This document shows, piece after piece, positions 1-64,000 of a stretch of 64,000 nucleotides of DNA. Position 1 is the stretch's first letter. Every line of letters starts with the position of its first letter. The notes beneath the pieces were generated by a model. That model searched no databases. It had not been told where the DNA came from and was given only the letters and a program-made list of their open reading frames with translations. This stretch comes from Sporomusa sphaeroides DSM 2875. Lineage in GTDB: Bacteria; Bacillota; Negativicutes; Sporomusales; Sporomusaceae. Location of the stretch: contig NZ_CP146991.1 of NCBI RefSeq assembly GCF_001941975.2, forward strand, positions 1,598,524 through 1,662,523, in the 5' to 3' direction. The position numbers and the translations under genes were made by a program.

Positions 1-1
1 G

Positions 2-835
2 GTCGTACCCAATATGACAAGCAAGCCGTTCCGGTCACGAATACCATACCTCACCAAAGCTCAAACCTCGCAAAGCAAAGGTACAGTTATTTTCTTTACC
101 GGCTGCACACTAAACTACATGTACCCCGAAACCGGCGAAGCCGTACTTCGTATCCTGACCCGCAACGGCTATGATATTATCATCCCTGAAGACCAATGCT
201 GTTGCGGCACCCCGGCCCTTACCTCCGGCGATGTCGAAACCGCCCGGATACTGGCCGAACAAAACATCAAAGCCATTAACCAGCAACAGTATGACTATAT
301 CATTACCGCCTGCCCAACCTGCGGCACCGCCTTACGGGCAGAATACAAGTCCCTGCTTAAGGATTCGCCGCTCTTACGCGAATGGGAAACCCTATCCGCC
401 AAAGTCATGGACATCACTGAGTTTGTGGTACAGCACGGCGATCTGACAAGCTTCGGCAAGCTGCCGTTGAAAATCACCTACCATGACGCCTGCCACTTCG
501 TGCGTGGCATGAATGTCGCGGCACAACCGCGGCAAATCTTCCAAGCCATCCCCGGCCTGGAATTTACCGAAATGAAAGAGGCAGACCGCTGCTGCGGCTG
601 CGGCGGAACCTTCAGTGCCGTATACTATGAACTGTCACGTAAAATCAATGACGTTAAAATCGACAACATTGAAGCCACCGGCATGGACTATGTCACAGCC
701 GGCTGCTCATCCTGCCGGATGCATATTACCGATGGCCTGAACCAACGAAACAGCTGGGTTAAATTCCTGCACACCGCTGAAATTATTGACAAGGCTTATG
801 AGGCAGGCCAAAAGGAAAAGGGGGGTCAGGTTTAA
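2..835 (+). CDS. Glycolate/lactate oxidase Fe-S subunit (GlcF/LutA-like), 5' partial
   Basis: The reading frame is open to the left window edge, so the gene starts outside. What is visible is the two-CCG-domain half of a GlcF/LutA/HdrD-like iron-sulfur subunit: a first cysteine-rich set (FTGCTLNY, QCCCGTPALTSGD, CPTCGTAL) and a second (CHFVRG, CCGCGGTFS, CSSCRMHI). Family members usually carry two N-terminal [4Fe-4S] ferredoxin motifs, which would lie upstream. The subunit passes electrons from the FAD subunit to a quinone or another carrier. Its stop codon overlaps the ATG of the FAD subunit by one base, so the two are translationally coupled. The substrate (glycolate, D- or L-lactate) cannot be told from this part. 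Confidence 0.85.
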   Translation, partial: VVPNMTSKPFRSRIPYLTKAQTSQSKGTVIFFTGCTLNYMYPETGEAVLRILTRNGYDIIIPEDQCCCGTPALTSGDVETARILAEQNIKAINQQQYDYIITACPTCGTALRAEYKSLLKDSPLLREWETLSAKVMDITEFVVQHGDLTSFGKLPLKITYHDACHFVRGMNVAAQPRQIFQAIPGLEFTEMKEADRCCGCGGTFSAVYYELSRKINDVKIDNIEATGMDYVTAGCSSCRMHITDGLNQRNSWVKFLHTAEIIDKAYEAGQKEKGGQV

Positions 836-2226
836 TGAACAGCACTATTCTCAATGAACTCCGGCGCATAGTCGGCGACAGATATGTCATGAGTGAAAAA
901 GAAGACCGGATCATTTACGCCAGTGATTCCACCATGTTTGACTACTGTCCGGACGTCGTGGTACAGCCGGCCACCCGTGAAGAAGTGGTTGCCATTGTCA
1001 AATTGGCCGCCAGGAACAATATTCCCGTTACCGGACGGGGAGCAGGTACCTGCCTGTCCGGCGGAGCCATTGCCCTCAAAGGCGGAATTATTGTCGACAT
1101 GGTAAGAATGAACCGCATCCGTAGCATTGACGCCGCTAACAAGGTAGCCGTTGTTGAACCGGGGGTTATTACCTTCGAGCTGGCTTCACAAGCCGCCAAA
1201 CAAGGTCTGCTCTATCCGCCTGATCCTTCCAGCTGGAAAGAATCGACGCTGGGCGGTAATGTAGCCGAATGTGCCGGCGGTCCCAAAGGGGTTAAATATG
1301 GGATTACCCGTAACTTTGTGCTGAGTTTGGAAGTGGTATTGCCAAATGGTCAAGTGGTTGAAACCGGCAATGCGGTAGACGGTGATATGTGCGGGCCGGA
1401 CTGGACTATGCTGCTGACTGGTTCAGAAGGAACACTGGGCTTGATTACGGCCATTACCCTGCGGCTAGTATCGGCTCCCATAACCAAAAAGACCATGCTG
1501 GCTATTTATGAACGCCTGGAAGACGCGGCCAAAACCGTGAGTGTGACCATGGCGTCCGGAATTATTCCGACTACGCTGGAGTTAATGGATAACATGGCCA
1601 TTGTGGCTACGGAAAAGGCATTGAAAATTGGCTTGCCGGTACATGCTGGCGGGTTGCTGCTTATTGAAGTTGACGGAGTGCCGTCAACGGTAGAGGAAAA
1701 TGCCAAGCGGATCAGCGAAATTTGCCAAGAGTGCGGCGTAATGGAATTTAAAATCGCTCAAACGGCAGCCGAAGCCGAAAAACTATGGGCGGCCCGCCGG
1801 GGTATCGCCAAAGCCTTTGGTCAGATTGCCCCCTGCAAATATGCTGAAGATGCCACCGTACCGCGCAGCCTGGTTCCGGTATTGGTGGAAAAGTCAATGG
1901 AAATAGCGAAAAAACATAATATACCTATCCTGATTTGCGGTCATGCCGGTGACGGCAATATGCATCCGACGATTCTGTTTGACAAAAGGGATAAAGCCGC
2001 GTTCGAGCGGGCCGAAAAGGCATTGGCGGATGTGCATATTGTGACGTTGGAGTTAGGCGGAACCTTAAGCGGCGAGCATGGAATCGGTTTTGCCAAAGCG
2101 CCGTATTTGCGCGCCGAGGTGGGTCCTGTCGGCTATAAGCTGGGGAAGGATGTGAAGGCGGTTATTGATCCTGAAAACTTTATGAACCCCGGGAAAATGT
2201 TTAATTATGAAGGGGAACTGCATTAG
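835..2226 (+). CDS. FAD-linked oxidase, GlcD/D-lactate dehydrogenase family
   Basis: A 463-residue flavoprotein of the GlcD/Dld2 type, which oxidises a 2-hydroxy acid (glycolate or D-lactate) to the 2-oxo acid. The N-terminal half is the FAD-binding type 4 (PCMH) domain, with the FAD loop GRGAGTCLSGGA near residue 65 and GGNVAECAGGPKG near 140. The C-terminal half is the FAD-oxidase cap with HAGDGNMHP near 370 and SGEHGIG near 412, the usual active-site and FAD contacts. Length is normal for the family. It is coupled to the Fe-S subunit just upstream. Genome context does not fix the substrate; in related anaerobes such pairs often act as lactate dehydrogenases with EtfAB, and no etf gene is in view. 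Confidence 0.88.
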   Translation: MNSTILNELRRIVGDRYVMSEKEDRIIYASDSTMFDYCPDVVVQPATREEVVAIVKLAARNNIPVTGRGAGTCLSGGAIALKGGIIVDMVRMNRIRSIDAANKVAVVEPGVITFELASQAAKQGLLYPPDPSSWKESTLGGNVAECAGGPKGVKYGITRNFVLSLEVVLPNGQVVETGNAVDGDMCGPDWTMLLTGSEGTLGLITAITLRLVSAPITKKTMLAIYERLEDAAKTVSVTMASGIIPTTLELMDNMAIVATEKALKIGLPVHAGGLLLIEVDGVPSTVEENAKRISEICQECGVMEFKIAQTAAEAEKLWAARRGIAKAFGQIAPCKYAEDATVPRSLVPVLVEKSMEIAKKHNIPILICGHAGDGNMHPTILFDKRDKAAFERAEKALADVHIVTLELGGTLSGEHGIGFAKAPYLRAEVGPVGYKLGKDVKAVIDPENFMNPGKMFNYEGELH

Positions 2227-2352
2227 TTGGGTCAAATAACAAATACCCCGCATCCAGAGGCTATGCGGACATTGCCAAAAGATACGGGGTATTGCATGTA
2301 AGCTATTGAACTGTCGGATACTGAACGTTATCTTCGGTGGTGTAAACGGTCG

Positions 2353-2379
2353 GCTGCCCAATCAATGGGCAGCTGACTA
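2353..2379 (+). terminator. Terminator between convergent genes
   Basis: A perfect 8-bp stem (GCTGCCCA / TGGGCAGC, loop ATCAA) is followed by a T-rich tail on the plus strand. It lies between the FAD oxidase and the convergent fdhA stop. The minus-strand side is preceded by A-rich sequence but has no clean T-run, so it mainly serves the plus-strand operon. A looser inverted repeat (ATACCCCG at 2243 with CGGGGTAT at 2285) lies just upstream. Confidence 0.6.
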
Positions 2380-2394
2380 TTTTATTTGCTGGCG

Positions 2395-5070
2395 TTATAG
2401 CTTTTCAATCTTAACGGCAGATACCTTATACTCATAGGTTTTAGTCGTTTTGTCGACATTGCTGCTGGTAAGCTCATTGGTCGGAGTTGCCAGGTAGTGG
2501 AAGGACATCCAGATGACTCCCGGCGGCACCCGGTCGGTTACCCATGCCTTGGTCTGTACTTTGCCGCGCCGTGAGGCCACACTGATGGTTTCCTGATCCT
2601 GAATACCCAGTCGTTTGGCATCGTCAGGATTCAGCATGGCTTGTTCCTCAGAGCGGAAAGAAGTCAGCGTTTTTGAATACCCGGGGGTTGTAATATTGTA
2701 ATGATAGAGGATACGGCCTGTGCTTAAGAGGAAGGGGTATTCGGCGTCCGGCTCCTCGCCGGGCGGCTGGTGTTCTATTGGCTGGAACCTGGCAATACCA
2801 CAACTGAATTTGCCTTTATCATGAAGATATTGGGTACCGGGATGGTTTTTGTCCGTTACCGGCCACTGCAGGCCGCTTTCGTCCAGGCGGTCAAAGGAAA
2901 CACCGCCGTAGATCGGGCTGAGCGAGGCCATTTCATCCATAATTTCACTCGGATGATTGTAGGACATCGGATATCCCATACGATTGGACAGATCGATCAG
3001 GATACGCCAGTCAGGACGGCTGTCGCCAAGCGGGTTGATGGCTTGCCGGACCCGCTGCACACGGCGTTCGGTATTGGTAAAGGTGCCGTCTTTTTCGGCA
3101 AAGGAGGCTCCTGGCAGAACCACATCTGCCAACTTGGCAGTTTCGGTCAGAAATAGATTTTGCACCACCAGGAAATCCAGATGCTGGAGGGCTTTGCGTA
3201 CATGATTGGCGTCGCCGTCAGTCAGCACCGGATCTTCCCCCATGATATACATGGCTTTGACTTCGCCGCTAATGGCTTTATCAAACATATCGGGAATCAT
3301 GAGCCCGACTTTGTTCGATAATTTTACGCCCCATGCTTCTTCAAACTTATCCTGCACCATCGGGAAATCGACTTTTTGGTAGCCTGGGTAAACATTAGGC
3401 AAAGCCCCCATGTCACAGGCACCCTGCACATTGTTTTGGCCGCGCATCGGATTCAGGCCGGCATTGGGTTTACCGATATTGCCTGTCATTAAAGTGAGAT
3501 TGGCTAAGCTCATAACATTATCTGTGCCGCAGATGTGTTCGGTGATGCCCAAGGTATAGAAAATCTGAGCCCGTTCCGCAGTACCATAAATTTTGGCTGC
3601 TTCAAACAACAAGTGTTCGGGTACACCGGTAATCTTTTCCACATATTCGGGGGTGTATTTTTCCACGGTTTCCGCTACCTGCTCAAAGCCGCTGGTGCAT
3701 TCTTTGATGAAGGCCTCGTCGTGCCAGCCGGACTTAAGAATAATATGCATAAGACCGTTGATTAAGGCAATATCGGTACCAGGCTTCAGGCGCAGCCATA
3801 CGTGGGCTTTGCCGGCCAGCTCGGTTTTCCGTGGATCGGCTACCACGAGAGTAGCACCGTTGCGGAGGGCTTGACGCATTTTGGCTCCGATGACAGGATG
3901 GGCTTCGGTTGGGTTAGCGCCAATGACAAACAGAACTTTACTGTGGGGAATTTCGTTAATGGAATTGGTCATTGCTCCGGAACCGAATGAAGTGGCCAGA
4001 CCGGCCACGGTGGGAGCGTGTCAGGTACGGGCGCAGTGATCGATATTATTGGTGCCGATCGCTGCGCGCATGAATTTTTGCATAAGATAATTGTCTTCAT
4101 TAACACACCGGGCAGAACTAAGTGCCGCTAAGGCATCACTGCCGTGGGAAGTTTTTATGTCGGTAAATTTGCTGGCAATCAAATCGAGCGCTTCATCCCA
4201 GCTTGCTTCCACAAATTCGCCATTTTTCTTGATCAAAGGTGTGGTAAGGCGCTCCGGGCTGTGGATGAAGTCAATGCCGAAACGGCCTTTAACGCAGGTA
4301 AGGCGACCGTTGACAGGGCTGCTCAAATTGGAGGTAACCCCAATGACCTTGCCGTCCTTTACGTTCAGGTCAAAATTGCAGCCAACGCCGCAGAAGGGGC
4401 AGGTGGTTTTGACCTTTTTATCCGGCAAACCGGCATGCTGCATAGGTTTTTCTGTCAAAGCGCCTACCGGGCAGGCCGATACGCAGGTTCCACAAAATAC
4501 ACAACTGGACGAATCGACCATTGGTTCGTCAAAAGCCGGCGTTACCTTAGTATCAAAGCCCCGGTTTGTCCAATCGAGGGTATCACAACATTGTATTTCC
4601 CGGCAAACGCGGACACAGCGTCCACAAAGAATACACTTGTTGTTATCACGGATAATAAAGGGGTTGCTGTCATCTATGGCATAGCTGCGGCGTTCTCCCT
4701 CAAAGCGAATTTCGCGAATGCCAAGATTGCTTGAGAGCGACTGCAATTCGCAATCCTGGCTGCGTTGACAATGCAGGCAATCCTGCGGATGGTTAGCCAA
4801 TATGAGCTCAACCACACTTTTGCGTGCTTCCCGGATAACTGCAGAGTTAGTGCGTACCACCAGTCCTGCTGAAGCCGGATAGGTACAGGCAGTAACCAGC
4901 CCTCGCACACCTTCTACCTCCACGACACAGACCCGGCAGGCACCCTCGGGAGTTAAGTCGGCAAGATGGCACAAAGTGGGGATTGTTACTCCGGCTTGTT
5001 GAGCTGCCTCTAACAGAGTACTTCCTTCAGCGATTTCAATAACCTGTCCATCAATGGTTAAATTGACCAT
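2395..5070 (-). CDS. fdhA: Formate dehydrogenase catalytic subunit, selenocysteine-containing
   Basis: An 891-residue selenoprotein read through an in-frame TGA at 4023-4021 (Sec at residue 350). On both sides the protein is continuous: HCART-Sec-HAPTVAGL is the conserved active-site motif of Sec formate dehydrogenases. Domain order: NuoG-like [2Fe-2S] domain (residues 1-80), His-Cys3 cluster (HPQDCLHC), two [4Fe-4S] ferredoxin motifs (CILCGRCVRVC, CVFCGTCVSAC), the molybdopterin-proximal cluster (CPFCGVGC near 226), then the Mo/W-bis-MGD oxidoreductase fold and C-terminal dinucleotide-binding domain. Length matches the roughly 890-residue NADP-type FdhA of Moorella as I recall it. The ATG at 5070 follows an AAGGAG site. 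No beta subunit is adjacent; mobA is divergent upstream. It should oxidise formate or reduce CO2 in the cytoplasm. Confidence 0.93.
3992..4008 (-). promoter_or_regulatory. SECIS element of fdhA
   Basis: On the minus strand, 12 bases after the TGA, lies a 17-nt perfect hairpin: GTGGCC, loop GGTCT, GGCCAC. The loop equals the GGUCU apical loop of the E. coli fdhF SECIS, which SelB binds, and size and spacing also agree with the minimal bacterial element. This marks the TGA as a selenocysteine codon and not a nonsense mutation. Confidence 0.88.
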
Positions 5071-5510
5071 TACCAGTGTTCACACTCCTTATCGTAGTAT
5101 AGGGGTAATGTTGAGCAGAACCTTTAAAATATTTTGCCTGTGCAATTTTTCATAGGCCCGGATGAGTACTAATTGCTTAACGCCTGTCCTCCTTTTAAAA
5201 AAAGTTCCACTTTACCTGCTGAAATTCCTTCTTAACTTAGATTGTGATTTCCGGATATCCAAGTCTCGTATCAAGTTATATTATAAAAACAGATTGGCAT
5301 AAGCGCTAACTAATTATTCTGAATGGTAGGAATATTGCACTGAAGTGACTTGAGTTTTAGCTGGTTGTACTAAGCTAAAACTGTGGATTGGTCATTGAAT
5401 AGTGTGCTCATAGGCCGTCAAGCGATTGAATAGACATAATCTTGACATTATTGGTACAGCTTATTATAATTAAATATAATGTCTAATTATGAGATGGAGC
5501 GCTGGTTTTA
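5071..5510. other. Divergent fdhA-mobA intergenic region
   Basis: These 440 bases hold no convincing gene. They contain the fdhA ribosome site (AAGGAG, minus strand, about 5083-5090), a TATAAT-like box for fdhA at 5285-5280 without a good -35, a 10-bp perfect inverted repeat at 5353-5382 (AGTTTTAGCT / AGCTAAAACT, 10-base loop) with no T-run, and the strong mobA promoter. The long leader left for fdhA (about 200 bases) has no structure that I could assign. Confidence 0.6.
5442..5470 (+). promoter_or_regulatory. Sigma-A promoter of mobA
   Basis: TTGACA (5442-5447), a 17-base spacer and TATAAT (5465-5470): a consensus housekeeping promoter 40 bases ahead of the mobA start. Confidence 0.8.
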
Positions 5511-6155
5511 TTGAGTATATTCAAGGATAACCCCAGGTGGCGGAATACTATTACTCCGTTCATATTGTCTGGAGGGAAAAGCCGGCGAATGGGGAGAAAT
5601 AAATCTTTTGTAAGACTGGGCGGCAGGCCGTTAATCGAAATTGTTGTCGGGAAAGTGGCCGACATTTTCCAGCAGAAACCGGTGATTATTACCAATCATC
5701 CGGAGGAATACTCTTATTTAGGGTGTAACATGATTGGTGACATTGTCAAAGATAAAGGCCCGTTAGGCGGCATCCATGCAGGGCTGATTAGTTCACCTAC
5801 ACCTTACATATTTGTTTTTGCCTGTGACATGCCTTTTATCGAAAAAGCCTTTATCCACTATATGATGAACCGGTTAGCAGGGGAAGATATTCTTATTCCG
5901 CATAACGGCGAAAGTGTAGAGCCTTTGCACGCAATATACTCAAAGCAGTGCATAGCTGCGATTGAGCTTCATCTTCATAAAGATCATTGCTGTGTTCAAT
6001 CTTTTTTTCAAGATGTAAATATCGCCTATGTTGAGCAACCTGAGATGACTGGGCTGAATATCCTGGATCATTATTTCTTAAATGTGAATACAGTGGAAGA
6101 TTTAACAGCAGCTGAGCGTTACCTTGTGCAGTCGCGTGATAACCTCAAATCTTGA
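5511..6155 (+). CDS. mobA: Molybdenum cofactor guanylyltransferase
   Basis: A 214-residue MobA-family nucleotidyltransferase, which joins GMP from GTP to molybdopterin to make the MGD cofactor needed by enzymes such as FdhA. The N-terminal signature SGGKSRRMGRNKSF (from residue 20) is the GTP-binding loop, and the metal-binding FACDMPF motif follows near residue 100. The start is TTG at 5511 behind a GGAG site at 5496; the next in-frame ATG lies inside the signature loop, so TTG is needed. The gene is divergent from fdhA, its likely client, and stands alone because the next gene has its own promoter. Confidence 0.88.
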   Translation: MSIFKDNPRWRNTITPFILSGGKSRRMGRNKSFVRLGGRPLIEIVVGKVADIFQQKPVIITNHPEEYSYLGCNMIGDIVKDKGPLGGIHAGLISSPTPYIFVFACDMPFIEKAFIHYMMNRLAGEDILIPHNGESVEPLHAIYSKQCIAAIELHLHKDHCCVQSFFQDVNIAYVEQPEMTGLNILDHYFLNVNTVEDLTAAERYLVQSRDNLKS

Positions 6156-6181
6156 CATGGTTTACTTTAAACAGGTATAAT
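6152..6181 (+). promoter_or_regulatory. Promoter of the valS T-box leader
   Basis: TTGACA (6152-6157), 18-base spacer, TATAAT (6176-6181). The -35 box overlaps the mobA stop codon. Confidence 0.75.
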
Positions 6182-6189
6182 AAAAACCA

Positions 6190-6441
6190 ATTACATACAA
6201 TAACGGCGAAGAATGGAAAAGTAGGCTGATGCGCCTGTTTTAGAGAGGGAACCCGAGGCTGGAAGGTTTCTCTGTGTGCAAGCTGAAGGTCATCCAGGAG
6301 CCGCCCCGCTGAACCGATTTAGTAGGCGTGGCCGGATTGCCCCGTTACGGCAGAGCAAGTGTTCGGTTTTGGCCGAAAATCAAGGTGGTACCGCGGAAGT
6401 TAATTCTTTTCGTCCTTATAGTGGATGAAAAGATTTTTTTT
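6190..6441 (+). promoter_or_regulatory. T-box riboswitch, valine
   Basis: A tRNA-sensing leader. The invariant T-box AAGGTGGTACCGCG is at 6382-6395. It is followed by an intrinsic terminator at 6405-6441 (TCTTTTCGTCC / GGATGAAAAGA and eight T). Stem I is visible upstream, with the distal AGAGAGG...TTTCTCT arms and a GAAGGTCA stretch in which GTC (6289-6291), a valine codon followed by A, fits the specifier. Uncharged tRNA-Val should favour the antiterminator and so valS expression. Confidence 0.92.
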
Positions 6442-6505
6442 ATGCAAATTATAGCAGCAATAGCTCTGCTGTCAGTTCATGCAAACACATATTCAAGGAG
6501 GACAT

Positions 6506-9160
6506 ATGGAACAGAAGAACAATATTCCAACCGTCTATGACCCGCAGGCCGTTGAGGCCAAATGGTATGCATTCTGGGAAGAAAATAATTTATTTCATGC
6601 CAAGACAGATCCGAATAAACAGCCCTTCAGCATTGTTATTCCGCCGCCCAATGTTACCGGACAATTACATATGGGCCACGCCCTGGATAACACCCTGCAG
6701 GATATTCTTATCCGGTTTAAGCGGCTGCAGGGTTATGACACGCTGTGGATGCCGGGTACCGACCATGCAGGAATTGCCACCCAGATAAAGGTGGAAGAAA
6801 TGCTGGCCCAGGACGGGAAAACCCGTTATGATCTGGGGCGCGAAACCTTTATTGACAGGGTATGGGACTGGAAAGCCCAGTACGGCAGCCGCATCATCAA
6901 TCAACTCAAGCGTTTGGGTGCTTCCTGTGATTGGCAGCGCGAACGCTTTACCATGGATGAGGGCTGCTCGAAAGCTGTCCGCGAAGTATTTGTCAGCTTG
7001 TATGAGCAAGGGCTTATTTACCAGGGCAACCGTATCACCAACTGGTGCCCGCGCTGTAATACGGCGCTTAGTGATATTGAGGTAGAGCATGAGGAACAGC
7101 CGGGTAATTTGTATCATGTCCGTTATCCGGTAGAAGGTGCTGACGGTGAGTATGTAACTGTTGCCACCACCCGGCCGGAAACCATCCTGGGAGACAGCGG
7201 GGTGGCTGTTCATCCCGAGGATGCCAGGTATAAACATTTGCTGGGCAAATATCTGGTACTGCCGCTGGTAGGCCGCCGTTTGCCGATTGTGGCTGATGAA
7301 TATGTTGACCCTTCTTTTGGCACAGGCGCGGTAAAGGTGACACCGGCGCATGATCCTAACGATTTTGACATGGGATTAAGGCACAAACTTCCCGAAATTG
7401 TTGTTATAAATCCTGACGGTACTATGGCTGCAGATACCGGCAAATATGCCGGCATAGACCGCTATGAATGCCGTAAGGCGCTTGTTGACGACCTCAAAGC
7501 CCAGGGTTATCTTGTAAAAATTGACGAGCACAATCACGCTGTCGGCCATTGCCAGCGCTGCAGCACAATTGTTGAGCCGCTGGTATCGAAACAATGGTTT
7601 GTCAAGATGGAGCCGCTGGCTAAACCGGCGATTGAAGCGGTAACCTCAGGCAACATCCAATTTGTACCTGAGCGTTTTACAAAAACTTACACCAATTGGC
7701 TGGAGAACATCAGGGACTGGTGTATTTCCCGTCAAATTTGGTGGGGTCACCGGATTCCGGCCTGGTATTGTGGTTGCGGTGAAGTTACCGTATCCCGGGA
7801 TGACATTACCGCCTGCCCCAAGTGTGGCGGCAGTGTTGAACAAGACCCCGATGTGCTGGATACTTGGTTTAGTTCGGCGTTATGGCCGTTTTCCACCATG
7901 GGCTGGCCGGAAAATACCGCCGAATTAAAACAATTTTATCCGACCAGTGTACTGGTGACAGGCTATGATATTATTTTCTTCTGGGTTGCCAGAATGATCA
8001 TGATGGGACTGAAGTTTCAGGAGGATATTCCTTTCCGGCATGTCTTTATTCATGGCCTGGTACGTGATAGTCAGGGACGGAAGATGAGTAAATCGCTCGG
8101 TAACGGTATTGACCCGTTAGACGTGATTGATAAATACGGTGCCGATACCTTGCGCTTTATGCTGGTAACCGGCAACACGCCCGGCAATGATATGCGTTTT
8201 TACTGGGAACGGGTAGAGTCCAGCCGGAACTTTGCCAACAAGATTTGGAATGCTTCGCGGTTTGTGCTGATGAACCTGGAAGGCTTTGACCCGGCATTTG
8301 TACCAGATGCCAAAGCCTTTACCCTTGCCGACAAATGGATTTTGAGCCGTTATAATCAGACGGTGGCGGATGTTACCCGCAATCTGGAAAGGTTTGAGCT
8401 GGGGGAAGCTGCCCGCATGGTATATGAGTTCATCTGGGACGAGTTCTGTGACTGGTATATTGAGTTGGCCAAAGGCCGTCTTTATAATAAGGAAGATGCT
8501 GAAAGCCGCAAAGTGGCCCAGTATGTTCTCAGTTATATATTAGGTAATACGCTAACCCTGCTTCATCCCTTTATGCCCTTTATCACTGAAGCCATCTGGC
8601 AGAGCCTGCCGCACCAGGGACTTAGTATTATGACCAATAGCTGGCCGGTGGAAGACACAAAACTGTCTTACCCTCAGGACGAGCAGCTTATGGGTATTTT
8701 GATGGAAGTAATTAAAGCGGTGCGCAATATGCGGGCCGAAGTCAATGTGCCACCGGGGAAAAAGAGTGAGGTTATTTTAAAGATTGCCGCTGCTGAGCTT
8801 AAAACCCGGCTTGAAGCCAATAGTGACTATATCAGAATATTGGCTGCCGCCGAGCCGGTGACAATTCTTGCCATTGATGCCGCCACACCGGAGAACGCTA
8901 TGACCGCAGTGGCAAATGGCGTGGAGATTTACCTGCCGCTTAAGGGACTGATTGATGTTGAAAAAGAAACAGCCCGGCTAAACAAAGAAATGGTCAGTCT
9001 GGACAAAGAACTTTCCCGTATTGCCGGCAAACTTGATAACCCTGCCTTTACCGCCAAAGCTCCTGCAGAGGTTATTGAGAAAGAAAAGATCAAACAAACT
9101 GAGTATCTGGAAAAACAGGCAGCCATTAAAGAGCGCCTGGCCTATTTAGCCCAACTGTAG
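6506..9160 (+). CDS. valS: Valyl-tRNA synthetase
   Basis: An 884-residue class I synthetase that charges tRNA-Val. The HIGH-type motif [15 protein letters not shown] is near residue 45, and KMSKS ([11 protein letters not shown]) is near 525. The large editing domain lies between, a zinc-type cysteine set ([23 protein letters not shown]) follows it, and the C-terminal tail (about 815-880) is a charged coiled coil that binds tRNA, as in bacterial ValRS. The ATG at 6506 is preceded by AAGGAGG at a normal distance; an ATG 27 bases upstream has no such site. Expression is under the valine T-box. Confidence 0.97.
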
Positions 9161-9268
9161 CACAGTGCCTGTAGTCTGCCAAGTTTAAAGCTGTAGGATG
9201 AATAGAACATTGCGGATTTGGGCTTGGTGGACTACTAGTACCCTTATATTAATATGGAGGTGCAGCAT

Positions 9269-10552
9269 ATGACTTATGAAGAAACGTTAGCCTACCTCGA
9301 AAACCTGAGTAAATTCGGTATTAATCTGGGAATGGACCGGATTGAGCGGCTCCTGGAACTCATGCAGCAGCCCCAACGCCGCTTTAAAACCATCCATGTT
9401 ACCGGTACCAACGGCAAAGGTTCCACAACCGCCATGCTGGCAGCCATGCTGTCGGCCAGCGGGATAAAAACCGGTATGTACACGTCGCCGCATCTTACCG
9501 ACTATCCTGAACGGATGAAAATCAATGGACAGGAAATTACCAGGGAAGCCTTTGCTCAAGCGCTTACTTATACGAGCACCTTTGTTGAACAAATGCTGAC
9601 AGAAGGTTTTGAACAGCCGACTGAGTTTGAAGTACTTACTGCCGCCGCTTTTTACTATTTTGCGGCAGCAGGTGTCGAATATGCGGTTATTGAAGTGGGA
9701 CTGGGCGGCCTCTTGGATTCAACCAATGTAATTATTCCCGAAATCTCAGTTATTACCAATGTCACCCTGGAACATACTGACCGTTGCGGCTCGACGATTG
9801 CCGATGTCGCCCGCCATAAGGCCGGTATCATAAAAGATGGCGTGCCGGTTGTGACTGCCGCTAAAGGTGAGGCGCTGGCCTTCATTAAGCAGACGGCAGC
9901 AGAAAAAGGCGCTAAAGTTTATGTTAAAGATGAACATTTTACCGGCGAGTTTAAGGGCCTGGCAAATGGCAGGCAGCTGGTAGCTATAGAGGCTGGCAAA
10001 TTTGGCAAAATAGAGGCTGAGCTTAATCTTATTGGCTGTCATCAGGTGGAAAACAGCGCTGTGGCAGTTACCACTGCGTTGATTCTGGGAGCTAATGATA
10101 CCCGCATTACGCCACAGGCAGTAAAAGCGGCATTGGCGGCGGTTCTTTGGCCGGGGCGATTCGAAATAGTTCCCGGCACTCCTGTTCTGATTATTGACGG
10201 TGCCCATAATCCCGATGGCGCACGGGTGCTTCGCCAAAATCTTGATCAGGTATTTCCGGGCAAGGATATCACCTTTGCTTTAGGCATCTTGCGCGATAAG
10301 GACGTATCAGGCATTATTTGTGAGCTTATCCGCCCAACAGATACGGTTGTTACCGTTCAGCCGCTTTCCTACCGGGCGGCGACACCGGAGGAAATTGCCC
10401 GGGAAATAGAGGCGCGCCATGTGGAAGCTGCTGCCACCATTGAGTCGGGTATTGACCGGGCTAAGGAGCTGGCCGGTGCTGAGGGGATTGTTTGTGTAGC
10501 CGGTTCACTGTATCTCATTGGCGAAGCCCGTCAGATTATCTTTAAAAAGTAG
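9269..10552 (+). CDS. folC: Folylpolyglutamate synthase/dihydrofolate synthase
   Basis: A 427-residue Mur-ligase-like enzyme that adds glutamate to folates with ATP. The P-loop HVTGTNGKGSTTAML is near residue 48, EVGLGGLLDSTN near 145 and the C-terminal ligase motif DGAHNPDGAR near 310. The ATG at 9269 follows GGAGGTG; the in-frame ATG at 9254 overlaps that site and is less likely. The gene sits between valS and a membrane protein, a common valS-folC pairing in Firmicutes. Reduced folate polyglutamates would serve one-carbon metabolism, which fits a formate-using anaerobe. Confidence 0.95.
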   Translation: MTYEETLAYLENLSKFGINLGMDRIERLLELMQQPQRRFKTIHVTGTNGKGSTTAMLAAMLSASGIKTGMYTSPHLTDYPERMKINGQEITREAFAQALTYTSTFVEQMLTEGFEQPTEFEVLTAAAFYYFAAAGVEYAVIEVGLGGLLDSTNVIIPEISVITNVTLEHTDRCGSTIADVARHKAGIIKDGVPVVTAAKGEALAFIKQTAAEKGAKVYVKDEHFTGEFKGLANGRQLVAIEAGKFGKIEAELNLIGCHQVENSAVAVTTALILGANDTRITPQAVKAALAAVLWPGRFEIVPGTPVLIIDGAHNPDGARVLRQNLDQVFPGKDITFALGILRDKDVSGIICELIRPTDTVVTVQPLSYRAATPEEIAREIEARHVEAAATIESGIDRAKELAGAEGIVCVAGSLYLIGEARQIIFKK

Positions 10553-10582
10553 ACAAATATGACAGAATTGTATATAATAATT

Positions 10583-10620
10583 ACTGGCGCTTGGGTGTGA
10601 TTTCAAGCGCCAGTAGTTTT
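10583..10620 (+). terminator. Terminator after folC
   Basis: An 11-bp perfect stem ACTGGCGCTTG / CAAGCGCCAGT (10583-10593 with 10604-10614) is followed by AGTTTTT. Confidence 0.85.
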
Positions 10621-10636
10621 TAGAACCGTAGGTGAA

Positions 10637-11878
10637 GTGGTGCATATTGCATATTCGTTTAATAGCCAAACCCAATACCGGCTGGATTACCTGATTGAAC
10701 ACTGTATTTTGGCAATGGTCTTCTGCTTACCCTTGTCGCTGGATGCCGCCACTCTGTTTTTAGGAGTGGGAACAGCCTTATGGGTTGGTAAGATGATAGT
10801 AACCAGAAAACTGTTGTTCAAACGCACCCCTTTTGATGAACTTATCCTGCTTTTCGTCATTTTATCTGCTGCTTCTATTGCCGCATCGCCTGACAGGAAT
10901 TTTAGTTTTTACAACTATTACCACTTAATGGGGCGCTATATAGTCAGTTACTATCTTGTTGTTAACAATCTGCATTCACTGCGTCAACTGCAGCGACTGG
11001 TTTGGTCGGTGCTGATTTCGGCTGTACTGGTTGCTTTCTATGGATTTTATCAATACATTCAGGGAGTGGATATATCCACCTTTCACTGGGTGGATGGCGA
11101 GCAGTTTCCTGATCTTAAAATCCGGGTATTTTCCACACTGCAAAACCCGAATCTGCTGGCCGGTTTCCTGGTTGTGGTGATGTCGCTGGCTGTTGGTTTA
11201 GGGTTGCATACAGAATCAATGCCGGGGAAATTACTGTTATTTGCGCTTGCTGCTGTCTTTGGGGCGTGTTTGGTGCTTACCTACTCTCGCGGTGCCTGGC
11301 TGAGTGTTTTAGCCGTTGCTGCCATCTGTGCTCATTTATACAACCGCAAGGTACTGTGGCTATTTTTAATCATTCCGCTGATTGCATTTTTTGGTCATGA
11401 TGCCGTGATGGAACGGCTGCTGTCTGTCTTGAATCCCACAGACACTTCCTCGACACTGCGGATTGCACTATGGGAAAGCACACTGGCCATGATCATGGAC
11501 AAGCCTTTGCTGGGTATCGGTTGGGGAGCTTATTGGCAGGTATACCCGGAATATGACTTTTTTTTAAATAATCCTGACGCCCGGATTGTTCATGCTCATA
11601 ATATGTATCTGCACATTGCGGCAGAGATCGGAATTCCCGGTCTTTTGGCCTTTTTGGCAATTATTTTTGGTCACGCCAAAAAAGCCGTTGATATTTTAAG
11701 CAAGACCAACAATCGCATGATAGCCGGGATTATATTCGGAGTAATGGCAGCTGTCTTAGGTTTAGTGCTCAATGGTTTCACCGATTATATTATGTTTAAT
11801 GTGCAGCTGTCGATGTTGTTCTGGCTGCTCAATGCCATCATTATTGTTGTGTGGGAAGGCAATTATCGTTATAATTGA
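10637..11878 (+). CDS. O-antigen ligase-like polytopic membrane protein
   Basis: A 413-residue protein with about ten to twelve predicted membrane spans. It belongs to the WaaL/Wzy_C superfamily, whose members transfer or polymerise lipid-linked glycans at the outer face of the inner membrane. The typical large periplasmic loop with the Wzy_C core is seen around residues 250-330 (RIALWESTLAMIMDKPLLG, GWGAYW, HAHNMYLHIAAEIG); the H-x-H-N motif is family-typical. The start is GTG at 10637 (a second GTG follows directly), with a weak GTAGGTGA site. An O-antigen-type ligase would fit an outer membrane, as in Negativicutes, but Gram-positive relatives also carry such proteins, so the substrate is unknown. 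Confidence 0.8.
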   Translation: MVHIAYSFNSQTQYRLDYLIEHCILAMVFCLPLSLDAATLFLGVGTALWVGKMIVTRKLLFKRTPFDELILLFVILSAASIAASPDRNFSFYNYYHLMGRYIVSYYLVVNNLHSLRQLQRLVWSVLISAVLVAFYGFYQYIQGVDISTFHWVDGEQFPDLKIRVFSTLQNPNLLAGFLVVVMSLAVGLGLHTESMPGKLLLFALAAVFGACLVLTYSRGAWLSVLAVAAICAHLYNRKVLWLFLIIPLIAFFGHDAVMERLLSVLNPTDTSSTLRIALWESTLAMIMDKPLLGIGWGAYWQVYPEYDFFLNNPDARIVHAHNMYLHIAAEIGIPGLLAFLAIIFGHAKKAVDILSKTNNRMIAGIIFGVMAAVLGLVLNGFTDYIMFNVQLSMLFWLLNAIIIVVWEGNYRYN

Positions 11879-12054
11879 GAGAATCTTATCGACCATTAAG
11901 CGAACGGCAGCCTGAACTTGTTGAAGTTGTTGTTTGGGTTTACAATAATTCCCACAAGAATTTTTTGGAAAAAACTAATTATTTTGCAATTTGCAGCAGG
12001 ATTTATAATACGCAACGCGAATATACAAAAATATTAGTGGAACTTTCGACAATG

Positions 12055-12076
12055 AGGGGCATCCCCTTAATTTTTT
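12055..12076 (+). terminator. Possible small terminator before the hydrogenase operon
   Basis: A short hairpin AGGGG-CAT-CCCCT is followed by TAATTTTTT. It may end the ligase transcript. The stem is only five pairs, so it may be weak. Confidence 0.4.
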
Positions 12077-12086
12077 CTTGTAAGTT

Positions 12087-12104
12087 TTGTGAAATTTCGC
12101 ACAA
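12087..12104 (+). promoter_or_regulatory. Candidate Rex operator, hydrogenase operon
   Basis: TTGTGAAATTTCGCACAA matches the Rex pattern TTGTG-N8-CACAA in both half sites. It ends 30 bases before the first gene of the operon, and rex itself lies at the far end of the same region. Binding is inferred. Confidence 0.65.
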
Positions 12105-12134
12105 ACATCAAATTTGGCTCATGGAGGTGCCGTA

Positions 12135-12515
12135 GTGAAACTGGCACAAGTAAGAAATGTGTTGGATGCCGAGGTACTCTGCGGAATGGAATGGCTTGAT
12201 CGAGAAGCAAAAAGCGCATGTGGCGCAGACCTGATGAGTGATGTTTTGGCCTTTACCAAAGAACAAGCACTTTTGTTAACAGGCCTGACAAACATTCAAG
12301 TAATTCGTACTGCTGAAATGAGCGACTTAGTAGCCATATTATTTGTACGGGGAAAACGGCCGGGACCAGAAGTAATTGCATTGGCCGAAATTATGGAAAT
12401 ACCTTTGTTATCGACAGACCGGCAAATGTATGAAGCCTGCGGCATTCTGTACAAAGACGGGCTCAAGGGAAGTTCGCAAAAGGAGGAAACTCCGTGCTTC
12501 CACAACCGGGAATAG
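12135..12515 (+). CDS. DRTGG-domain protein, first copy
   Basis: A 126-residue protein made of one DRTGG domain, a fold also found in phosphotransacetylase N-termini and near CBS domains, thought to bind a small ligand. The start is GTG at 12135 with GGAGGTG six bases ahead; an upstream in-frame ATG at 12120 overlaps that site. It is the first gene of the hydrogenase operon, and its end overlaps the next gene by 22 bases. Proteins of this kind recur beside [FeFe]-hydrogenase operons in Clostridia and Negativicutes. The function is not established; a regulatory ligand-binding role for the sensory module is an inference. A second copy lies at 14341. Confidence 0.75.
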   Translation: MKLAQVRNVLDAEVLCGMEWLDREAKSACGADLMSDVLAFTKEQALLLTGLTNIQVIRTAEMSDLVAILFVRGKRPGPEVIALAEIMEIPLLSTDRQMYEACGILYKDGLKGSSQKEETPCFHNRE

Positions 12516-12922
12516 TCTTAGAATTTAGATTAGTAGGCGCCGATTTTGAAGGCGCCGGTGAAGCATCCAGCAAAATTAAACGTACCTTGCAGCAACTGGG
12601 GGTACGTCCGGAGATCATCAGGCGAATTGCTGTCAGTGCCTATGAAGCAGAGATGAACGTAATTATTCATGCTTTACGGGGTGTTATCCGGGCTGAGATT
12701 TATTCTGACCGAACTGCATTGACAGTTGATGATGAAGGTCCGGGGATTCCTAATATTGACCTTGCCATGCGGGCCGGGTATTCTACCGCTCCTGATCATA
12801 TTCGCGAAATGGGTTTTGGTGCAGGAATGGGGTTACCCAATATGGCGCGCTGTACAGATGAATTTGACATCCAAACCGATCTAGGAAAGGGAACAAAGCT
12901 TAGTATGGTCATTTACCACTGA
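12494..12922 (+). CDS. RsbW/SpoIIAB-like ATP-binding protein
   Basis: A 142-residue GHKL ATPase-fold protein of the anti-sigma-factor/serine kinase type. The N box is YEAEMNVIIHA (near residue 50), the G1 box DDEGPGIPNID (near 80), the G2 box GFGAGMGLPNM (near 105). The start is GTG at 12494 with AGGAGG eight bases ahead, inside the end of the DRTGG gene. In B. subtilis such proteins bind sigma factors or phosphorylate antagonists. Here it sits directly before the sensory hydrogenase-like protein, so it may be the output of a redox or H2 signal; no sigma factor or antagonist is in the operon. It may have lost kinase activity. Confidence 0.8.
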   Translation: MLPQPGIVLEFRLVGADFEGAGEASSKIKRTLQQLGVRPEIIRRIAVSAYEAEMNVIIHALRGVIRAEIYSDRTALTVDDEGPGIPNIDLAMRAGYSTAPDHIREMGFGAGMGLPNMARCTDEFDIQTDLGKGTKLSMVIYH

Positions 12923-12959
12923 AATAAGTGTGTATTTTATAGATTGAGTGGTGAAAGTG

Positions 12960-14306
12960 ATGGAAGCGCGTTTTCACTCAGTGCGGTTAATGTCGGAACG
13001 GTGCCAGGGCTGTGTAAATTGCACGAAACGCTGTCCAACGGAAGCTATCCGCATCCGTGGCGGCAAAGCTCAGATAACCTCTTCCCGCTGTATTGATTGC
13101 GGTGAATGTATCCGGCATTGTTCTGCTCACGCTAAAACGGCCGTGACTGATGATTTAAGCGACCTGAAAAAATTTAAACATAATATTGCTTTGCCTGCGC
13201 CGTCCCTTTATGGTCAGTTTAACCCTGAGATTCCGGTTAGGGCCATTTTGTCAGGCTTATTAAAACTGGGATTTGACGAAGTATTTGAAGTAGCTCACGG
13301 AGCAGAAATTATCTCACTGGCAATTAGAGATTACATGAAGCGCACTGATATTGCCCGTCCGGCCATTTCCTCGGCTTGCCCGGCTATTGTCAGACTGATT
13401 CAGGTCAAATTTCCTGAGATTATTAATCATATCGTACCTTTTGACGCTCCTGTCGAGGTGGCCGGAAGATTGGCCAGGGCTGAGGCTGAGCGGCTCTATG
13501 GTCTTGATCCGAAAGATATTGGCATCTGGTTCATTACCCCGTGTCCGGCGAAAATGACCGCAGTATATCAGCCTCTTGGCACAGAAACATCCAGTATTAG
13601 CGGTGCCATTGCCATCAGTAAAATATATCATGATTTATTTAAAGTGGTAACCGCCGATGTTCAAGACGCCCGCCGTCAAGCTTCCTGGCTGGGTGTCGGC
13701 TGGGCAGTGTCGGGTGGCGAGACCGCTGCTGTAGGTGTGGATAACGTACTGGTAGTAGACGGCATTTACCAGGTTATCAATGTGCTGGAGCAAGTTGCCT
13801 TAGGTAAACTCAAAGATGTTGACTATATTGAAGTATTGGCCTGTACCGGAGGCTGTGTAGGCGGAGCCCTGACGGTGGAAAATCGTTATGTAGCCGAACA
13901 CCGGATGAAACAGCGAATTGAAAAGAAAAAAATGCTAGACCCCAAGCTTGGCAGACTGCCACGCACCGATTACTCAGAATTCGAACTGGGGGTGGCCGGG
14001 CGGCGGGCGATTGAACCTAAACCGGTATTGCGGCTTGATGCCGATATTTCTAAAGCAATGTCCAAAATCGAAATCATGGATGCAACGTTAAAATGCTTGC
14101 CTGGTCTTGATTGCGGTTCCTGTGGCTCGCCTAACTGCAAAGCGTTGGCTGAAGATATTGCCCAGGGATGTGCTAGTCTGACCGATTGTGTATTCATCTT
14201 GCGCAACAAAGTGCGGGATTTGGCATATGAAATGGTTAACCTGGCTGCCAAGCTGCCGCCACCGCTTGATAAAGATCAGGATGATCAAGAGGAGCAAGCT
14301 GAATAG
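12960..14306 (+). CDS. Sensory-type [FeFe]-hydrogenase-like protein
   Basis: A 448-residue protein: two N-terminal [4Fe-4S] motifs (CQGCVNCTKRCP, CIDCGECIRHC), an H-cluster domain (about 70-340) and a C-terminal FeS domain (CLPGLDCGSCGSPNC). The four H-cluster ligand cysteines are present: SSACPA, TPCPAKM and ACTGGCVGG. In the first motif the residue that relays protons in catalytic enzymes (first Cys of TSCCP) is Ala, as described for the sensory HydS of Thermotoga. It is therefore more likely a sensor than an enzyme. ATG at 12960 has GGTGA ahead; GTG at 12948 is the alternative. It lies between an RsbW-like ATPase and DRTGG/PHP genes, at the head of the catalytic hydrogenase operon. Confidence 0.82.
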   Translation: MEARFHSVRLMSERCQGCVNCTKRCPTEAIRIRGGKAQITSSRCIDCGECIRHCSAHAKTAVTDDLSDLKKFKHNIALPAPSLYGQFNPEIPVRAILSGLLKLGFDEVFEVAHGAEIISLAIRDYMKRTDIARPAISSACPAIVRLIQVKFPEIINHIVPFDAPVEVAGRLARAEAERLYGLDPKDIGIWFITPCPAKMTAVYQPLGTETSSISGAIAISKIYHDLFKVVTADVQDARRQASWLGVGWAVSGGETAAVGVDNVLVVDGIYQVINVLEQVALGKLKDVDYIEVLACTGGCVGGALTVENRYVAEHRMKQRIEKKKMLDPKLGRLPRTDYSEFELGVAGRRAIEPKPVLRLDADISKAMSKIEIMDATLKCLPGLDCGSCGSPNCKALAEDIAQGCASLTDCVFILRNKVRDLAYEMVNLAAKLPPPLDKDQDDQEEQAE

Positions 14307-14340
14307 TTAAATTAGCAAATCAGTATTGGGAGGAGTATTT

Positions 14341-14682
14341 GTGACTGTACAAGAGATAGCGGACGCGTTGTCGCTAACAGTAGTATCAGGCCAGTCCAAC
14401 CTCAACAAAAAAATCAGCGGCGGGTATACGTCTGATCTGCTGAGCAATGTCATGGGGCAGGCGCAGGCTGGTAATGTATGGGTTACTATGCAAGGTCACC
14501 AGAATATTGTGGCTGTGGCGTTACTGGTGGGATTGACGGCGATTATTGTTGCCGGTGGCGTGGAGCCTGATGAGGATGCTTTGCGCAAAGCGTCGACAGA
14601 AGAAATCGTTATTCTTACCACACCACTGACTGCATATGAAGTGGTTGGCCGTTTATACCAGCTGGGTATAAAGGGAGAATGA
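14341..14682 (+). CDS. DRTGG-domain protein, second copy
   Basis: A 113-residue single DRTGG-domain protein, a paralogue of the protein at 12135. It starts at GTG 14341, five bases after GGGAGGAG; a TTG at 14326 upstream overlaps that site. Features seen are a VQEIADALSL start, a glycine-rich stretch and an alternating beta/alpha pattern (VAVALLVGLTAIIVAGGVEP). Its stop overlaps the ATG of the PHP gene (ATGA). Two DRTGG proteins flanking the sensor suggest that they form a heteromer or bind different states of the sensor, but this is a guess. Confidence 0.75.
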   Translation: MTVQEIADALSLTVVSGQSNLNKKISGGYTSDLLSNVMGQAQAGNVWVTMQGHQNIVAVALLVGLTAIIVAGGVEPDEDALRKASTEEIVILTTPLTAYEVVGRLYQLGIKGE

Positions 14683-15422
14683 TCAGGCGGTTTGTGGCCG
14701 ATCTTCATGTACATACACTTTTGTCGCCCTGTGCTGCCATTGAAATGACGCCGCGTAACATTGTCTGGCACGCACAGCAGCACGGTGTTGATATCGTTGC
14801 CATTACCGATCATAACGCTTGTGATAATGTCGTGGCCGCCCTGGAGGCGGCAAAAGGTACTGATGTAACTATACTGCCGGGTATGGAAGTGGAAAGCAAA
14901 GAGGAAGTACATCTCGTTGTTTTATTCGAAAAAATGCGACAACTCAAAGCGTGGGAACAATTTACCCAGCAGCATATGTCGGGGCGCCTGAATGATGCTG
15001 AACGTTTTGGCGCTCAGTTTATTGTTGACGCAGAGGATAATTTTGTCGCGGAAAAAACCGAAATGCTTTTAGCCTCGTTGACTGCAGGCGTTGCAGAAAT
15101 CTCCGCCCAGGTAAAAGAGCTTGGCGGAATATGTATTGCCAGCCATGTTGACAGGCCAGTATACAGCATTATTTCACAACTAGGTTTTATTCCACCAGAT
15201 GTTGAGCTAGCGGCGGTGGAAGTATCAAGGAATATGAGTGTAGAGCATGCGCCGCAGCGTATTCCCGCTATTGGCTGTCTGCCAATTATAACAGCTTCCG
15301 ATGCCCATGTAATGGACGATTTTATTAGTGGTCCAAAAACTGTTTTTCATATTGAGCAACCGACATTAGCAGAAATCCGGCAGGCATTATTAGCTCAAAA
15401 CTTGCGAAAGGTGGTGGTTTAG
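14679..15422 (+). CDS. PHP-domain metal-dependent phosphoesterase
   Basis: A 247-residue PHP-domain protein. Metal-binding motifs are DLHVHTLLSPC near residue 7, ITDHNACDN near 45, an E at MEVESKEEVH near 70, SHVDRP near 155 and SDAHV near 205, all placed as in YciV/TrpH-like phosphoesterases. Such enzymes cleave small phosphoesters, including nucleotides. It is the last gene of the sensory module (ATGA coupling with the DRTGG gene) and is followed after 54 bases by hydC. A role in making or removing a signal nucleotide for this module is possible but untested. Confidence 0.85.
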   Translation: MIRRFVADLHVHTLLSPCAAIEMTPRNIVWHAQQHGVDIVAITDHNACDNVVAALEAAKGTDVTILPGMEVESKEEVHLVVLFEKMRQLKAWEQFTQQHMSGRLNDAERFGAQFIVDAEDNFVAEKTEMLLASLTAGVAEISAQVKELGGICIASHVDRPVYSIISQLGFIPPDVELAAVEVSRNMSVEHAPQRIPAIGCLPIITASDAHVMDDFISGPKTVFHIEQPTLAEIRQALLAQNLRKVVV

Positions 15423-15476
15423 CCACTATTTACTAGCACGAGGAACAAATGTGATTTTTCAAAGGAGGAGTTAAAC

Positions 15477-15983
15477 ATGAACAGCGACAAAGAAACTAAA
15501 TGCTGCTGTGGTGGCGGTGAAGCGGGCAAGCTGGCTATGGACCAGGTAGAAGTAGTTCTTGCCAAATACCATGGTGTAAAGGGAGCTCTTATTCCGGTAT
15601 TGCAGGAAGCGCAAAATGCTTATGGTTATCTGCCCAGAGAAGTTATTCAATATATTGCTGAAAAAATGGGAATTCCGGTCAGCCAGATTTACGGTGTAGT
15701 AACCTTCTACGCCCAATTCCACCTCAATCCCCGGGGTAAGAACATTATTCGCGTCTGCCAGGGGACTGCCTGCCATGTGCGCGGCGCTAAGAGCATTCTT
15801 ACAGCGCTGGAAGATAGCTTGCAGGTTAAAGCCGGCGGCACCACTCCGGATCTCAAATTTACATTGGAAACCGTAGCCTGTATCGGTGCTTGTGGTTTAG
15901 CGCCAGTACTTATGGTTAATGACGATACCCATGGTCGCCTAACTCCTGAGGTGATTCCTGATTTATTGTCACAATACGCCTAG
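15477..15983 (+). CDS. hydC: Bifurcating hydrogenase subunit HydC (NuoE-like)
   Basis: A 168-residue thioredoxin-like [2Fe-2S] subunit of the NuoE/HndA family. Ligands are CQGTACHVRGA and CIGACGLAP in the C-terminal half; an all-helical N-terminal part carries GALIPVLQEAQNAYGYLP. A cysteine-rich N-terminus (CCCGGG) is unusual and could bind metal or simply be a tail. With HydB and HydA it forms the electron-bifurcating complex that makes H2 from NADH plus reduced ferredoxin, or the reverse. AAAGGAGG precedes the ATG. Order hydC-hydE-hydD-hydB-hydA equals that known from Acetobacterium woodii. Confidence 0.92.
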   Translation: MNSDKETKCCCGGGEAGKLAMDQVEVVLAKYHGVKGALIPVLQEAQNAYGYLPREVIQYIAEKMGIPVSQIYGVVTFYAQFHLNPRGKNIIRVCQGTACHVRGAKSILTALEDSLQVKAGGTTPDLKFTLETVACIGACGLAPVLMVNDDTHGRLTPEVIPDLLSQYA

Positions 15984-15994
15984 AGTTGTAGCCC

Positions 15995-16558
15995 ATGCGT
16001 GAAATATCACTTCATATACTTGACTTGGTCCAAAATTCGATCGAAGCTGAGGCGACGTCTGTTAAACTTGAAATCATTGAAGATACAGTCAATGATCGTA
16101 TGATCATCAGAGTTTCTGATAATGGCCGGGGTATGAATGAAAAAATGCGTCAATTAGTCATTGATCCTTTTATAACCACCAGGACTACCCGACGAATAGG
16201 CTTGGGATTACCGCTAATGGATATGTCGACTAAACGTTGTGACGGATATTTAGACATTAATTCCATACCGGGACAAGGTACTGTAATTGAGGCTATGTAC
16301 CGGCACAGCCACTATGATAGGCCGCCAATGGGAGACTTGCCGGAAACCATTAAAAGCATACTTGTCGCTAATCCGGAGTTACATTTTTTTTATTCTCATA
16401 CTTTCAATGATCAAAGCCTTTCAGTTTCCTCCCAGGAGATCGCCGATATTTTGGATGGTATACCCTTAACGCAACCGGATGTGTTAATTTGGTTGGACGG
16501 GTACTTGTCAGAAAGCATAGACAATTTGTACGGAGGTGCTAAAAATGAAAACGATTGA
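15995..16558 (+). CDS. HydE-like GHKL ATPase
   Basis: A 187-residue protein with a histidine-kinase-type ATPase domain: N box DLVQNSIEAEA (near residue 12), G1 box DNGRGMNEKM (near 45), FITTRTTRRIGLGLPL (near 62-78). There is no His phosphorylation domain and no receiver. The C-terminal 70 residues have no motif that I recognise. It lies between hydC and hydD as the gene called hydE does in A. woodii, where its product is of unknown function. This hydE is not the radical-SAM maturase of the same name. It overlaps the next gene by 14 bases. Confidence 0.82.
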   Translation: MREISLHILDLVQNSIEAEATSVKLEIIEDTVNDRMIIRVSDNGRGMNEKMRQLVIDPFITTRTTRRIGLGLPLMDMSTKRCDGYLDINSIPGQGTVIEAMYRHSHYDRPPMGDLPETIKSILVANPELHFFYSHTFNDQSLSVSSQEIADILDGIPLTQPDVLIWLDGYLSESIDNLYGGAKNEND

Positions 16559-16910
16559 AGATTTGAAACGTCTGCGCGAACAGCTTAAGACAAAAAACAA
16601 CCTGCGCCATGACGGAGGCATTCAGGTAATTATTGGCATGGGTACTTGTGGTATCGCTGCCGGCGCAAGAAAAGTTTTGACTGCTGTATTAGATGAAATT
16701 GCCAAACGGAAGCTTGAAGATGTTAAAGTTCGCCAAACAGGTTGTATCGGTATGTGTGAACAAGAAGTGCTGCTTGACGTTGTACGTCCTGGCGAACCGA
16801 GGATAACCTACGGCAAAGTTACGCCGGCAGATGTCCCCAAAATTATTGCCGAGCATGTAGTTAATGGCAGAATCATACAAGAACTTGCTATCGGTAAAAT
16901 CATCGAATAA
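16545..16910 (+). CDS. hydD: HydD-like small ferredoxin-fold subunit
   Basis: A 121-residue thioredoxin-like [2Fe-2S] protein. Visible cysteines are one in GMGTCGIAAGAR (near residue 30) and two in TGCIGMC (near 67-71), so only three of the usual four ligands are present: the first position reads Gly. In A. woodii the equivalent HydD copurifies with the bifurcating hydrogenase. ATG at 16545 with GGAGGTG ahead; a GTG at 16536 overlaps that site. The gene sits between hydE and hydB. Whether it still binds a cluster is open. Confidence 0.8.
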   Translation: MKTIEDLKRLREQLKTKNNLRHDGGIQVIIGMGTCGIAAGARKVLTAVLDEIAKRKLEDVKVRQTGCIGMCEQEVLLDVVRPGEPRITYGKVTPADVPKIIAEHVVNGRIIQELAIGKIIE

Positions 16911-16938
16911 TTTTGGTAGAGTAACAGGAGGGGATCGT

Positions 16939-18729
16939 ATGGAACATATCAGAGCGCATGTGCTCATTTGTGCCGGCACTGGCTGCGTGTCATCAGGCTC
17001 GAAAAAAGTGGAAGCCGCATTTCAGGCAGAGTTGGTTAAAAAAGGGTTGGATAAAGAAGTAAAAATTATTGAAACCGGCTGCCATGGTTTTTGTGAAATG
17101 GGCCCGCTGGTTATCATTTATCCTGAAGGTACATTCTATGTTCGGGTTCAGGAAAGCGACGTGCCTGAACTGGTGGAAACCCATCTTTACAAAGGGCGTA
17201 CTGTAGAACGCTTACTATTCAAAGAGCCTAGTTCTCATGAAGCAATTCCTAGCTATAATGATATTGATTTTTATAAAAAACAAATGAGAATAGTACTGGC
17301 AAACTGTGGTCACATCAATCCTGAGGATGTTAATGAATATATAGCCGAAGGCGGTTATGAAGCTTTAGGCAAGGCTTTGGAAACTATGAAGCCTGATGAA
17401 GTTGTTGAAGAAGTTAAAAAGTCCGGGCTGAGAGGCCGGGGGGGCGGCGGTTTCCCGACTGGTATGAAATGGGGCTTTGCCCGCAGTGCACCGGGCACGA
17501 AGAAGTATGTTGTCTGTAATGCTGACGAAGGTGACCCTGGTGCATTTATGGACCGCAGCGTGCTTGAGGGCGACCCGCACCGTATTATTGAAGGCATGGC
17601 AATCTGCGGGTACGCCATTGGCGCAGATGAAGGCTATGTTTATGTTCGTGCAGAGTATCCGCTGGCCATCAAACGCCTGAGAATAGCCATTCAGCAAGCA
17701 GAAGAACTGGGGCTGTTAGGCGAAAATATTTTAAACTCAGGCTTTAACTTCAGGCTCAAGATCAAAGAAGGTGCCGGCGCTTTTGTCTGCGGTGAAGAAA
17801 CAGCGCTCTTGGCTTCCATCGAAGGCAAACGCGGTATGCCGCGCCCACGTCCGCCATTCCCTGCTATTTCCGGACTGTGGGGCAAACCTACTAATATCAA
17901 TAATGTTGAGACCTTTGCCAATGTGCCGCAAATTATCACCAGAGGTGCCGATTGGTACGCATCTATCGGTACGGAAAAAAGTAAAGGCACCAAGGTATTT
18001 GCCCTTACCGGCCGTATCAATAATACCGGCTTGGCTGAAGTTCCCATGGGTATTACCATGCGCGAAATTATCTATGGTATTGCCGGCGGTATTCAAGGCG
18101 GCAAGAAGTTTAAAGCAGTGCAAATCGGCGGTCCATCCGGCGGATGTCTGCCTGAGCATATGCTGGATTTGTCGGTAGACTATGACTCACTCATTAAAGC
18201 CGGCGCCATGATGGGGTCAGGCGGTTTGGTTGTAATGGACGAAACCACCTGTATGGTTGATGTTGCGAAGTTTTTCCTGAACTTTACCCAAGCTGAATCT
18301 TGCGGCAAATGTACTCCTTGCCGTGAAGGCACCAAGCGTATGCTGGAAATCCTTACCCGGATTACCGAAGGACAAGGCCGCGAAGAGGATATTGCACTCT
18401 TAGAGTCTCTGGCCAAGAACATTAAGGCTACGGCTCTTTGCGGTTTGGGGCAAACGGCTCCCAACCCGGTACTTTCCACCTTGCATTATTTCCGGGATGA
18501 ATACGAAGCCCATATCAAAGATAAACGCTGTCCGGCCGGTGCTTGTACCAATCTGCTGGAATACAGCATTAACGATACCTGTAAAGGCTGCGGCTTGTGC
18601 AAAAAGGCATGTCCGGTGGAAGCAATCAGCGGTGAGAAGAAAGAACAGCATGCGATTGATCAGGCTATATGCATCAAATGTGGTGCCTGCTTTAGCAAAT
18701 GCCCGTTCAAATCAATTGTTAAAGGATAA
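16939..18729 (+). CDS. hydB: Bifurcating hydrogenase subunit HydB (NuoF-like, NADH and FMN)
   Basis: A 596-residue NuoF-like flavoprotein. The N-terminal thioredoxin-like [2Fe-2S] domain (CAGTGCVSSGS; TGCHGFC) covers residues 1-110. The NADH/FMN core follows (GRGGGGFPTGMKW near 180, ADEGDPGAFMDR near 200, GEETALLASIEG near 285). Its [4Fe-4S] site is SCGKCTPCREG near 455, and a C-terminal ferredoxin domain has two [4Fe-4S] motifs (CKGCGLCKKACP, CIKCGACFSKCP). This is the electron-bifurcating/confurcating subunit that meets NAD(H) and distributes electrons to ferredoxin and HydA. ATG at 16939 with AGGAGGGG ahead. Confidence 0.95.
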   Translation: MEHIRAHVLICAGTGCVSSGSKKVEAAFQAELVKKGLDKEVKIIETGCHGFCEMGPLVIIYPEGTFYVRVQESDVPELVETHLYKGRTVERLLFKEPSSHEAIPSYNDIDFYKKQMRIVLANCGHINPEDVNEYIAEGGYEALGKALETMKPDEVVEEVKKSGLRGRGGGGFPTGMKWGFARSAPGTKKYVVCNADEGDPGAFMDRSVLEGDPHRIIEGMAICGYAIGADEGYVYVRAEYPLAIKRLRIAIQQAEELGLLGENILNSGFNFRLKIKEGAGAFVCGEETALLASIEGKRGMPRPRPPFPAISGLWGKPTNINNVETFANVPQIITRGADWYASIGTEKSKGTKVFALTGRINNTGLAEVPMGITMREIIYGIAGGIQGGKKFKAVQIGGPSGGCLPEHMLDLSVDYDSLIKAGAMMGSGGLVVMDETTCMVDVAKFFLNFTQAESCGKCTPCREGTKRMLEILTRITEGQGREEDIALLESLAKNIKATALCGLGQTAPNPVLSTLHYFRDEYEAHIKDKRCPAGACTNLLEYSINDTCKGCGLCKKACPVEAISGEKKEQHAIDQAICIKCGACFSKCPFKSIVKG

Positions 18730-18790
18730 ACTTGCCGGTTAACCACCGGTAATACCCATAATGATTGGGAGAAGAGAGGGTGACACGACG

Positions 18791-20518
18791 ATGGAAATGG
18801 TTAATATAACAATCGATGGACAGAAAGTAGCTGTGCCGAAAACATCGACTGTTTTGGACGCTGCACTTTCGCTTGGAATAAAAGTTCCGACTCTGTGCTA
18901 TCATCCTGAGCTGCGCGTAGAGGGCGCCTGCCGGGTATGTATGGTAGAGGTTGAAGGCGCTCGCAGTTTGGTTGCGTCTTGCGTTTATCCGGTCAACGAG
19001 GGAATGGTTGTTCGCACTAATACCGCGGCTGTCCGTGAAGCGCGCAAGACAGTAGTGGAGCTGCTGCTGGCCAACCACCCGACTGACTGCTTATCTTGTC
19101 AACGCAATTTGAATTGTGAACTGCAAACTATAGCAGCCGACGTTGGTGTTAGAGAAATTCGTTTTGACGGTGAAAAGAAAAACTATCCGCTTGATGCCAA
19201 GAATCCGTCTTTGGTTCGCGACCAGAGCAAATGTATTTTGTGCGGCCGTTGTATTCGTGCCTGCAGCGAACGTCAGGGTGTGCATGTATATAGCTTTGCT
19301 AACAGAGGTTTTAATACCACCGTTGTTCCCGCCTTTGATTTGGGGTTAGACGAAGTTTCCTGTACGTACTGCGGTCAATGTGCCGCCGTATGCCCGACAG
19401 GTGCTATTGTTGAGAAAGACGATACCGAGGCCGTATGGGCAGCCATCAATGATTCGTCAAAACATGTAATTGTGCAGACGGCTCCTGCTGTTCGCGTAGC
19501 CTTGGGTGAAGCTCTTGGTTTAGCCAACGGCTCTATTGTTACCGGCAAAATGGTGGCCTCACTCAAGCGGTTGGGCTTTGACAAAGTATTTGATACTAAT
19601 TTTAGTGCCGACCTTACTATCTGGGAAGAAGGCTCAGAGCTTATTGACCGCTTGACTAACGGCGGCAAACTGCCCATGATTACCTCCTGCAGCCCAGGCT
19701 GGGTTAACTACATCGAATTGAAATACCCTGACCTTTTGGACCACCTGTCCACTGCGAAGTCACCGCAACAAATGTTTGGCGCACTGGCCAAGACCTATTA
19801 TGCCGAAAAAGTCGGTATTGATCCTAAAGATATTGTTTCAGTATCGATTATGCCTTGTACTGCCAAAAAAGCTGAGGCAGCCCGTCCTGAAATGAATTCC
19901 AGCGGCTATCAGGATGTTGACTACGTTTTGACAACCCGTGAATTAGGCCGCATGATTCGTGAAGCCGGCATCACCTTTAACAATTTACCTGAGACTGAAT
20001 TTGATGCGCCGCTTGGCGTTGGTTCAGGTGCCGGCGTGATCTTTGGTGCTACCGGTGGTGTAATGGAAGCTGCTCTCCGGACAGTTGCCAAGATGGTATC
20101 AGGCAAAGAACTTGACAATATTGAGTTTGAGGCCGTACGCGGGATGAATGGCATTAAAGAAGCTTCGGTGCCGTTAAAAGAAGGCTTAACCGCTAAAGTT
20201 GCCATAGCTCATACGTTGGCCAACGCCCGGGTAATCCTGGAAAAAATTCGTGCCGGCGAAGCTGATTATCATTTTATTGAGATCATGGCTTGTCCGGGTG
20301 GCTGCTCTGGCGGCGGCGGACAACCGATTATTACTTCAGCCGAACACCGGCAAAAACGCATTGATGCTATTTATGAGTGCGACAAGTGCTCAGAACTGAG
20401 AAAATCACATGATAATCCGGCGGTTAAAGAACTCTATGACACTTATCTGGGAAAACCGCTTGGTGAAAAATCACACCATCTCCTTCATACCCACTATCAT
20501 CCGCAAAAGAAATGCTAA
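18791..20518 (+). CDS. hydA: [FeFe] hydrogenase catalytic subunit HydA
   Basis: A 575-residue catalytic hydrogenase, the H2-forming or H2-oxidising subunit. N-terminal [2Fe-2S] domain (CYHPELRVEGACRVC), His-Cys3 cluster (HPTDCLSC), two [4Fe-4S] motifs (CILCGRCIRAC, CTYCGQCAAVC), then the H-cluster domain: TSCSPGW (near 300), MPCTAKKAEAARPEM (near 357), ACPGGCSGGGGQP (near 500). The first motif has Ser where CpI of Clostridium has its cluster-binding second Cys (TSCCP). A Cys/His-rich tail follows (CDKCSE ... HHLLHTHYHPQKKC). The N-terminal 215 residues resemble those of FdhA. ATG at 18791 has GAGAGGG ten bases ahead. Last gene of the operon. Confidence 0.95.
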   Translation: MEMVNITIDGQKVAVPKTSTVLDAALSLGIKVPTLCYHPELRVEGACRVCMVEVEGARSLVASCVYPVNEGMVVRTNTAAVREARKTVVELLLANHPTDCLSCQRNLNCELQTIAADVGVREIRFDGEKKNYPLDAKNPSLVRDQSKCILCGRCIRACSERQGVHVYSFANRGFNTTVVPAFDLGLDEVSCTYCGQCAAVCPTGAIVEKDDTEAVWAAINDSSKHVIVQTAPAVRVALGEALGLANGSIVTGKMVASLKRLGFDKVFDTNFSADLTIWEEGSELIDRLTNGGKLPMITSCSPGWVNYIELKYPDLLDHLSTAKSPQQMFGALAKTYYAEKVGIDPKDIVSVSIMPCTAKKAEAARPEMNSSGYQDVDYVLTTRELGRMIREAGITFNNLPETEFDAPLGVGSGAGVIFGATGGVMEAALRTVAKMVSGKELDNIEFEAVRGMNGIKEASVPLKEGLTAKVAIAHTLANARVILEKIRAGEADYHFIEIMACPGGCSGGGGQPIITSAEHRQKRIDAIYECDKCSELRKSHDNPAVKELYDTYLGKPLGEKSHHLLHTHYHPQKKC

Positions 20519-20544
20519 AAAAAGATGTCCGCAAGGACATCCCG

Positions 20545-20580
20545 GGCTGTCGACAAAGTATTGTCGGCAGCCTTTTTTTT
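20545..20580 (+). terminator. Terminator of the hydrogenase operon
   Basis: GGCTGTCGACA / TGTCGGCAGCC (20545-20555 with 20562-20572) is followed by eight T. A second hairpin GATGTCC / GGACATC lies just ahead at 20524-20541. Confidence 0.93.
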
Positions 20581-20825
20581 CTGCTTAACAGCAGGTAAGA
20601 GTATAACTAATTTTCCCGGATAAGGATCGCACCGGCTTGTTTTTTCTACAGGGATTCGTGTAGCTTGTTTTTACATAAAATAGATTATATGTGAAATAAT
20701 ATAACAAATCTAGGAGTTTATTACTAAAAATAGCAGGATTTTAAAATACAAGTGAGAATAGAATACAAGTATGTGAAAATAAACCGCTTGGATGAGCGTT
20801 GACTATTGTGCTAGGGAGAGTTGTT
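20581..20825 (+). promoter_or_regulatory. rex upstream region with weak Rex-like site
   Basis: AT-rich leader without a gene. At 20690-20706, TGTGA-N7-TAACA resembles a Rex site, but its spacing is one base longer than the usual six, so self-regulation of rex is only possible. The ribosome site AGGGAGAG is at 20813-20820. Confidence 0.35.
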
Positions 20826-21470
20826 ATGAAAGAAAGCAAAGAAAATGCAGTAATTTCTAAAGCTACGATTGACCGGTTGCCGCTTTATTACCGTACACTT
20901 AAGCTAAGTCAGGAAGAAGGCATAGAGATAATATCTTCTGATGAATTGGGGCGGAAGATTGGTGTTACGCCGGAACAGATACGTAAGGATTTATCAGCCT
21001 TTGGTGAGTTCGGCAAAAAAGGTGTAGGCTATTATGTGCGCGAGCTTATGCGCAATATTGGCGAGATATTGGGGCTTAACCGTAAATGGAATATTGCCAT
21101 TTGTGGTGTTGGGCATTTGGGCTGGGCTTTGGCCAACTATGCGAATTTTTCACCGCAAGGCTTCCACCTGCAGGCTATTTTTGATATTGATCCTGACAAA
21201 ATCGGGCGTTATATAAATGAAGTAGAGATTTTCCATGTTAGCCGGATGAAGGAAATAGTGACTGAACGGGACATTCAAATTGGGATTATCACCGTGCCGA
21301 TGGAATTTGCCCAAAGTACTGCCACACAACTTGTAGAGGCCGGTATTAAAGGGATATGGAATTTTGCCCCGATTAAAATAAATGTGCCTGATACGATTCA
21401 TGTAGTCAGTGAAGATTTATCGGTGGGATTAAGCAGTATGTCTTATTACCTTTCCCGTCAAAACGGATAA
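20826..21470 (+). CDS. rex: Redox-sensing transcriptional repressor Rex
   Basis: A 214-residue Rex protein. It has an N-terminal winged-helix domain (about 1-80) with the recognition helix in TPEQIRKDLSAFGEFG, then a Rossmann domain that senses NADH/NAD+ (GVGHLGWALANY near 93) and a C-terminal domain-swapped helix. Rex represses fermentation and redox genes until NADH rises. ATG at 20826 with AGGGAGAG ahead; a TTG start 27 bases upstream lacks a site. It directly follows the hydrogenase operon, and sites that fit Rex occur at 12087, 33462 and 46235. Confidence 0.95.
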   Translation: MKESKENAVISKATIDRLPLYYRTLKLSQEEGIEIISSDELGRKIGVTPEQIRKDLSAFGEFGKKGVGYYVRELMRNIGEILGLNRKWNIAICGVGHLGWALANYANFSPQGFHLQAIFDIDPDKIGRYINEVEIFHVSRMKEIVTERDIQIGIITVPMEFAQSTATQLVEAGIKGIWNFAPIKINVPDTIHVVSEDLSVGLSSMSYYLSRQNG

Positions 21471-21490
21471 CTCGTGTATGTTTTACCGAT

Positions 21491-21530
21491 ACAAGCCGGG
21501 CGCTTAGTAACAGCGAAGTGCCCGGCTTGT
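21491..21530 (+). terminator. Hairpin after rex
   Basis: A perfect 11-bp stem ACAAGCCGGGC / GCCCGGCTTGT with an 18-base loop. The tail is not T-rich (ACTTGTT), so termination is likely but not certain. Confidence 0.6.
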
Positions 21531-21692
21531 ACTTGTTGGAAATATCTAGCGGCATTCAAAAAATGCAGCAGAATGTGTTTAGTAAAAGCCTTTGTCAGGC
21601 AATTATTATTTACTGAAAAATAAATAAATTAAATGTAAAATTATTGCAGGAATATAAAGCTCTACAACGAATATATATTACAAGAGTTCCGA

Positions 21693-21789
21693 ATTACTAT
21701 CGCCAGACCGGTGCTGGTAATCGGGGTGCGGGAAGGAATTTTCGCGCCGGCCATTGTGCAAAGGAAGTCCGTTAATACGGGCTTTTTTT
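21693..21789 (+). promoter_or_regulatory. Candidate Mo/W-cofactor riboswitch, copy 1 of tandem pair
   Basis: Order of parts: a hairpin with arms ATTAC/GTAAT and CCAG/CTGG (21693-21721); a second hairpin closed by a GGAA tetraloop (about 21725-21748); the box GGCCATTGTGCAAAGGAAG (21749-21767); an intrinsic terminator GTCCGT/ACGGGC with seven T (21767-21789). The same order occurs at 21852 and 30162. The genes served (AOR, Tup) use tungsten or molybdenum, and a Moco/Tuco RNA is the best known analogue. The class is inferred, not recognised by exact consensus. Confidence 0.6.
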
Positions 21790-21851
21790 GTATTTTACCG
21801 GAGGATTTTATTTGGCTTATAGAGACAAGAAAAATTAATATTTGCTTCCGA

Positions 21852-21963
21852 TTTATTATTATCCCTCAGGGAGGTAATAAACGTTAAGGTACGATAAGCA
21901 ATTATCGTGCCCGCCAATGTGCAAAGGAAGAGGTACTAAAATATTTTTAGCGCCTCTTTTTTT
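21852..21963 (+). promoter_or_regulatory. Candidate Mo/W-cofactor riboswitch, copy 2 of tandem pair
   Basis: Hairpin TTTATTA/TAATAAA with CCTC/GAGG inside (21852-21881); hairpin GGTACGATAA / TTATCGTGCC with a GCAA tetraloop (21888-21911); box CGCCAATGTGCAAAGGAAG (21912-21930); terminator AGAGG...CCTCT with a seven-T run (21929-21963). It ends 16 bases before the AOR ribosome site, so it can directly gate AOR expression. Confidence 0.65.
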
Positions 21964-21996
21964 ATGTGTCAAATTATTAAGGAGGGTGGTTTTTTT

Positions 21997-23736
21997 ATGA
22001 ATAATTTTATCCGGGTAAACATGACGACCAAGGAAGTCACAATGAGTGAGACCCCAGCGAAATATGCAGGTCTGGCAGGCCGTGCGCTTACTTCAAACTT
22101 TGTTAACGATGAAGTTAAGCCGACATGTCATGCTCTGGGGAAAAACAACAAGCTGATTTTTGCTCCTGGTTTCCTTAGCGGCACTTATGCTGCCCAGTCG
22201 GGACGCATTTCGGTAGGGGCCAAAAGTCCGTTGACCGGTACCATCAAGGAAAGTAACAGTGGCGGCAGCTTCTCACAGAAAATGGCCAAAATGGGTATTA
22301 AAGCACTTGTTATTGAAGGAATGCCGGCAGAAGACAAGTTTTATATACTCAAGGTTGACATGCAGGGTGTAAGCATAGACGAGGCGCCGGCTGAAATCCT
22401 CGGTGGTTGTGGAAACTATGAAGCTATTAAAGTTCTAAATGAAAAATATGGTGCCAAAGCTGGCATCGCGCTGGCAGGTCCGGCTGGTGAATATCGGTTG
22501 CCTACCGCTAATATTTCCTTTAAAGATCCTGAAGGCAATATTCGTAGTGCCGGTCGTGGCGGTTTGGGTGCGGTGCTGGGCTCAAAGAAGGTAAAGGCTG
22601 TTGTAATTGATGATACCGGCGCACCTGGCGTTACCATCGCGAAACCTGAGGAGTTCAAGGCAGCAGCTAAAGTATTTGCCAAGGCTTTGACGAGTCATCC
22701 GGTTACCGGTCAGGCATTGCCGGCGTATGGTACCGATGTATTGATTAATATCATAAATGAAGCCGGCGGTTTGCCTGCTAAGAATTTCACTGCCGGTCGT
22801 ATCGACTGGAATGACAAAATTTCTGGTGAAACTCTGAATGCCACGATCAGTGAGCGTGGCGGCGAGGGCAAAGTTTCCCACGGTTGCCATACCGGGTGTA
22901 TTATCCGTTGTTCACAGTGGTATCCGGACAAGAACGGCAAATACATTACCAGTGGTTTTGAGTATGAAACCGTATGGGCCCTGGGTGCTGACGCCGGCAT
23001 TCAAGATATGGATGACATCGCCTACCTTGACCGTGCTATGGACGATGTCGGTGTAGATTCGATCGACGTTTCCGTTGCCATAGCCACTGCTATTGAAGGA
23101 GGTTTACTGCCATGGGGTGACGGCAAGGCTGCCTTGGATGCTGTCAAGCAAATTGCCATTCCCACTCCGCTTGGCCGGATACTTGGTGGCGGTACGGCTA
23201 TTGTCGGCAAGGTTTGCGGTCTATTCCGCACCCCGGTTGTTAAAGATCAGGCTATCCCGGCATATGATCCGCGGGCTATAAAAGGTATCGGTCTGACATA
23301 TGCCACTACGCCGATGGGAGCCGATCATACATCTGGTTACTGTATTGCTACCAACATTCTAAAAGTTGGTGGTTATGTGGACCCGCTTGTGAAGGAAGGA
23401 CAAATTGAACTTTCCCGTAACCTGCAGATTGCCACCGCTGCTGTTGATAGTACAGGTATGTGTCTCTTTATTGCCTTCGCTATTCTGGATATTCCGGAGG
23501 GCTTTAACGCGCTGGTTGATATGATTAATGCCCGCTATGATCTATCGCTGACTGCCGACGACGTAACTGCTCTCGGCAAATCAATTCTTAAAGCGGAGAG
23601 AGCCTTTAATGCAGCAGCCGGTTTTACAAACGCTCATGACCGTTTGCCTGAATTCTTTGAATATGAGCCATGCCCGCCGCATAATGCTGTCTGGGACTTC
23701 GCACCTGAAGAAATCGACGAAGTCTTCAATTTCTAG
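21997..23736 (+). CDS. Aldehyde:ferredoxin oxidoreductase, tungsten type
   Basis: A 579-residue AOR-family enzyme that interconverts carboxylic acids and aldehydes with ferredoxin, using a bis-tungstopterin and a [4Fe-4S] cluster. The N-terminal AOR_N domain (about 1-200) holds GLAGRALTSNF and the cofactor stretch SAGRGGLGAVLGSKKVKAV. The cluster cysteines include HGCHTGCIIRC near 300 and a distal Cys near 495 (DSTGMCLF). Length is slightly under the Pyrococcus enzyme. ATG at 21997 with AAGGAGGG ten bases ahead; an upstream ATG at 21964 lies in the terminator tail. Two leader RNAs precede it, and Mo/W genes follow. Confidence 0.92.
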   Translation: MNNFIRVNMTTKEVTMSETPAKYAGLAGRALTSNFVNDEVKPTCHALGKNNKLIFAPGFLSGTYAAQSGRISVGAKSPLTGTIKESNSGGSFSQKMAKMGIKALVIEGMPAEDKFYILKVDMQGVSIDEAPAEILGGCGNYEAIKVLNEKYGAKAGIALAGPAGEYRLPTANISFKDPEGNIRSAGRGGLGAVLGSKKVKAVVIDDTGAPGVTIAKPEEFKAAAKVFAKALTSHPVTGQALPAYGTDVLINIINEAGGLPAKNFTAGRIDWNDKISGETLNATISERGGEGKVSHGCHTGCIIRCSQWYPDKNGKYITSGFEYETVWALGADAGIQDMDDIAYLDRAMDDVGVDSIDVSVAIATAIEGGLLPWGDGKAALDAVKQIAIPTPLGRILGGGTAIVGKVCGLFRTPVVKDQAIPAYDPRAIKGIGLTYATTPMGADHTSGYCIATNILKVGGYVDPLVKEGQIELSRNLQIATAAVDSTGMCLFIAFAILDIPEGFNALVDMINARYDLSLTADDVTALGKSILKAERAFNAAAGFTNAHDRLPEFFEYEPCPPHNAVWDFAPEEIDEVFNF

Positions 23737-23745
23737 GAAACTATA

Positions 23746-23773
23746 AAAAGCCGGGCTTTTAGCCCGGCTTTTT
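23746..23773 (+). terminator. Terminator after AOR
   Basis: AAGCCGGGC-TTTTA-GCCCGGCTT flanked by A-run and T-run, so it can work on both strands. Confidence 0.92.
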
Positions 23774-23788
23774 ACAACTGATACCCAA

Positions 23789-23827
23789 AATGGTTCGAAC
23801 CATTGGATTATGGTGAACCAAACGGTT
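23789..23827 (+). promoter_or_regulatory. Palindrome cluster, probable operator or activator site
   Basis: AATGGTTCGAACCATT (23789-23804) is a perfect 16-bp palindrome. TGGTGAACCA (23811-23820) and AACCAAACGGTT (23816-23827) repeat the TGGTT/AACCA half sites. It lies 75 bases ahead of the MoaD-like gene and close to a sigma-54 activator gene. No T-run, so not a terminator. The bound protein is unknown. Confidence 0.5.
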
Positions 23828-23901
23828 TAATGTTCTTGTTTTCAAGGAATACCTGCGACAGACAAGCTTAAAATGTTTGCATAACTACGGGAGGATTTTT
23901 T

Positions 23902-24138
23902 ATGATATTGGAAGTGCGTTTATATGCTACATTAAGGCGTTATACGCCAGCAAGCCCGAATGGAGTAATAACGGTAGTGGTGCCTGACGGTAGCACGGTG
24001 TTGGATGTGGTGAGAAAAATTAACATTGATCCGGCAGAGATTCATCTGATTATGATTAATGGTATTGGATGCGAGTTTGACAAGCCGGTACATGAGGGTG
24101 ACCGGGTGGGCTTATTTCCGCCAGTGGGTGGCGGTTAG
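23902..24138 (+). CDS. MoaD/ThiS-family sulfur carrier
   Basis: A 78-residue ubiquitin-fold protein: MILEVRLYATLRRY start, central TVLDVVRKINI helix and the end FPPVGGG. The terminal Gly-Gly is the residue pair that is adenylated and thiocarboxylated in MoaD and ThiS. Its place after AOR and before moeA genes suggests that it feeds sulfur into pterin (molybdopterin or tungstopterin) synthesis, or a dedicated AOR cofactor step. GGGAGG precedes the ATG. Small archaeal AOR operons also carry such proteins. Confidence 0.85.
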   Translation: MILEVRLYATLRRYTPASPNGVITVVVPDGSTVLDVVRKINIDPAEIHLIMINGIGCEFDKPVHEGDRVGLFPPVGGG

Positions 24139-24190
24139 GCGTTCGGCGCAGCATAGAGCGAATACCTGCTAAGAAAAGGGGGAGGGTTGC

Positions 24191-26185
24191 ATGACGATAA
24201 TTTCTTTGCCGATGAAGGACCCTGTTTATCATGAATGGGAAAAATTCCTAAGTACAGGTAACCCCTATACATGCAAAGCCCGTCAGCAAATTATTGAGTC
24301 ATGGGCCAGGTGTTATCATGAGGGGATAGATCCTTATGATGATAACATTCACCACTGGTTGGATGATTTGAGCCTTAGTGAGGTTTTAAAAAGAAAGGAA
24401 AAACTGATTGAGGCAGCAAAACCCTTTATGTCCAGACTTTATGAATTTTTTAAAGGCTCTGGCTTTATTGTTGTATTAACTGACGAAAATGGCTGTATTC
24501 TTGCAATGGTATGTGACGAAGATACCCGGCAGAATCCGATGACGAAATACTTTTATCCCGGGGTTAGCTGGAAGGAAGAAACGGTAGGGACTAATGCCAT
24601 AGGAACAGTGATCAAGCTGCGAGAGTCGCTTCAGGTATCGGGTGCAGAACATTATTGCAAAAAAATTCATGCTTTTAGCTGCTCGGCGGCCTCAATTTAT
24701 GATTGTGATGGACAAATTACCGGTGTTCTAAATATATCCTACGCCTTTCATGCGTCGCATTTACATGCATTGGGAATTGTAACGGTTATTGCCGACGCTG
24801 TTACTGCCCAGCTAAGCATGAGTCAAAAGAATTGTGAAATCGCATTGATTAACAAAAGGATGGCCAGTTTAAAAAATACCGTTTCTGATGGTGTACTTAT
24901 TGTTGATAACCATGAGGCAGTAATTGAAATAAATCCTGCAGGCCGGGCTATGCTTGGAAAGCCGGAGCAACATATAATCGGGACAGAACTTAGGCAGTTA
25001 TTTGATGGTAAGTCAGGGGAGATTCTAACTTCCAGTAAAAGTTATCATCAGGTCGAAATCATAGTGGATGCCCACGGGGGTAGCCGGCATTTTGCAGCTT
25101 CCCGGGAGCCTGTATTTAATGAGCAAGACGTGCTGGCTGGCGGCATTATTGTTCTCAGGCCTATCAAACAACTGAAGCATATGGCACAGCGTTCTAGTGG
25201 TGATGCCGCAGTGTTGCAGTTCAGCGATATTATTGGGGAAAGCTTTCAAATCCGTGAAGCTGTGCATGTTGCCACACGGGCCGCGAATACGGCAGCCAAT
25301 GTATTGCTTACTGGTGAAAGTGGTACAGGTAAAGAAATCTTTGCTCAGGCTATTCACAACCATAGTGACAGGCATAACGGACCATTTGTGGCTGTCAATT
25401 GCGGCGCCATTCCCCGGGAACTGATTGGCAGTGAGTTATTTGGTTATGATGAAGGGGCTTTTACGGGGGCGAAACGTGGTGGTAAACCGGGGAAGTTCGA
25501 GCTGGCGTCTGGTGGAACTCTTTTTTTTGACGAAATTGGTGACATGCCTCCCGAACAGCAGACCGCCTTACTGCGAGTGATACAAGAAAGAAAAGTGACG
25601 CGCATCGGCAGTGATAAGATAATTCCGATTGACATTCGCCTGATTTGTGCTACAAACAAGAATCTGCTGGAAGAAGTAAACAAAGGAACCTTTCGTCTTG
25701 ACCTGTATTATCGCTTACATGTGTTGTCAATCCTTATTCCGCCGCTGCGGGAGCGCCGCGAAGATATACAACTGCTGTTTGACCATTTTTTAGAAAGGGT
25801 AAGCCGTGCACAGGGGTGTACATTTGCGGTGGAGTCCGAAGTTATGACCTATTTACATAGATATTACTGGCCTGGCAATGTACGGGAGTTACAAAACGTG
25901 GTCGAGCATGCGGCCTGTTTGGCTGAGAATAAAGTTATTACCGTGGAGCTTTTGCCTGAAGTACTTTATGCACAGTCTTCACTGATGAAAATAGCGGCAC
26001 CACAAGTAAATGAAGTGATTTTTACCAGGGAACAAAGGCAAAAGATGGCCGGCTTTGCCGAGAGAAATAGGATAATTGCCAAGCTTGATGCATTTGCCGG
26101 AAATGTTAGCCGGGCAGCTAAAGAATTGGGAATATCCCGAAATACTCTATATAAGAAGATGCGATTGTATGCTATTAAAAACTAG
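24191..26185 (+). CDS. Sigma-54-dependent activator (AcoR/Fis family)
   Basis: A 664-residue enhancer-binding protein. Residues 1-200 form a GAF-like sensor region of the AcoR type (ARQQIIESWARC; GTNAIGT). Residues 215-330 are a PAS domain. The AAA+ domain (about 335-570) has Walker A GESGTGKE, the sigma-54 loop GAFTGA and Walker B GGTLFFDEIGD. The C-terminus is a Fis-type helix-turn-helix (NVSRAAKELGISRNTLYKK). It should activate a sigma-54 promoter, probably for neighbouring aldehyde or Mo/W genes, but I found no clear -24/-12 element in the adjoining gaps. The palindromes at 23789 may be its site. GGGGAGG precedes the ATG. Confidence 0.92.
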   Translation: MTIISLPMKDPVYHEWEKFLSTGNPYTCKARQQIIESWARCYHEGIDPYDDNIHHWLDDLSLSEVLKRKEKLIEAAKPFMSRLYEFFKGSGFIVVLTDENGCILAMVCDEDTRQNPMTKYFYPGVSWKEETVGTNAIGTVIKLRESLQVSGAEHYCKKIHAFSCSAASIYDCDGQITGVLNISYAFHASHLHALGIVTVIADAVTAQLSMSQKNCEIALINKRMASLKNTVSDGVLIVDNHEAVIEINPAGRAMLGKPEQHIIGTELRQLFDGKSGEILTSSKSYHQVEIIVDAHGGSRHFAASREPVFNEQDVLAGGIIVLRPIKQLKHMAQRSSGDAAVLQFSDIIGESFQIREAVHVATRAANTAANVLLTGESGTGKEIFAQAIHNHSDRHNGPFVAVNCGAIPRELIGSELFGYDEGAFTGAKRGGKPGKFELASGGTLFFDEIGDMPPEQQTALLRVIQERKVTRIGSDKIIPIDIRLICATNKNLLEEVNKGTFRLDLYYRLHVLSILIPPLRERREDIQLLFDHFLERVSRAQGCTFAVESEVMTYLHRYYWPGNVRELQNVVEHAACLAENKVITVELLPEVLYAQSSLMKIAAPQVNEVIFTREQRQKMAGFAERNRIIAKLDAFAGNVSRAAKELGISRNTLYKKMRLYAIKN

Positions 26186-26276
26186 TCAATAAACCAGCCT
26201 AGTTTATATTTGCCTGTACCTATTTATTATCATGTAGTAAAATGGAAGATAAAGGTAGGACTTAAGGAGGATAGCC

Positions 26277-26600
26277 ATGTCGGAACAAGCTGGGAGAACT
26301 ATTGAGATACGGGGATTTCTTCATTTGTATAAATTTTTTAAAGAGAAAAACTGGCCTATCCCATTGATTATGGAACTTGAGGAGCCAACTACAGGCACTC
26401 AACTGGCGGAAAAACTGGGGATACCCCTGGATGAAATTGAAATAGTTTTTGTCAACGGTTTTGCGCAGTCTCTGGATTATGCTATTCAACCAGGTGACAG
26501 AGTGGCTTTCGTGCCTCCAGGCTGTCCGGGTCCATACCGGATGGCTTTAGGATTTTATGCCAAAAACCAGAAAAACAAATTTAATTTTGTTAGAAAATAA
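26277..26600 (+). CDS. MoaD/ThiS-like protein without terminal GG
   Basis: A 107-residue beta-grasp protein. The core matches MoaD/ThiS (IEIRGFLHLYKFF; TGTQLAEKLGIP; VFVNGFAQSLDY; PGDRVAFVPPGCPGP), but after PPGCPGP it runs on for about 25 residues (PYRMALGFYAKNQKNKF...) and lacks the terminal Gly-Gly. So it is not a normal sulfur carrier unless it is processed; a binding or scaffold role is as likely. It has its own AAGGAGG site and leads the moeA operon. Confidence 0.75.
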   Translation: MSEQAGRTIEIRGFLHLYKFFKEKNWPIPLIMELEEPTTGTQLAEKLGIPLDEIEIVFVNGFAQSLDYAIQPGDRVAFVPPGCPGPYRMALGFYAKNQKNKFNFVRK

Positions 26601-26684
26601 TTGAAATGTAAGCAGATAGTATTGCAGGAATTGTTAAACAAATGGCAAAGTGTATAGGAGATAACAGCATTACAGGAGGCAGCC

Positions 26685-26882
26685 ATGAAGCAAATTGACG
26701 AATCCATTAAACAGAAAGTACAGGAACTTGCCAAAGACGGCCGTCTAACCTGTGCGGAAGCTATAGCGTTGGCTAATAGCCAAGGCGTACCGCCTATTAC
26801 TGTCGGAAGGGCCGCAGATGCGGCTAAAGTAAAAATTATTGCCTGTCAGTTGGGCTGTTTCGGAGTCAATAAAGGAGACTGA
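26685..26882 (+). CDS. Small conserved protein before moeA
   Basis: A 65-residue protein with a helical N-terminal half (VQELAKDGRLTCAEAIALA), a PPITVGRAADAAKVKI middle and the end ACQLGCFGVNKGD with two cysteines three apart. I do not recognise a named family; the pattern resembles a short helix-turn-helix (a TCAEAIALANSQGV helix pair followed by ITVGRAADA). AGGAGG precedes the ATG, and it ends one base before the moeA ATG, so it belongs to the moeA operon. It may be a small regulator or metal-binding partner. Confidence 0.65.
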   Translation: MKQIDESIKQKVQELAKDGRLTCAEAIALANSQGVPPITVGRAADAAKVKIIACQLGCFGVNKGD

Positions 26883-26883
26883 C

Positions 26884-28125
26884 ATGGAATTTTTTGATTG
26901 CATTTCTTTAGCTAAGGCACAAACGCTGATTAACAATGTATTGCCGGAATGTACAACGGCTGTTGAGGAAACTGAGCTTATCGAGGCATTGGGACGGATT
27001 GTTGCCGAAGATATTGCCGCCGCTGATCATTTGCCGCCATTTAACCGCTCCACGGTTGACGGTTATGCGGTACTTAGCCGCGATACTTTCAGTGCCGGTG
27101 AAGGAGCGCCGGTAATGCTGGACATTATTGGCGAAGTATTTATGGGCCAGTCTGCCGATTATACCATTGTCTCAGGCCAGGCGGTAATTGTTCCGACCGG
27201 CGGTATGTTGCCTGCCGGTGCAGATGGTGTGGTTATGCTTGAGCATGCCGAGCAGTCAGATCAAGAAACCTTACTGGTAGCCAAGCCGATTGCACCGGGG
27301 GAAAATATGGTGGCCAAAGGGGAAGATATAAAACCCGGTACGGTTTTTGTCGCTGCCGGCACCAGGCTGACTGCTGCTGAAATTGGCGCGCTGGCAGCCT
27401 GTGGCATTGCCAGGGTAAAGGTGCGCCGGCGATTAACGGTAGGAATTATTTCAACAGGCGATGAAGTTGTCGATGTTATTGCCGTACCTGAAAATGGGCA
27501 GGTACGCGATATTAATTCATATACGCTGGCGGCGATGCTGACAGCAGCCGATTGCCAGGTTACGCGTTATGGAATTACCAAAGACAACTATGCGGATCTG
27601 TTGGCAGCAATCGGCAAAGCAGCCGGCGAAAACCAGTTGGTACTGGTTTCCGGCGGCAGTTCGGTCGGGGCTAGAGACCATACGGTGCAGGTCATTGAGG
27701 AACTTGGCCGGAACAAGGTCATATTTCACGGGCTGGCGGTTAGACCGGGCAAGCCGACCATCTTCGGTTTAATTGACCATGTGCCGGTATTTGGACTGCC
27801 GGGACATCCGGTGGCAGCAATGACTATATGCCAAATGGTAGTTATGCCGTTGGTCAGCAGACTACAGGGCTCTGGGTCATGTAAAGCAGGCTGGAGGATT
27901 CCGGCAAGACTGACCCGTAACTGTGCATCCGCTCCCGGGCGCGACGACTTTTTGCGGGTAAAGCTGATTTGGCAAGCTGGAGAATACCGGGCTGAACCTG
28001 TGTTGGGGAAATCCGGACTTATCAGTGTTATGACTCAGGCAGACGGGGTTGTGCATGTGCCTGCTGACAGCAGCGGGCTTTACGCCGGCGATGTGGTCCT
28101 TGTCGAAGTCATGAGGGAGGCATAG
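26884..28125 (+). CDS. moeA: Molybdopterin molybdotransferase MoeA
   Basis: A 413-residue MoeA, which inserts molybdate (or tungstate) into adenylated molybdopterin. Typical motifs: PPFNRSTVDGYAV near residue 60, AAGTRLTAAEIGALAACGI near 165, the MoCF domain ISTGDEVV near 200, VSGGSSVGARDHT near 255, the loop GLPGHPVAAM near 305, and a C-terminal MoeA_C beta domain. ATG at 26884 with AAAGGAG ahead; it follows the 65-residue gene immediately. A second MoeA homologue comes directly downstream, which suggests one for Mo and one for W, as proposed for archaeal paralogues. Confidence 0.93.
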   Translation: MEFFDCISLAKAQTLINNVLPECTTAVEETELIEALGRIVAEDIAAADHLPPFNRSTVDGYAVLSRDTFSAGEGAPVMLDIIGEVFMGQSADYTIVSGQAVIVPTGGMLPAGADGVVMLEHAEQSDQETLLVAKPIAPGENMVAKGEDIKPGTVFVAAGTRLTAAEIGALAACGIARVKVRRRLTVGIISTGDEVVDVIAVPENGQVRDINSYTLAAMLTAADCQVTRYGITKDNYADLLAAIGKAAGENQLVLVSGGSSVGARDHTVQVIEELGRNKVIFHGLAVRPGKPTIFGLIDHVPVFGLPGHPVAAMTICQMVVMPLVSRLQGSGSCKAGWRIPARLTRNCASAPGRDDFLRVKLIWQAGEYRAEPVLGKSGLISVMTQADGVVHVPADSSGLYAGDVVLVEVMREA

Positions 28126-28127
28126 TC

Positions 28128-30062
28128 ATGCGCACAGGAAAAGCATATTTAGAGTGTCTGCCCAGAGAAAAAAGCTGGGAATTATGGCAGAATACGCTGA
28201 TGTCGGCCGGTTATTTTACTGATTTGCCGACCGAGACACTGCCGGTTGAACAAGCCTTGGGGCGCGTTACTGCCGGGTGTACCTATGCCAAACAATCGGT
28301 GCCGCATTATAATGGCTCTGCCATGGATGGTATTGCTGTCAGGGCGCAGGATACGTTTGGCGCAACAGAAACTACCCCGATGCGCCTGAAGTTACTGAAA
28401 AGTCATGAACCTTTTGTACCGGGAGGATGCTATATAATTGATACCGGTGATTTGATGCCGGCAGAGACTAATTCAGTCATTATGATTGAAGATGTACATA
28501 TAGAAAATGCGTCTGCCGAAATTATTGCTGCTGCGGCACCATGGCAGCATGTCCGCATCATCGGTGAAGATATTGTCGCCAATGAGATGGTATTGCCGGA
28601 GCACCAGGTAATCAGGCCGGCTGATATTGCCGCCCTGTTGTCTGCCGGACTGGAAACCGTTGAAGTGGTGGCAAAGCCAAAAGTTACCGTTATTCCTACA
28701 GGTACTGAGCTTGTAGCACGTTCACACGACTTAAAACCTGGCGCAATCCTGGATGTTAATTCCCATATGTTGTGTGCGGCAGTTACTCAGTGGGGCGGGG
28801 ACGCTATACGTCATGAAATTGTGCCAGATAATTATGAGCAAATCAAGCAAGCGGTTATTGCCAGTCTGGCAACCAGTGATATGGTTATTACCAATGCCGG
28901 CACTTCAGCGGGAACTGAGGATTTCACTTCCCGCATTTTCGCTGAACTTGGTGAAGTGCTGGTTCATGGGGTAGCCATCAAACCTGGCAAGCCGGTGATC
29001 CTGGCTTTCTGCCAGGGAAAGCCGGTAATTGGTCTGCCAGGGTATCCGGTATCGGCCATGCTGACTGCCGAATTGTTTGTGAAAGATGTGCTCTATGAGC
29101 GGCAGCGTCTGCCGATCCCGGCGGCGCAGCAGGTTCCGGCGGTACTGGCACGACAACTGTCCTCGCATGTTGGCGTTGAGGAGTTTGTACGGGTATCTGT
29201 AGGGACAATTCAAGGGAAAACGGTGGCTGCGCCGCTAAGCCGCGGTGCAGGAATCATTTCTTCACTCATCAAAGCGCAAGGTGTTCTGGTGGTGAGTGAA
29301 CGCAGTACCGGGCTTCCGGCCGGCGCTATGGTACAGATAAACATGCTTAACCGGCAGCAGTCGGAAACAGTACTGGCTGTCGGCAGTCATGATCTGGCAC
29401 TGGATATTTTAGGCGTATTTTTAAACCGCCGGAGCGGCAAACTGCTGTCGGCCGCTAACGTGGGCAGTATGGGCGGCATAATGGCCGTAAGGAACAATGA
29501 AGCTCATATTGCCGGTATTCACATGCTTGACGATAAGACCGGCGAGTATAATATTCCTTTTGTTAATAAGTATTTGACAAAAGGAAACTGGCAGCTAGTA
29601 CGGCTGGCGCGCCGCGAGCAGGGATTGATGGTGCTGCCGGGCAATCCCAAAAATATTAAGACCCTGGAGGAGCTGGGGAGAGAAGATATCACCTATGTAA
29701 ATAGACAGCGCGGTTCAGGCACCAGAATGCTCTTAGATCATTTAGTGCCTCGAACAGGATTACGGGTGGAGCATATTACAGGCTACGAAAAAGAGGTCAG
29801 CACCCACATGGCGGTAGCGGCAACCATTACGGCCGGTGCCGCCGATACCGGCCTGGGTATCCGGGCGGCGGCGACGGCTTTGGGTTTAGAATTTATTCCG
29901 ATATCCCACGAATGCTACGATATCTTATTGAACTTCCCGCCTGGCGATATTACGGCCGAAACAATTATTACCATTTTACAGACACCTGCTTTCCGGCAGG
30001 AAGTGGAACGCCTGGGCGGTTATGATCTGGCAGAAGCCGGTACGGTGCTGCTAAAGATGTGA
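28128..30062 (+). CDS. MoeA fused to a periplasmic-binding-protein-like domain
   Basis: A 644-residue fusion. Residues 1-410 are a second MoeA (HYNGSAMDGIAV near 62, MITNAGTSAGTEDFTSR near 255, GLPGYPVSAM near 305). Residues 420-640 are a PBP-like domain of the kind seen in ModE/LysR-like and tungstate-binding proteins (VGSMGGIMAVRNNEAHIAG; VNRQRGSGTRMLLDHL near 530). The second half lacks a signal peptide and so acts in the cytoplasm; it may bind the oxyanion or the pterin product. The ATG lies two bases after the moeA stop. This architecture is known in Clostridia and archaea; its role is not settled. Confidence 0.88.
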   Translation: MRTGKAYLECLPREKSWELWQNTLMSAGYFTDLPTETLPVEQALGRVTAGCTYAKQSVPHYNGSAMDGIAVRAQDTFGATETTPMRLKLLKSHEPFVPGGCYIIDTGDLMPAETNSVIMIEDVHIENASAEIIAAAAPWQHVRIIGEDIVANEMVLPEHQVIRPADIAALLSAGLETVEVVAKPKVTVIPTGTELVARSHDLKPGAILDVNSHMLCAAVTQWGGDAIRHEIVPDNYEQIKQAVIASLATSDMVITNAGTSAGTEDFTSRIFAELGEVLVHGVAIKPGKPVILAFCQGKPVIGLPGYPVSAMLTAELFVKDVLYERQRLPIPAAQQVPAVLARQLSSHVGVEEFVRVSVGTIQGKTVAAPLSRGAGIISSLIKAQGVLVVSERSTGLPAGAMVQINMLNRQQSETVLAVGSHDLALDILGVFLNRRSGKLLSAANVGSMGGIMAVRNNEAHIAGIHMLDDKTGEYNIPFVNKYLTKGNWQLVRLARREQGLMVLPGNPKNIKTLEELGREDITYVNRQRGSGTRMLLDHLVPRTGLRVEHITGYEKEVSTHMAVAATITAGAADTGLGIRAAATALGLEFIPISHECYDILLNFPPGDITAETIITILQTPAFRQEVERLGGYDLAEAGTVLLKM

Positions 30063-30161
30063 ATGGTTCCTGGCTATGGTCGCTTGCTACTAAGCAGTGA
30101 AACAGGCCTGTATGGCACAATTTAATGACTTTAATAATAAATATTTTCTTCGAGTCTGTGA

Positions 30162-30291
30162 ATCTAAGGCTGAAAAGCTAAGATAGCTGACCGATAGGGT
30201 ATTCCAGGAAACTGGAGCGCCTTCCTTGTGAAAAGAAGAAGCTTACACCGCCAAAAACGGCATTGCTTTATCTTTCGCAATGCTGTTTTTT
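30162..30291 (+). promoter_or_regulatory. Candidate Mo/W-cofactor riboswitch, copy 3 (tup leader)
   Basis: Hairpin ATCT/AGAT with a GAAA loop (30162-30184); hairpin TTCCAG-GAAA-CTGGAG within GGT...GCC (30198-30221); box CCTTGTGAAAAGAAG (30224-30238), similar to the TGTGCAAAGGAAG box of the tandem copies; terminator with GCATTGC / GCAATGC and a six-T run (30253-30291). Same part order as at 21693 and 21852. A further hairpin CTTGCG/CGCAAG follows at 30345-30372 before TTTTC. The stretch 30063-30467 holds no gene. Confidence 0.55.
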
Positions 30292-30467
30292 AATTTCCAA
30301 CAGAAAGTATAGCTTTCTTAAGAACAAGATAAGGGCAACATTGACTTGCGCCGCGTTAAGGCGCGTCGCAAGCCGTGTTTTCTTTATGAAAAATTAAAGG
30401 CAGGTGAATGTACAGGAACGGCAGTTTTAGCGCTAGACTAATGAATAGGAAAAGGGAGAGGTATGGT

Positions 30468-31352
30468 ATGCAAAGAAAAGTACTAAATTTGATTGGCGTC
30501 ATGATGATCATTCTCATGACTTTCGCCTTGACAGCCTGTCAGAAAGCTCCGGATCAGCAGGCACAAAGTCCGGCAAAACCGGCCAAACCGGAAGTTATTC
30601 TGGCTACTACTACCAGTACCCAGGATAGTGGCTTGCTGGATGTAATCATTCCGGCTTTTGAGAAGAAAACAGGCTATGTAATTAAAACCATTTCTGTTGG
30701 TACAGGCCAAGCCCTGGCAATGGGACAAAAAGGCGAAGCTGACGTATTATTAGTACATGCTCCGGATGCTGAGAAAAAAGTAGTGGATAGTGGTGCGGCT
30801 ATTAATCGCCGCCTGGTAATGCATAACGACTTCATTATTGTTGGTCCTGGAGAAGATCCGGCGGCCATTAAAGGCAAATCAGTTATCGATACGTTAAAAG
30901 CCATTAGCACAGGTAAGGCACCCTTTGTATCACGGGGTGATGATTCCGGTACCCATAAGCTTGAACTGAATTTATGGAAAGCCGCTGCCATTAAGCCGCA
31001 AGGTAATGCCTGGTATCAGGAAGCGGGTGCCGGTATGGGGCAAACTCTTAAAATTGCCGATGAGAAAAAAGGCTACACCATTGCCGACCGGGCTACCTAT
31101 TTATCCCAAGCAAAAAACATTACCGCCCAAATTCTGGTTGAGGGCGACGCAAAATTGCTCAACATTTATCATGTAATGGAAGTTAACCCTGAAAAATTCG
31201 ATAAAGTAAACAAAGAAGGTGCTAAAGCCTTTGCTGACTTCTTGTTGTCAAATGAGGGCCAGAGCATCATCAGTACTTTTGGGAAAGACAAATATGGACA
31301 GGCTTTATTTACTGCTGACGGCGGTAAAACCGAAAAAGATTTTGGAATATAG
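30468..31352 (+). CDS. tupA: Tungstate ABC transporter, binding lipoprotein
   Basis: A 294-residue substrate-binding protein. The N-terminus is a lipoprotein signal (MQRKVLN, hydrophobic core, lipobox LTAC with Cys near 25). The mature part begins with VILATTTSTQDSGLLDV, the TupA/WtpA-like anion-binding start, followed by GTGQALAMGQKGEADV and SRGDDSGTHKLE, which contact the oxyanion in TupA. It delivers tungstate to TupBC. The ATG at 30468 follows GGGAGAGG; an upstream in-frame ATG at 30408 would spoil the signal peptide. The leader carries a putative riboswitch. Confidence 0.93.
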   Translation: MQRKVLNLIGVMMIILMTFALTACQKAPDQQAQSPAKPAKPEVILATTTSTQDSGLLDVIIPAFEKKTGYVIKTISVGTGQALAMGQKGEADVLLVHAPDAEKKVVDSGAAINRRLVMHNDFIIVGPGEDPAAIKGKSVIDTLKAISTGKAPFVSRGDDSGTHKLELNLWKAAAIKPQGNAWYQEAGAGMGQTLKIADEKKGYTIADRATYLSQAKNITAQILVEGDAKLLNIYHVMEVNPEKFDKVNKEGAKAFADFLLSNEGQSIISTFGKDKYGQALFTADGGKTEKDFGI

Positions 31353-31362
31353 GCCTTAAATT

Positions 31363-32022
31363 ATGGATAATATCTGGCAAGACCCAGAGATTCTGGCGGT
31401 TGCCCTGCTGACGATCAAAGTGTCAGGGATAGCTACCATAATAAGCATTATCCTGGGAATACCGCTGGGGTTATGGCTGGCACTTAACGAGTTTCCCGGG
31501 AAAAAAATTATTGTCAGCGTGGTCAATTTTGGCATGGGGCTGCCGCCGGTTGTCGTGGGATTGGTGGTTAGTTTAATGCTCTGGCGGTATGGACCGCTGG
31601 GGATGCTGGGAATTATGTATACGTCTTGGGCGATGATTATCGCCCAAGCTGTTATTGCCAGTCCGATTGTTGCCGGATTATCGTTTGCCGCTATTGGCAG
31701 TCTGAACCCGAAATTACGCTTGCAGCTCTTATCACTTGGGGCTTCCAAATGGCAGGCTAATATACTCTTGATCCGTCAGGCGAAACTGGGGTTACTGGCT
31801 GCTGTTATGGCCGGGTTTGGCGGCGTAGTATCGGAAGTGGGAGCTTCCATGATGGTAGGAGGTAACATCAAGGGCCAGACCAGGGTGCTGACTACCGCTA
31901 CGGTCATGGAAGTGGGTAAAGGTAATTATGACACCGCTTTGGCGCTTAGTTTTATTTTGTTGGTTGTGGCATACGGTATTGTTGCCGCTTTAACTTATTT
32001 GCAAAACCGGACTGCAAGATAG
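31363..32022 (+). CDS. tupB: Tungstate ABC transporter, permease
   Basis: A 219-residue inner-membrane permease with about five spans. The EAA-type coupling loop is at about 125-145 (QLLSLGASKWQANILLIRQ). It resembles the TupB/ModB family (binding-protein-dependent transport). The gene sits ten bases after tupA and 14 bases ahead of tupC. It has no fused ATPase. Confidence 0.92.
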   Translation: MDNIWQDPEILAVALLTIKVSGIATIISIILGIPLGLWLALNEFPGKKIIVSVVNFGMGLPPVVVGLVVSLMLWRYGPLGMLGIMYTSWAMIIAQAVIASPIVAGLSFAAIGSLNPKLRLQLLSLGASKWQANILLIRQAKLGLLAAVMAGFGGVVSEVGASMMVGGNIKGQTRVLTTATVMEVGKGNYDTALALSFILLVVAYGIVAALTYLQNRTAR

Positions 32023-32036
32023 CAAGGCGGGGAATT

Positions 32037-33107
32037 ATGGAAGAAACCATTATCGAATTAGACAAAATTAAGGTATACCGTAACCGGCAGCCGGTGCTGG
32101 ATATTGAAAATCTGGTTATCGGCGCAGGGGAACTGGTGGCAGTGTCTGGTGCCAATGGTGCCGGGAAGAGTACGCTGCTGCAGGTAATCAACCTGCTGCT
32201 GCCCTATCAGCAGGGAATGCTTACCCTGTTTGGCCGGGATGCTGCTAAAAGCGGTCCGGAAACTGCCCGCCGCTATAGCTCGATGATGTTTCAGGAGACG
32301 CTGCTGGTTAATGGCACGGTATATGATAACGTGGCCTTGCCTTTAAAATTCCGCGGCTATTCTCCAGCACAGATAGAAGAGCAGGTACGGGAAGCGCTTA
32401 CTACCTTCCACTGTCAGCACTTGGCCAAACGTCAGGCCAACCAGCTTTCAGGCGGTGAAGCGCAACGGGTTGGCCTAGCGCGGGCGTTGGTTTTTCAGCC
32501 GCAGTTACTACTGTTGGATGAACCGTTCGCCGCGTTGGATACGGCTTCACGGACAGCCATTCTGACGGATTTAAAGCAGGTAGCAACATTACATAAATTA
32601 ACGGTATTACTGGTTAGTCATAATTTTAATGATGTGCTCTATTTTGCCGACAGAGTGGTGGTGTTAGAAGGCGGCCGGATTATTCAAGATGCTTGCCCGG
32701 AAGTTGTGCTTCGCCGCCCGGCTACTGCAACTGTCGCTAACCTTGTCGATATGGATAATATATTGCCGTGTCAAGTGGAGCATTGCGGACGGGAACTGGT
32801 GGTGCGTTTGCCTGGTGGTGTTGAGTTTAGGCATAATACCCCGGCCCCGCCCCGGGCAACGGCCTGTTGCCTGCCGGGGGATGCCCTGTACATCCTCAAT
32901 GAGAGCTCGCTGCTGCGCCGTCAGCCGCTCATAACGGCTAAAGGCAAGGTGGTCGGAATTATTCCAGGTGTTGGAGCTTATAAAATCAGGATTGAAACCG
33001 GTTGTTTGTCACTGCTGGTACGGGTACCCCGGGAGCAGACCATTGGTCTGACACTGGGCAGCAACGTAGAGGTGGCTTTTAATCCAGAGGAAGTTCAACT
33101 GGTATAA
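32037..33107 (+). CDS. tupC: Tungstate ABC transporter, ATPase with C-terminal regulatory domain
   Basis: A 356-residue ATPase. Walker A GANGAGKST near residue 40, signature LSGGEAQR near 138, Walker B LLLLDEPF near 158 and H-loop VSHNF near 195. After residue 230 comes an extra part (about 125 residues) with a beta-rich TOBE/Mop-like segment (KGKVVGIIPGVGAYKIRIE ... LGSNVEVAFNPEEV) as in ModC, which binds oxyanion for trans-inhibition. Hence uptake may be shut off by internal tungstate. Confidence 0.92.
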   Translation: MEETIIELDKIKVYRNRQPVLDIENLVIGAGELVAVSGANGAGKSTLLQVINLLLPYQQGMLTLFGRDAAKSGPETARRYSSMMFQETLLVNGTVYDNVALPLKFRGYSPAQIEEQVREALTTFHCQHLAKRQANQLSGGEAQRVGLARALVFQPQLLLLDEPFAALDTASRTAILTDLKQVATLHKLTVLLVSHNFNDVLYFADRVVVLEGGRIIQDACPEVVLRRPATATVANLVDMDNILPCQVEHCGRELVVRLPGGVEFRHNTPAPPRATACCLPGDALYILNESSLLRRQPLITAKGKVVGIIPGVGAYKIRIETGCLSLLVRVPREQTIGLTLGSNVEVAFNPEEVQLV

Positions 33108-33538
33108 CAAGGCTGTCCTGTTCTATTGCTTTTATCCTCTTTTTAGGTTCTTAGGGAAATTTGGACTTTCGGTTGGGAAAATAAATAAATTCGTACTGTT
33201 ATTAGAAAAAATTAGCAGGAATTTAGGCTTTTTTGCAGAATAGATAATAGCAAATAATCTCATGTACAGCCAAGTCTATAATATACGGACAAGCCAGCCA
33301 TGTGGACGCATTGAAAGTATATTCGAAAACTCCGCTCTTATGGTCTGTTGCCTATCGGTCACGGATAGCTAATAAGCGCGCACCTAGGCTTATTTTGTTT
33401 ATACAAAATGAACCCATGGGTGCTTTTTTATTGTGGACGGCGAATACTTTTAGAATATTTTTTGTTGTTTTCCTAACAATAACAGTGATTACTTTCTTAA
33501 TTAGCTAGTAACATATCATTCGCGGGGAGGGTGCGTAA
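33108..33538 (+). promoter_or_regulatory. Leader of the propionate CoA-transferase gene with attenuator-like hairpin
   Basis: No gene is evident. A TATAAT box is at 33277-33282 (no clear -35). A long hairpin at about 33380-33429 (GCACC ... ATTTTGT-TTA-ACAAAAT ... GGGTGC) ends in six T. Before it, CTATC/GATAG arms at about 33353-33370 form another stem. The layout suggests a leader RNA with a built-in terminator, but I cannot name its class. A Rex-like site at 33462 follows the terminator. Confidence 0.5.
33462..33479 (+). promoter_or_regulatory. Candidate Rex operator, CoA transferase
   Basis: TTGTTGTTTTCCTAACAA fits TTGTT-N8-AACAA, the form of the Rex site common in Clostridia. It is 60 bases ahead of the coding start. 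Confidence 0.5.
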
Positions 33539-35041
33539 ATGATTGACATTAAAGAGCGGGTTAGAAACAAATCTTTATATGCAAAAATTGTTAGTGCCGA
33601 AGAGGCGGCTAACAGCATTAAACCAGGAATGAATATTGGTGCCAGCGGGTTTACGCCTGCAGGTTATCCCAAAGCGGTACCCCTGGCATTGGCAGCGAGA
33701 ATGAAACAAGAGCATTTTCAAGTGAATTTATGGACCGGTGCTTCGGTTGGTAAAGAGCTTGACGGGGCTTTGGCGGAAGCGAAAGGGATTGCCAAACGTC
33801 TTCCTTACCAAACTAACGATACCATCAGAAAAGCCATTAATAGTGGTGCTATTCAGTATACCGACCTTCATTTAAGCCATGTAGCGCAGATGTCCCGTTA
33901 TGGATTTTTCGGCGGCAAGGTGGATGTGGCTATTGTGGAAGCTTGCGCTATTACCGAAGAAGGCCATATTGTTCCAACAACTTCCCTCGGTAATGCAGCA
34001 TCCTTTGTGCAAAGTGCTGATTTTGTCATAGTGGAAATCAATACCAGCCAGCCGCTTGAGCTTGAGGGTATGCATGACGTCTATGTGCCGCTTGACCCTC
34101 CGAACCGTCAGCCGATACCGCTGGTCAAAGCCAGTGACCGTATTGGCACACCTTATATTCCGTGCGGTCCTGACAAAATAGCTTATATTGTGCCCTGTGA
34201 TATCAAAGATGACGTTCGTCCGCTGGCAGCCATTGATGATGATGCCAGGGCGATGACTGGTCACCTTATTGATTTTTTACACCACGAGATTAAAGCCGGC
34301 CGCATGCCGGTCAATCTGCTGCCCTTACAATCCGGTGTTGGTTCGGTCGCAAACGCGGTTATTGCCGGCCTGGCAGATTCTGACTTTGAAAATCTTACTG
34401 TATACACTGAGGTTGTTCAAGACGGCATGTTTGATCTTATTGATGCCGGCAAGCTGATTATTGCCTCAGGTACTTCTCTCACTCCTTCCCCGGATGGCTT
34501 AAAACGCCTGTATGATAATATTGCTGAATATCGCAAGAAAATTATTCTCCGGCCGCAGGAAATTGCCAACAACCCGGAAATCGCCCGGCGCCTTGGGGTA
34601 ATTGCCATGAATACTGCCATTGAATTTGACATCTATGGTCATGTCAATTCCACTCATATTATGGGCACCAAAATGATGAACGGCATCGGCGGTTCAGGCG
34701 ATTTTGCACGCAATGCCTACTTAACCTGCTTCTTCTCCAATTCAATTGCCAAACAAGGCAGTATTTCTTCCGTTGTTCCCATGTGCTCACACTTTGATCA
34801 TACAGAACATGATGTTGATGTCTTTATTACCGAACGTGGCATTGCCGACATCCGTGGCTTAAGTCCGAAGGAACGTGCCAGGGTTATTATTGACAACTGC
34901 GCTCATCCTGATTATCAGCCAATGCTGCGCGAGTATCTGGAGCGGGCTGAAAAAGCCACCGGCTATGCGCATACACCGCATCTCTTACATGAAGCTTTAT
35001 CCTGGCATACTCGCTTCCTGGAAACAGGCAGTATGAAATAA
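33539..35041 (+). CDS. Acyl-CoA:carboxylate CoA transferase (propionyl-CoA:succinate type)
   Basis: A 500-residue acetyl-CoA hydrolase/transferase family enzyme of the ScpC/Cat1 type. The catalytic Glu sits in VYTEVVQDG near residue 290, and the oxyanion/CoA stretches GASGFTPAGYPKAVP (near 34) and GIGGSGDFARNAY (near 382) are typical. In the propionate pathway it moves CoA from propionyl-CoA to succinate, saving ATP. ATG at 33539 follows GGGGAGGGTG. Related acetate-specific enzymes have the same motifs, so the acid specificity rests on the neighbouring mutase genes. Confidence 0.88.
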   Translation: MIDIKERVRNKSLYAKIVSAEEAANSIKPGMNIGASGFTPAGYPKAVPLALAARMKQEHFQVNLWTGASVGKELDGALAEAKGIAKRLPYQTNDTIRKAINSGAIQYTDLHLSHVAQMSRYGFFGGKVDVAIVEACAITEEGHIVPTTSLGNAASFVQSADFVIVEINTSQPLELEGMHDVYVPLDPPNRQPIPLVKASDRIGTPYIPCGPDKIAYIVPCDIKDDVRPLAAIDDDARAMTGHLIDFLHHEIKAGRMPVNLLPLQSGVGSVANAVIAGLADSDFENLTVYTEVVQDGMFDLIDAGKLIIASGTSLTPSPDGLKRLYDNIAEYRKKIILRPQEIANNPEIARRLGVIAMNTAIEFDIYGHVNSTHIMGTKMMNGIGGSGDFARNAYLTCFFSNSIAKQGSISSVVPMCSHFDHTEHDVDVFITERGIADIRGLSPKERARVIIDNCAHPDYQPMLREYLERAEKATGYAHTPHLLHEALSWHTRFLETGSMK

Positions 35042-35238
35042 AGCAGATTTATCAGCACCTGTTGTTAGTTACTGGTGAAGGTAAACTGGTCAGACTCTTG
35101 GCCGTTTTTACACCCAGGTGCAGAGGCGGCAGAGTCTTAAGAGCGTCAGTCATCGGATAAATAGAATTGACTTATACAGAAAAAAATAATCTTTCCGATG
35201 CATCAGAGAACTACATATCTAAAGGAGGAATTTAGAAG

Positions 35239-36894
35239 ATGTGCACAGCTAACCTAATTAGCCTGAAGGAAAAGATGGCCGAGTACACCGGCAAGGTAGA
35301 AAAAGCCCAGGCCAAATTTCCGGAACGCAAAAACTTACCTTACAACAGGCTTTATACTCCCCTTGATATTGAGGGCACCGACTATGAACAAGAGATTGGT
35401 TTCCCCGGACAATATCCGTTTACCCGCGGTGTGCAGCCAACTATGTATCGCGGCCGTTTCTGGACCATGCGTATGTATGCCGGCTTTTCCACTGCGGAAG
35501 AATCTAACAAACGGTATCGCTACCTGTTAGAGTCCGGCGGCACCGGCTTATCCTGCGCCTTTGACCTGCCGACCCAGATTGGTTATGACTCGGATGATCC
35601 GATTGCTGAAGGTGAAGTCGGCAAAGTGGGTGTTGCTATCGACTCACTGGCTGATATGGAAATCCTGTTTGACAGCATTGACCTTGGCAAGGTATCGACA
35701 TCCATGACGATTAATGCCCCGGCTTCCGTACTGCTGGCTATGTACATTGCCGTTGCTGAAAAACAAGGTGTCAGCCCTGACAAACTCAATGGGACTATCC
35801 AAAATGACATTCTGAAAGAATATGCGGCCCGCGGTACTTATATTTTCCCGCCTAAGCCTTCTATGCGGCTTATCACCAATATTTTTGAATATTGCTCACA
35901 GCATGTCCCTAACTGGAACACCATCTCTATTTCCGGTTACCATATCCGGGAAGCCGGTTCGACAGCTTCCCAGGAAATCGCTTTCACAATTGCCGACGGT
36001 ATTGCCTATGTTGATGCTGCCATTAAAGCCGGTTTAAATGTTGACGATTTCGCCGGACGCTTGTCCTTCTTCTGGAATGCTCATAACAATGTACTGGAAG
36101 AGGTTGCTAAGTTCCGCGCTTCGCGCCGGGTCTGGGCCAAAGTAATGAAAGAACGTTTTGGTGCGCAGAGCCCCAAATCCTGGATGCTGCGTGTACATAC
36201 ACAAACAGCCGGCTCCATGCTTACCGCGCAACAACCGGATAATAATATTGTCCGCGTTGCTTTGCAAACAGCGGCAGCCGTGCTTGGCGGTACCCAATCC
36301 CTGCACACCAATTCCAAAGACGAAGCGCTGGCTTTGCCCACCGAAGATTCGGTACGTATCGCGCTGCGCACCCAGCAAATTGTGGCCTATGAAAGTGGTT
36401 TAGCCGATGTGGTTGATCCGCTGGCCGGTTCGTATTACATCGAGGCGATGACCAATCAAATCGAGCAGGAAGCCTGGGATTACATTAAGAAAATTGATGA
36501 TATGGGCGGCGCTGTTGTGGCTATTGAAAAAGGCTATATTCAGCGTGAAATCCAGGAAAGCGCTTACAAATGGCAAATGGAAGTAGAAAATAAACAGCGC
36601 GTTATTGTTGGCGTTAACCAGTTCCAAATTGAAGAAAAGGCGGTAGAAGGTCTTTTACGTGTGGATGCTTCTGTTGGTGAATTACAGAAGAAAAAACTCT
36701 CAGACCTCCGCGCCCGCCGGGACAATGCTGCCGTTTCGGCTGCACTTGCTAAACTGGAAGCAGGCTGCAAAGATGAAAATACTAATCTTATGCCGCTTAT
36801 TCTTGAGGCTGTTAAGGCCTATGCAACTCTTGGAGAAATCTGCGGCGTAATGCGCAAAGTATTCGGCGAATACGAAGCTCATGTAAGCCTATAA
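35239..36894 (+). CDS. Methylmalonyl-CoA mutase, large catalytic chain
   Basis: A 551-residue alpha-chain-type mutase that lacks its own B12 domain. It interconverts succinyl-CoA and (R)-methylmalonyl-CoA. The TIM barrel shows [20 protein letters not shown] (near 57), [21 protein letters not shown] (near 95), [22 protein letters not shown] (near 230), and [15 protein letters not shown] (near 355). The B12 chain is the next gene after 22 bases. AAAGGAGG precedes the ATG. Close homologues act on isobutyryl-CoA, but meaB, epimerase and decarboxylase neighbours favour methylmalonyl-CoA. Confidence 0.93.
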
Positions 36895-36916
36895 CTCTAA
36901 AATAGGAGGGACAACG

Positions 36917-37309
36917 ATGGAAAAACGTATTAGAGTATTGGTAGCAAAGCCTGGCTTGGACGGTCATGACCGCGGCGCCAAAGTCGTAGCCCGCGCTCTC
37001 CGTGATGCTGGATTTGAAGTAATTTATACTGGCCTTCGCCAGACGCCGGAACAAATTGTGGAAGCATCACTGCAAGAAGACGTAAATGTGGTGGCAATCA
37101 GCCTGTTATCCGGCGCTCATAATCACCTCTTCCCCCGCATTGTCGAGCTGTGCAGACAAAAAGGCATGTCCGATGTACTTATCATCGGCGGCGGTGTTAT
37201 TCCCGATGCCGACATTCCGGGACTTAAAGCCGCCGGTGTGGCCGAAGTATTTACTCCAGGCACCCCGACAGCCAATATTGTTGAATTTATCAAAACTACA
37301 GTAAAATAA
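36917..37309 (+). CDS. Methylmalonyl-CoA mutase, B12-binding chain
   Basis: A 130-residue cobalamin-binding domain. [10 protein letters not shown] (residues 13-22) is the base-off/His-on motif whose His binds cobalt; SLLSGAHN and [13 protein letters not shown] form the rest of the cobalamin pocket. It pairs with the upstream chain to form an active mutase. AGGAGGG precedes the ATG. Confidence 0.93.
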
Positions 37310-37346
37310 TAAACACTCGCATTTGTGAGATGTACAGGTGATAGGA

Positions 37347-38285
37347 ATGAATATCGTAGAAGAGGTGCTGGCCGGCTCCAAACGAGCCCTGGCCCGCGCT
37401 ATCACCGCTGTGGAAAATGAGTACGATGAAGCAGCCGAGATTATGAAAAAACTCTATCCCCATACCGGTAATGCACATGTTATCGGCATTACCGGCCCCC
37501 CTGGCGCCGGCAAAAGCACCCTTACTGACAAATTGGCCAAAGAATACCGCTGTCAGGGAAAAACCGTGGGGATCATAGCCGTTGACCCAACAAGCCCTTT
37601 TTCCGGTGGCGCTATTTTAGGTGACCGTATTCGGATGAATGAACTAACCCTGGATGAAGGGGTATTCATTAGAAGCATGGGAACAAGAGGCAGTCTGGGG
37701 GGATTGTCGCGCAAGACCGCGGAAGCTGTAAAAATATTAGATGCTTCAGGCAAGGATGTTATTTTTATTGAGACCGTGGGTGTCGGCCAGTCCGAAGTCG
37801 ACATTGTTAAAGCCGCCGATACCACCATGGTAATGCTGGTACCAGGCCTGGGTGATGATATTCAGGCGATTAAAGCCGGTATTTTAGAAATTGCCGACAT
37901 ATTTACCATCAATAAAGCGGACAGAGATGGCGTAGACCGGTTAAATACTGAAATTGAGATGATGCTGGACTTAAATCAGACCATGCTGGCATGGCGGCCG
38001 CCGGTAAAACGGACGGTAGCCAGTAAAGGGGAAGGCATCACCGAGCTTGTTGCCACCATTGAAGAGCATATTTGCCATCTGAAACAATCAGGACAGCTGT
38101 CCGCCAGGCGTACAGAACGTACGAAAAATGAACTTATTGCTTTACTGGATGAACAAATCGGCCGGTATATACTTAAGACCGTTATCACCGGCGGTACCTT
38201 CGACTCGTTAGTGGCGGCCATCGAAAAGCGGGAGCAAGACCCGTACACCGTAGTTACAGATTTATTGCGCCAAGTGCTGCGCTGA
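37347..38285 (+). CDS. meaB: Mutase-associated G-protein chaperone
   Basis: A 312-residue ArgK/MeaB GTPase that protects and reloads B12 mutases. P-loop GPPGAGKSTLTD near residue 50, switch motifs DPTSPFSGGAILGDRIRM near 83 and ETVGVGQSEVD near 145, base motif NKAD near 190. ATG at 37347 follows AGGTG at 37335; a GTG nine bases upstream overlaps that site. It sits right after the mutase chains. Confidence 0.93.
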   Translation: MNIVEEVLAGSKRALARAITAVENEYDEAAEIMKKLYPHTGNAHVIGITGPPGAGKSTLTDKLAKEYRCQGKTVGIIAVDPTSPFSGGAILGDRIRMNELTLDEGVFIRSMGTRGSLGGLSRKTAEAVKILDASGKDVIFIETVGVGQSEVDIVKAADTTMVMLVPGLGDDIQAIKAGILEIADIFTINKADRDGVDRLNTEIEMMLDLNQTMLAWRPPVKRTVASKGEGITELVATIEEHICHLKQSGQLSARRTERTKNELIALLDEQIGRYILKTVITGGTFDSLVAAIEKREQDPYTVVTDLLRQVLR

Positions 38286-38303
38286 TAGAAAAAAAATACG
38301 CAG

Positions 38304-38333
38304 TTGACAGGAAAATATAGTACCTGATATTAA
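38304..38333 (+). promoter_or_regulatory. Possible promoter of the epimerase-decarboxylase genes
   Basis: TTGACA (38304-38309) with TATTAA (38328-38333) at 18 bases, inside the 108-base gap after meaB. Confidence 0.45.
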
Positions 38334-38393
38334 AATATGGTATTATGAGAAAGATTGGATATATCAATCAAATTTTAACAGGAGGTATTGCGA

Positions 38394-38837
38394 ATGTCCC
38401 AAGAGTGTAAATCAGGCGTAAACGCCCGTAAATTCGAGGTCCTCAAAGTTGATCATATTGGTATTGCAGTAAAAGACATGGAACAAGCCAAGAAATTTTA
38501 CACAGAAGTGCTTGGCATGACAGCTATGGGTGAAGAAGTTGTGGAAGAGCAAAAGGTAAAAGTATGCTTTATTCCCTGCGGCGACAGTGAAGTGGAATTG
38601 TTAGAATCAACTTCTCCGGATGGTCCTGTAGCTAAATTCATTGAAAAGAACGGCGAAGGCATTCAACACGTAGCCCTGCGTGTTGACAACATTGAGGCTG
38701 CTCTTGCGGACCTTAAAGAGCAAGGTGTTCGCCTTATCGACCAGGCGCCGCGCTATGGCGCCGGCGGTGCCAGCATTGCTTTCATTCATCCAAAAGCAAC
38801 CGGCGGCATTTTACTCGAATTGTCTGAACGCAAGTAA
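38394..38837 (+). CDS. mce: Methylmalonyl-CoA epimerase
   Basis: A 147-residue vicinal-oxygen-chelate protein that interconverts (R)- and (S)-methylmalonyl-CoA. Metal ligands occur in VDHIGIAVKDM (near residue 18), the GIQHVALRVD stretch (near 90) and the C-terminal LLELSER Glu. It links the mutase (R form) to the decarboxylase (S form). ATG at 38394 with AGGAGG ahead. It lies directly before mmdA. Confidence 0.92.
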   Translation: MSQECKSGVNARKFEVLKVDHIGIAVKDMEQAKKFYTEVLGMTAMGEEVVEEQKVKVCFIPCGDSEVELLESTSPDGPVAKFIEKNGEGIQHVALRVDNIEAALADLKEQGVRLIDQAPRYGAGGASIAFIHPKATGGILLELSERK

Positions 38838-38867
38838 TCCCCAAGAGTTATGGAGGTGTTTTTCTAA

Positions 38868-40397
38868 ATGGCTACAATCCAGGAAAAAATTGACGATCTG
38901 AAAAAACGCCAGGAAAAGGTTAAACTAGGCGGCGGGCAAAAGCGTGTTGACAAACAGCATGCCAGCGGTAAGCTTACTGCCCGTGAGCGTGTGGAAAAAT
39001 TATTAGATCCGGGAACTTTTGTTGAACTGGATCAATTTGTCACCCACCGTTGCACTAATTTTGGCATGGAAACAATAGAATCTCCGGGCGAAGGCGTAGT
39101 GACAGGCTATGGCACGGTTGACGGCCGCTTAGTATATGTATTTGCCCAGGACTTTACCGTTATTGGTGGTTCGCTGGGAGAAATGCATGCCAATAAAATT
39201 GTAAAAGTACAAAAACTGGCTCTCAAAATGGGTGCCCCGTTAATCGGCATTAATGATTCCGGCGGTGCACGTATCCAGGAAGCGGTGGATGCTTTATCCG
39301 GCTATGGGAAAATTTTCTATCAAAATACCATGGCTTCAGGTGTAATCCCGCAAATTTCGGTAATCATGGGACCTTGCGCCGGCGGTGCCGTATATTCTCC
39401 GGCTTTGACCGATTTCATTTACATGGTCAAAAATACCAGTCAAATGTTTATTACCGGCCCGCAGGTCATTAAATCGGTTACGGCTGAAGAGGTTACGGCC
39501 GAGCAATTAGGCGGTGCCATGACCCATAACTCGACTTCCGGGGTGGCGCATTTTGCCACGGAAAATGATGATGACTGCATGCAGCAGGTTCGTTATCTGT
39601 TAAGCTTCCTGCCAAGCAACAATTTGGACGAGGCTCCGGTTGTCAACAAAGGCGATGATCCTAACCGTATGGATGAGGGGCTTAATACCCTGCTGCCGGA
39701 TAACCCGAATCAGCCCTACAACATGAAGGATGTAATTAAATCGGTTGTCGATAATGGCGAGTACTATGAGGTTCATGCTCATTATGCGCAAAATATCATT
39801 ACCTGCTTTGCCCGTTTTGACGGTCAGCCGGTAGGTATTATCGCCAATCAGCCTAACAATATGGCCGGTTGCCTTGATATCAACGCTTCGGACAAATCGG
39901 CACGGTTTATTCGCTTCTGTGACGCTTTCAACCTGCCTTTAGTTAATCTTGTTGATGTTCCCGGCTTTTTGCCTGGTACTGATCAGGAATATGGCGGCAT
40001 TATTCGTCATGGTGCTAAAATGCTGTATGCTTACTCGGAAGCTACTGTTCCTAAAATTACCGTTATTACCCGTAAAGCCTATGGCGGGTCCTATCTGGCC
40101 ATGTGCTCCCAGGATTTAGGGGCCGATCAGGTTTTGGCCTGGCCGAGCGCCGAGATTGCGGTTATGGGGCCGGCAGGAGCGGCTAATATTATCTTCCGTG
40201 GTGATGCTGATGCGGAAGCGAAAACAGCAAAATATGTGGAAGACTTCGCTACTCCGTACAAAGCGGCAGAACGCGGTTTCGTTGACCAAGTTATCGAACC
40301 GAAAGAAACCCGGCCACGGATTATTACTGCGCTCAACATGCTGGCAACCAAACGTGAACAGCGTCCGGCTAAAAAACATGGTAGTATTCCGCTATAA
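38868..40397 (+). CDS. mmdA: Methylmalonyl-CoA decarboxylase alpha chain (carboxyltransferase)
   Basis: A 509-residue carboxyltransferase of the MmdA/PccB type. It moves the carboxyl of (S)-methylmalonyl-CoA to biotin on MmdC, giving propionyl-CoA. Seen: [15 protein letters not shown] (near 38), the oxyanion loops [21 protein letters not shown] (near 128), [11 protein letters not shown] (near 168), and [15 protein letters not shown] (near 404). The genes that follow are membrane Na+-pump subunits, so decarboxylase is preferred over a propionyl-CoA carboxylase, for which no biotin carboxylase gene is present. Confidence 0.93.
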
Positions 40398-40442
40398 TTC
40401 TCTCGCTTACACCTTCGAAACAGAAAGAAAGGGGACAGTAAC

Positions 40443-40715
40443 GTGGGATTTTTAGATTCGATATTCGGAAAACCTGAGCCGCCCAAGCCTAAGAAAAAGA
40501 AGAAAAAACCAACGGCGGCAGCAACCGAATCGCCAATAGCCTCTTCAATGGCCGTAGATGCAGAGGGCATTAGCCCCGAAGTCATTGCCGCCATTACTGC
40601 CAGCATCTATGCCATGATGGGAACCGGCAACCTGGCTGTCAGGATTACCCGCACAGGCAATCAATGGGCAAATGTCGGACGGCAGAAGATTATGGATAGC
40701 CGTCAATTTGCGTAA
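40443..40715 (+). CDS. Decarboxylase small subunit, soluble OadG-like domain
   Basis: A 90-residue protein with a Lys-rich linker (KPKKKKKKPTAAA) and a C-terminal half that resembles the end of OadG/MmdD chains (ISPEVIAAITASIYAMMG ... NQWANVGRQKIMDSRQF). It has no membrane span. In Veillonella a small MmdE chain resembles the C-terminus of MmdD in a similar way. It is likely an assembly subunit that contacts MmdA. The membrane part appears to be encoded at 42528. GTG start at 40443 with AAAGGGGA ahead. Confidence 0.8.
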   Translation: MGFLDSIFGKPEPPKPKKKKKKPTAAATESPIASSMAVDAEGISPEVIAAITASIYAMMGTGNLAVRITRTGNQWANVGRQKIMDSRQFA

Positions 40716-40753
40716 GTGAATAGAACACCATCAATGAATGGAGGTCCGTTACA

Positions 40754-41149
40754 ATGAAAAAATTTAATGTAACCGTTAATGGCAATACTTATGAGGTAGA
40801 AGTAGAAGAAGTGGGCGCCGCTGCATCCGCTCAGCCTCGTCCGACCGCTGCTCCGGCTGCTCAAGCTCCGGCTGCCGCACCTGCTGCTCCGGCACCTAAG
40901 GCCGCTGCTCCTGCACCGGCTCAGGTTTCTGCCGGTGATACCCCGATAGTGGCTCCGATGCCTGGCAAAGTATCTAAAGTCATGGCCAAAGCCGGACAGC
41001 AGGTTAAGAAGGGTGAAGTCATCCTTATTCTGGAAGCCATGAAAATGCAAAACGAAATCGGCGCTCCGTCCGACGGTACTGTTAAATCGGTCAACGTAGC
41101 CGCCGGTCAAAATGTTAAACCTGGTGAGGTTATGGCTGTACTTGGCTAA
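40754..41149 (+). CDS. mmdC: Decarboxylase biotin carrier chain
   Basis: A 131-residue biotin carrier. An N-terminal beta strand region ([18 protein letters not shown]) leads into a flexible Ala/Pro linker (about 25-60) and a biotinyl domain with the biotin-attachment motif EAMKMQNE near residue 98. It shuttles CO2 from MmdA to MmdB at the membrane. GGAGG precedes the ATG. Confidence 0.95.
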
Positions 41150-41238
41150 GCCTATTCTCACAGCAAGCCGCGTTTTTCTAAGGTAAGGCTATTTGTCACA
41201 TCAATGGCCGGCGATAATCGTGTTTTTAGCAAATAGAG

Positions 41239-41271
41239 AAATAGTGCGGTACTCTTTAAGCCGCACTATTT
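41239..41271 (+). terminator. Hairpin between mmdC and mmdB
   Basis: A perfect 11-bp inverted repeat AAATAGTGCGG / CCGCACTATTT with an 11-base loop. There is no T-run beyond TTT, so it may be a partial terminator or an RNA-processing site that sets different levels for the soluble and membrane chains. Confidence 0.5.
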
Positions 41272-41357
41272 CCTACTACATAACGCTGAAATGTTATGTA
41301 AAGCTTATAATGATGCCGCTTCTTTCACAAACATATATTAGGAGGTACTGAACACAC

Positions 41358-42515
41358 ATGGAAGCATTGATTCACCAATATCCTTGGCTCGACGAACTTC
41401 TCATGGGCTTCATTGGTCTTTCCTGGAAGCATGTGGTTATGTGGGCTGTCGGCGCATTACTCATTTATCTTGCAGTAAAACATGATTATGAACCGACGCT
41501 TCTTTTGCCGATTGGCTTTGGTGCAGTCCTGGCCAATATCCCGCATTCATCGGCTGTCTCTAATGCACCGGGAGAACAAGGTTTTCTCATTGTTCTCTAT
41601 AACGCAGGTATTGCCAATGAATTGTTTCCTGTACTTATTTTTATTGCCATCGGCGCAATGTGCGACTTTACGCCACTCATTCGCCGCCCTTCGGTCATGC
41701 TGTTTGCGGCTGCCGCGCAATTCGGTATTTTCGCCACCGCAATTGGCGCAACCTTGGTAGGGTTTTCTTTTGAACATGCGGCGTCTATCGGTATTATTGG
41801 CGCTGCTGACGGTCCGACAACCATCTATGTAGCCAGCCGATTTGCCCAGGAATTGTTAGGACCTTTATCGGTTGCCGCCTATTGCTATATGTCATTGGTG
41901 CCGGTAATTCAACCGCCTGTTATCAGAGCCATCACTACCGAGAGCGAGCGCAAAATGAAAATGGGGTTTGAAGGGGAAGAACCTGTCTCGCAAACAACCA
42001 AGTTTTTATTCCCGATCATGATTGTGCTTATTGCCGGTATCGTTGCTCCCATCTCGGTTGCTCTTATCGGCAGCCTGATGTTTGGCAACCTGCTGAAAGA
42101 AAGTGGTGTAGTAGAGAATCTTTCAAACTCTGCTCAAAATGAGCTTGCGAATCTGGTTACCTTGGTACTTGGTATTACCATCGGCGGTACCATGTCTGCC
42201 GAACGTTTCCTGACTTTCGACGTTCTTCTGATCATGGCTTTGGGTGCTGTAGCCTTCGTATTTGATACTGTTGGCGGCGTACTGTTCGCCAAGCTGCTGA
42301 ACCTGATTAGTCCGACCAAGATTAATCCGATGATTGGTGCTTGCGGTATCTCGGCCTTCCCGATGTCTGGCCGGGTAATTGCTAAAATGGCACTCAAAGA
42401 AGATCCTACTAATTTCATCATACAGCATGCTATCGGAGTAAACGTAGCCGGACAGGTTGCTTCTGTTGTGGCCGGCGGCTTAGTACTTGCTCTGATTCCG
42501 GCATTGGCAAAATAG
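41358..42515 (+). CDS. mmdB: Na+-pumping decarboxylase beta chain
   Basis: A 385-residue polytopic protein of the OadB/MmdB/GcdB family (about nine to eleven spans). It decarboxylates carboxybiotin and exports Na+. The conserved acidic site is GAADGPTTIYVASRFA near residue 155 (Asp in the membrane-embedded Na+ site), with NPMIGACGISAFPMSGRV near 325 as the second re-entrant loop. GGAGGT precedes the ATG. It follows mmdC after a hairpin gap. Confidence 0.95.
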   Translation: MEALIHQYPWLDELLMGFIGLSWKHVVMWAVGALLIYLAVKHDYEPTLLLPIGFGAVLANIPHSSAVSNAPGEQGFLIVLYNAGIANELFPVLIFIAIGAMCDFTPLIRRPSVMLFAAAAQFGIFATAIGATLVGFSFEHAASIGIIGAADGPTTIYVASRFAQELLGPLSVAAYCYMSLVPVIQPPVIRAITTESERKMKMGFEGEEPVSQTTKFLFPIMIVLIAGIVAPISVALIGSLMFGNLLKESGVVENLSNSAQNELANLVTLVLGITIGGTMSAERFLTFDVLLIMALGAVAFVFDTVGGVLFAKLLNLISPTKINPMIGACGISAFPMSGRVIAKMALKEDPTNFIIQHAIGVNVAGQVASVVAGGLVLALIPALAK

Positions 42516-42527
42516 GGAGGTAAATAG

Positions 42528-42704
42528 ATGGAAAGTGCAACTTCAAAAGCAATTACCCTGATGACAGTCGCTTTGCCAACCATGTTCGCGGTTATTGGAG
42601 TCTTCATTTTTGCTACGAAGGCGCTTCATGCCGCATTTCCGGCACCGGTGGAAGAGGATGAAGATGATGATGATGAATACGAAGACGATGAAGACGAAAA
42701 ATAA
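42528..42704 (+). CDS. Decarboxylase membrane-anchor chain (MmdD/OadG-like, short)
   Basis: A 58-residue protein: one membrane span (about residues 10-32, LMTVALPTMFAVIGVFIFAT) followed by an acidic tail of Asp/Glu (EEDEDDDDEYEDDEDE). Normal MmdD/OadG has the span, a linker and a conserved C-terminal domain; here only the anchor is present, while the domain is in the gene at 40443. GGGAGG precedes the ATG, 12 bases after mmdB. It should anchor or assemble the pump. Confidence 0.8.
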   Translation: MESATSKAITLMTVALPTMFAVIGVFIFATKALHAAFPAPVEEDEDDDDEYEDDEDEK

Positions 42705-42762
42705 GAATAACGCTTAACATCCTGCCATAAATTTCTATTGGATGATACTATATGAATTACCT

Positions 42763-42804
42763 AAGACGGGGAAGCTGTGTACGCTTCACCGTCTTATTAT
42801 TTTT
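42763..42804 (+). terminator. Terminator of the mmd operon
   Basis: AAGACGGGGAAGC / GCTTCACCGTCTT with one bulge, then TATTATTTTT. Confidence 0.88.
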
Positions 42805-42921
42805 GCCCAAAATCCCGGCAAAGAGGTATTACACTTAAGCAATTGTGGAATAGTATAAAAAATGCGGGTTCACGCTTGAAGATAAGACTATAACACATTC
42901 AGGATGTAGGAGGAATTGTAA

Positions 42922-44271
42922 ATGGATATTTCACTAGCAGCAATAATGTCAATAATTGCCCTGGTTATTGTTGTCGTTATCAGCTGTGTCAACGAAGATC
43001 TTAATGTAGGTTTCCTTAGCATCGCTTTTGCCATAATTGTTGGGGGCTTTTGGGGCGACACGATCGGCACAAAAGTGCTTGGCTATTTTCCAACCGGTTT
43101 ATTCATGATTTTGGTGGGGGTAACCTTTCTGTTTGGCATGGCCCAGACTAACGGCACCATGGAAAAACTGACGGCATATTCGGTTCGCCTATGTAAAGGC
43201 AATACAGCCATTGTGCCGTTAATTGTGTTTTTGCTGACAACCTTTATTGTTACTATCGGACCTGGTAATATTGCCGGTACTGCATTGATGGCTCCTGTAG
43301 CCATGGCAATTGCCACCAGGATCAATATGCCGGCCTTGCTCATGACATTGCTGGTTGTTGGTGCTGCCAATGGCGCTGCCTTCTCACCTTTTGCTCCCAC
43401 CGGTATCATTTCCAATGGCATAATTGCTAAAATGGCGCCAGAACTTGGCATTACGGCCGAGCAGCTTAGCAGTTTAGCCTGGAAGATTCATTTCAACTCG
43501 GAAGTAGCTCAGGGTTTTGTTAATATTGGCGGCTTCTTTGTTCTGGGTGGCTGGGCCTGGATTCAGAAGCAGCGTGGTCAGGCTCTGGATATTGATGAAC
43601 TGGCTCCCAGGCCTGAACCGTTCAATAAACATCAAATACTAACCCTTTTAGCTGTGTTTATCCTTATTCTCCTGGTTATCCTACCCGGTTTGCCTGCTAC
43701 TAAAGGTTTATTTTCCCAGGCGATGATGAACATTCTAGCTAATGTGGGAACCATCGCCTTTATCCTGGCCGGCGTACTCATGCTGACCGGTTCCGGTGAC
43801 AGCAAGGCGGCCATCAAGGTTATTCCCTGGGGTGTAATTATGATGGTGTGCGGGGTCACGGTATTAATTGAAGTTATGGATAAAGCCGGTGGCCTGAATG
43901 CCCTGGTAAAACTGATTGGCGCTATTTCCAATCCGACAACTATTAATGGCGTGCTTGGTTTTGTAACCGGTCTGCTCTCAGCTTATTCCAGTTCTTCCGG
44001 TGTTGTTATGCCGATGTTCCTGCCCATGGTGCCCGGTTTGATCCAAGAAGTTGGCGGCGGTAACCCCATCGCCCTTATCTCCTCAATTAACATTGGCGCC
44101 CACCTTGTTGATACCTCACCTCTTTCTACTCTCGGCGCGCTGTGCATTGCCTGCGCGGGTGAACATGAAGACAAGGCTAAATTGTTCCGGAATCTTCTAA
44201 TGTGGGGACTGGCCATGTCGGTGGTTGGGGGTATTGTCTGCTATATATTCTTTGGCATACTGGGTTTTTAG
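42922..44271 (+). CDS. Ion-transporter-superfamily carrier, MatC/SLC13-like
   Basis: A 449-residue inner-membrane carrier with about twelve spans. The repeated half-motifs (GPGNIAGTALMAPVAMAIA near 115; YSSSSGVVMPMFLPMVPG near 353) are typical of the SLC13/MatC/NhaD-type transporter superfamily. Likely substrates are di- or monocarboxylates such as succinate or malonate, with Na+ or H+ symport. Its position between the methylmalonyl-CoA decarboxylase and a CoA transferase suggests a C3/C4 acid substrate. AGGAGG precedes the ATG. Confidence 0.75.
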   Translation: MDISLAAIMSIIALVIVVVISCVNEDLNVGFLSIAFAIIVGGFWGDTIGTKVLGYFPTGLFMILVGVTFLFGMAQTNGTMEKLTAYSVRLCKGNTAIVPLIVFLLTTFIVTIGPGNIAGTALMAPVAMAIATRINMPALLMTLLVVGAANGAAFSPFAPTGIISNGIIAKMAPELGITAEQLSSLAWKIHFNSEVAQGFVNIGGFFVLGGWAWIQKQRGQALDIDELAPRPEPFNKHQILTLLAVFILILLVILPGLPATKGLFSQAMMNILANVGTIAFILAGVLMLTGSGDSKAAIKVIPWGVIMMVCGVTVLIEVMDKAGGLNALVKLIGAISNPTTINGVLGFVTGLLSAYSSSSGVVMPMFLPMVPGLIQEVGGGNPIALISSINIGAHLVDTSPLSTLGALCIACAGEHEDKAKLFRNLLMWGLAMSVVGGIVCYIFFGILGF

Positions 44272-44352
44272 TTTTCTCATTGACCTTTCCCGAATAGCAG
44301 CAGCTTTGTCGATGAATTGCAGCAAATTTTACGTAATTAGGGGGATGGTAGA

Positions 44353-45537
44353 ATGAAGGCATTGCAGGATGTGATTGTGCTGGATTTAACGAGAGTACTG
44401 GCAGGGCCATATGCCAGCATGATGCTGGCCGACTTTGGGGCTGAAATTATTAAAATTGAGCCTCCCGGAGTTGGTGACGATTCCAGGGCTTTTGGTCCTT
44501 TTATCGGTGAAGAGAGCGCCTATTTCATGAGCCTAAACCGCAATAAGCGTTCCATGACACTCAATTTAAAAAGTCCGGCAGCCCGCGCCCTATTTCGGGA
44601 AATGGTAAAAAAAGCCGACATTGTAGTTGAGAATTACCGTCCGGGCACTATGGAAAAGTTTGAGCTTGGCTATAGTAGTTTAAAAGAAATTAATCCCCGC
44701 ATCATTTACGCTGCCTGCTCCGGTTTTGGTCAGACAGGTCCCTACCGGAATAAACCGGCCTATGACGTAATTGTTCAGGCGATGGGAGGGATTATGAGCA
44801 TTACCGGGCCGGAAGGCGGACCGCCTGTCCGGGTAGGCGCCTCTATCGGTGACATTATTGCCGGTCTGTTTACTGTAATTGGGATTGAAATGGCTTTATA
44901 CCACCGGGAAAAAAGCGGGCACGGACAAATGATTGATGTGGGAATGCTGGACTGTCAACTGGCTGTTTTGGAAAATGCCATAGCCAGATATATGGTAACA
45001 GGCACCGCCCCAGGACCGATGGGAAGCCGGCATCCTTCGATTGCCCCGTTTGAGGCGTTTACCGCCAAAGACGGTTCGCTCATCGTCGGTGCAGGTAATG
45101 ATAAGTTATTTGAAAAATTATGTAAGGTAATAGGTCAACCCGGATTGGCGCAAGATTCCCGTTTTGCCACCAATGCCATTAGGACACAAAATGTGCGGCA
45201 ATTAAAAGATTTGCTGGATGCTGCTTTTGTACACAAGACAGTTGATGAATGGCTTCAGGTGATGGAAGATGCGGGAATTCCGTGCGGCCCGATTAACACC
45301 ATGGATAGAGTGGTAAATAACCCTCAGATTGTTGCCCGAGATATGCTTGTTGGTACTGAACATCCGGTTGCAGGTATGGTAAAAATGGCGGGAATACCTA
45401 TTAAATTGTCAGATACTCCCGGAGCTGTGGAACAACCGGCGCCGCTCCTGGGACAGCACACGGAAGAAATTTTACAGGAATTTCTCGGCTTAAGTGTACA
45501 GGAAATTAACAAACTGAGAGAGAATAAGGTTATATAA
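44353..45537 (+). CDS. Class III CoA transferase (CaiB/BaiF family)
   Basis: A 394-residue family III CoA transferase. The N-terminal KALQDVIVLDLTRVLAGPY, FGAEIIKIEPP, and YDVIVQAMGGIMSITG (near 136) motifs are typical. The catalytic Asp is in DVGMLD near residue 195. It likely swaps CoA between a dicarboxylate or similar acid and succinyl-CoA. It follows the MatC-like carrier after 81 bases, so the two may form an uptake-and-activation pair. Acid specificity is not visible. GGGG-type ribosome site before ATG. Confidence 0.85.
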   Translation: MKALQDVIVLDLTRVLAGPYASMMLADFGAEIIKIEPPGVGDDSRAFGPFIGEESAYFMSLNRNKRSMTLNLKSPAARALFREMVKKADIVVENYRPGTMEKFELGYSSLKEINPRIIYAACSGFGQTGPYRNKPAYDVIVQAMGGIMSITGPEGGPPVRVGASIGDIIAGLFTVIGIEMALYHREKSGHGQMIDVGMLDCQLAVLENAIARYMVTGTAPGPMGSRHPSIAPFEAFTAKDGSLIVGAGNDKLFEKLCKVIGQPGLAQDSRFATNAIRTQNVRQLKDLLDAAFVHKTVDEWLQVMEDAGIPCGPINTMDRVVNNPQIVARDMLVGTEHPVAGMVKMAGIPIKLSDTPGAVEQPAPLLGQHTEEILQEFLGLSVQEINKLRENKVI

Positions 45538-45566
45538 AGCAATGTCACACGGAGGCTTCGATTGCA

Positions 45567-46130
45567 TTGGAAAAAGTAGTAGTACGCTCACAAATCAGCA
45601 GAAAGAATTTTATTGTGATGACAGCAGCTGTAACAGCTTTTGCGGCTGTTGTCGTATTTTCACTTTACAAATGGTTTGCCCTTGGAATATTTCAACCGGT
45701 GGAGCTGATGGCTGAAGCGTTGGTGCTGTTTGTGCTTATTGAGCGTATGTCGGCAAAATACACCTATGAAATGGATAAGAAGGTACTCAGATTAATCAAA
45801 CATGGTTTATTAGGCCGCATAACGCACGAAATTCCTTACCGTGATATTTTTGGTTTATACCGTTATAAGCCCCAGCTTATCGGCGTAATTAAATTTCGCC
45901 GTACCTATCGGTTTAATTCGGCGCTGGACAGCAGGAATGTCTGGACATTGGCCTATACCGCGCCGGGATATAAGGGAAAAATGGAAAATAGACGGTTTTA
46001 CATTAAGCCAGGGCAGCAACTGCTCATCGCATTGCGGTCAAAATTACCTGAAAAAGTGGTGGCAGAAGAAAAAATTATTAAAGAAGTATTGCTGACAGAA
46101 GAAAAAAATGAAACCATGCTTAAAGGATAA
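45567..46130 (+). CDS. Unknown membrane protein
   Basis: A 187-residue protein with two adjacent hydrophobic segments (about 15-35 and 45-62), then a basic and beta-rich cytoplasmic part of PH-domain-like character (YEMDKKVLRLIKHGLLGRI; IPYRDIFGLYRYK). I do not recognise a named family. The start is TTG at 45567 with CGGAGG ahead. It follows the CoA transferase by 29 bases and is probably cotranscribed. No function is assigned. Confidence 0.65.
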   Translation: MEKVVVRSQISRKNFIVMTAAVTAFAAVVVFSLYKWFALGIFQPVELMAEALVLFVLIERMSAKYTYEMDKKVLRLIKHGLLGRITHEIPYRDIFGLYRYKPQLIGVIKFRRTYRFNSALDSRNVWTLAYTAPGYKGKMENRRFYIKPGQQLLIALRSKLPEKVVAEEKIIKEVLLTEEKNETMLKG

Positions 46131-46154
46131 TAAATTCAAAAATATAAGCCTTTT

Positions 46155-46210
46155 TATACTAAAAGCCTTTTCAAACGTTACAAATAACGTTTGAAAAGGC
46201 TTTTAGTATA
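46155..46210 (+). repeat. Perfect 26-bp inverted repeat, probable bidirectional terminator
   Basis: Positions 46155-46180 and 46185-46210 are exact reverse complements (26 pairs, loop CAAA). The stem begins TATACTAAAAGCC and ends at TTTTAGTATA followed by TTTATTG. It contains its own A and T runs, so it could terminate both ways. It separates the carboxylate region from the rnf operon. Confidence 0.85.
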
Positions 46211-46234
46211 TTTATTGTGTTAATTTTTAAGATT

Positions 46235-46263
46235 TTGTACAAAATTTCACAAAAAAGTATAGT
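46235..46263 (+). promoter_or_regulatory. rnf promoter with overlapping candidate Rex operator
   Basis: A promoter reads TTGTAC (46235-46240), 17 bases, TATAGT (46258-46263). The stretch 46235-46252, TTGTACAAAATTTCACAA, fits the Rex pattern TTGTG-N8-CACAA with one mismatch. So a bound repressor would cover the -35 box. About 190 bases of leader without a gene follow before the operon. Confidence 0.6.
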
Positions 46264-46453
46264 AATTTTTTTGAAAATCTGGTATTGTAAATACAGTTGG
46301 AATTTTTTCAATTTACTAACATCATTTTTCTTTGATAAGTGAAAAATTTAATTTATGTAAATTAGCAGGTAAACAATCGTTTTACGCGAATATATATTTC
46401 GTTTTAATAATCCACTATTACTTGTATATCACCTGCCAAAGGGGGGATAAAAA

Positions 46454-46873
46454 CTGGAAAAACTGCATGAAGGCATTGTGCTGGAGGTTATCGATGATAT
46501 AGCAAAAGTAAAGGCAAGCCGCCATAACGATTGCGAAAACTGCGGCTCGTGTCCTGGCAACAATGCGATAGTTCTTGTTGCGCGCAACCCGGTGGGCGCG
46601 AAACGCGGGCAGAGGGTGGTTTTTGAAATCGAGCAGATAAGCATGCTGAAATCGGCTGTTGTTGTTTATGCCGTTCCTGTTTTGGGCACCATTGCCGGCG
46701 CTGTCGTAGGCTGGTATTTTGGAACCGAGATGATGGGGATTAACGACCCTTTCTGGTTGCAAATGGGCGGCGGGAGTATTGCTTGCGTCCTGTCACTTTT
46801 GTATGTTCGTTATTATGATCGCAAGGCCAGAACCAGGGCAGACATGCAGCCGGTAATCACCCGGATTTTGTAG
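46454..46873 (+). CDS. rseC: SoxR-reducing system protein RseC-like, first gene of rnf operon
   Basis: A 139-residue RseC/MucC-type protein. The N-terminal domain has EGIVLEVIDDIAKVKASRH and a C-x2-C-x2-C set (CENCGSC), then two membrane spans (about 77-97 and 103-120). RseC homologues often sit in rnf operons. The best start seems to be CTG at 46454: it follows GGGGGG at seven bases, and a stop codon lies six bases ahead. The next option is GTG at 46478, which would remove LEKLHEGI, a part that aligns with the family. Confidence 0.75.
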   Translation: MEKLHEGIVLEVIDDIAKVKASRHNDCENCGSCPGNNAIVLVARNPVGAKRGQRVVFEIEQISMLKSAVVVYAVPVLGTIAGAVVGWYFGTEMMGINDPFWLQMGGGSIACVLSLLYVRYYDRKARTRADMQPVITRIL

Positions 46874-46944
46874 CAGTTTGGTTTGGGCTGGCCAAAATAT
46901 TAAATTGCGGTTGAAAAATTTCTAAATAAAAAGGAGTTGAATTT

Positions 46945-48267
46945 ATGGCAAAAAGCTTTCGCGGCGGGGTTCATCCCGACGACCGCAAGCGGTATACGGC
47001 TGCCAAAGCCATAGAAGTGGCGCCGATACCGCGGAAAGTCATCATTCCTACCAGGCAGCATCTGGGAGCGCCTTGCGCACCGATAGTCAAGGTGGGCGAT
47101 CTGGTCAAGAAAGGACAGGTAGTAGCTGAGGCACAAGCCTTTGTCGCCAGTCCGATTCATGCCTCAACATCAGGTAAGGTGGTAGAAATTGCCGAATATC
47201 CTCATCCGGTTTTTGGCGCCTGTCAGGCAGTTGTCATTGAAAGTGACGACAAGGATGAATGGGCACCCGGTCTGCCGCTTAGCCGCGACTGGCAGTCGCT
47301 TGATGTTAAAGAACTGAAAGAAATTGTCCGCCTTGCCGGTCTTGTCGGTATGGGGGGGGCAACTTTTCCGACACATGTAAAAATGTCGCCGCCTCCGGAA
47401 AAGCCGATTGACTCATTTATCCTGAACGGCGCAGAGTGCGAACCGTACCTGACTGCCGACCACAGGGTAATGCTGGAGCAAACCGAGCGCATTATTACAG
47501 GCATGAAGATTGCAATGAAGATTCTTGGCGTAAGCAAAGGCTATGTCGGCATCGAAGAAAACAAGCCTGATGCCATTGAAATTATGCGTAAAGCCTGTAC
47601 CGGTTCTGCCATCGAAGTTGTACCGCTTCAAACCAAATATCCGCAAGGTGCGGAAAAGACCCTGATTAAGGTTATCCTTGACAGGGAAGTACCATCCGGC
47701 GGCCTGCCTATGGATGTAGGTACTGTTGTTCAAAACGTTGGCACGATGGTGGCTATGGCTGATGCTGTCGAGAAAGGTATCCCCTTGATCGAGCGTGTTG
47801 CTACCATTACCGGTGGCGCTATTGCCGAACCTAAAAATATTTTGCTGCGGGTAGGCGCAACTTTTGCCCAGGCAATTGAATTGTGTGGCGGCTTTAAAGA
47901 GCAGCCGGTCAAAGTGATTATGGGTGGACCCATGATGGGGATGGCCCAACGCACTGTTGACGTACCTGTTATCAAAGGTACTTCCGGTATTTTAGCCCTG
48001 AGTGCAGCTGACGTAAATATGGGGGATGAACAGCCCTGTATTCGCTGCGGCCGCTGTGTAGAGGCCTGCCCGATGGGGCTGGTACCCAACATGTTCAGTA
48101 TTCTTGGCGAACGCGGCGTGTTTGAGGTGTCCGTGAAAGAATATAACGTTTTGGACTGCGTGGAGTGTGGCTCATGCGTCTATGTATGTCCCGCCAAGCG
48201 CAATATTGTTCAGTATATCAAACTATGTAAAGTCCAAAACGCGGCCCAGGCTGCGGCGAAGAAATAG
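46945..48267 (+). CDS. rnfC: Rnf complex subunit C
   Basis: A 440-residue RnfC, the peripheral NADH-binding and FMN subunit of the ferredoxin:NAD+ oxidoreductase. Seen: the start FRGGVHPDDRK, the NuoF-like GLVGMGGATFPTHVK (near 135) and NGAECEPYLTADHR (near 155), the SLBB stretch, and two [4Fe-4S] sets (CIRCGRCVEACP, CVECGSCVYVCP) near 365-415. AAGGAG precedes the ATG. Rnf oxidises ferredoxin with NAD+ and exports Na+ or H+. Confidence 0.95.
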   Translation: MAKSFRGGVHPDDRKRYTAAKAIEVAPIPRKVIIPTRQHLGAPCAPIVKVGDLVKKGQVVAEAQAFVASPIHASTSGKVVEIAEYPHPVFGACQAVVIESDDKDEWAPGLPLSRDWQSLDVKELKEIVRLAGLVGMGGATFPTHVKMSPPPEKPIDSFILNGAECEPYLTADHRVMLEQTERIITGMKIAMKILGVSKGYVGIEENKPDAIEIMRKACTGSAIEVVPLQTKYPQGAEKTLIKVILDREVPSGGLPMDVGTVVQNVGTMVAMADAVEKGIPLIERVATITGGAIAEPKNILLRVGATFAQAIELCGGFKEQPVKVIMGGPMMGMAQRTVDVPVIKGTSGILALSAADVNMGDEQPCIRCGRCVEACPMGLVPNMFSILGERGVFEVSVKEYNVLDCVECGSCVYVCPAKRNIVQYIKLCKVQNAAQAAAKK

Positions 48268-48284
48268 GAGGTGACGCAAAGAGT

Positions 48285-49304
48285 ATGAGCGCAGAAGTAA
48301 AACTTGACACCGGTATGTTGACGGTCTCGGCGTCGCCGCATATCAGGTGCGATGAATCCATTTCCAAAATAATGTGGACCGTTAATATGGCTCTGACGCC
48401 GGCGGCTTTATTTTCCGTTTATCAGTTTGGAATCGGGGCTTTTACTACTTTGGCCCTGTGTATAGCGGTATGTGTTTTGACCGAATATCTTATTCAAAAA
48501 TGGCAGGAAAAACCTATTACCATAAATGACGGAAGCGCGTTTTTGACAGGCCTTTTGTTAGGCATGAACATACCGCCGGATGTGCCGTGGTATATGCCGG
48601 TTTTTGGTTCTGTCGTTGCCATCGGCATTGCCAAACACACCATGGGCGGGCTTGGGTTTAATATTTTTAACCCCGCGCTAATCGGCAGAGCGGCGCTGGT
48701 TGCTTCCTGGCCGGTTTTGATGACAACCTGGCCGAAGATGGCTATGCCCGGCACGGTTGACGCGCTTACTAGCGCCACTCCTTTGGGTATTTTAAAAATG
48801 GAAGGTTATGCCAAGCTGGTGGAGGTTTTTGGCGACCAAGCCACTATGTACAAGGCCATGTTTTTGGGCACACATGGCGGCAGTATGGGCGAAACTTCGG
48901 CGATTCTCCTGATTTTGGGAGGCATTTACCTCATTTATCGGGGTTATGTAAATTGGCAAATTCCGGTTGTTATGATTTCTACCGTAGCGGTTTTGACTTG
49001 GATTTTTGGCGGCTTGTATAATGTTAACGGCTCTACCGGCCTTTTCACAGGTGACCCGATTTTGAGCATGCTTTCCGGCGGGTTGATTTTGGGGGCGTTT
49101 TTCATGGCTACCGACATGGTTACTATCCCCATTACCGTCAAAGGGCAGATTATATTTGCCGCCGGAGCGGGAGCTCTTACTGTTTTGATTAGGCTTCAAG
49201 GCGGCTATCCTGAGGGTGTTTGTTATGCTATTTTGCTGATGAACTCGGTAACGCCGCTTATTGACCGCGCTATTAAACCCGTCAGGTTCGGAAAAACGGT
49301 GTAA
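48285..49304 (+). CDS. rnfD: Rnf complex subunit D
   Basis: A 339-residue membrane subunit of the RnfD/NqrB family. The covalent FMN Thr is in LTSATPLG near residue 165. About ten hydrophobic spans are seen, with the conserved GLLLGMNIPP and GGLGFNIFNPALIGRA stretches. AGGAGGTG lies ahead of the ATG. Part of rnfCDGEAB. Confidence 0.95.
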   Translation: MSAEVKLDTGMLTVSASPHIRCDESISKIMWTVNMALTPAALFSVYQFGIGAFTTLALCIAVCVLTEYLIQKWQEKPITINDGSAFLTGLLLGMNIPPDVPWYMPVFGSVVAIGIAKHTMGGLGFNIFNPALIGRAALVASWPVLMTTWPKMAMPGTVDALTSATPLGILKMEGYAKLVEVFGDQATMYKAMFLGTHGGSMGETSAILLILGGIYLIYRGYVNWQIPVVMISTVAVLTWIFGGLYNVNGSTGLFTGDPILSMLSGGLILGAFFMATDMVTIPITVKGQIIFAAGAGALTVLIRLQGGYPEGVCYAILLMNSVTPLIDRAIKPVRFGKTV

Positions 49305-49316
49305 GGAGGTGGGAGC

Positions 49317-49928
49317 ATGTCACATGATTCTGGTAAAAATGACAGTCTTATAAAAATTGCCCTTAACTTGACGACGGCCTGTCTGATCTCAAGTGTAATT
49401 CTTTCGGGAGTGTATTTTATTACCGCGCCTTACGCGGCTGCAAATGATACGAAAAGAAAAGAAAAAGCTATGCAGGCGGTAATTGAAGATGTGCCGAATA
49501 AGGAGTTTGCTTTAAAATTAAGCCCGAATGATTGGGGTATAATTCCGATTGAAAACAAGCCCGGATGGTATAAAGCCGCAATGAAGGCTGACGGCAAGGT
49601 GATAGCTTATATTGTCCCGGCTGCGAGCAAAGGTTATTCTAGTGTAGTTTCGATGATTATCGCCGTTAGCCCGGAAGGGAAACTATTAAATTTCAAGGTT
49701 GTATCCCAAGCGGAAACTCCCGGTCTTGGCGACAAATTCTATGAGCCGAAATTTTATCAACAGTTTCCGGGGAAAAAACCTGAAGATTTGGTAGTTGTAA
49801 AAGAACCAACCGATAAAAATATTCAGGCGATGACCGGCGCGACTATCACTACAAGGGCAATAGCCAAAGGTATTAGAGAAGCGGCTGAGGAAGTTGGAGT
49901 ATATATGAAAGAAACCCAGAACAAGTGA
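49317..49928 (+). CDS. rnfG: Rnf complex subunit G
   Basis: A 203-residue subunit with one N-terminal membrane span (about 13-35) and an FMN-binding domain outside the membrane. The attachment motif is MTGATITT near residue 170, where FMN is bound to Thr. AAGGAGGTG precedes the ATG, which lies 12 bases after rnfD. Confidence 0.95.
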   Translation: MSHDSGKNDSLIKIALNLTTACLISSVILSGVYFITAPYAAANDTKRKEKAMQAVIEDVPNKEFALKLSPNDWGIIPIENKPGWYKAAMKADGKVIAYIVPAASKGYSSVVSMIIAVSPEGKLLNFKVVSQAETPGLGDKFYEPKFYQQFPGKKPEDLVVVKEPTDKNIQAMTGATITTRAIAKGIREAAEEVGVYMKETQNK

Positions 49929-49942
49929 GGTGAATAAAATAA

Positions 49943-50629
49943 ATGAGTAACGAAAATATGAGATTGTGGCCTGAGTTTACCAAAGGGCTTTTCGAAATGA
50001 ATCCCATTTTCCGGCTGGCCTTGAGTTTGTGTCCGGCTTTGGCGGTAACTGCGACCGTGAATAACGCGGTTGCCATGGGCATTGTGGTAACTTTTGTTAT
50101 TACCACAAATAATATTGTTATTTCTCTTTTGAAAAACTTTATCAATCCCAAAGTGCGCCTCCCTGTTTTTATTACTTCCATATCCACAATTGTTACGGTA
50201 AGCGGGTTGGTACTGCAAGCTTTTTCTCCGGAGATTTTTGAGGCGCTGGGTATTTATTTGCCGCTGGTGGTCGTTTTTGCCATTATTATGGCGCGGGCGG
50301 AAGTTTTTGCCACAAAAAACGGCGTTATCCCTTCGGCTGTGGACGGCTTAGGCATGGGCATCGGCTTTCTGGGTGCCATGGTTTTAATCGGTGCTACCCG
50401 TGAATTGTTTGGCAGCGGGACTCTGTTTAAGATTCCTATATTTCCCGAAGGCTTTTACAATCCTGCACTCATTATGATTTTGCCGCCTGGAGCTTTCATG
50501 CTTATTGGGCTTTTGATCGGCCTTTTTGCCATCATTGGTCAATATCAAGATAAAGCGGCGAGTAAGAAACTGAAAGAGGCAAGAATGCAAAAAATGGCGT
50601 TGCAAAAAGGAGTGAGTGCGAATGGGTGA
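49943..50629 (+). CDS. rnfE: Rnf complex subunit E
   Basis: A 228-residue integral subunit of the RnfA/RnfE/NqrD/NqrE family with six spans. Conserved Cys in LCPALAVTATVNNA (near 27) is one ligand of the intramembrane iron site. It overlaps the start of rnfA by eight bases. Confidence 0.95.
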   Translation: MSNENMRLWPEFTKGLFEMNPIFRLALSLCPALAVTATVNNAVAMGIVVTFVITTNNIVISLLKNFINPKVRLPVFITSISTIVTVSGLVLQAFSPEIFEALGIYLPLVVVFAIIMARAEVFATKNGVIPSAVDGLGMGIGFLGAMVLIGATRELFGSGTLFKIPIFPEGFYNPALIMILPPGAFMLIGLLIGLFAIIGQYQDKAASKKLKEARMQKMALQKGVSANG

Positions 50630-51200
50630 GTATTTCACTTTATTTATCGGAGCTGTTCTTATTAACAACTTCGTTCTAACTCGTTTCTTGGGCCTGTGCA
50701 TATTTTTCGGGGTTTCCAAAAACCTTGACGCCTCGCTTGGTATGGGTGTTGCGGTAACTTCGGTTATGGTGGTAAGTTCGGTAATGACTTGGCTTGTATA
50801 CACATTTGCCCTTGTTCCATTTGGGCTTAAGTTTTTGCAAACACCGGTTTTTGTCCTCCTTATCGCCTGTTCTGTGCAGCTCTTGGAGATGATTATCAAG
50901 AAACATTCGCCTGCATTATATAATATGTGGGGTATTTACTTGATGCTGATTGCCGCAAACTGCATAGTATTCGGTTTGCCTGTAATCAATGCCGCAGAGG
51001 GCTTTGGCTTAGTTAAGAGTGTCGTAAACTCTTTTGGTTCCGGTGCGGGATTTGCCCTAGCTATCGTGCTTATGGCGAGCCTTAGGGAAAAATTACAGTA
51101 TGCGAATGTGCCTAAGACGCTTGACGGCCTGGGGATTTCCTTTATTCTAGCTGGTATGCTGGCGTTGGCGTTTCTCGGCTTCTCCGGCATGATTTCATAG
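50622..51200 (+). CDS. rnfA: Rnf complex subunit A
   Basis: A 192-residue paralogue of RnfE. NNFVLTRFLGLCIFFG (near 15-30) holds the conserved cysteine, and AANCIVFGLPV lies near 105. Six spans. ATG at 50622; GGAGTG ahead. It is the cation-channel partner of RnfE. Confidence 0.95.
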   Translation: MGEYFTLFIGAVLINNFVLTRFLGLCIFFGVSKNLDASLGMGVAVTSVMVVSSVMTWLVYTFALVPFGLKFLQTPVFVLLIACSVQLLEMIIKKHSPALYNMWGIYLMLIAANCIVFGLPVINAAEGFGLVKSVVNSFGSGAGFALAIVLMASLREKLQYANVPKTLDGLGISFILAGMLALAFLGFSGMIS

Positions 51201-51224
51201 AAAGGAGGTTTGGCTGAATAAATT

Positions 51225-52205
51225 ATGAAAAAAACTGTAAGGATATGCGCAATGAAAAAAATAACAGCCGGCATTCTGTTTCTTATGCTGGCCGGATTTG
51301 ATCAAGCTGTACATGCTGCAGTGGCAGTCGAGTCGTCGATTGACGCGAATGTCGGGGCTGATACCGTAATTGCGGCTATAGTTTTACTAGTCTCCATGGG
51401 ACTGTTGTTCGGTATTATTATGGCCTATGCCAACAAGAAGTTTGCCGTTGAGGTTAATCCGCTTATTCATATTGTTGAGGACATACTCCCCAAAGGACAG
51501 TGCGGCGCGTGCGGCTATCCCGGCTGCATGGGCTATGCCGAGGCCGTGGTGACCAACCCGGATGTCCCGCCCAATCTCTGTACCCCTGGCAAGGACGTTG
51601 TCGCCAAACTGGTCGGCGAGCTGACAGGCAAGGCGGCGGCGCCCGTTGACCCCCGGATTGCCCAGGTCAGGTGCGCCGGTACGTATGTCAAGGCCGGTAA
51701 GGCCAATGAATACGTCGGTGTGGAGGACTGCGTGGCAGCCAACCTGTTATTCGGCGGCCCTAAGAGCTGTAAATATGGTTGTCTGGGTCTTGGCACCTGT
51801 GTCAAAGCTTGTCCGTTTGGCGCTATGGAAATGAGTGCCGACGGCCTGCCGATTATTGATCCGGATAAATGTACCGGTTGTGCAAAATGTGAAACAGTTT
51901 GTCCGAAAAAAGTCATTGCTATGATGCCGCTGGGAGCTTCTGTCCGTGTTAATTGTAATTCACATGATAAGGGCGCGGTTGCTAAGAAAGCCTGCAGCGC
52001 TGCTTGTATTGGCTGCACCTTATGTATGAAAGAATGCCCGTATGGCGCTATTAAGATGGAGAGCAATTTAGCGGTTGTTGACGCCAAAGTATGTATCGAG
52101 AAGTGTAACAATCCTACTTGCCTGGCTAAATGTCCGACTAAAGCCATCAGGGAAGCTGTGCTTGGGGTAGTGCCCGGCAGCGAAGTGGAAGATGTTGTAG
52201 CATAA
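51225..52205 (+). CDS. rnfB: Rnf complex subunit B (multi-cluster ferredoxin)
   Basis: A 326-residue RnfB with an N-terminal membrane anchor (about 45-67), a [4Fe-4S] domain (CGACGYPGC near 90) and several ferredoxin motifs (CKYGCLGLGTCVKACP; CTGCAKCETVCP; CIGCTLCMKECP). It takes electrons from ferredoxin. It has an extra hydrophobic stretch near residues 14-28 that looks like a signal peptide. The start is unclear: ATG 51225 has AAAGGAGG 16 bases ahead; ATG 51252 has AAGGAT nine bases ahead. Confidence 0.93.
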   Translation: MKKTVRICAMKKITAGILFLMLAGFDQAVHAAVAVESSIDANVGADTVIAAIVLLVSMGLLFGIIMAYANKKFAVEVNPLIHIVEDILPKGQCGACGYPGCMGYAEAVVTNPDVPPNLCTPGKDVVAKLVGELTGKAAAPVDPRIAQVRCAGTYVKAGKANEYVGVEDCVAANLLFGGPKSCKYGCLGLGTCVKACPFGAMEMSADGLPIIDPDKCTGCAKCETVCPKKVIAMMPLGASVRVNCNSHDKGAVAKKACSAACIGCTLCMKECPYGAIKMESNLAVVDAKVCIEKCNNPTCLAKCPTKAIREAVLGVVPGSEVEDVVA

Positions 52206-52216
52206 TACAAACAATA

Positions 52217-52248
52217 AGTAAAGAGGAGGGGAAGCCCTCCTCTTTACT
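52217..52248 (+). terminator. Terminator of the rnf operon
   Basis: A perfect 14-bp stem AGTAAAGAGGAGGG / CCCTCCTCTTTACT with loop GAAG. T content after the stem is low, but the stem is long. Confidence 0.85.
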
Positions 52249-52290
52249 ATTGTCTTCCCAAGATTTTTGGTCAGGGGCCCGGCACAAAGG

Positions 52291-52328
52291 CATACAACGC
52301 TGCGCTGCTGGCACTTACCGGTCCGCTT
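52291..52328. repeat. Short dispersed repeat, copy A
   Basis: CATACAACGCTGCG followed by CTGCTGGCACTTACC and TCCGCTT. It is about 80 per cent identical over 38 bases to the stretch at 59596-59632. It lies in a gap without a gene. Confidence 0.6.
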
Positions 52329-52485
52329 TTTTCAGGAGTGAAAATATAATTCCTGCCGCTGCGACCGGATGATGCCAGAGCCCGGGTAAAAGCCGGCATT
52401 TTCTTGCAAAGGATAATTTTGGTATTATTTGCATAAACCATTATTTTAATGTAAAATATAATAGAATATGGGCAAGGTGGCAATT

Positions 52486-52869
52486 ATGCTTACAAAAGCT
52501 GACAAATGGCTGATTAGTGCTTTGTTACTATTTGCAACTGCCGGTATCGGCCTTAATATGTACTACCTGTCAGGAGCAAGCGGTCAGGAAAAGCATATGG
52601 TCATATCAGTAAACGGCCAGATAGTAAAAACAATTCCGTTACGTCCGGGTTATTCCGGAGAATTTAGGATTGGCGGCGATAGCCATTTTAACGTTATTGA
52701 GTACAAAGATGGACATGTACATATGAAAGAAGCTGACTGTCCGGATCAAATTTGTGTTCAGTCAGGCTGGATAAATACTCCGCCACAGCAGATCGTATGT
52801 TTACCTTACCGGGTTGTTGTCAAAATAACAGCCGATAGTTCTGCTGATATTGACGACATTGTGAGGTAA
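52486..52869 (+). CDS. NusG domain II-containing membrane-anchored protein
   Basis: A 127-residue protein: one N-terminal membrane span (about 5-24), then a beta-rich NusG_II domain (VISVNGQIVKTIPL ... HFNVIEYKDGHVHMKEADCPDQICVQSGWI). CPDQIC is a conserved two-Cys motif in this family. The function is unknown; in Firmicutes the gene often sits ahead of a Gx transporter gene, as here (two-base gap). ATG at 52486 with AAGGTGG six bases ahead; the ATG 18 bases upstream lacks a site. Confidence 0.85.
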   Translation: MLTKADKWLISALLLFATAGIGLNMYYLSGASGQEKHMVISVNGQIVKTIPLRPGYSGEFRIGGDSHFNVIEYKDGHVHMKEADCPDQICVQSGWINTPPQQIVCLPYRVVVKITADSSADIDDIVR

Positions 52870-52871
52870 AT

Positions 52872-53402
52872 ATGGCTAAGACAAAACGCCTGGTTTTTTT
52901 AGCCCTGCTTGTCGCCGTAGCTGCCGCCCTGCATGTTGTGGAAAGCCGGCTGCCGGTTCCCGTACCTGTACCTGGTGTAAAGCTGGGATTGACTAATATA
53001 ATTTCACTGCTGACAATCATTATGCTAGGCTGGCGGGATGCTGTGTATGTTACCGTTGCCCGGGTGTTACTAGGCTCGTTATTTGGCGGTTCCCTGTTTG
53101 GACCGGCATTTGTTATGAGTATGGGCGGTGCGCTGGCCAGTATTTTTATTATGAGTTATGCAGCTAATACCTACGGCAAGGTATTTTCCCCTGTCGGTGT
53201 CAGTGTACTTGGCGCAGCAACTCACAATATTGCGCAAGTAATTTTGGCAGCTATGCTTGTTAATAGTCTGGGGCTGTTATGGTATCTGCCATACCTATTG
53301 CTTTTTGCCGTACCGACTGGACTCTGCACCGGCCTGGCGGCTAATTATTTTCTTGCTAAAATTCCAGTAAAGCATGGCTTGACTTGTAAAGATACGGATT
53401 GA
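52872..53402 (+). CDS. Gx transporter family protein (ECF S-component-like)
   Basis: A 176-residue protein with about six membrane spans. VESRLPVPVPVPGVKLGLTN (near residue 24-43) and the GSLFGGSLFGPAFVMSMGGA stretch (near 72) are typical of the family once annotated as heptaprenyl diphosphate synthase component I, now thought to be a membrane transporter related to ECF substrate-binding proteins. Substrate unknown. Confidence 0.85.
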   Translation: MAKTKRLVFLALLVAVAAALHVVESRLPVPVPVPGVKLGLTNIISLLTIIMLGWRDAVYVTVARVLLGSLFGGSLFGPAFVMSMGGALASIFIMSYAANTYGKVFSPVGVSVLGAATHNIAQVILAAMLVNSLGLLWYLPYLLLFAVPTGLCTGLAANYFLAKIPVKHGLTCKDTD

Positions 53403-53507
53403 CAATGTCCTTATACCATTTGTTCATATATGATTTGTCATACTTTTGTCAATATATTGTTATATAGTAGTGTTCTGACAACATTTGTTAATGCATGAGG
53501 GGGTTTT

Positions 53508-53801
53508 ATGGTGAAAACCGGCACAAAAAGAGGCAGCTCAGCCGGAAAAAATATGGGTATGATGGTATTATTTCTTGTCACCGGAGCAGTTGTCGGCGGC
53601 ATTTTAGGCGAACTTGCCGCCAGTTCCAGTTTGCTTTCAGGCATTGCTCCCTACTTAATAAAACCGTTTCCTGTGTTTGATGTGCCACCGGTAGCCATTA
53701 ACCTGTATGTAATAAAACTGGTAATTGGTTTTGCCTTGTACCCTAATTTGATGAGTATAATAGGGATTATTGCGGCAGTTATCCTTTTCCGGCGTTTTTA
53801 G
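53508..53801 (+). CDS. DUF4321 family membrane protein
   Basis: A 97-residue protein with two hydrophobic segments (about 18-38 and 66-90). The stretch GGILGELAAS and the end VIKLVIGFALYPNLMSIIG are typical of DUF4321, a family that sits ahead of maf in Firmicutes. ATG at 53508, GGGGG site ahead, 12 bases before maf. Function not known. Confidence 0.8.
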   Translation: MVKTGTKRGSSAGKNMGMMVLFLVTGAVVGGILGELAASSSLLSGIAPYLIKPFPVFDVPPVAINLYVIKLVIGFALYPNLMSIIGIIAAVILFRRF

Positions 53802-53812
53802 GAGGATTTGGC

Positions 53813-54382
53813 ATGAAAATAGTTCTGGCATCATCGTCGCCCCGGCGGCAGCAGCTGCTGGAGTTAATCGGTCTTACATTTACGATTGTTGTCAGCCAAA
53901 TTGAGGAAGATAATGCTAAAGACCTGCCGCCTCACGAATTGGCGATAGGTCAGGCACGCGATAAAGCCATGGATGTTAGTAAACAGGTTGCCGGAGATGC
54001 CGTAGTCATTGGGGCTGACACTATTGTGGTTTTGGACGGGAAGGTATTTGGCAAACCGGTGGACAGGCAGGATGCTGTCAGAATGCTCACAGCTCTTGCC
54101 GGCAGAGAGCATACGGTTATTTCCGGCGTGGCAGTGGTCAGAGGCGGCCGGGTGTTCACTGGTTTCAGTGCGACTGCCGTTACCCTCAGACCGCTGTCAG
54201 TTACTCAAATCGAGCGATATGTGGATAACGGCGAACCGATGGACAAAGCCGGCGCTTATGCGATTCAAGGGCGGGGAACACTGCTGGTGGAAAGCATTAA
54301 TGGCTGCTATAATAATGTGGTGGGTTTACCGCTTGTTTTGCTGTCAAAACTATTAGGACAGGCTGGAGTAGAACTGTTATGA
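53813..54382 (+). CDS. maf: Maf-family nucleotide pyrophosphatase
   Basis: A 189-residue Maf protein that hydrolyses non-canonical or modified nucleoside triphosphates (house-cleaning; dTTP/UTP-type). The start LASSSPRRQQLLEL, the GADTIVVLDGKVFGKP motif (near 66), and GKPVDRQDAVRMLTALAG are typical. It overlaps radC by four bases (ATGA). AGGAGG precedes the ATG. Start of the maf-radC-mreBCD cell-shape operon. Confidence 0.95.
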   Translation: MKIVLASSSPRRQQLLELIGLTFTIVVSQIEEDNAKDLPPHELAIGQARDKAMDVSKQVAGDAVVIGADTIVVLDGKVFGKPVDRQDAVRMLTALAGREHTVISGVAVVRGGRVFTGFSATAVTLRPLSVTQIERYVDNGEPMDKAGAYAIQGRGTLLVESINGCYNNVVGLPLVLLSKLLGQAGVELL

Positions 54383-55068
54383 CTGTAGATAAACAGTTAA
54401 TGATGAAAGAACTGCCTGAGACGGAAAGGCCGCGCGAAAAAATGCTTGCCAAGGGAGCCAAAGCTCTTAGTAATGCCGAGTTATTGGCGATACTTCTCCG
54501 CACAGGCACGAAAAATATGCCGGTTAACCGGCTTGCTGAACAACTGTTAGTTAAATATGAATTGTCCGGCCTTGGCAGCATATCACCACAGGAATTGAGC
54601 AAAACTGCAGGCATCGGCTTAGTCAAAGCCGTTACGGTGGTGGCTGCCATAGAACTGGGCTGCCGGCTGAGCCGGAAAGAGCCGGCAGAACGTCCGGTAA
54701 TAAGGAATCCGCGTGATGCCGCAGATTTGATGATGCCGGAGCTGAGATATCAGACAAAAGAGCATTTTGTTGCCTTGCTTTTGTCCACCAAGAATCATGT
54801 TATTGCCCGGGCAATTATCTCTGTCGGCAGTTTAAATGCTTCTATTGTTCATCCGCGGGAACTTTTCCGGGAAGCCATCAGTTACAGTGCGGCATCGGTT
54901 GTCCTGGTGCATAACCACCCCAGCGGTGATCCGACTCCCAGCAGGGAAGATATCGCATTGACGAAACAACTGGTGGAAGCCGGAACAGTACTGAATATTT
55001 CCGTACTTGACCATGTAATAATCGGCGATGGCAAGTATGTTAGTTTTAAGGAAAAGGGAATAATATAA
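54379..55068 (+). CDS. radC: RadC/MPN-domain protein
   Basis: A 229-residue RadC. It has an N-terminal helix-hairpin-helix region (ELLAILLRTGT; AGIGLVKA near 75) and a C-terminal JAB/MPN fold with the metal motif HNHPSGDPTPSREDI near 180. The name RadC is historical; a DNA-repair role is not proven. It sits in the usual maf-radC-mreB order. Confidence 0.93.
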   Translation: MTVDKQLMMKELPETERPREKMLAKGAKALSNAELLAILLRTGTKNMPVNRLAEQLLVKYELSGLGSISPQELSKTAGIGLVKAVTVVAAIELGCRLSRKEPAERPVIRNPRDAADLMMPELRYQTKEHFVALLLSTKNHVIARAIISVGSLNASIVHPRELFREAISYSAASVVLVHNHPSGDPTPSREDIALTKQLVEAGTVLNISVLDHVIIGDGKYVSFKEKGII

Positions 55069-55080
55069 TAGGTTTTCTAA

Positions 55081-56142
<1,062 letters not shown>

Positions 56143-56182
56143 TTCTCGTAGCTGGAATTATTGTAAGGAAGGGGCCCGGAAA

Positions 56183-57097
56183 GTGCGATTCATTCACAAA
56201 AAGGCGGTCATTCTCTTAGTGGCGGTGCTTACCGTCTTTTTGCTGGCCGGTACTGTAGCCAAAGGGAAATATCAGTTTGCTTTTATGGAGCAGACTGTAA
56301 TTACATTGTTAACTCCGATCGAATATGTATTAGGCAAACTTGGGTTTGCTATACGTCACACAAGTTCTTTTACCAGACAAATTATGACAGTGTATCGTGA
56401 TAATCAGGCGCTGAAAGCTGAAAATGAGGGACTGCGCCAAAAAGATGTTAATACTACGGAGATTTTGGCAGAGAATGCGCGATTGCGGGGTATGCTGGAT
56501 TACAAAAAAACTGTTCCGCAGTTTGATTTTATCACCGCGCAAGTAATTGCCCGTGATCCGGGAACATGGACCAGCATAATTATCATAAACCGTGGTGCTG
56601 CCGATGGGATAGCAAAGGATATGGCGGTGGTAACTGCCCAAGGACTTGTTGGCAATGTCGTAACCGTTTATAATAATGCTGCCAAAGTGCAGCTCATCCT
56701 GGACCCGCGGAGCGCGGTCGGCTGCCTGGTGCAACGGCCTGAGTCGCGGGTAGCTGGTATTGTTGAAGGCAGTACCTTTAATTCGCACGCACCGCGAATG
56801 ATTAATATTGCCCGTGACGCCGATGTAATCAAGGGTGATAAGATCATTACCTCCGGTTTCGGCGGTATATATCCCAAAGGTTTATTAGTTGGTGAAGTTA
56901 TGGATATTGTTAATGATGAAGGCGGATTGTTAAAATATGCTGTCTTGAAGCCGGCAGTAGATTTTGATAGACTAGAAGAGGTATTAATCATCGTACAGTC
57001 GCGCGAAGTGCAACTTGTGCCGTCGGCGGCTGCTCCCACTACACCGGGGCAAACCTGGTCTAGTTCGCCTGTACAGCCGAAAGGGGCAGGTCAATGA
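56183..57097 (+). CDS. mreC: Rod-shape protein MreC
   Basis: A 304-residue protein with one N-terminal membrane span (about 8-26), a coiled coil (about 65-105) and the two-barrel MreC core (VIARDPGTWTSIIIINRGA; LILDPRSAVGCLV; GIYPKGLLVGEV). It ends in a Pro/Ser/Thr-rich tail. GTG start at 56183 with AAGGAAGGGG ahead; the stop overlaps mreD by four bases. Confidence 0.93.
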   Translation: MRFIHKKAVILLVAVLTVFLLAGTVAKGKYQFAFMEQTVITLLTPIEYVLGKLGFAIRHTSSFTRQIMTVYRDNQALKAENEGLRQKDVNTTEILAENARLRGMLDYKKTVPQFDFITAQVIARDPGTWTSIIIINRGAADGIAKDMAVVTAQGLVGNVVTVYNNAAKVQLILDPRSAVGCLVQRPESRVAGIVEGSTFNSHAPRMINIARDADVIKGDKIITSGFGGIYPKGLLVGEVMDIVNDEGGLLKYAVLKPAVDFDRLEEVLIIVQSREVQLVPSAAAPTTPGQTWSSSPVQPKGAGQ

Positions 57098-57588
57098 GAA
57101 CAATAGTCGTCTGGGCCGGGTTACTTCTAGGCACTATTGCTGTTCAGTCTGTCTTACTGCCATTAATTTTTAGCAATGGGACTAAACCTGATATATTGTT
57201 AATTATTGTTGTAGCCAGCGGTTTGCTTGCCGGCCGGGAGCGGGGTGTTGGTATCGGTTTTTTTGCAGGTGTAATGCAGGACTTTGCGTCAGGCAATATT
57301 TTCGGCTTGAACACCTTATCGAAGATGGCTACAGGCTATATAGCCGGCTTGGCTGAACGCAAGGTATTTAAAGAAAGTATGGTATTGCCGGTATTGGCGA
57401 TTACCATGGCTACTTTCTTTAACAGCGTGAGCATGCAGGCTCTGCTTTTGCTGTTGGGTTACAAGGTGGAGCTTATTCCTATGCTGCAATATCAGCTATT
57501 ACCTTCCTTGGCCTATAATATTTTGTTTTGTATTCCGATTCACCGGCTGATTTACCGGATTACTTTCGGTAACCGCAGTCAATTTTGA
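57094..57588 (+). CDS. mreD: Rod-shape protein MreD
   Basis: A 164-residue protein with about five membrane spans. PDILLIIVVASGLLAGRERG and GFFAGVMQDFASGNIFGLNT match the MreD family. It works with MreC in the elongasome. It is coupled to mreC by the ATGA overlap. Confidence 0.92.
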   Translation: MRTIVVWAGLLLGTIAVQSVLLPLIFSNGTKPDILLIIVVASGLLAGRERGVGIGFFAGVMQDFASGNIFGLNTLSKMATGYIAGLAERKVFKESMVLPVLAITMATFFNSVSMQALLLLLGYKVELIPMLQYQLLPSLAYNILFCIPIHRLIYRITFGNRSQF

Positions 57589-57649
57589 AACAGCAAATTA
57601 ATTCTCTGGTATGTCAGTTCGTTGGTATTCTTGGAAGGGAGATTGTCGG

Positions 57650-59482
57650 ATGCTTGCTAAACGTGAATATGGCAGACTAGAGATTTTTGGTATAATTATC
57701 ATTTTCATATTTGTTGCCTTAGTATCTCGTCTTGGCTATCTGCAAATGGCACAAGGTCAATACTACGGACAGCTGGCTGACGGCAACCGCATCAGGCTTA
57801 TTCCCATTATGGCCCCACGGGGCGTTTTTTATGACCGGAATGGCGTAATGCTGGTATCGAATCGTCCGGGTTTCACCATATCTTTACTGCCCATTAACGG
57901 GCCGGTTCCCGATGAAGTTATCGGCAAGCTGGCTGTTATCCTTAACCTCAATGCAGAAGAGATTAAAGGGAAATTATCTCAGAAAACCGGCTCATTTGAA
58001 CCTATCCGGGTCAAAACCGATGTCGGTCCTGAAATTGTTACCAAAATTGAAGAACGGCGCTCAGAATTGCCTGGGGTTGTTATTGAAATTCAGCCGCTGC
58101 GAAATTATATTAATAATGAGCTTGCCGCTCATATTTTTGGTTATGTCGGCGAGATTAATGAGACAGAGCTGGAAAGCGGCAAAGCCCAGGGGTATAAAGC
58201 GAGAGATATTGTCGGCAAATTTGGTTTAGAAAGAGTGTATGACAAAGAAATTCGCGGTACTGACGGCGGCAACCAGGTGGAGGTTGACGCTAATGGCCGT
58301 CCGGTACAGGTAATTGGCAAGAAGGACCCGATACCTGGCAATAACTTAGTGCTGACAATTGATCAGCGAATCCAAAAGGCGGCCGAAGCGGCCATTGATG
58401 AACAGCTGATTTATCTGCAGACCAAAGCAGGCTACACCAATGCCAAAGCCGCCGCTGCCGTAGTCTTGAACCCGAAGACCGGGGAAGTTTTGGCCATGGT
58501 AAGTCGTCCGACCTTTAATCCTAATGCATTTAATGGCGGTATCTCCAGTAAAGACTGGAAATTACTTAACGAGAATCCGCATCACCCGATGGATAACAAA
58601 GCGATAGCCGGTGTATATCCGCCAGGCTCAACCTTTAAAATTATTACCGGTGCGGCGGCATTAGAGCTTGGAAAAGTAACACCGGAAGAAAAAATCCTTG
58701 ATACCGGCACGCACTGGATTATCCCCAAAGGTAATGCTATGGGGGAAGCTTTGGGATGGATTAACTTCCGTGAAGCCTTGTCTAAATCGGATAATGTGTA
58801 CTTTTATGAGATGGGTAATCGGTTGGGTATTGATAATCTGGAAAAGTTTGCCCGCATGTTTGGCTTGGGTGCCTATACCGGAATCAATTTGCCGGGGGAA
58901 TCGGACGGTCTGGTGGCCAACCGGCGGTATAAAGAAAAAGTGTATGGAGAAGACTGGTATTTATCAGAGACCTTTGATGCTGCCATTGGGCAAGGCTTTC
59001 AATTGGCAACGCCGCTCCAAATGGCTGTGGTTATTGGTCAGGTTGCCAACGACGGTCAGCGTTATAAGCCGCAACTGGTTAGCAGGATTACCGGCCCTAA
59101 TGGCGAGGTTATAAAAACCTTTGAGCCGGAAAAAACAGGTCAGGTGATTCTGGCCGAGAGCAATTGGACTCTTATCCAGGAATCGTTGCGGGAAGTTGCC
59201 CAGGAAGGTGGTACTGCGGCCACTGCGTTTGGAGATTTTCCTGTTGCCATTGCCGGAAAAACAGGTACATCGGAAAATTCTCATGGCAGTGACCATGGCT
59301 GGTTTGTAGGCTATGGTCCTTATGAAGATCCGCGGGTGGCAGTTGCTATTATTGTTGAACAAGGCGGTTTTGGTTCATCATCGGCAGTACCTATTGCCAA
59401 AAAAATTATGGAAGCAGCTTTTAATATTAACCAGACTCCGGCTGAAGCGGCTAAAATATACCGGCCGCAGACGGCGTTATAA
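57650..59482 (+). CDS. mrdA: Penicillin-binding protein 2 (elongasome transpeptidase)
   Basis: A 610-residue class B PBP. An N-terminal membrane span (about 11-30) and pedestal region lead into the transpeptidase domain with SxxK in PPGSTFKI near 332, SxN in SKSDNVYF near 385 and KTG in AGKTGTSE near 538. It crosslinks side-wall peptidoglycan with RodA. ATG at 57650 with GGAAGGGAG ahead; the ATG at 57611 lacks a site. The next gene in most genomes would be min or rodA; here an insertion lies between. Confidence 0.94.
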   Translation: MLAKREYGRLEIFGIIIIFIFVALVSRLGYLQMAQGQYYGQLADGNRIRLIPIMAPRGVFYDRNGVMLVSNRPGFTISLLPINGPVPDEVIGKLAVILNLNAEEIKGKLSQKTGSFEPIRVKTDVGPEIVTKIEERRSELPGVVIEIQPLRNYINNELAAHIFGYVGEINETELESGKAQGYKARDIVGKFGLERVYDKEIRGTDGGNQVEVDANGRPVQVIGKKDPIPGNNLVLTIDQRIQKAAEAAIDEQLIYLQTKAGYTNAKAAAAVVLNPKTGEVLAMVSRPTFNPNAFNGGISSKDWKLLNENPHHPMDNKAIAGVYPPGSTFKIITGAAALELGKVTPEEKILDTGTHWIIPKGNAMGEALGWINFREALSKSDNVYFYEMGNRLGIDNLEKFARMFGLGAYTGINLPGESDGLVANRRYKEKVYGEDWYLSETFDAAIGQGFQLATPLQMAVVIGQVANDGQRYKPQLVSRITGPNGEVIKTFEPEKTGQVILAESNWTLIQESLREVAQEGGTAATAFGDFPVAIAGKTGTSENSHGSDHGWFVGYGPYEDPRVAVAIIVEQGGFGSSSAVPIAKKIMEAAFNINQTPAEAAKIYRPQTAL

Positions 59483-59494
59483 CCAGATAAAAGA

Positions 59495-59537
59495 AAACAT
59501 GGGGCTAGACTTTATCAGTCTAGCTTCATGTTTTTTT
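59495..59537 (+). terminator. Terminator after mrdA
   Basis: AAACATGGGGCTAGACT / AGTCTAGCTTCATGTTT with a two-base mismatch pair inside, loop TTATC, then a T-run. Confidence 0.88.
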
Positions 59538-59595
59538 AGTTTAACAGAGTTTATAAGTTTGGTTCGCCAACACAAAGCCCGGCGCGGGCGGCCGT

Positions 59596-59632
59596 CATAC
59601 AACGCTGCGACGCTGGTGCTTAACCTCCGCTT
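59596..59632. repeat. Short dispersed repeat, copy B
   Basis: CATACAACGCTGCGACGCTGG then TGCTTAACC and TCCGCTT. Similar to copy A at 52291-52328. It is part of the repeat block between mrdA and the symporter gene. Confidence 0.6.
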
Positions 59633-59737
59633 GTGTATAACAGCCGCCCGCGCCTCAGTACTATTGACGTTTGGCCAGGAAGCGTCGGTAACCCCCGTAA
59701 CCTCCTCGGCCATTGCCGGAAAAAGCGTTCCGTAGGA

Positions 59738-59823
59738 GAAAAGCCGGGTGGTATTCCGTTAAAAAATCCGTACTGTTTGAGCGCAGCGAGTTTACGGATT
59801 TTAGGAATACCACCCGGCTTTTC
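59738..59823. repeat. Long palindromic repeat unit
   Basis: The outer arms are 20-bp perfect reverse complements (GAAAAGCCGGGTGGTATTCC at 59738-59757 and its complement at 59804-59823). The inner arms are 10-bp perfect (AAAATCCGTA at 59763, TACGGATTTT at 59793). The top loop holds GAGCGCAGCGAG. It resembles REP/MITE-like units; no gene is needed to explain it. A further perfect stem TTACTTTTGG / CCAAAAGTAA is at 59856-59882. Confidence 0.8.
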
Positions 59824-59961
59824 AGCTTTTGGAGGCTTCGGGCCTAGACTTTTTGTTACTTTTGGGGCGATGCCAAAAGTAAGACCGCGACGCTTGATTC
59901 CTGAATTATCTGATATGCGTAAAGTCAAAGGACTACGTCAGCGGTTTTGCTTACCCCATAT

Positions 59962-60930
59962 TTAGGTTGCACCCTGGTCTTTATTGCCTGTAGACCCAAA
60001 AAAGTAAGGAATGATGGCTGCAAATGGCTGCTGGTATAAAATTGTCATAGTTACCGGTATAGCGACAGCATGGGGAAAGAAGGTTAAAGCCAGCACCACG
60101 CCGAAACTGGCATTACGCAAGCCAACACAATAAATCATGGCCAGCGCCACTTCACGTGAGCGGTTTTTAAAGACCCAAGAACCCAGATAACCCATGGCAT
60201 AGCCCAGCGCCACCAGGAACATGGTTACCAGGACGATTTTAAGGGTCGACAAGTCCCAGGCGATATCTGGTCCAACTAAAGCGGCATTAATAAATATAAC
60301 GGCAAAGAAGGCCAGCTTGGCAATAAAATTGCCAATAACCTTAAGCGACTTGGGCAGCATATCGCTGCGGCCATGATCATGAATCAGCATACCGGCTATA
60401 CTTGGGATGGTAATCATCGCAAATAACTGAACCATCATTTGCAGGTAATCAATTTGCAATGTCTGCCCAATGACGGCCTTAAAGAAAAAGGGTAACATGA
60501 CAGGCACCAGCAATGTATCAAGGGTGACGGCAACCAGGGCAACAGACACGCTGCCACCGGTTAAAGCCGTCCAAATGACAGACGTCACACCAATGGGAGT
60601 GGAGGCGGCTATTAAATAGCCTAACTGGGTATAAGGATCGCCGCTGAAAAAGAACAGTCCTGCCAGCCAGGCAATACATGGGGATACAACATGTATTAAT
60701 ACCAGTATCCAGAGCGGAATAACCGGTTTTTTTAAGACTCGTAAAAATTCTTTTAAACTTGTACCAAGTGCGGTAACAAACGTCATATAACCAAAGGAAC
60801 CAACTACGGTCGCCCGCAGGGCGGGAGAATCGGGAAGCGGTATTAAAAACCCGGCTATCAGGCCGGAAAGTACGATAAAGAACATATGCTGTCCCAGCCA
60901 GGCAGTAATTTTTGCCAAAAAGTTAATCAC
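59962..60930 (-). CDS. Bile-acid/Na+ symporter family transporter
   Basis: A 322-residue polytopic protein (about ten spans) of the SBF-like BASS family. Typical stretches are FVTALGTSLKEFLRVLKKP, ASTPIGVTSVIWTALTGG (near 108-125) and IYCVGLRNASFGVVLALTFFP. Family members move organic acids such as pyruvate or bile acids with Na+. GTG start at 60930 with GGAGG seven bases ahead on the minus strand. It is the only minus-strand gene in the right half and splits the cell-shape cluster. Substrate unknown. Confidence 0.88.
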   Translation of the reverse strand: MINFLAKITAWLGQHMFFIVLSGLIAGFLIPLPDSPALRATVVGSFGYMTFVTALGTSLKEFLRVLKKPVIPLWILVLIHVVSPCIAWLAGLFFFSGDPYTQLGYLIAASTPIGVTSVIWTALTGGSVSVALVAVTLDTLLVPVMLPFFFKAVIGQTLQIDYLQMMVQLFAMITIPSIAGMLIHDHGRSDMLPKSLKVIGNFIAKLAFFAVIFINAALVGPDIAWDLSTLKIVLVTMFLVALGYAMGYLGSWVFKNRSREVALAMIYCVGLRNASFGVVLALTFFPHAVAIPVTMTILYQQPFAAIIPYFFGSTGNKDQGAT

Positions 60931-61157
60931 GTTATAGCCTCCAATACAATACTAAAGTACTATATTCCAGCTTATATGGGACATACCCTTTTTAGCTGTT
61001 AACAGGATATGCCTCCTGATAAGAACGATACGGTTTGGTATCGCTTTGCCGTTGCCCGCCGGAAGCACAGGTTTGCCGGTACACCTGTGCTTGCAAAAAG
61101 CTTTACTATGTTGTGTATATAGTTTGCAGGAAATTTGGGAAATAGGGCGAATTTTAG

Positions 61158-61188
61158 TTGACATATGGGTAATAATTTATGGTAAAAT
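61158..61188 (+). promoter_or_regulatory. Possible min operon promoter
   Basis: TTGACA (61158-61163) and TAAAAT (61183-61188) with a long 19-base spacer, just ahead of minC. The stem AAGCACAGGT / ACCTGTGCTT at 61063-61092 lies upstream and may end the opposite or upstream transcript. Confidence 0.45.
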
Positions 61189-61200
61189 TTAGGAGAAGAT

Positions 61201-61857
61201 ATGCGGGAGGATGTAGTTTTTAAAGGAAGTAAAGACGGCCTTGAATTGGTACTGAACCAAACGGCTGATTTTACCGCCATATTGGAACAGTTAAAAGAAA
61301 AGTTGGAGTCGGCTGCCTACTTTTTTACCGGCAGCACCGGCGTCAAAGTGTCATCCGGCACCAATACATTAACCGGTGATGAACGAAGGCAGCTAATCAG
61401 CCTGCTGGCCGGTTATGGACTTGCCTTACATGACCGGCCTGAGCCCCTGCCACCCGAAATATCGCCTCAGGATAATAGCTGCGGGGAAGCTGCTCTATAC
61501 CGGCAGGAGAACGAAGGCGGACAAACGTTAATCATATCAAGAACGCTCAGAAGCGGTCAGAAGGTAGTATTTGACGGTTCTGTCATCGTTATGGGAGACG
61601 TTAATCCCGGTTCTGAAATTATTGCCAGCGGCAATATTACTGTTCAGGGAACCTGCAGAGGCTTAGCACACGCCGGCGCCAACGGCGATCAAGCGGCGGT
61701 TATTACGGCTGATAAGCTAATCGCAGGCCAGCTAAGAATCGCCGGACTTATTGCGCGTGCACCTGACAACCAGGATGTGCCTGCCTACCGGGAAACAGCC
61801 CGGATTGACGGTGGAGTTGTTGTGATTGGACCGGCAGACGATGTAAAGATTACATAG
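61201..61857 (+). CDS. minC: Septum site-determining protein MinC
   Basis: A 218-residue MinC. The N-terminal domain (about 1-90) leads through a linker into the C-terminal beta-helix (LRSGQKVVFDGSVIVMGDVN; GSEIIASGNITVQGTCRGLAHAG; AGQLRIAGLIARAP). It blocks FtsZ assembly where MinD recruits it. AGGAG five bases before the ATG. Confidence 0.93.
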   Translation: MREDVVFKGSKDGLELVLNQTADFTAILEQLKEKLESAAYFFTGSTGVKVSSGTNTLTGDERRQLISLLAGYGLALHDRPEPLPPEISPQDNSCGEAALYRQENEGGQTLIISRTLRSGQKVVFDGSVIVMGDVNPGSEIIASGNITVQGTCRGLAHAGANGDQAAVITADKLIAGQLRIAGLIARAPDNQDVPAYRETARIDGGVVVIGPADDVKIT

Positions 61858-61868
61858 GAGGTACATAG

Positions 61869-62660
61869 ATGGGGGAAGTAATAGTTATTACGTCAGGAAA
61901 AGGCGGCGTAGGAAAAACGACGACAACCGCTAATATAGGTACTGGTTTTGCTCTTCAGGGCAAAAAAGTTGTTTTAGTTGATGCCGATATCGGCTTAAGG
62001 AATCTTGATGTAGTTATGGGGCTTGAAAATAGAATTGTCTATGATTTAGTTGACGTGACTGAGGGTAACTGCCGCTTAAAGCAGGCACTGATCAGGGACA
62101 AGCGGTACGAGACACTCTACCTGCTGCCTGCTGCCCAAACCAGAGATAAAAACGCCGTTACGCCAGACCAAATGCAGCAGTTATGCAAAGACTTGGCGCA
62201 AGAATTTGACTATGTAATTATTGATTGTCCGGCAGGTATTGAACAAGGGTTTAAAAATGCCATTGCCGGTGCAGACCGCGCCATTATTGTTACCACACCG
62301 GAAGTGTCGGCTGTTCGCGACGCGGATAGAATTATCGGCTTGTTAGAGTCAGAAGGCAAGCACAACCCTAAGCTGATTGTTAACCGTATCCGGCCACTCA
62401 TGGTCAAAAAGGGCGACATGATGGATATTGACGATATCATCGAGATCTTAGCTGTTGATTTATTGGGAATCATTCCTGAAGATGAGTACATTGTCATATC
62501 TACCAACAGGGGCGAGCCTGCCGTTGTCAACAACTCCGCCCTGGCCAGTACGGCTTACCGCAACATCGTGCGCCGCCTGACAGGCGAAAATGTTCCGCTC
62601 ATGGTTCTTGAGACGAATGAGAGTTTATGGGGCAAGTTTAAAAAAGTGTTGGGATTGTAA
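61869..62660 (+). CDS. minD: Septum site-determining ATPase MinD
   Basis: A 263-residue MinD. Deviant Walker A SGKGGVGKTTTTAN at residue 8, DADIGLRNLDVVMGLENR near 40, DCPAGIEQGF near 117. The C-terminal amphipathic helix (NESLWGKFKKVLG) is the membrane-targeting sequence. AGGAGG precedes the ATG, 12 bases after minC. Confidence 0.96.
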   Translation: MGEVIVITSGKGGVGKTTTTANIGTGFALQGKKVVLVDADIGLRNLDVVMGLENRIVYDLVDVTEGNCRLKQALIRDKRYETLYLLPAAQTRDKNAVTPDQMQQLCKDLAQEFDYVIIDCPAGIEQGFKNAIAGADRAIIVTTPEVSAVRDADRIIGLLESEGKHNPKLIVNRIRPLMVKKGDMMDIDDIIEILAVDLLGIIPEDEYIVISTNRGEPAVVNNSALASTAYRNIVRRLTGENVPLMVLETNESLWGKFKKVLGL

Positions 62661-62682
62661 ATAATGGGTCTAGGAGGAGAAA

Positions 62683-62961
62683 ATGTTGTTTGAACTTATT
62701 CAAAAGCTGTTTGGCCGAGAAGCGCAAGGTTCGAAAAATATTGCAAAAGAACGTTTGAGATTTGTTCTGGTGCATGACCGGGTTAATGTATCACCACAGT
62801 TTATGGAAGTTATAAAAGATGATATGATTAAAGTTATCTCTAACTATATGGATATTAATGAAACCGAAATGGAAATAAATTTGACCCGGACTAACACCCA
62901 GGTGGCATTGGTTGCTAATATTCCGGTAAACCGCATGAAACGGACCATGCCGGGAGAGTAG
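62683..62961 (+). CDS. minE: Cell division topological factor MinE
   Basis: A 92-residue MinE. The anti-MinCD helix part (SKNIAKERLRFVLVHDRV, about 18-35) and the dimer domain that follows are seen. MinE presence implies pole-to-pole oscillation and not the DivIVA system of Bacillus. AGGAGG precedes the ATG. Confidence 0.93.
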   Translation: MLFELIQKLFGREAQGSKNIAKERLRFVLVHDRVNVSPQFMEVIKDDMIKVISNYMDINETEMEINLTRTNTQVALVANIPVNRMKRTMPGE

Positions 62962-63063
62962 GGAAAGTAAGATTGATGGCGGCCTCTTACGGCAGCATAC
63001 TGGACGCGGGCAGAAAATACTATTATAATATATAAGATATTGTTAGAGAGAGGTCACTAGGTT

Positions 63064-64000
63064 ATGCTTAACCAGCGCCTGTTGCGAAATTTAGATTTTA
63101 TTCTGATCGCTGTTACTGCCCTGCTTATTCTTGTAAGTCTTGTTATCATCGGTAGTGCTACTCATATCAACACTCCCAGTGAGGACCGATACTGGTATGT
63201 GCAGCGTCAGGGTTTTTTTGTCCTGGCTAATATTGCTGTTTTCTTTATCATGCTGAATTTTGACTATAAGTCACTGGAAAGATTCTCAGGTTTTTTGTAT
63301 ATCTTTAATCTGATAATGCTGCTTGCCGTTATGTTTGTCGGGCAAACGGCGCTTGGCGCCCAGCGCTGGATTCAGATCGGCCCCATCAGTTTGCAGCCAT
63401 CGGAGTTTTCTAAGCTGATTATGATTATTGGGTTGGCCCAGGTATTGGATAAACGAACAGGTAAGCTTAATTCTTTTAAAGATATTATCCCGATTTTTGT
63501 CTATGTGGGCATACCGTTTATCCTGGTGTTAAAGCAGCCTGATCTTGGCACTTCCCTGGTATTTATGGCCATATTGTTCGGAATGATTTTTGTAGCCGGC
63601 ATTAATATGCGGCTCTTAATGTCTATTATTGGGGCAGGTATTGCCTTTATGCCAATTTTTTGGCATTTTTTAAAGGATTATCAAAAAAAACGGTTAACGG
63701 TATTTATCGATCCCAATGTGGACCCTTTGGGTTCAGGCTACCACATTATTCAGTCTAAGATTGCCATTGGTTCGGGCATGTTGTTTGGCAAAGGCTTATT
63801 TAACGGTACGCAAAGCCAGCTGAATTTTTTGCCGGAAAATCATACCGATTTTATTTTTGCCGTGATTGGGGAAGAACTGGGGTTTGTTGGCGCTGTGATA
63901 ATTTTGCTGCTGTACCTTATCTTACTCTATCGTGGAGTCAAAATTGCCGGTGGTGCCCGTGATAATTTCGGCACACTGCTGGCAACAGGCATTGTTTCGA
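63064..64000 (+). CDS. rodA: Rod-shape SEDS glycosyltransferase RodA, 3' partial
   Basis: The frame runs open from ATG 63064 to the window edge (312 codons). It is a SEDS-family polytopic protein: start MLNQRLLRNLDFILI, GAQRWIQIGPISLQPSEFSK near 100, KQPDLGTSLVF near 158, HIIQSKIAIGSGMLFGKGL near 225, ENHTDFIFAVIGEELG near 257. RodA polymerises glycan strands with PBP2 (mrdA at 57650). AGAGAGG precedes the ATG. It completes the min-rodA block and continues beyond the window. Confidence 0.93.
   Translation, partial: MLNQRLLRNLDFILIAVTALLILVSLVIIGSATHINTPSEDRYWYVQRQGFFVLANIAVFFIMLNFDYKSLERFSGFLYIFNLIMLLAVMFVGQTALGAQRWIQIGPISLQPSEFSKLIMIIGLAQVLDKRTGKLNSFKDIIPIFVYVGIPFILVLKQPDLGTSLVFMAILFGMIFVAGINMRLLMSIIGAGIAFMPIFWHFLKDYQKKRLTVFIDPNVDPLGSGYHIIQSKIAIGSGMLFGKGLFNGTQSQLNFLPENHTDFIFAVIGEELGFVGAVIILLLYLILLYRGVKIAGGARDNFGTLLATGIVS

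Follow-up and report, generated by a model that had tools for sequence, protein, structure and literature searches.

TamHydS of Thermoanaerobacter mathranii is a group D (M2e) [FeFe]-hydrogenase-like protein encoded upstream of a bifurcating hydrogenase. As described in a part of PMC13104023, H2 induces a structural change in this protein, with reduction of an N-terminal but not the C-terminal cluster; replacement of the proton-relay Cys, usually by Ala, is given as a group D feature in a passage of PMC10407848. How group D proteins transduce a signal without a PAS domain is asked in a passage of Land 2020 (PMC8163306), and the parts of the TamHydS literature at hand treat the protein alone, without partner genes. 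Group C (M2f, PAS) sensory [FeFe] hydrogenases are also described as putative H2 sensors near a bifurcating hydrogenase, with the relay Cys replaced by Ala as in the protein described here, HydS (parts of PMC10407848 and PMC3561251). An earlier note on the DNA analysed here held that the circuit around HydS had not been described. We likewise found no account of the circuit in the literature, but the proximity of group D proteins to kinases and to bifurcating hydrogenases has been in print since at least 2012 (part of PMC3561251), and one such operon of Halanaerobium hydrogeniformans, Halsa_1862-1871, was listed gene by gene in a passage of PMC4237134: anti-sigma factor/kinase, iron-sulfur proteins, PHP, NuoE, histidine kinase, ferredoxin-like, NADH dehydrogenase and hydrogenase genes. 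That passage is an annotation list in which no DRTGG domain, module or mechanism is named. Among the components described below, reports of phosphorylation, binding (also of an H-cluster) or an H2 response were found in the literature for TamHydS only.

The window (the whole 64,000-nucleotide stretch of Sporomusa sphaeroides DSM 2875 DNA that was analysed) contains the following features.

12087-12104, no strand: Rex-operator-like inverted repeat (12/14 consensus positions) in the leader, immediately before DRT1
12135-12515, + strand: DRT1, a stand-alone DRTGG domain protein (Pfam PF07085, 37.1 bits, cut-off 25.2)
12494-12922, + strand: RsbW/SpoIIAB-like Ser/Thr kinase (HATPase_c_2; Glu51 and Asn55 kept)
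12960-14306, + strand: HydS, a group D (M2e) [FeFe]-hydrogenase-like putative sensor
14341-14682, + strand: DRT2, a second DRTGG protein (Pfam PF07085, 32.4 bits, cut-off 25.2)
14679-15422, + strand: PHP-family phosphoesterase (PF02811, 43.4 bits, cut-off 26.4)
15477-15983, + strand: hydC, NuoE-like subunit of the catalytic hydrogenase (target side; PF01257, 5e-55)
15995-16558, + strand: HydE, a GHKL ATPase, sixth cassette member and partner of PHP
16536-16910, + strand: hydD, [2Fe-2S] ferredoxin-like (target side; profile score below cut-off)
16864-18729, + strand: hydB, NuoF-like subunit (target side)
18761-20518, + strand: hydA, group A6 NADH-dependent [FeFe] hydrogenase (target side; NF040763, 921.4 bits, cut-off 765)
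20544-20573, + strand: intrinsic-terminator-like hairpin with a T run, directly after hydA
20799-21470, + strand: rex, NADH-responsive repressor gene (PF06971 and PF02629)

All five reading frames at 12135-15422 are open, their domains are matched by Pfam, and the order hydC-E-D-B-A follows, as the earlier note had proposed. The tight overlaps that it reported exist at the DRT1/kinase and DRT2/PHP junctions only, the other junctions being short gaps. The gene of HydE is interleaved with the hydrogenase subunit genes, and the functional unit reaches past 15422, since hydE (15995-16558) belongs to the cassette. The hairpin after hydA has the longest stem in a scan of 11700-21000. At the other end, the Rex site was found with the TTGTGAA form of the pattern, whereas the clostridial Rex consensus gave no site near the operon head in the window. 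In a set of 104 cassettes, the best upstream site matches at least 12/14 positions in 11, where shuffling predicts about 1.3; at 48 of the 104 loci the best upstream site is no better than 9/14. The whole-window count of the TTGTGAA-form pattern is not above chance, so the case for Rex rests on the 104-locus comparison. From this comparison, we infer control of the hyd operon by Rex.

HydS has the same domain order as TamHydS: an N-terminal Fer4 dicluster domain (a [4Fe-4S] pair), the H-cluster domain Fe_hyd_lg_C and a C-terminal [4Fe-4S] domain (PF04060). Its start is likely ATG 12960 rather than GTG 12948; numbers of the Cys ligands given here are counted from GTG 12948. The four H-cluster ligands (Cys 144, 199, 299 and 303) are Cys in all 81 aligned proteins, window included; of the other cluster ligands, all eight Cys at the N terminus and all four at the C terminus show a conservation of 1.00. 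The position of the proton-relay Cys (C299 of CpI) is Ala143 in the window protein, with Ala in 77 of the 81, Ser in 3 and Tyr in 1. The loss of the relay Cys with retention of the H-cluster ligands, as noticed earlier, is thus confirmed, and with metal sites complete, HydS appears to be a sensory-type hydrogenase. Residues A137 (for the relay Cys), S249, E252, D265, E289, C379, C404, D378, D403, K35 and K58 of TamHydS are identical in the window protein, while E122 and K126 are replaced with Asp and Arg; the group D-specific glutamates E252 and E289 correspond to window E258 (80/81) and E295 (81/81). The orthologue of T. wiegelii (L022) fits the tested TamHydS residue numbers from residue 1. 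HydS probably senses hydrogen. In contrast to group C proteins, HydS gave no Pfam match to a PAS domain at E<=0.01, and PAS-based signalling was rejected on this ground.

The gene after HydS in T. wiegelii encodes a DRTGG protein, and neither DRTGG protein of that species showed a match to an HTH domain at E<=0.001. The 'AraC' label is therefore probably a misannotation, and an AraC-type output is unsupported in this Thermoanaerobacter orthologue. A conserved Cys of DRT1 (74/75) was considered as a redox ligand particular to loci with HydS; this is not supported, the Cys being kept also in 9/10 loci without HydS.

The kinase has the Bergerat fold, and its catalytic Glu and Asn are both present in 79/79 aligned proteins. 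It shares the fold of SpoIIAB/RsbW (TM 0.83 by target to 1til), and the profile match to SpoIIAB lines its residues up with Glu46/Asn50. The best NCBIfam match is spIIAB (4.4e-14), but neither equivalog cut-off is reached (SpoIIAB, 52.6 of 135 bits; RsbW, 22.5 of 145 bits), and unlike SpoIIAB/RsbW, the family includes lineages in which the kinase is joined to a DRTGG or CBS domain. The DRTGG fold is shared with the regulatory region of CBS-DRTGG pyrophosphatase, in which CBS and DRTGG are used together; here, the DRTGG domains are small proteins of their own that accompany a kinase and a hydrogenase-like sensor.

PHP has a conserved His/Asp/Glu set across 70 aligned proteins, which we take to be metal ligands; the kinase and PHP both keep conserved catalytic residues. 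Its nearest solved structures in PDB are EndoQ and PHP phosphoesterases, and among its profile neighbours, which score below cut-off, are 3',5'-nucleoside bisphosphate phosphatase and RNase Rnm. To judge by these nearest profiles and structures, nucleotides or nucleic acids are the main substrates of PHP enzymes, which counts against the mechanism proposed below. A supposed DRT2-PHP fusion, suggested by long PHP reading frames at L029 and L054, was rejected, as a separate DRT2 gene is present in both loci. In nearly all aligned HydE proteins, Asp replaces Glu at what is presumably the usual GHKL base position; HydE may therefore only bind ATP. Of 62 genomes that carry the DRTGG cassette, 58 have HydE (E<=4e-54), and of 87 that lack it none has, the 58 being counted without matches of E 4.8e-19 to 1e-15 to long histidine-kinase-like reading frames. 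In the 53 genomes in which PHP and HydE were both found, they always share a strand and are no more than 840 nt apart, the distance being below 150 nt in 17. HydE is the sixth cassette member, overlooked by the earlier note. Other NuoF-[FeFe] pairs occur in the window's genome (L004-L006), yet there is one HydE match.

The co-occurrence analysis proposed with the earlier note was run and gave strong co-conservation. Among 398 genomes, which are not phylogenetically independent, 162 have both the kinase and HydS, 1 HydS alone, 10 the kinase alone and 225 neither. In the sole HydS-only genome, the cassette HydS sits at a contig end (L146); in one kinase-only genome, HydS is cut by a contig end (L144). 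Locus inspection covered the kinase-only genomes other than G286, G300 and G321. In 66 chosen genomes with listed places of both genes, kinase and HydS are adjacent on one strand in 66/66 pairs, with a median gap of 32 nt. We then considered 80 related loci, 64 of which extend at least 2.5 kb to either side of HydS; 56 of the 64 have all four partners on the expected sides. The five-gene grouping is more than chance. Its neighbourhood to hydrogenases in relatives also holds: hydC/hydE lies within 3 kb downstream of 43 of the 56 complete cassettes. It is missing there, with enough sequence, in 13, and the target thus need not adjoin the cassette; at L061 and L083, the hyd genes are divergent and upstream of the cassette. 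Genes for SPOR, O-antigen-ligase and DUF6062 proteins were seen upstream (9, 6 and 5 of 113 flanking proteins) and are not set-wide.

Natural fusions give three pairs: DRT1-kinase, HydS-DRT2 and PHP-HydE. The DRT1-kinase fusion, whose fold matches the DRTGG protein AF1212, occurs in two lineages that are not related to each other, at 12 distinct loci in all (L126 and L134, whose contigs have the same lengths as those of L026 and L025, were dropped from the count as repeats). REX matches by the kinase at L025/L026 had suggested a Rex-DRTGG fusion; rex is a separate full-length upstream gene there, and the fusion is DRTGG-kinase. HydS and DRT2 form single reading frames at 2 loci (L114 and L115), and PHP and HydE are fused at 2, each fusion in one family. 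The pairs are not strict: the kinase occurs without recognised DRT1 (L050, L062, L148), HydS-DRT2 occurs without kinase, PHP and HydE (L145, L147), and at L112 and L113 the hyd genes are preceded by HydE and a single DRTGG gene. There are also solo HydS copies (L016, L149, L150, L152, L153), and at L154, where the contig ends, an additional copy of the kinase lacks HydS. Some cassettes have DRTGG genes but no PHP (L048, L069, L064, L092, L108, L110).

The sensor of the cassette is exchangeable. A CBS-kinase was found at no fewer than 11 loci of 9 genomes, a lower bound, since the loci were picked, for the length of their open frames, from among the kinase matches listed; HydS is absent at 7 of the 11. 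At four loci of one family (L105, L107, L138, L141), the cassette stands before Rnf, at L105 and L141 reduced to DRT1-kinase. At L111, rex and hydC-E-D-B adjoin a cassette that has decayed, while the hydA frame stays open as far as the locus extends, which fits a regulatory and not a catalytic role of the cassette. The earlier note had overlooked the fusions, the HydS-free cassettes of the CBS type and the occurrences before Rnf.

The mechanism that we propose, to which we give slightly less than an even chance, is a signalling cassette that stands by itself and consists of the three pairs, with HydS or CBS as replaceable input, a DRTGG-kinase switch and PHP-HydE as reset, acting on the neighbouring enzyme at the protein level. 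HydS would read H2 and the low-potential electron pool via its H-cluster and iron-sulfur clusters and hand its state to DRT2; in some lineages, a tandem CBS domain on the kinase would supply or add an adenylate-type input. DRT1 would hold and tune the RsbW-like Ser/Thr kinase, and PHP with the GHKL ATPase HydE would undo the phosphorylation mark. The switch would act mainly on the adjoining ferredoxin/NAD enzyme, here HydCEDBA, at the protein level and would work without a dedicated sigma factor, and Rex would set the amount of the system made. We infer that the signal is H2, that CBS binds adenylate and that the kinase has a substrate; PHP would serve as a protein phosphatase and HydE as the link to the target, with output at the protein level. 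The wider proposal of a sigma-independent kinase/phosphatase cassette, with interchangeable H2- or adenylate-reading sensors and post-translational control of HydABC and Rnf, is tentative, and we regard it as possible rather than probable.

An anti-sigma output, as the earlier note had suggested, would have the RsbW-like protein sequester a sigma factor encoded elsewhere, with HydS and the DRTGG proteins governing its release and transcription changing. The kinase's fold and profile are closest to SpoIIAB, its catalytic residues are kept, and 4 STAS-domain matches elsewhere in the genome could be partners. Beyond the fold, an anti-sigma output found no support, and the kinase is below both equivalog cut-offs. 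The 113 nearest flanking proteins fall into 114 families, of which the 25 most frequent include no sigma, STAS, PPM or SpoIIE-type family, and the cassette is mostly directly before the enzymes to be controlled (43/56). HydE and PHP have, to our knowledge, no role in known partner switching, which also counts against this explanation; we consider it unlikely.

It is similarly doubtful that the output is a nucleotide signal, with PHP making or removing a small nucleotide such as pAp, Ap4A or a cyclic nucleotide, DRTGG and CBS reading it and the ATPases responding. DRTGG and CBS do stand together in the pyrophosphatase regulatory region matched here (PDB 3l2b/3l31), which we take to be nucleotide-liganded, and the CBS-kinase fusions and the profile neighbours of PHP point the same way; but no synthetase was recognised within the cassette, and PHP is missing at the six loci given above though the DRTGG genes stay. 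Very improbable, in our estimate, is a role in assembly or repair, in which HydS would be a degenerate hydrogenase scaffold and the ATPases and PHP would load or service HydABC clusters. The nearby hyd genes (43/56), the two ATPases and the interleaving of HydE with subunit genes agree with such a role, whereas the reduced cassettes that precede Rnf and have no HydS (L105, L141), the decayed copy next to hyd genes at L111 and the further NuoF-[FeFe] pairs, set against one HydE match, argue against it.

The position of group D proteins upstream of bifurcating hydrogenases and one operon gene list were already known; the co-inheritance, the membership of HydE, the three fusion-derived pairs, the exchangeable sensor and the cassettes before Rnf are new. 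Group D [FeFe] hydrogenases have been studied as H2 sensors, and the cassette, kept together in many anaerobic bacteria, names their likely signalling partners. The natural fusions supply the pairing of these partners, and the same transduction core accepts another sensor; named partners and their pairing make the question of group D signalling directly testable. The cassette would help explain how hydrogenase and Rnf are matched to H2 and energy state in fermenting and acetogenic anaerobes, a matching relevant to H2 yield, to the transfer of H2 between species and to gas fermentation.

The cassette and the catalytic hydrogenase genes of the window are laid out as follows (DRT1 and DRT2, the two DRTGG-domain proteins; HydS, a hydrogenase-like sensor).

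12135-12515, + strand, DRT1 (DRTGG)
12494-12922, + strand, RsbW-like kinase
12960-14306, + strand, HydS
14341-14682, + strand, DRT2 (DRTGG)
14679-15422, + strand, PHP
from 15477, + strand, hydC
from 15995, + strand, hydE
from 16536, + strand, hydD
from 16864, + strand, hydB
18761-20518, + strand, hydA
20544-20573, terminator-like stem directly 3' of hydA, the longest such stem in a scan of 11700-21000
from 20799, rex, downstream of hydA and its terminator-like stem

Judged from pattern scans only, the run from DRT1 through hydA reads as a single operon. Domain profile matches agreed with the assignments made for the first five genes in the earlier note. Of the tight overlaps claimed there for 12135-15422, those of DRT1 with the kinase and DRT2 with PHP were found, but the other two junctions are short gaps. 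The leader that separates DRT1 from the O-antigen-ligase-like gene upstream contains a hairpin with a T run (12053-12069), which may be either the terminator of that gene or an attenuator of the operon.

The earlier note had proposed a co-occurrence analysis of the five genes, and they proved to be co-conserved. Among the best 80 of 585 relatives, 64 loci had 2.5 kb on either side of HydS, and DRTGG, kinase, DRTGG and PHP were all present around HydS in 56 of these. PHP was not near HydS in 3 (in one, L078, an inserted ORF displaces it); the remaining loci showed DRTGG-kinase-HydS only (2), kinase-HydS only (2) or no partner (1). Within the taxonomic order to which the window belongs, HydS and the kinase were each found in 21 of 22 genomes, the same genome lacking both. 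Among 149 genomes of the phylum, HydS was found in 54, the kinase in 59, PHP in 54 and DRTGG in 62. Across 398 genomes, HydS and the kinase occurred together in 162, HydS only in 1, the kinase only in 10 and neither in 225 (raw genome counts, kinship ignored); per genus (n=271), the numbers were 102 for HydS and 108 for the kinase.

HydE, a GHKL ATPase formerly counted with the hydrogenase and distinct from the maturase of the same name, goes with the cassette as its sixth member. In a profile search over 149 genomes, true HydE (E<=4e-54) was separated by a clear gap from histidine-kinase-like matches (E from 4.8e-19); it was present in 58 genomes, all within the 62 bearing DRTGG, and in 0 of the 87 others. 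PHP and HydE lie no more than 840 nt apart on the same strand in all 53 genomes with both. HydE adjoins the cassette in L104, L106, L108 and L110 (L numbers denote related loci from other genomes), with no hydB or hydA within the fetched stretch. Cthe_0338-0342 is reported as a trimeric hydrogenase, with Cthe_0339 annotated as a histidine kinase (PMC3990059, excerpt); this annotation fits HydE.

Natural fusions associate DRT1 with the kinase, HydS with DRT2 and PHP with HydE. DRT1 is joined to the kinase in one reading frame at 12 distinct loci (L025, L026, L085, L118, L119, L127-L130, L132, L133, L135), 11 of them with rex immediately upstream; the twelfth, L085 from a Syntrophaceae MAG, represents an unrelated lineage. 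A single reading frame covers HydS-DRT2 in L114 and L115, which belong to the same family, and PHP-HydE in L116 and L117. For the DRT1-kinase fusion of L026, an AlphaFold2 model (mean pLDDT 89.1, linker 114-129 of low confidence) gave Foldseek matches to SpoIIAB (TM 0.83 by target) and to AF1212, a DRTGG protein (0.79); the HydS-DRT2 model (mean pLDDT 85.5) was weaker in the DRTGG part. Co-occurrence and fusions indicate association, not function.

Some cassettes are incomplete. hydC/hydE were absent within 3 kb downstream of 13 of the 56 complete cassettes, and the kinase stood without a recognised DRT1 in L050, L062 and L148. L145 and L147 (family f26) hold HydS-DRT2-hydD/hydC-hydB-hydA clusters that lack the kinase, PHP and HydE; both are second copies in genomes with a fuller cassette (L146, L148). 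DRTGG and HydE occurred without kinase, HydS and PHP in L112 and L113. At L111:4003-11001 (genome G055) the cassette is decayed: DRT1 runs into a kinase remnant, and HydS and PHP are fragments, beside full-length rex and hydC-E-D-B and a hydA open up to the locus end.

HydS belongs to group D (M2e) of the [FeFe] hydrogenases. Retention of the H-cluster ligands and loss of the proton-relay Cys, as claimed in the earlier note, were borne out by alignment of the window protein with those of 80 related loci: every sequence has Cys at all four H-cluster positions, and none has it at the relay position, which is occupied by Ala, Ser or Tyr. The group D residues A137, E252, E289, D265 and those of the C-terminal cluster, numbered as in TamHydS of Thermoanaerobacter mathranii (PMC10407848, PMC13104023, excerpts), are the same in the window HydS, whereas E122 and K126 are replaced by Asp and Arg; at the positions tested, the numbering fits the T. 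wiegelii orthologue. Because the cluster Cys and group D residues are conserved, the window HydS very likely binds the cofactor. In TamHydS under H2, an N-terminal cluster was reduced but the C-terminal cluster was not, with a structural change (PMC13104023, excerpt). To us these published data suggest two thresholds, one for H2 and one for a more strongly reducing donor, for example reduced ferredoxin.

The window genome (G000) has twelve Fe_hyd_lg_C matches, of which G000:C1:1578392 and 847398 score identically. Solo group D HydS genes with no cassette near were seen in L016, L149, L150, L152 and L153; neighbours in L016 are DUF364-type-like and cation-efflux-like genes (named from reading the sequences). 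At L151:5231-8703 (genome G007), a group D HydS has hydD and a NuoF-like hydB after it but no hydA, possibly a different use of HydS.

Both sensor and target of the cassette are exchangeable. Kinases with an N-terminal CBS pair were found at 11 loci, spread over 9 genomes and 5 families (Pfam CBS E 5e-16 to 6e-32; in L125 one CBS stretch only passed); HydS is absent at 7 of the loci and present at 4. Two genomes (G298, G373) each combine a CBS-type cassette lacking HydS with a separate DRT1-kinase-HydS locus. In L105, L107, L138 and L141, all of one family, the cassette precedes an Rnf-like operon (RnfC and RnfD by Pfam in L107, matching gene pattern in the others), reduced to DRT1 and CBS-kinase in L105 and L141. 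In L109, rex and an NfnB-like gene are found close to DRT1-kinase. L050 and L062 lack both DRTGG genes and keep kinase-HydS. By reading of the sequences, L050:5925-13323 encodes in succession a histidine kinase, a response regulator, the RsbW-like kinase, group D HydS and an [FeFe]-hydrogenase-like protein of 637 aa whose C-terminal region is MCP-like, and at L062:9065-9990 a CheW-like gene is immediately upstream of kinase-HydS, PHP also missing.

Parts of this arrangement are in print. Carere 2012 classed Cthe_0335, Athe_1292 and others as M2e, poorly characterised, with kinases nearby (PMC3561251), and Land 2020 asked how the signal is transmitted (PMC8163306). The earlier note held the circuit to be undescribed: in the literature searched for PHP, RsbW, anti-sigma or CBS together with sensory or [FeFe] hydrogenases, listings and abstracts showed no account of this circuit, but a Halanaerobium operon of this type has been listed gene by gene (PMC4237134). 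DRTGG and hydrogenase appeared together in that literature only for an unrelated AAA-DRTGG protein.

Transcription is a layer separate from the switch considered below. Of 104 cassettes, 11 have an upstream Rex-like site that matches at least 12 of 14 positions, where shuffled sequences gave about 1.3. EMSA-supported Rex sites precede C. bescii hydrogenase genes, a five-gene Hyd operon from Athe_1295 being tabulated (PMC6391272, excerpt), and a conserved Rex site was assigned to the C. thermocellum hydrogenase operon Clo1313_1885-1881 (PMC8457756, excerpt).

The kinase equivalents of SpoIIAB Glu46 and Asn50 are kept in 79 of 79 sequences. PHP residues at what we take to be metal-ligand positions are conserved. 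The least secure element of the explanation is its output step. These components would fit a reversible switch, in which the kinase would be opposed by the PHP phosphoesterase, with adaptor domains and two types of input; HydE, whose gene lies close to PHP and in most cases among those of the Hyd subunits, would be the natural link to the target.
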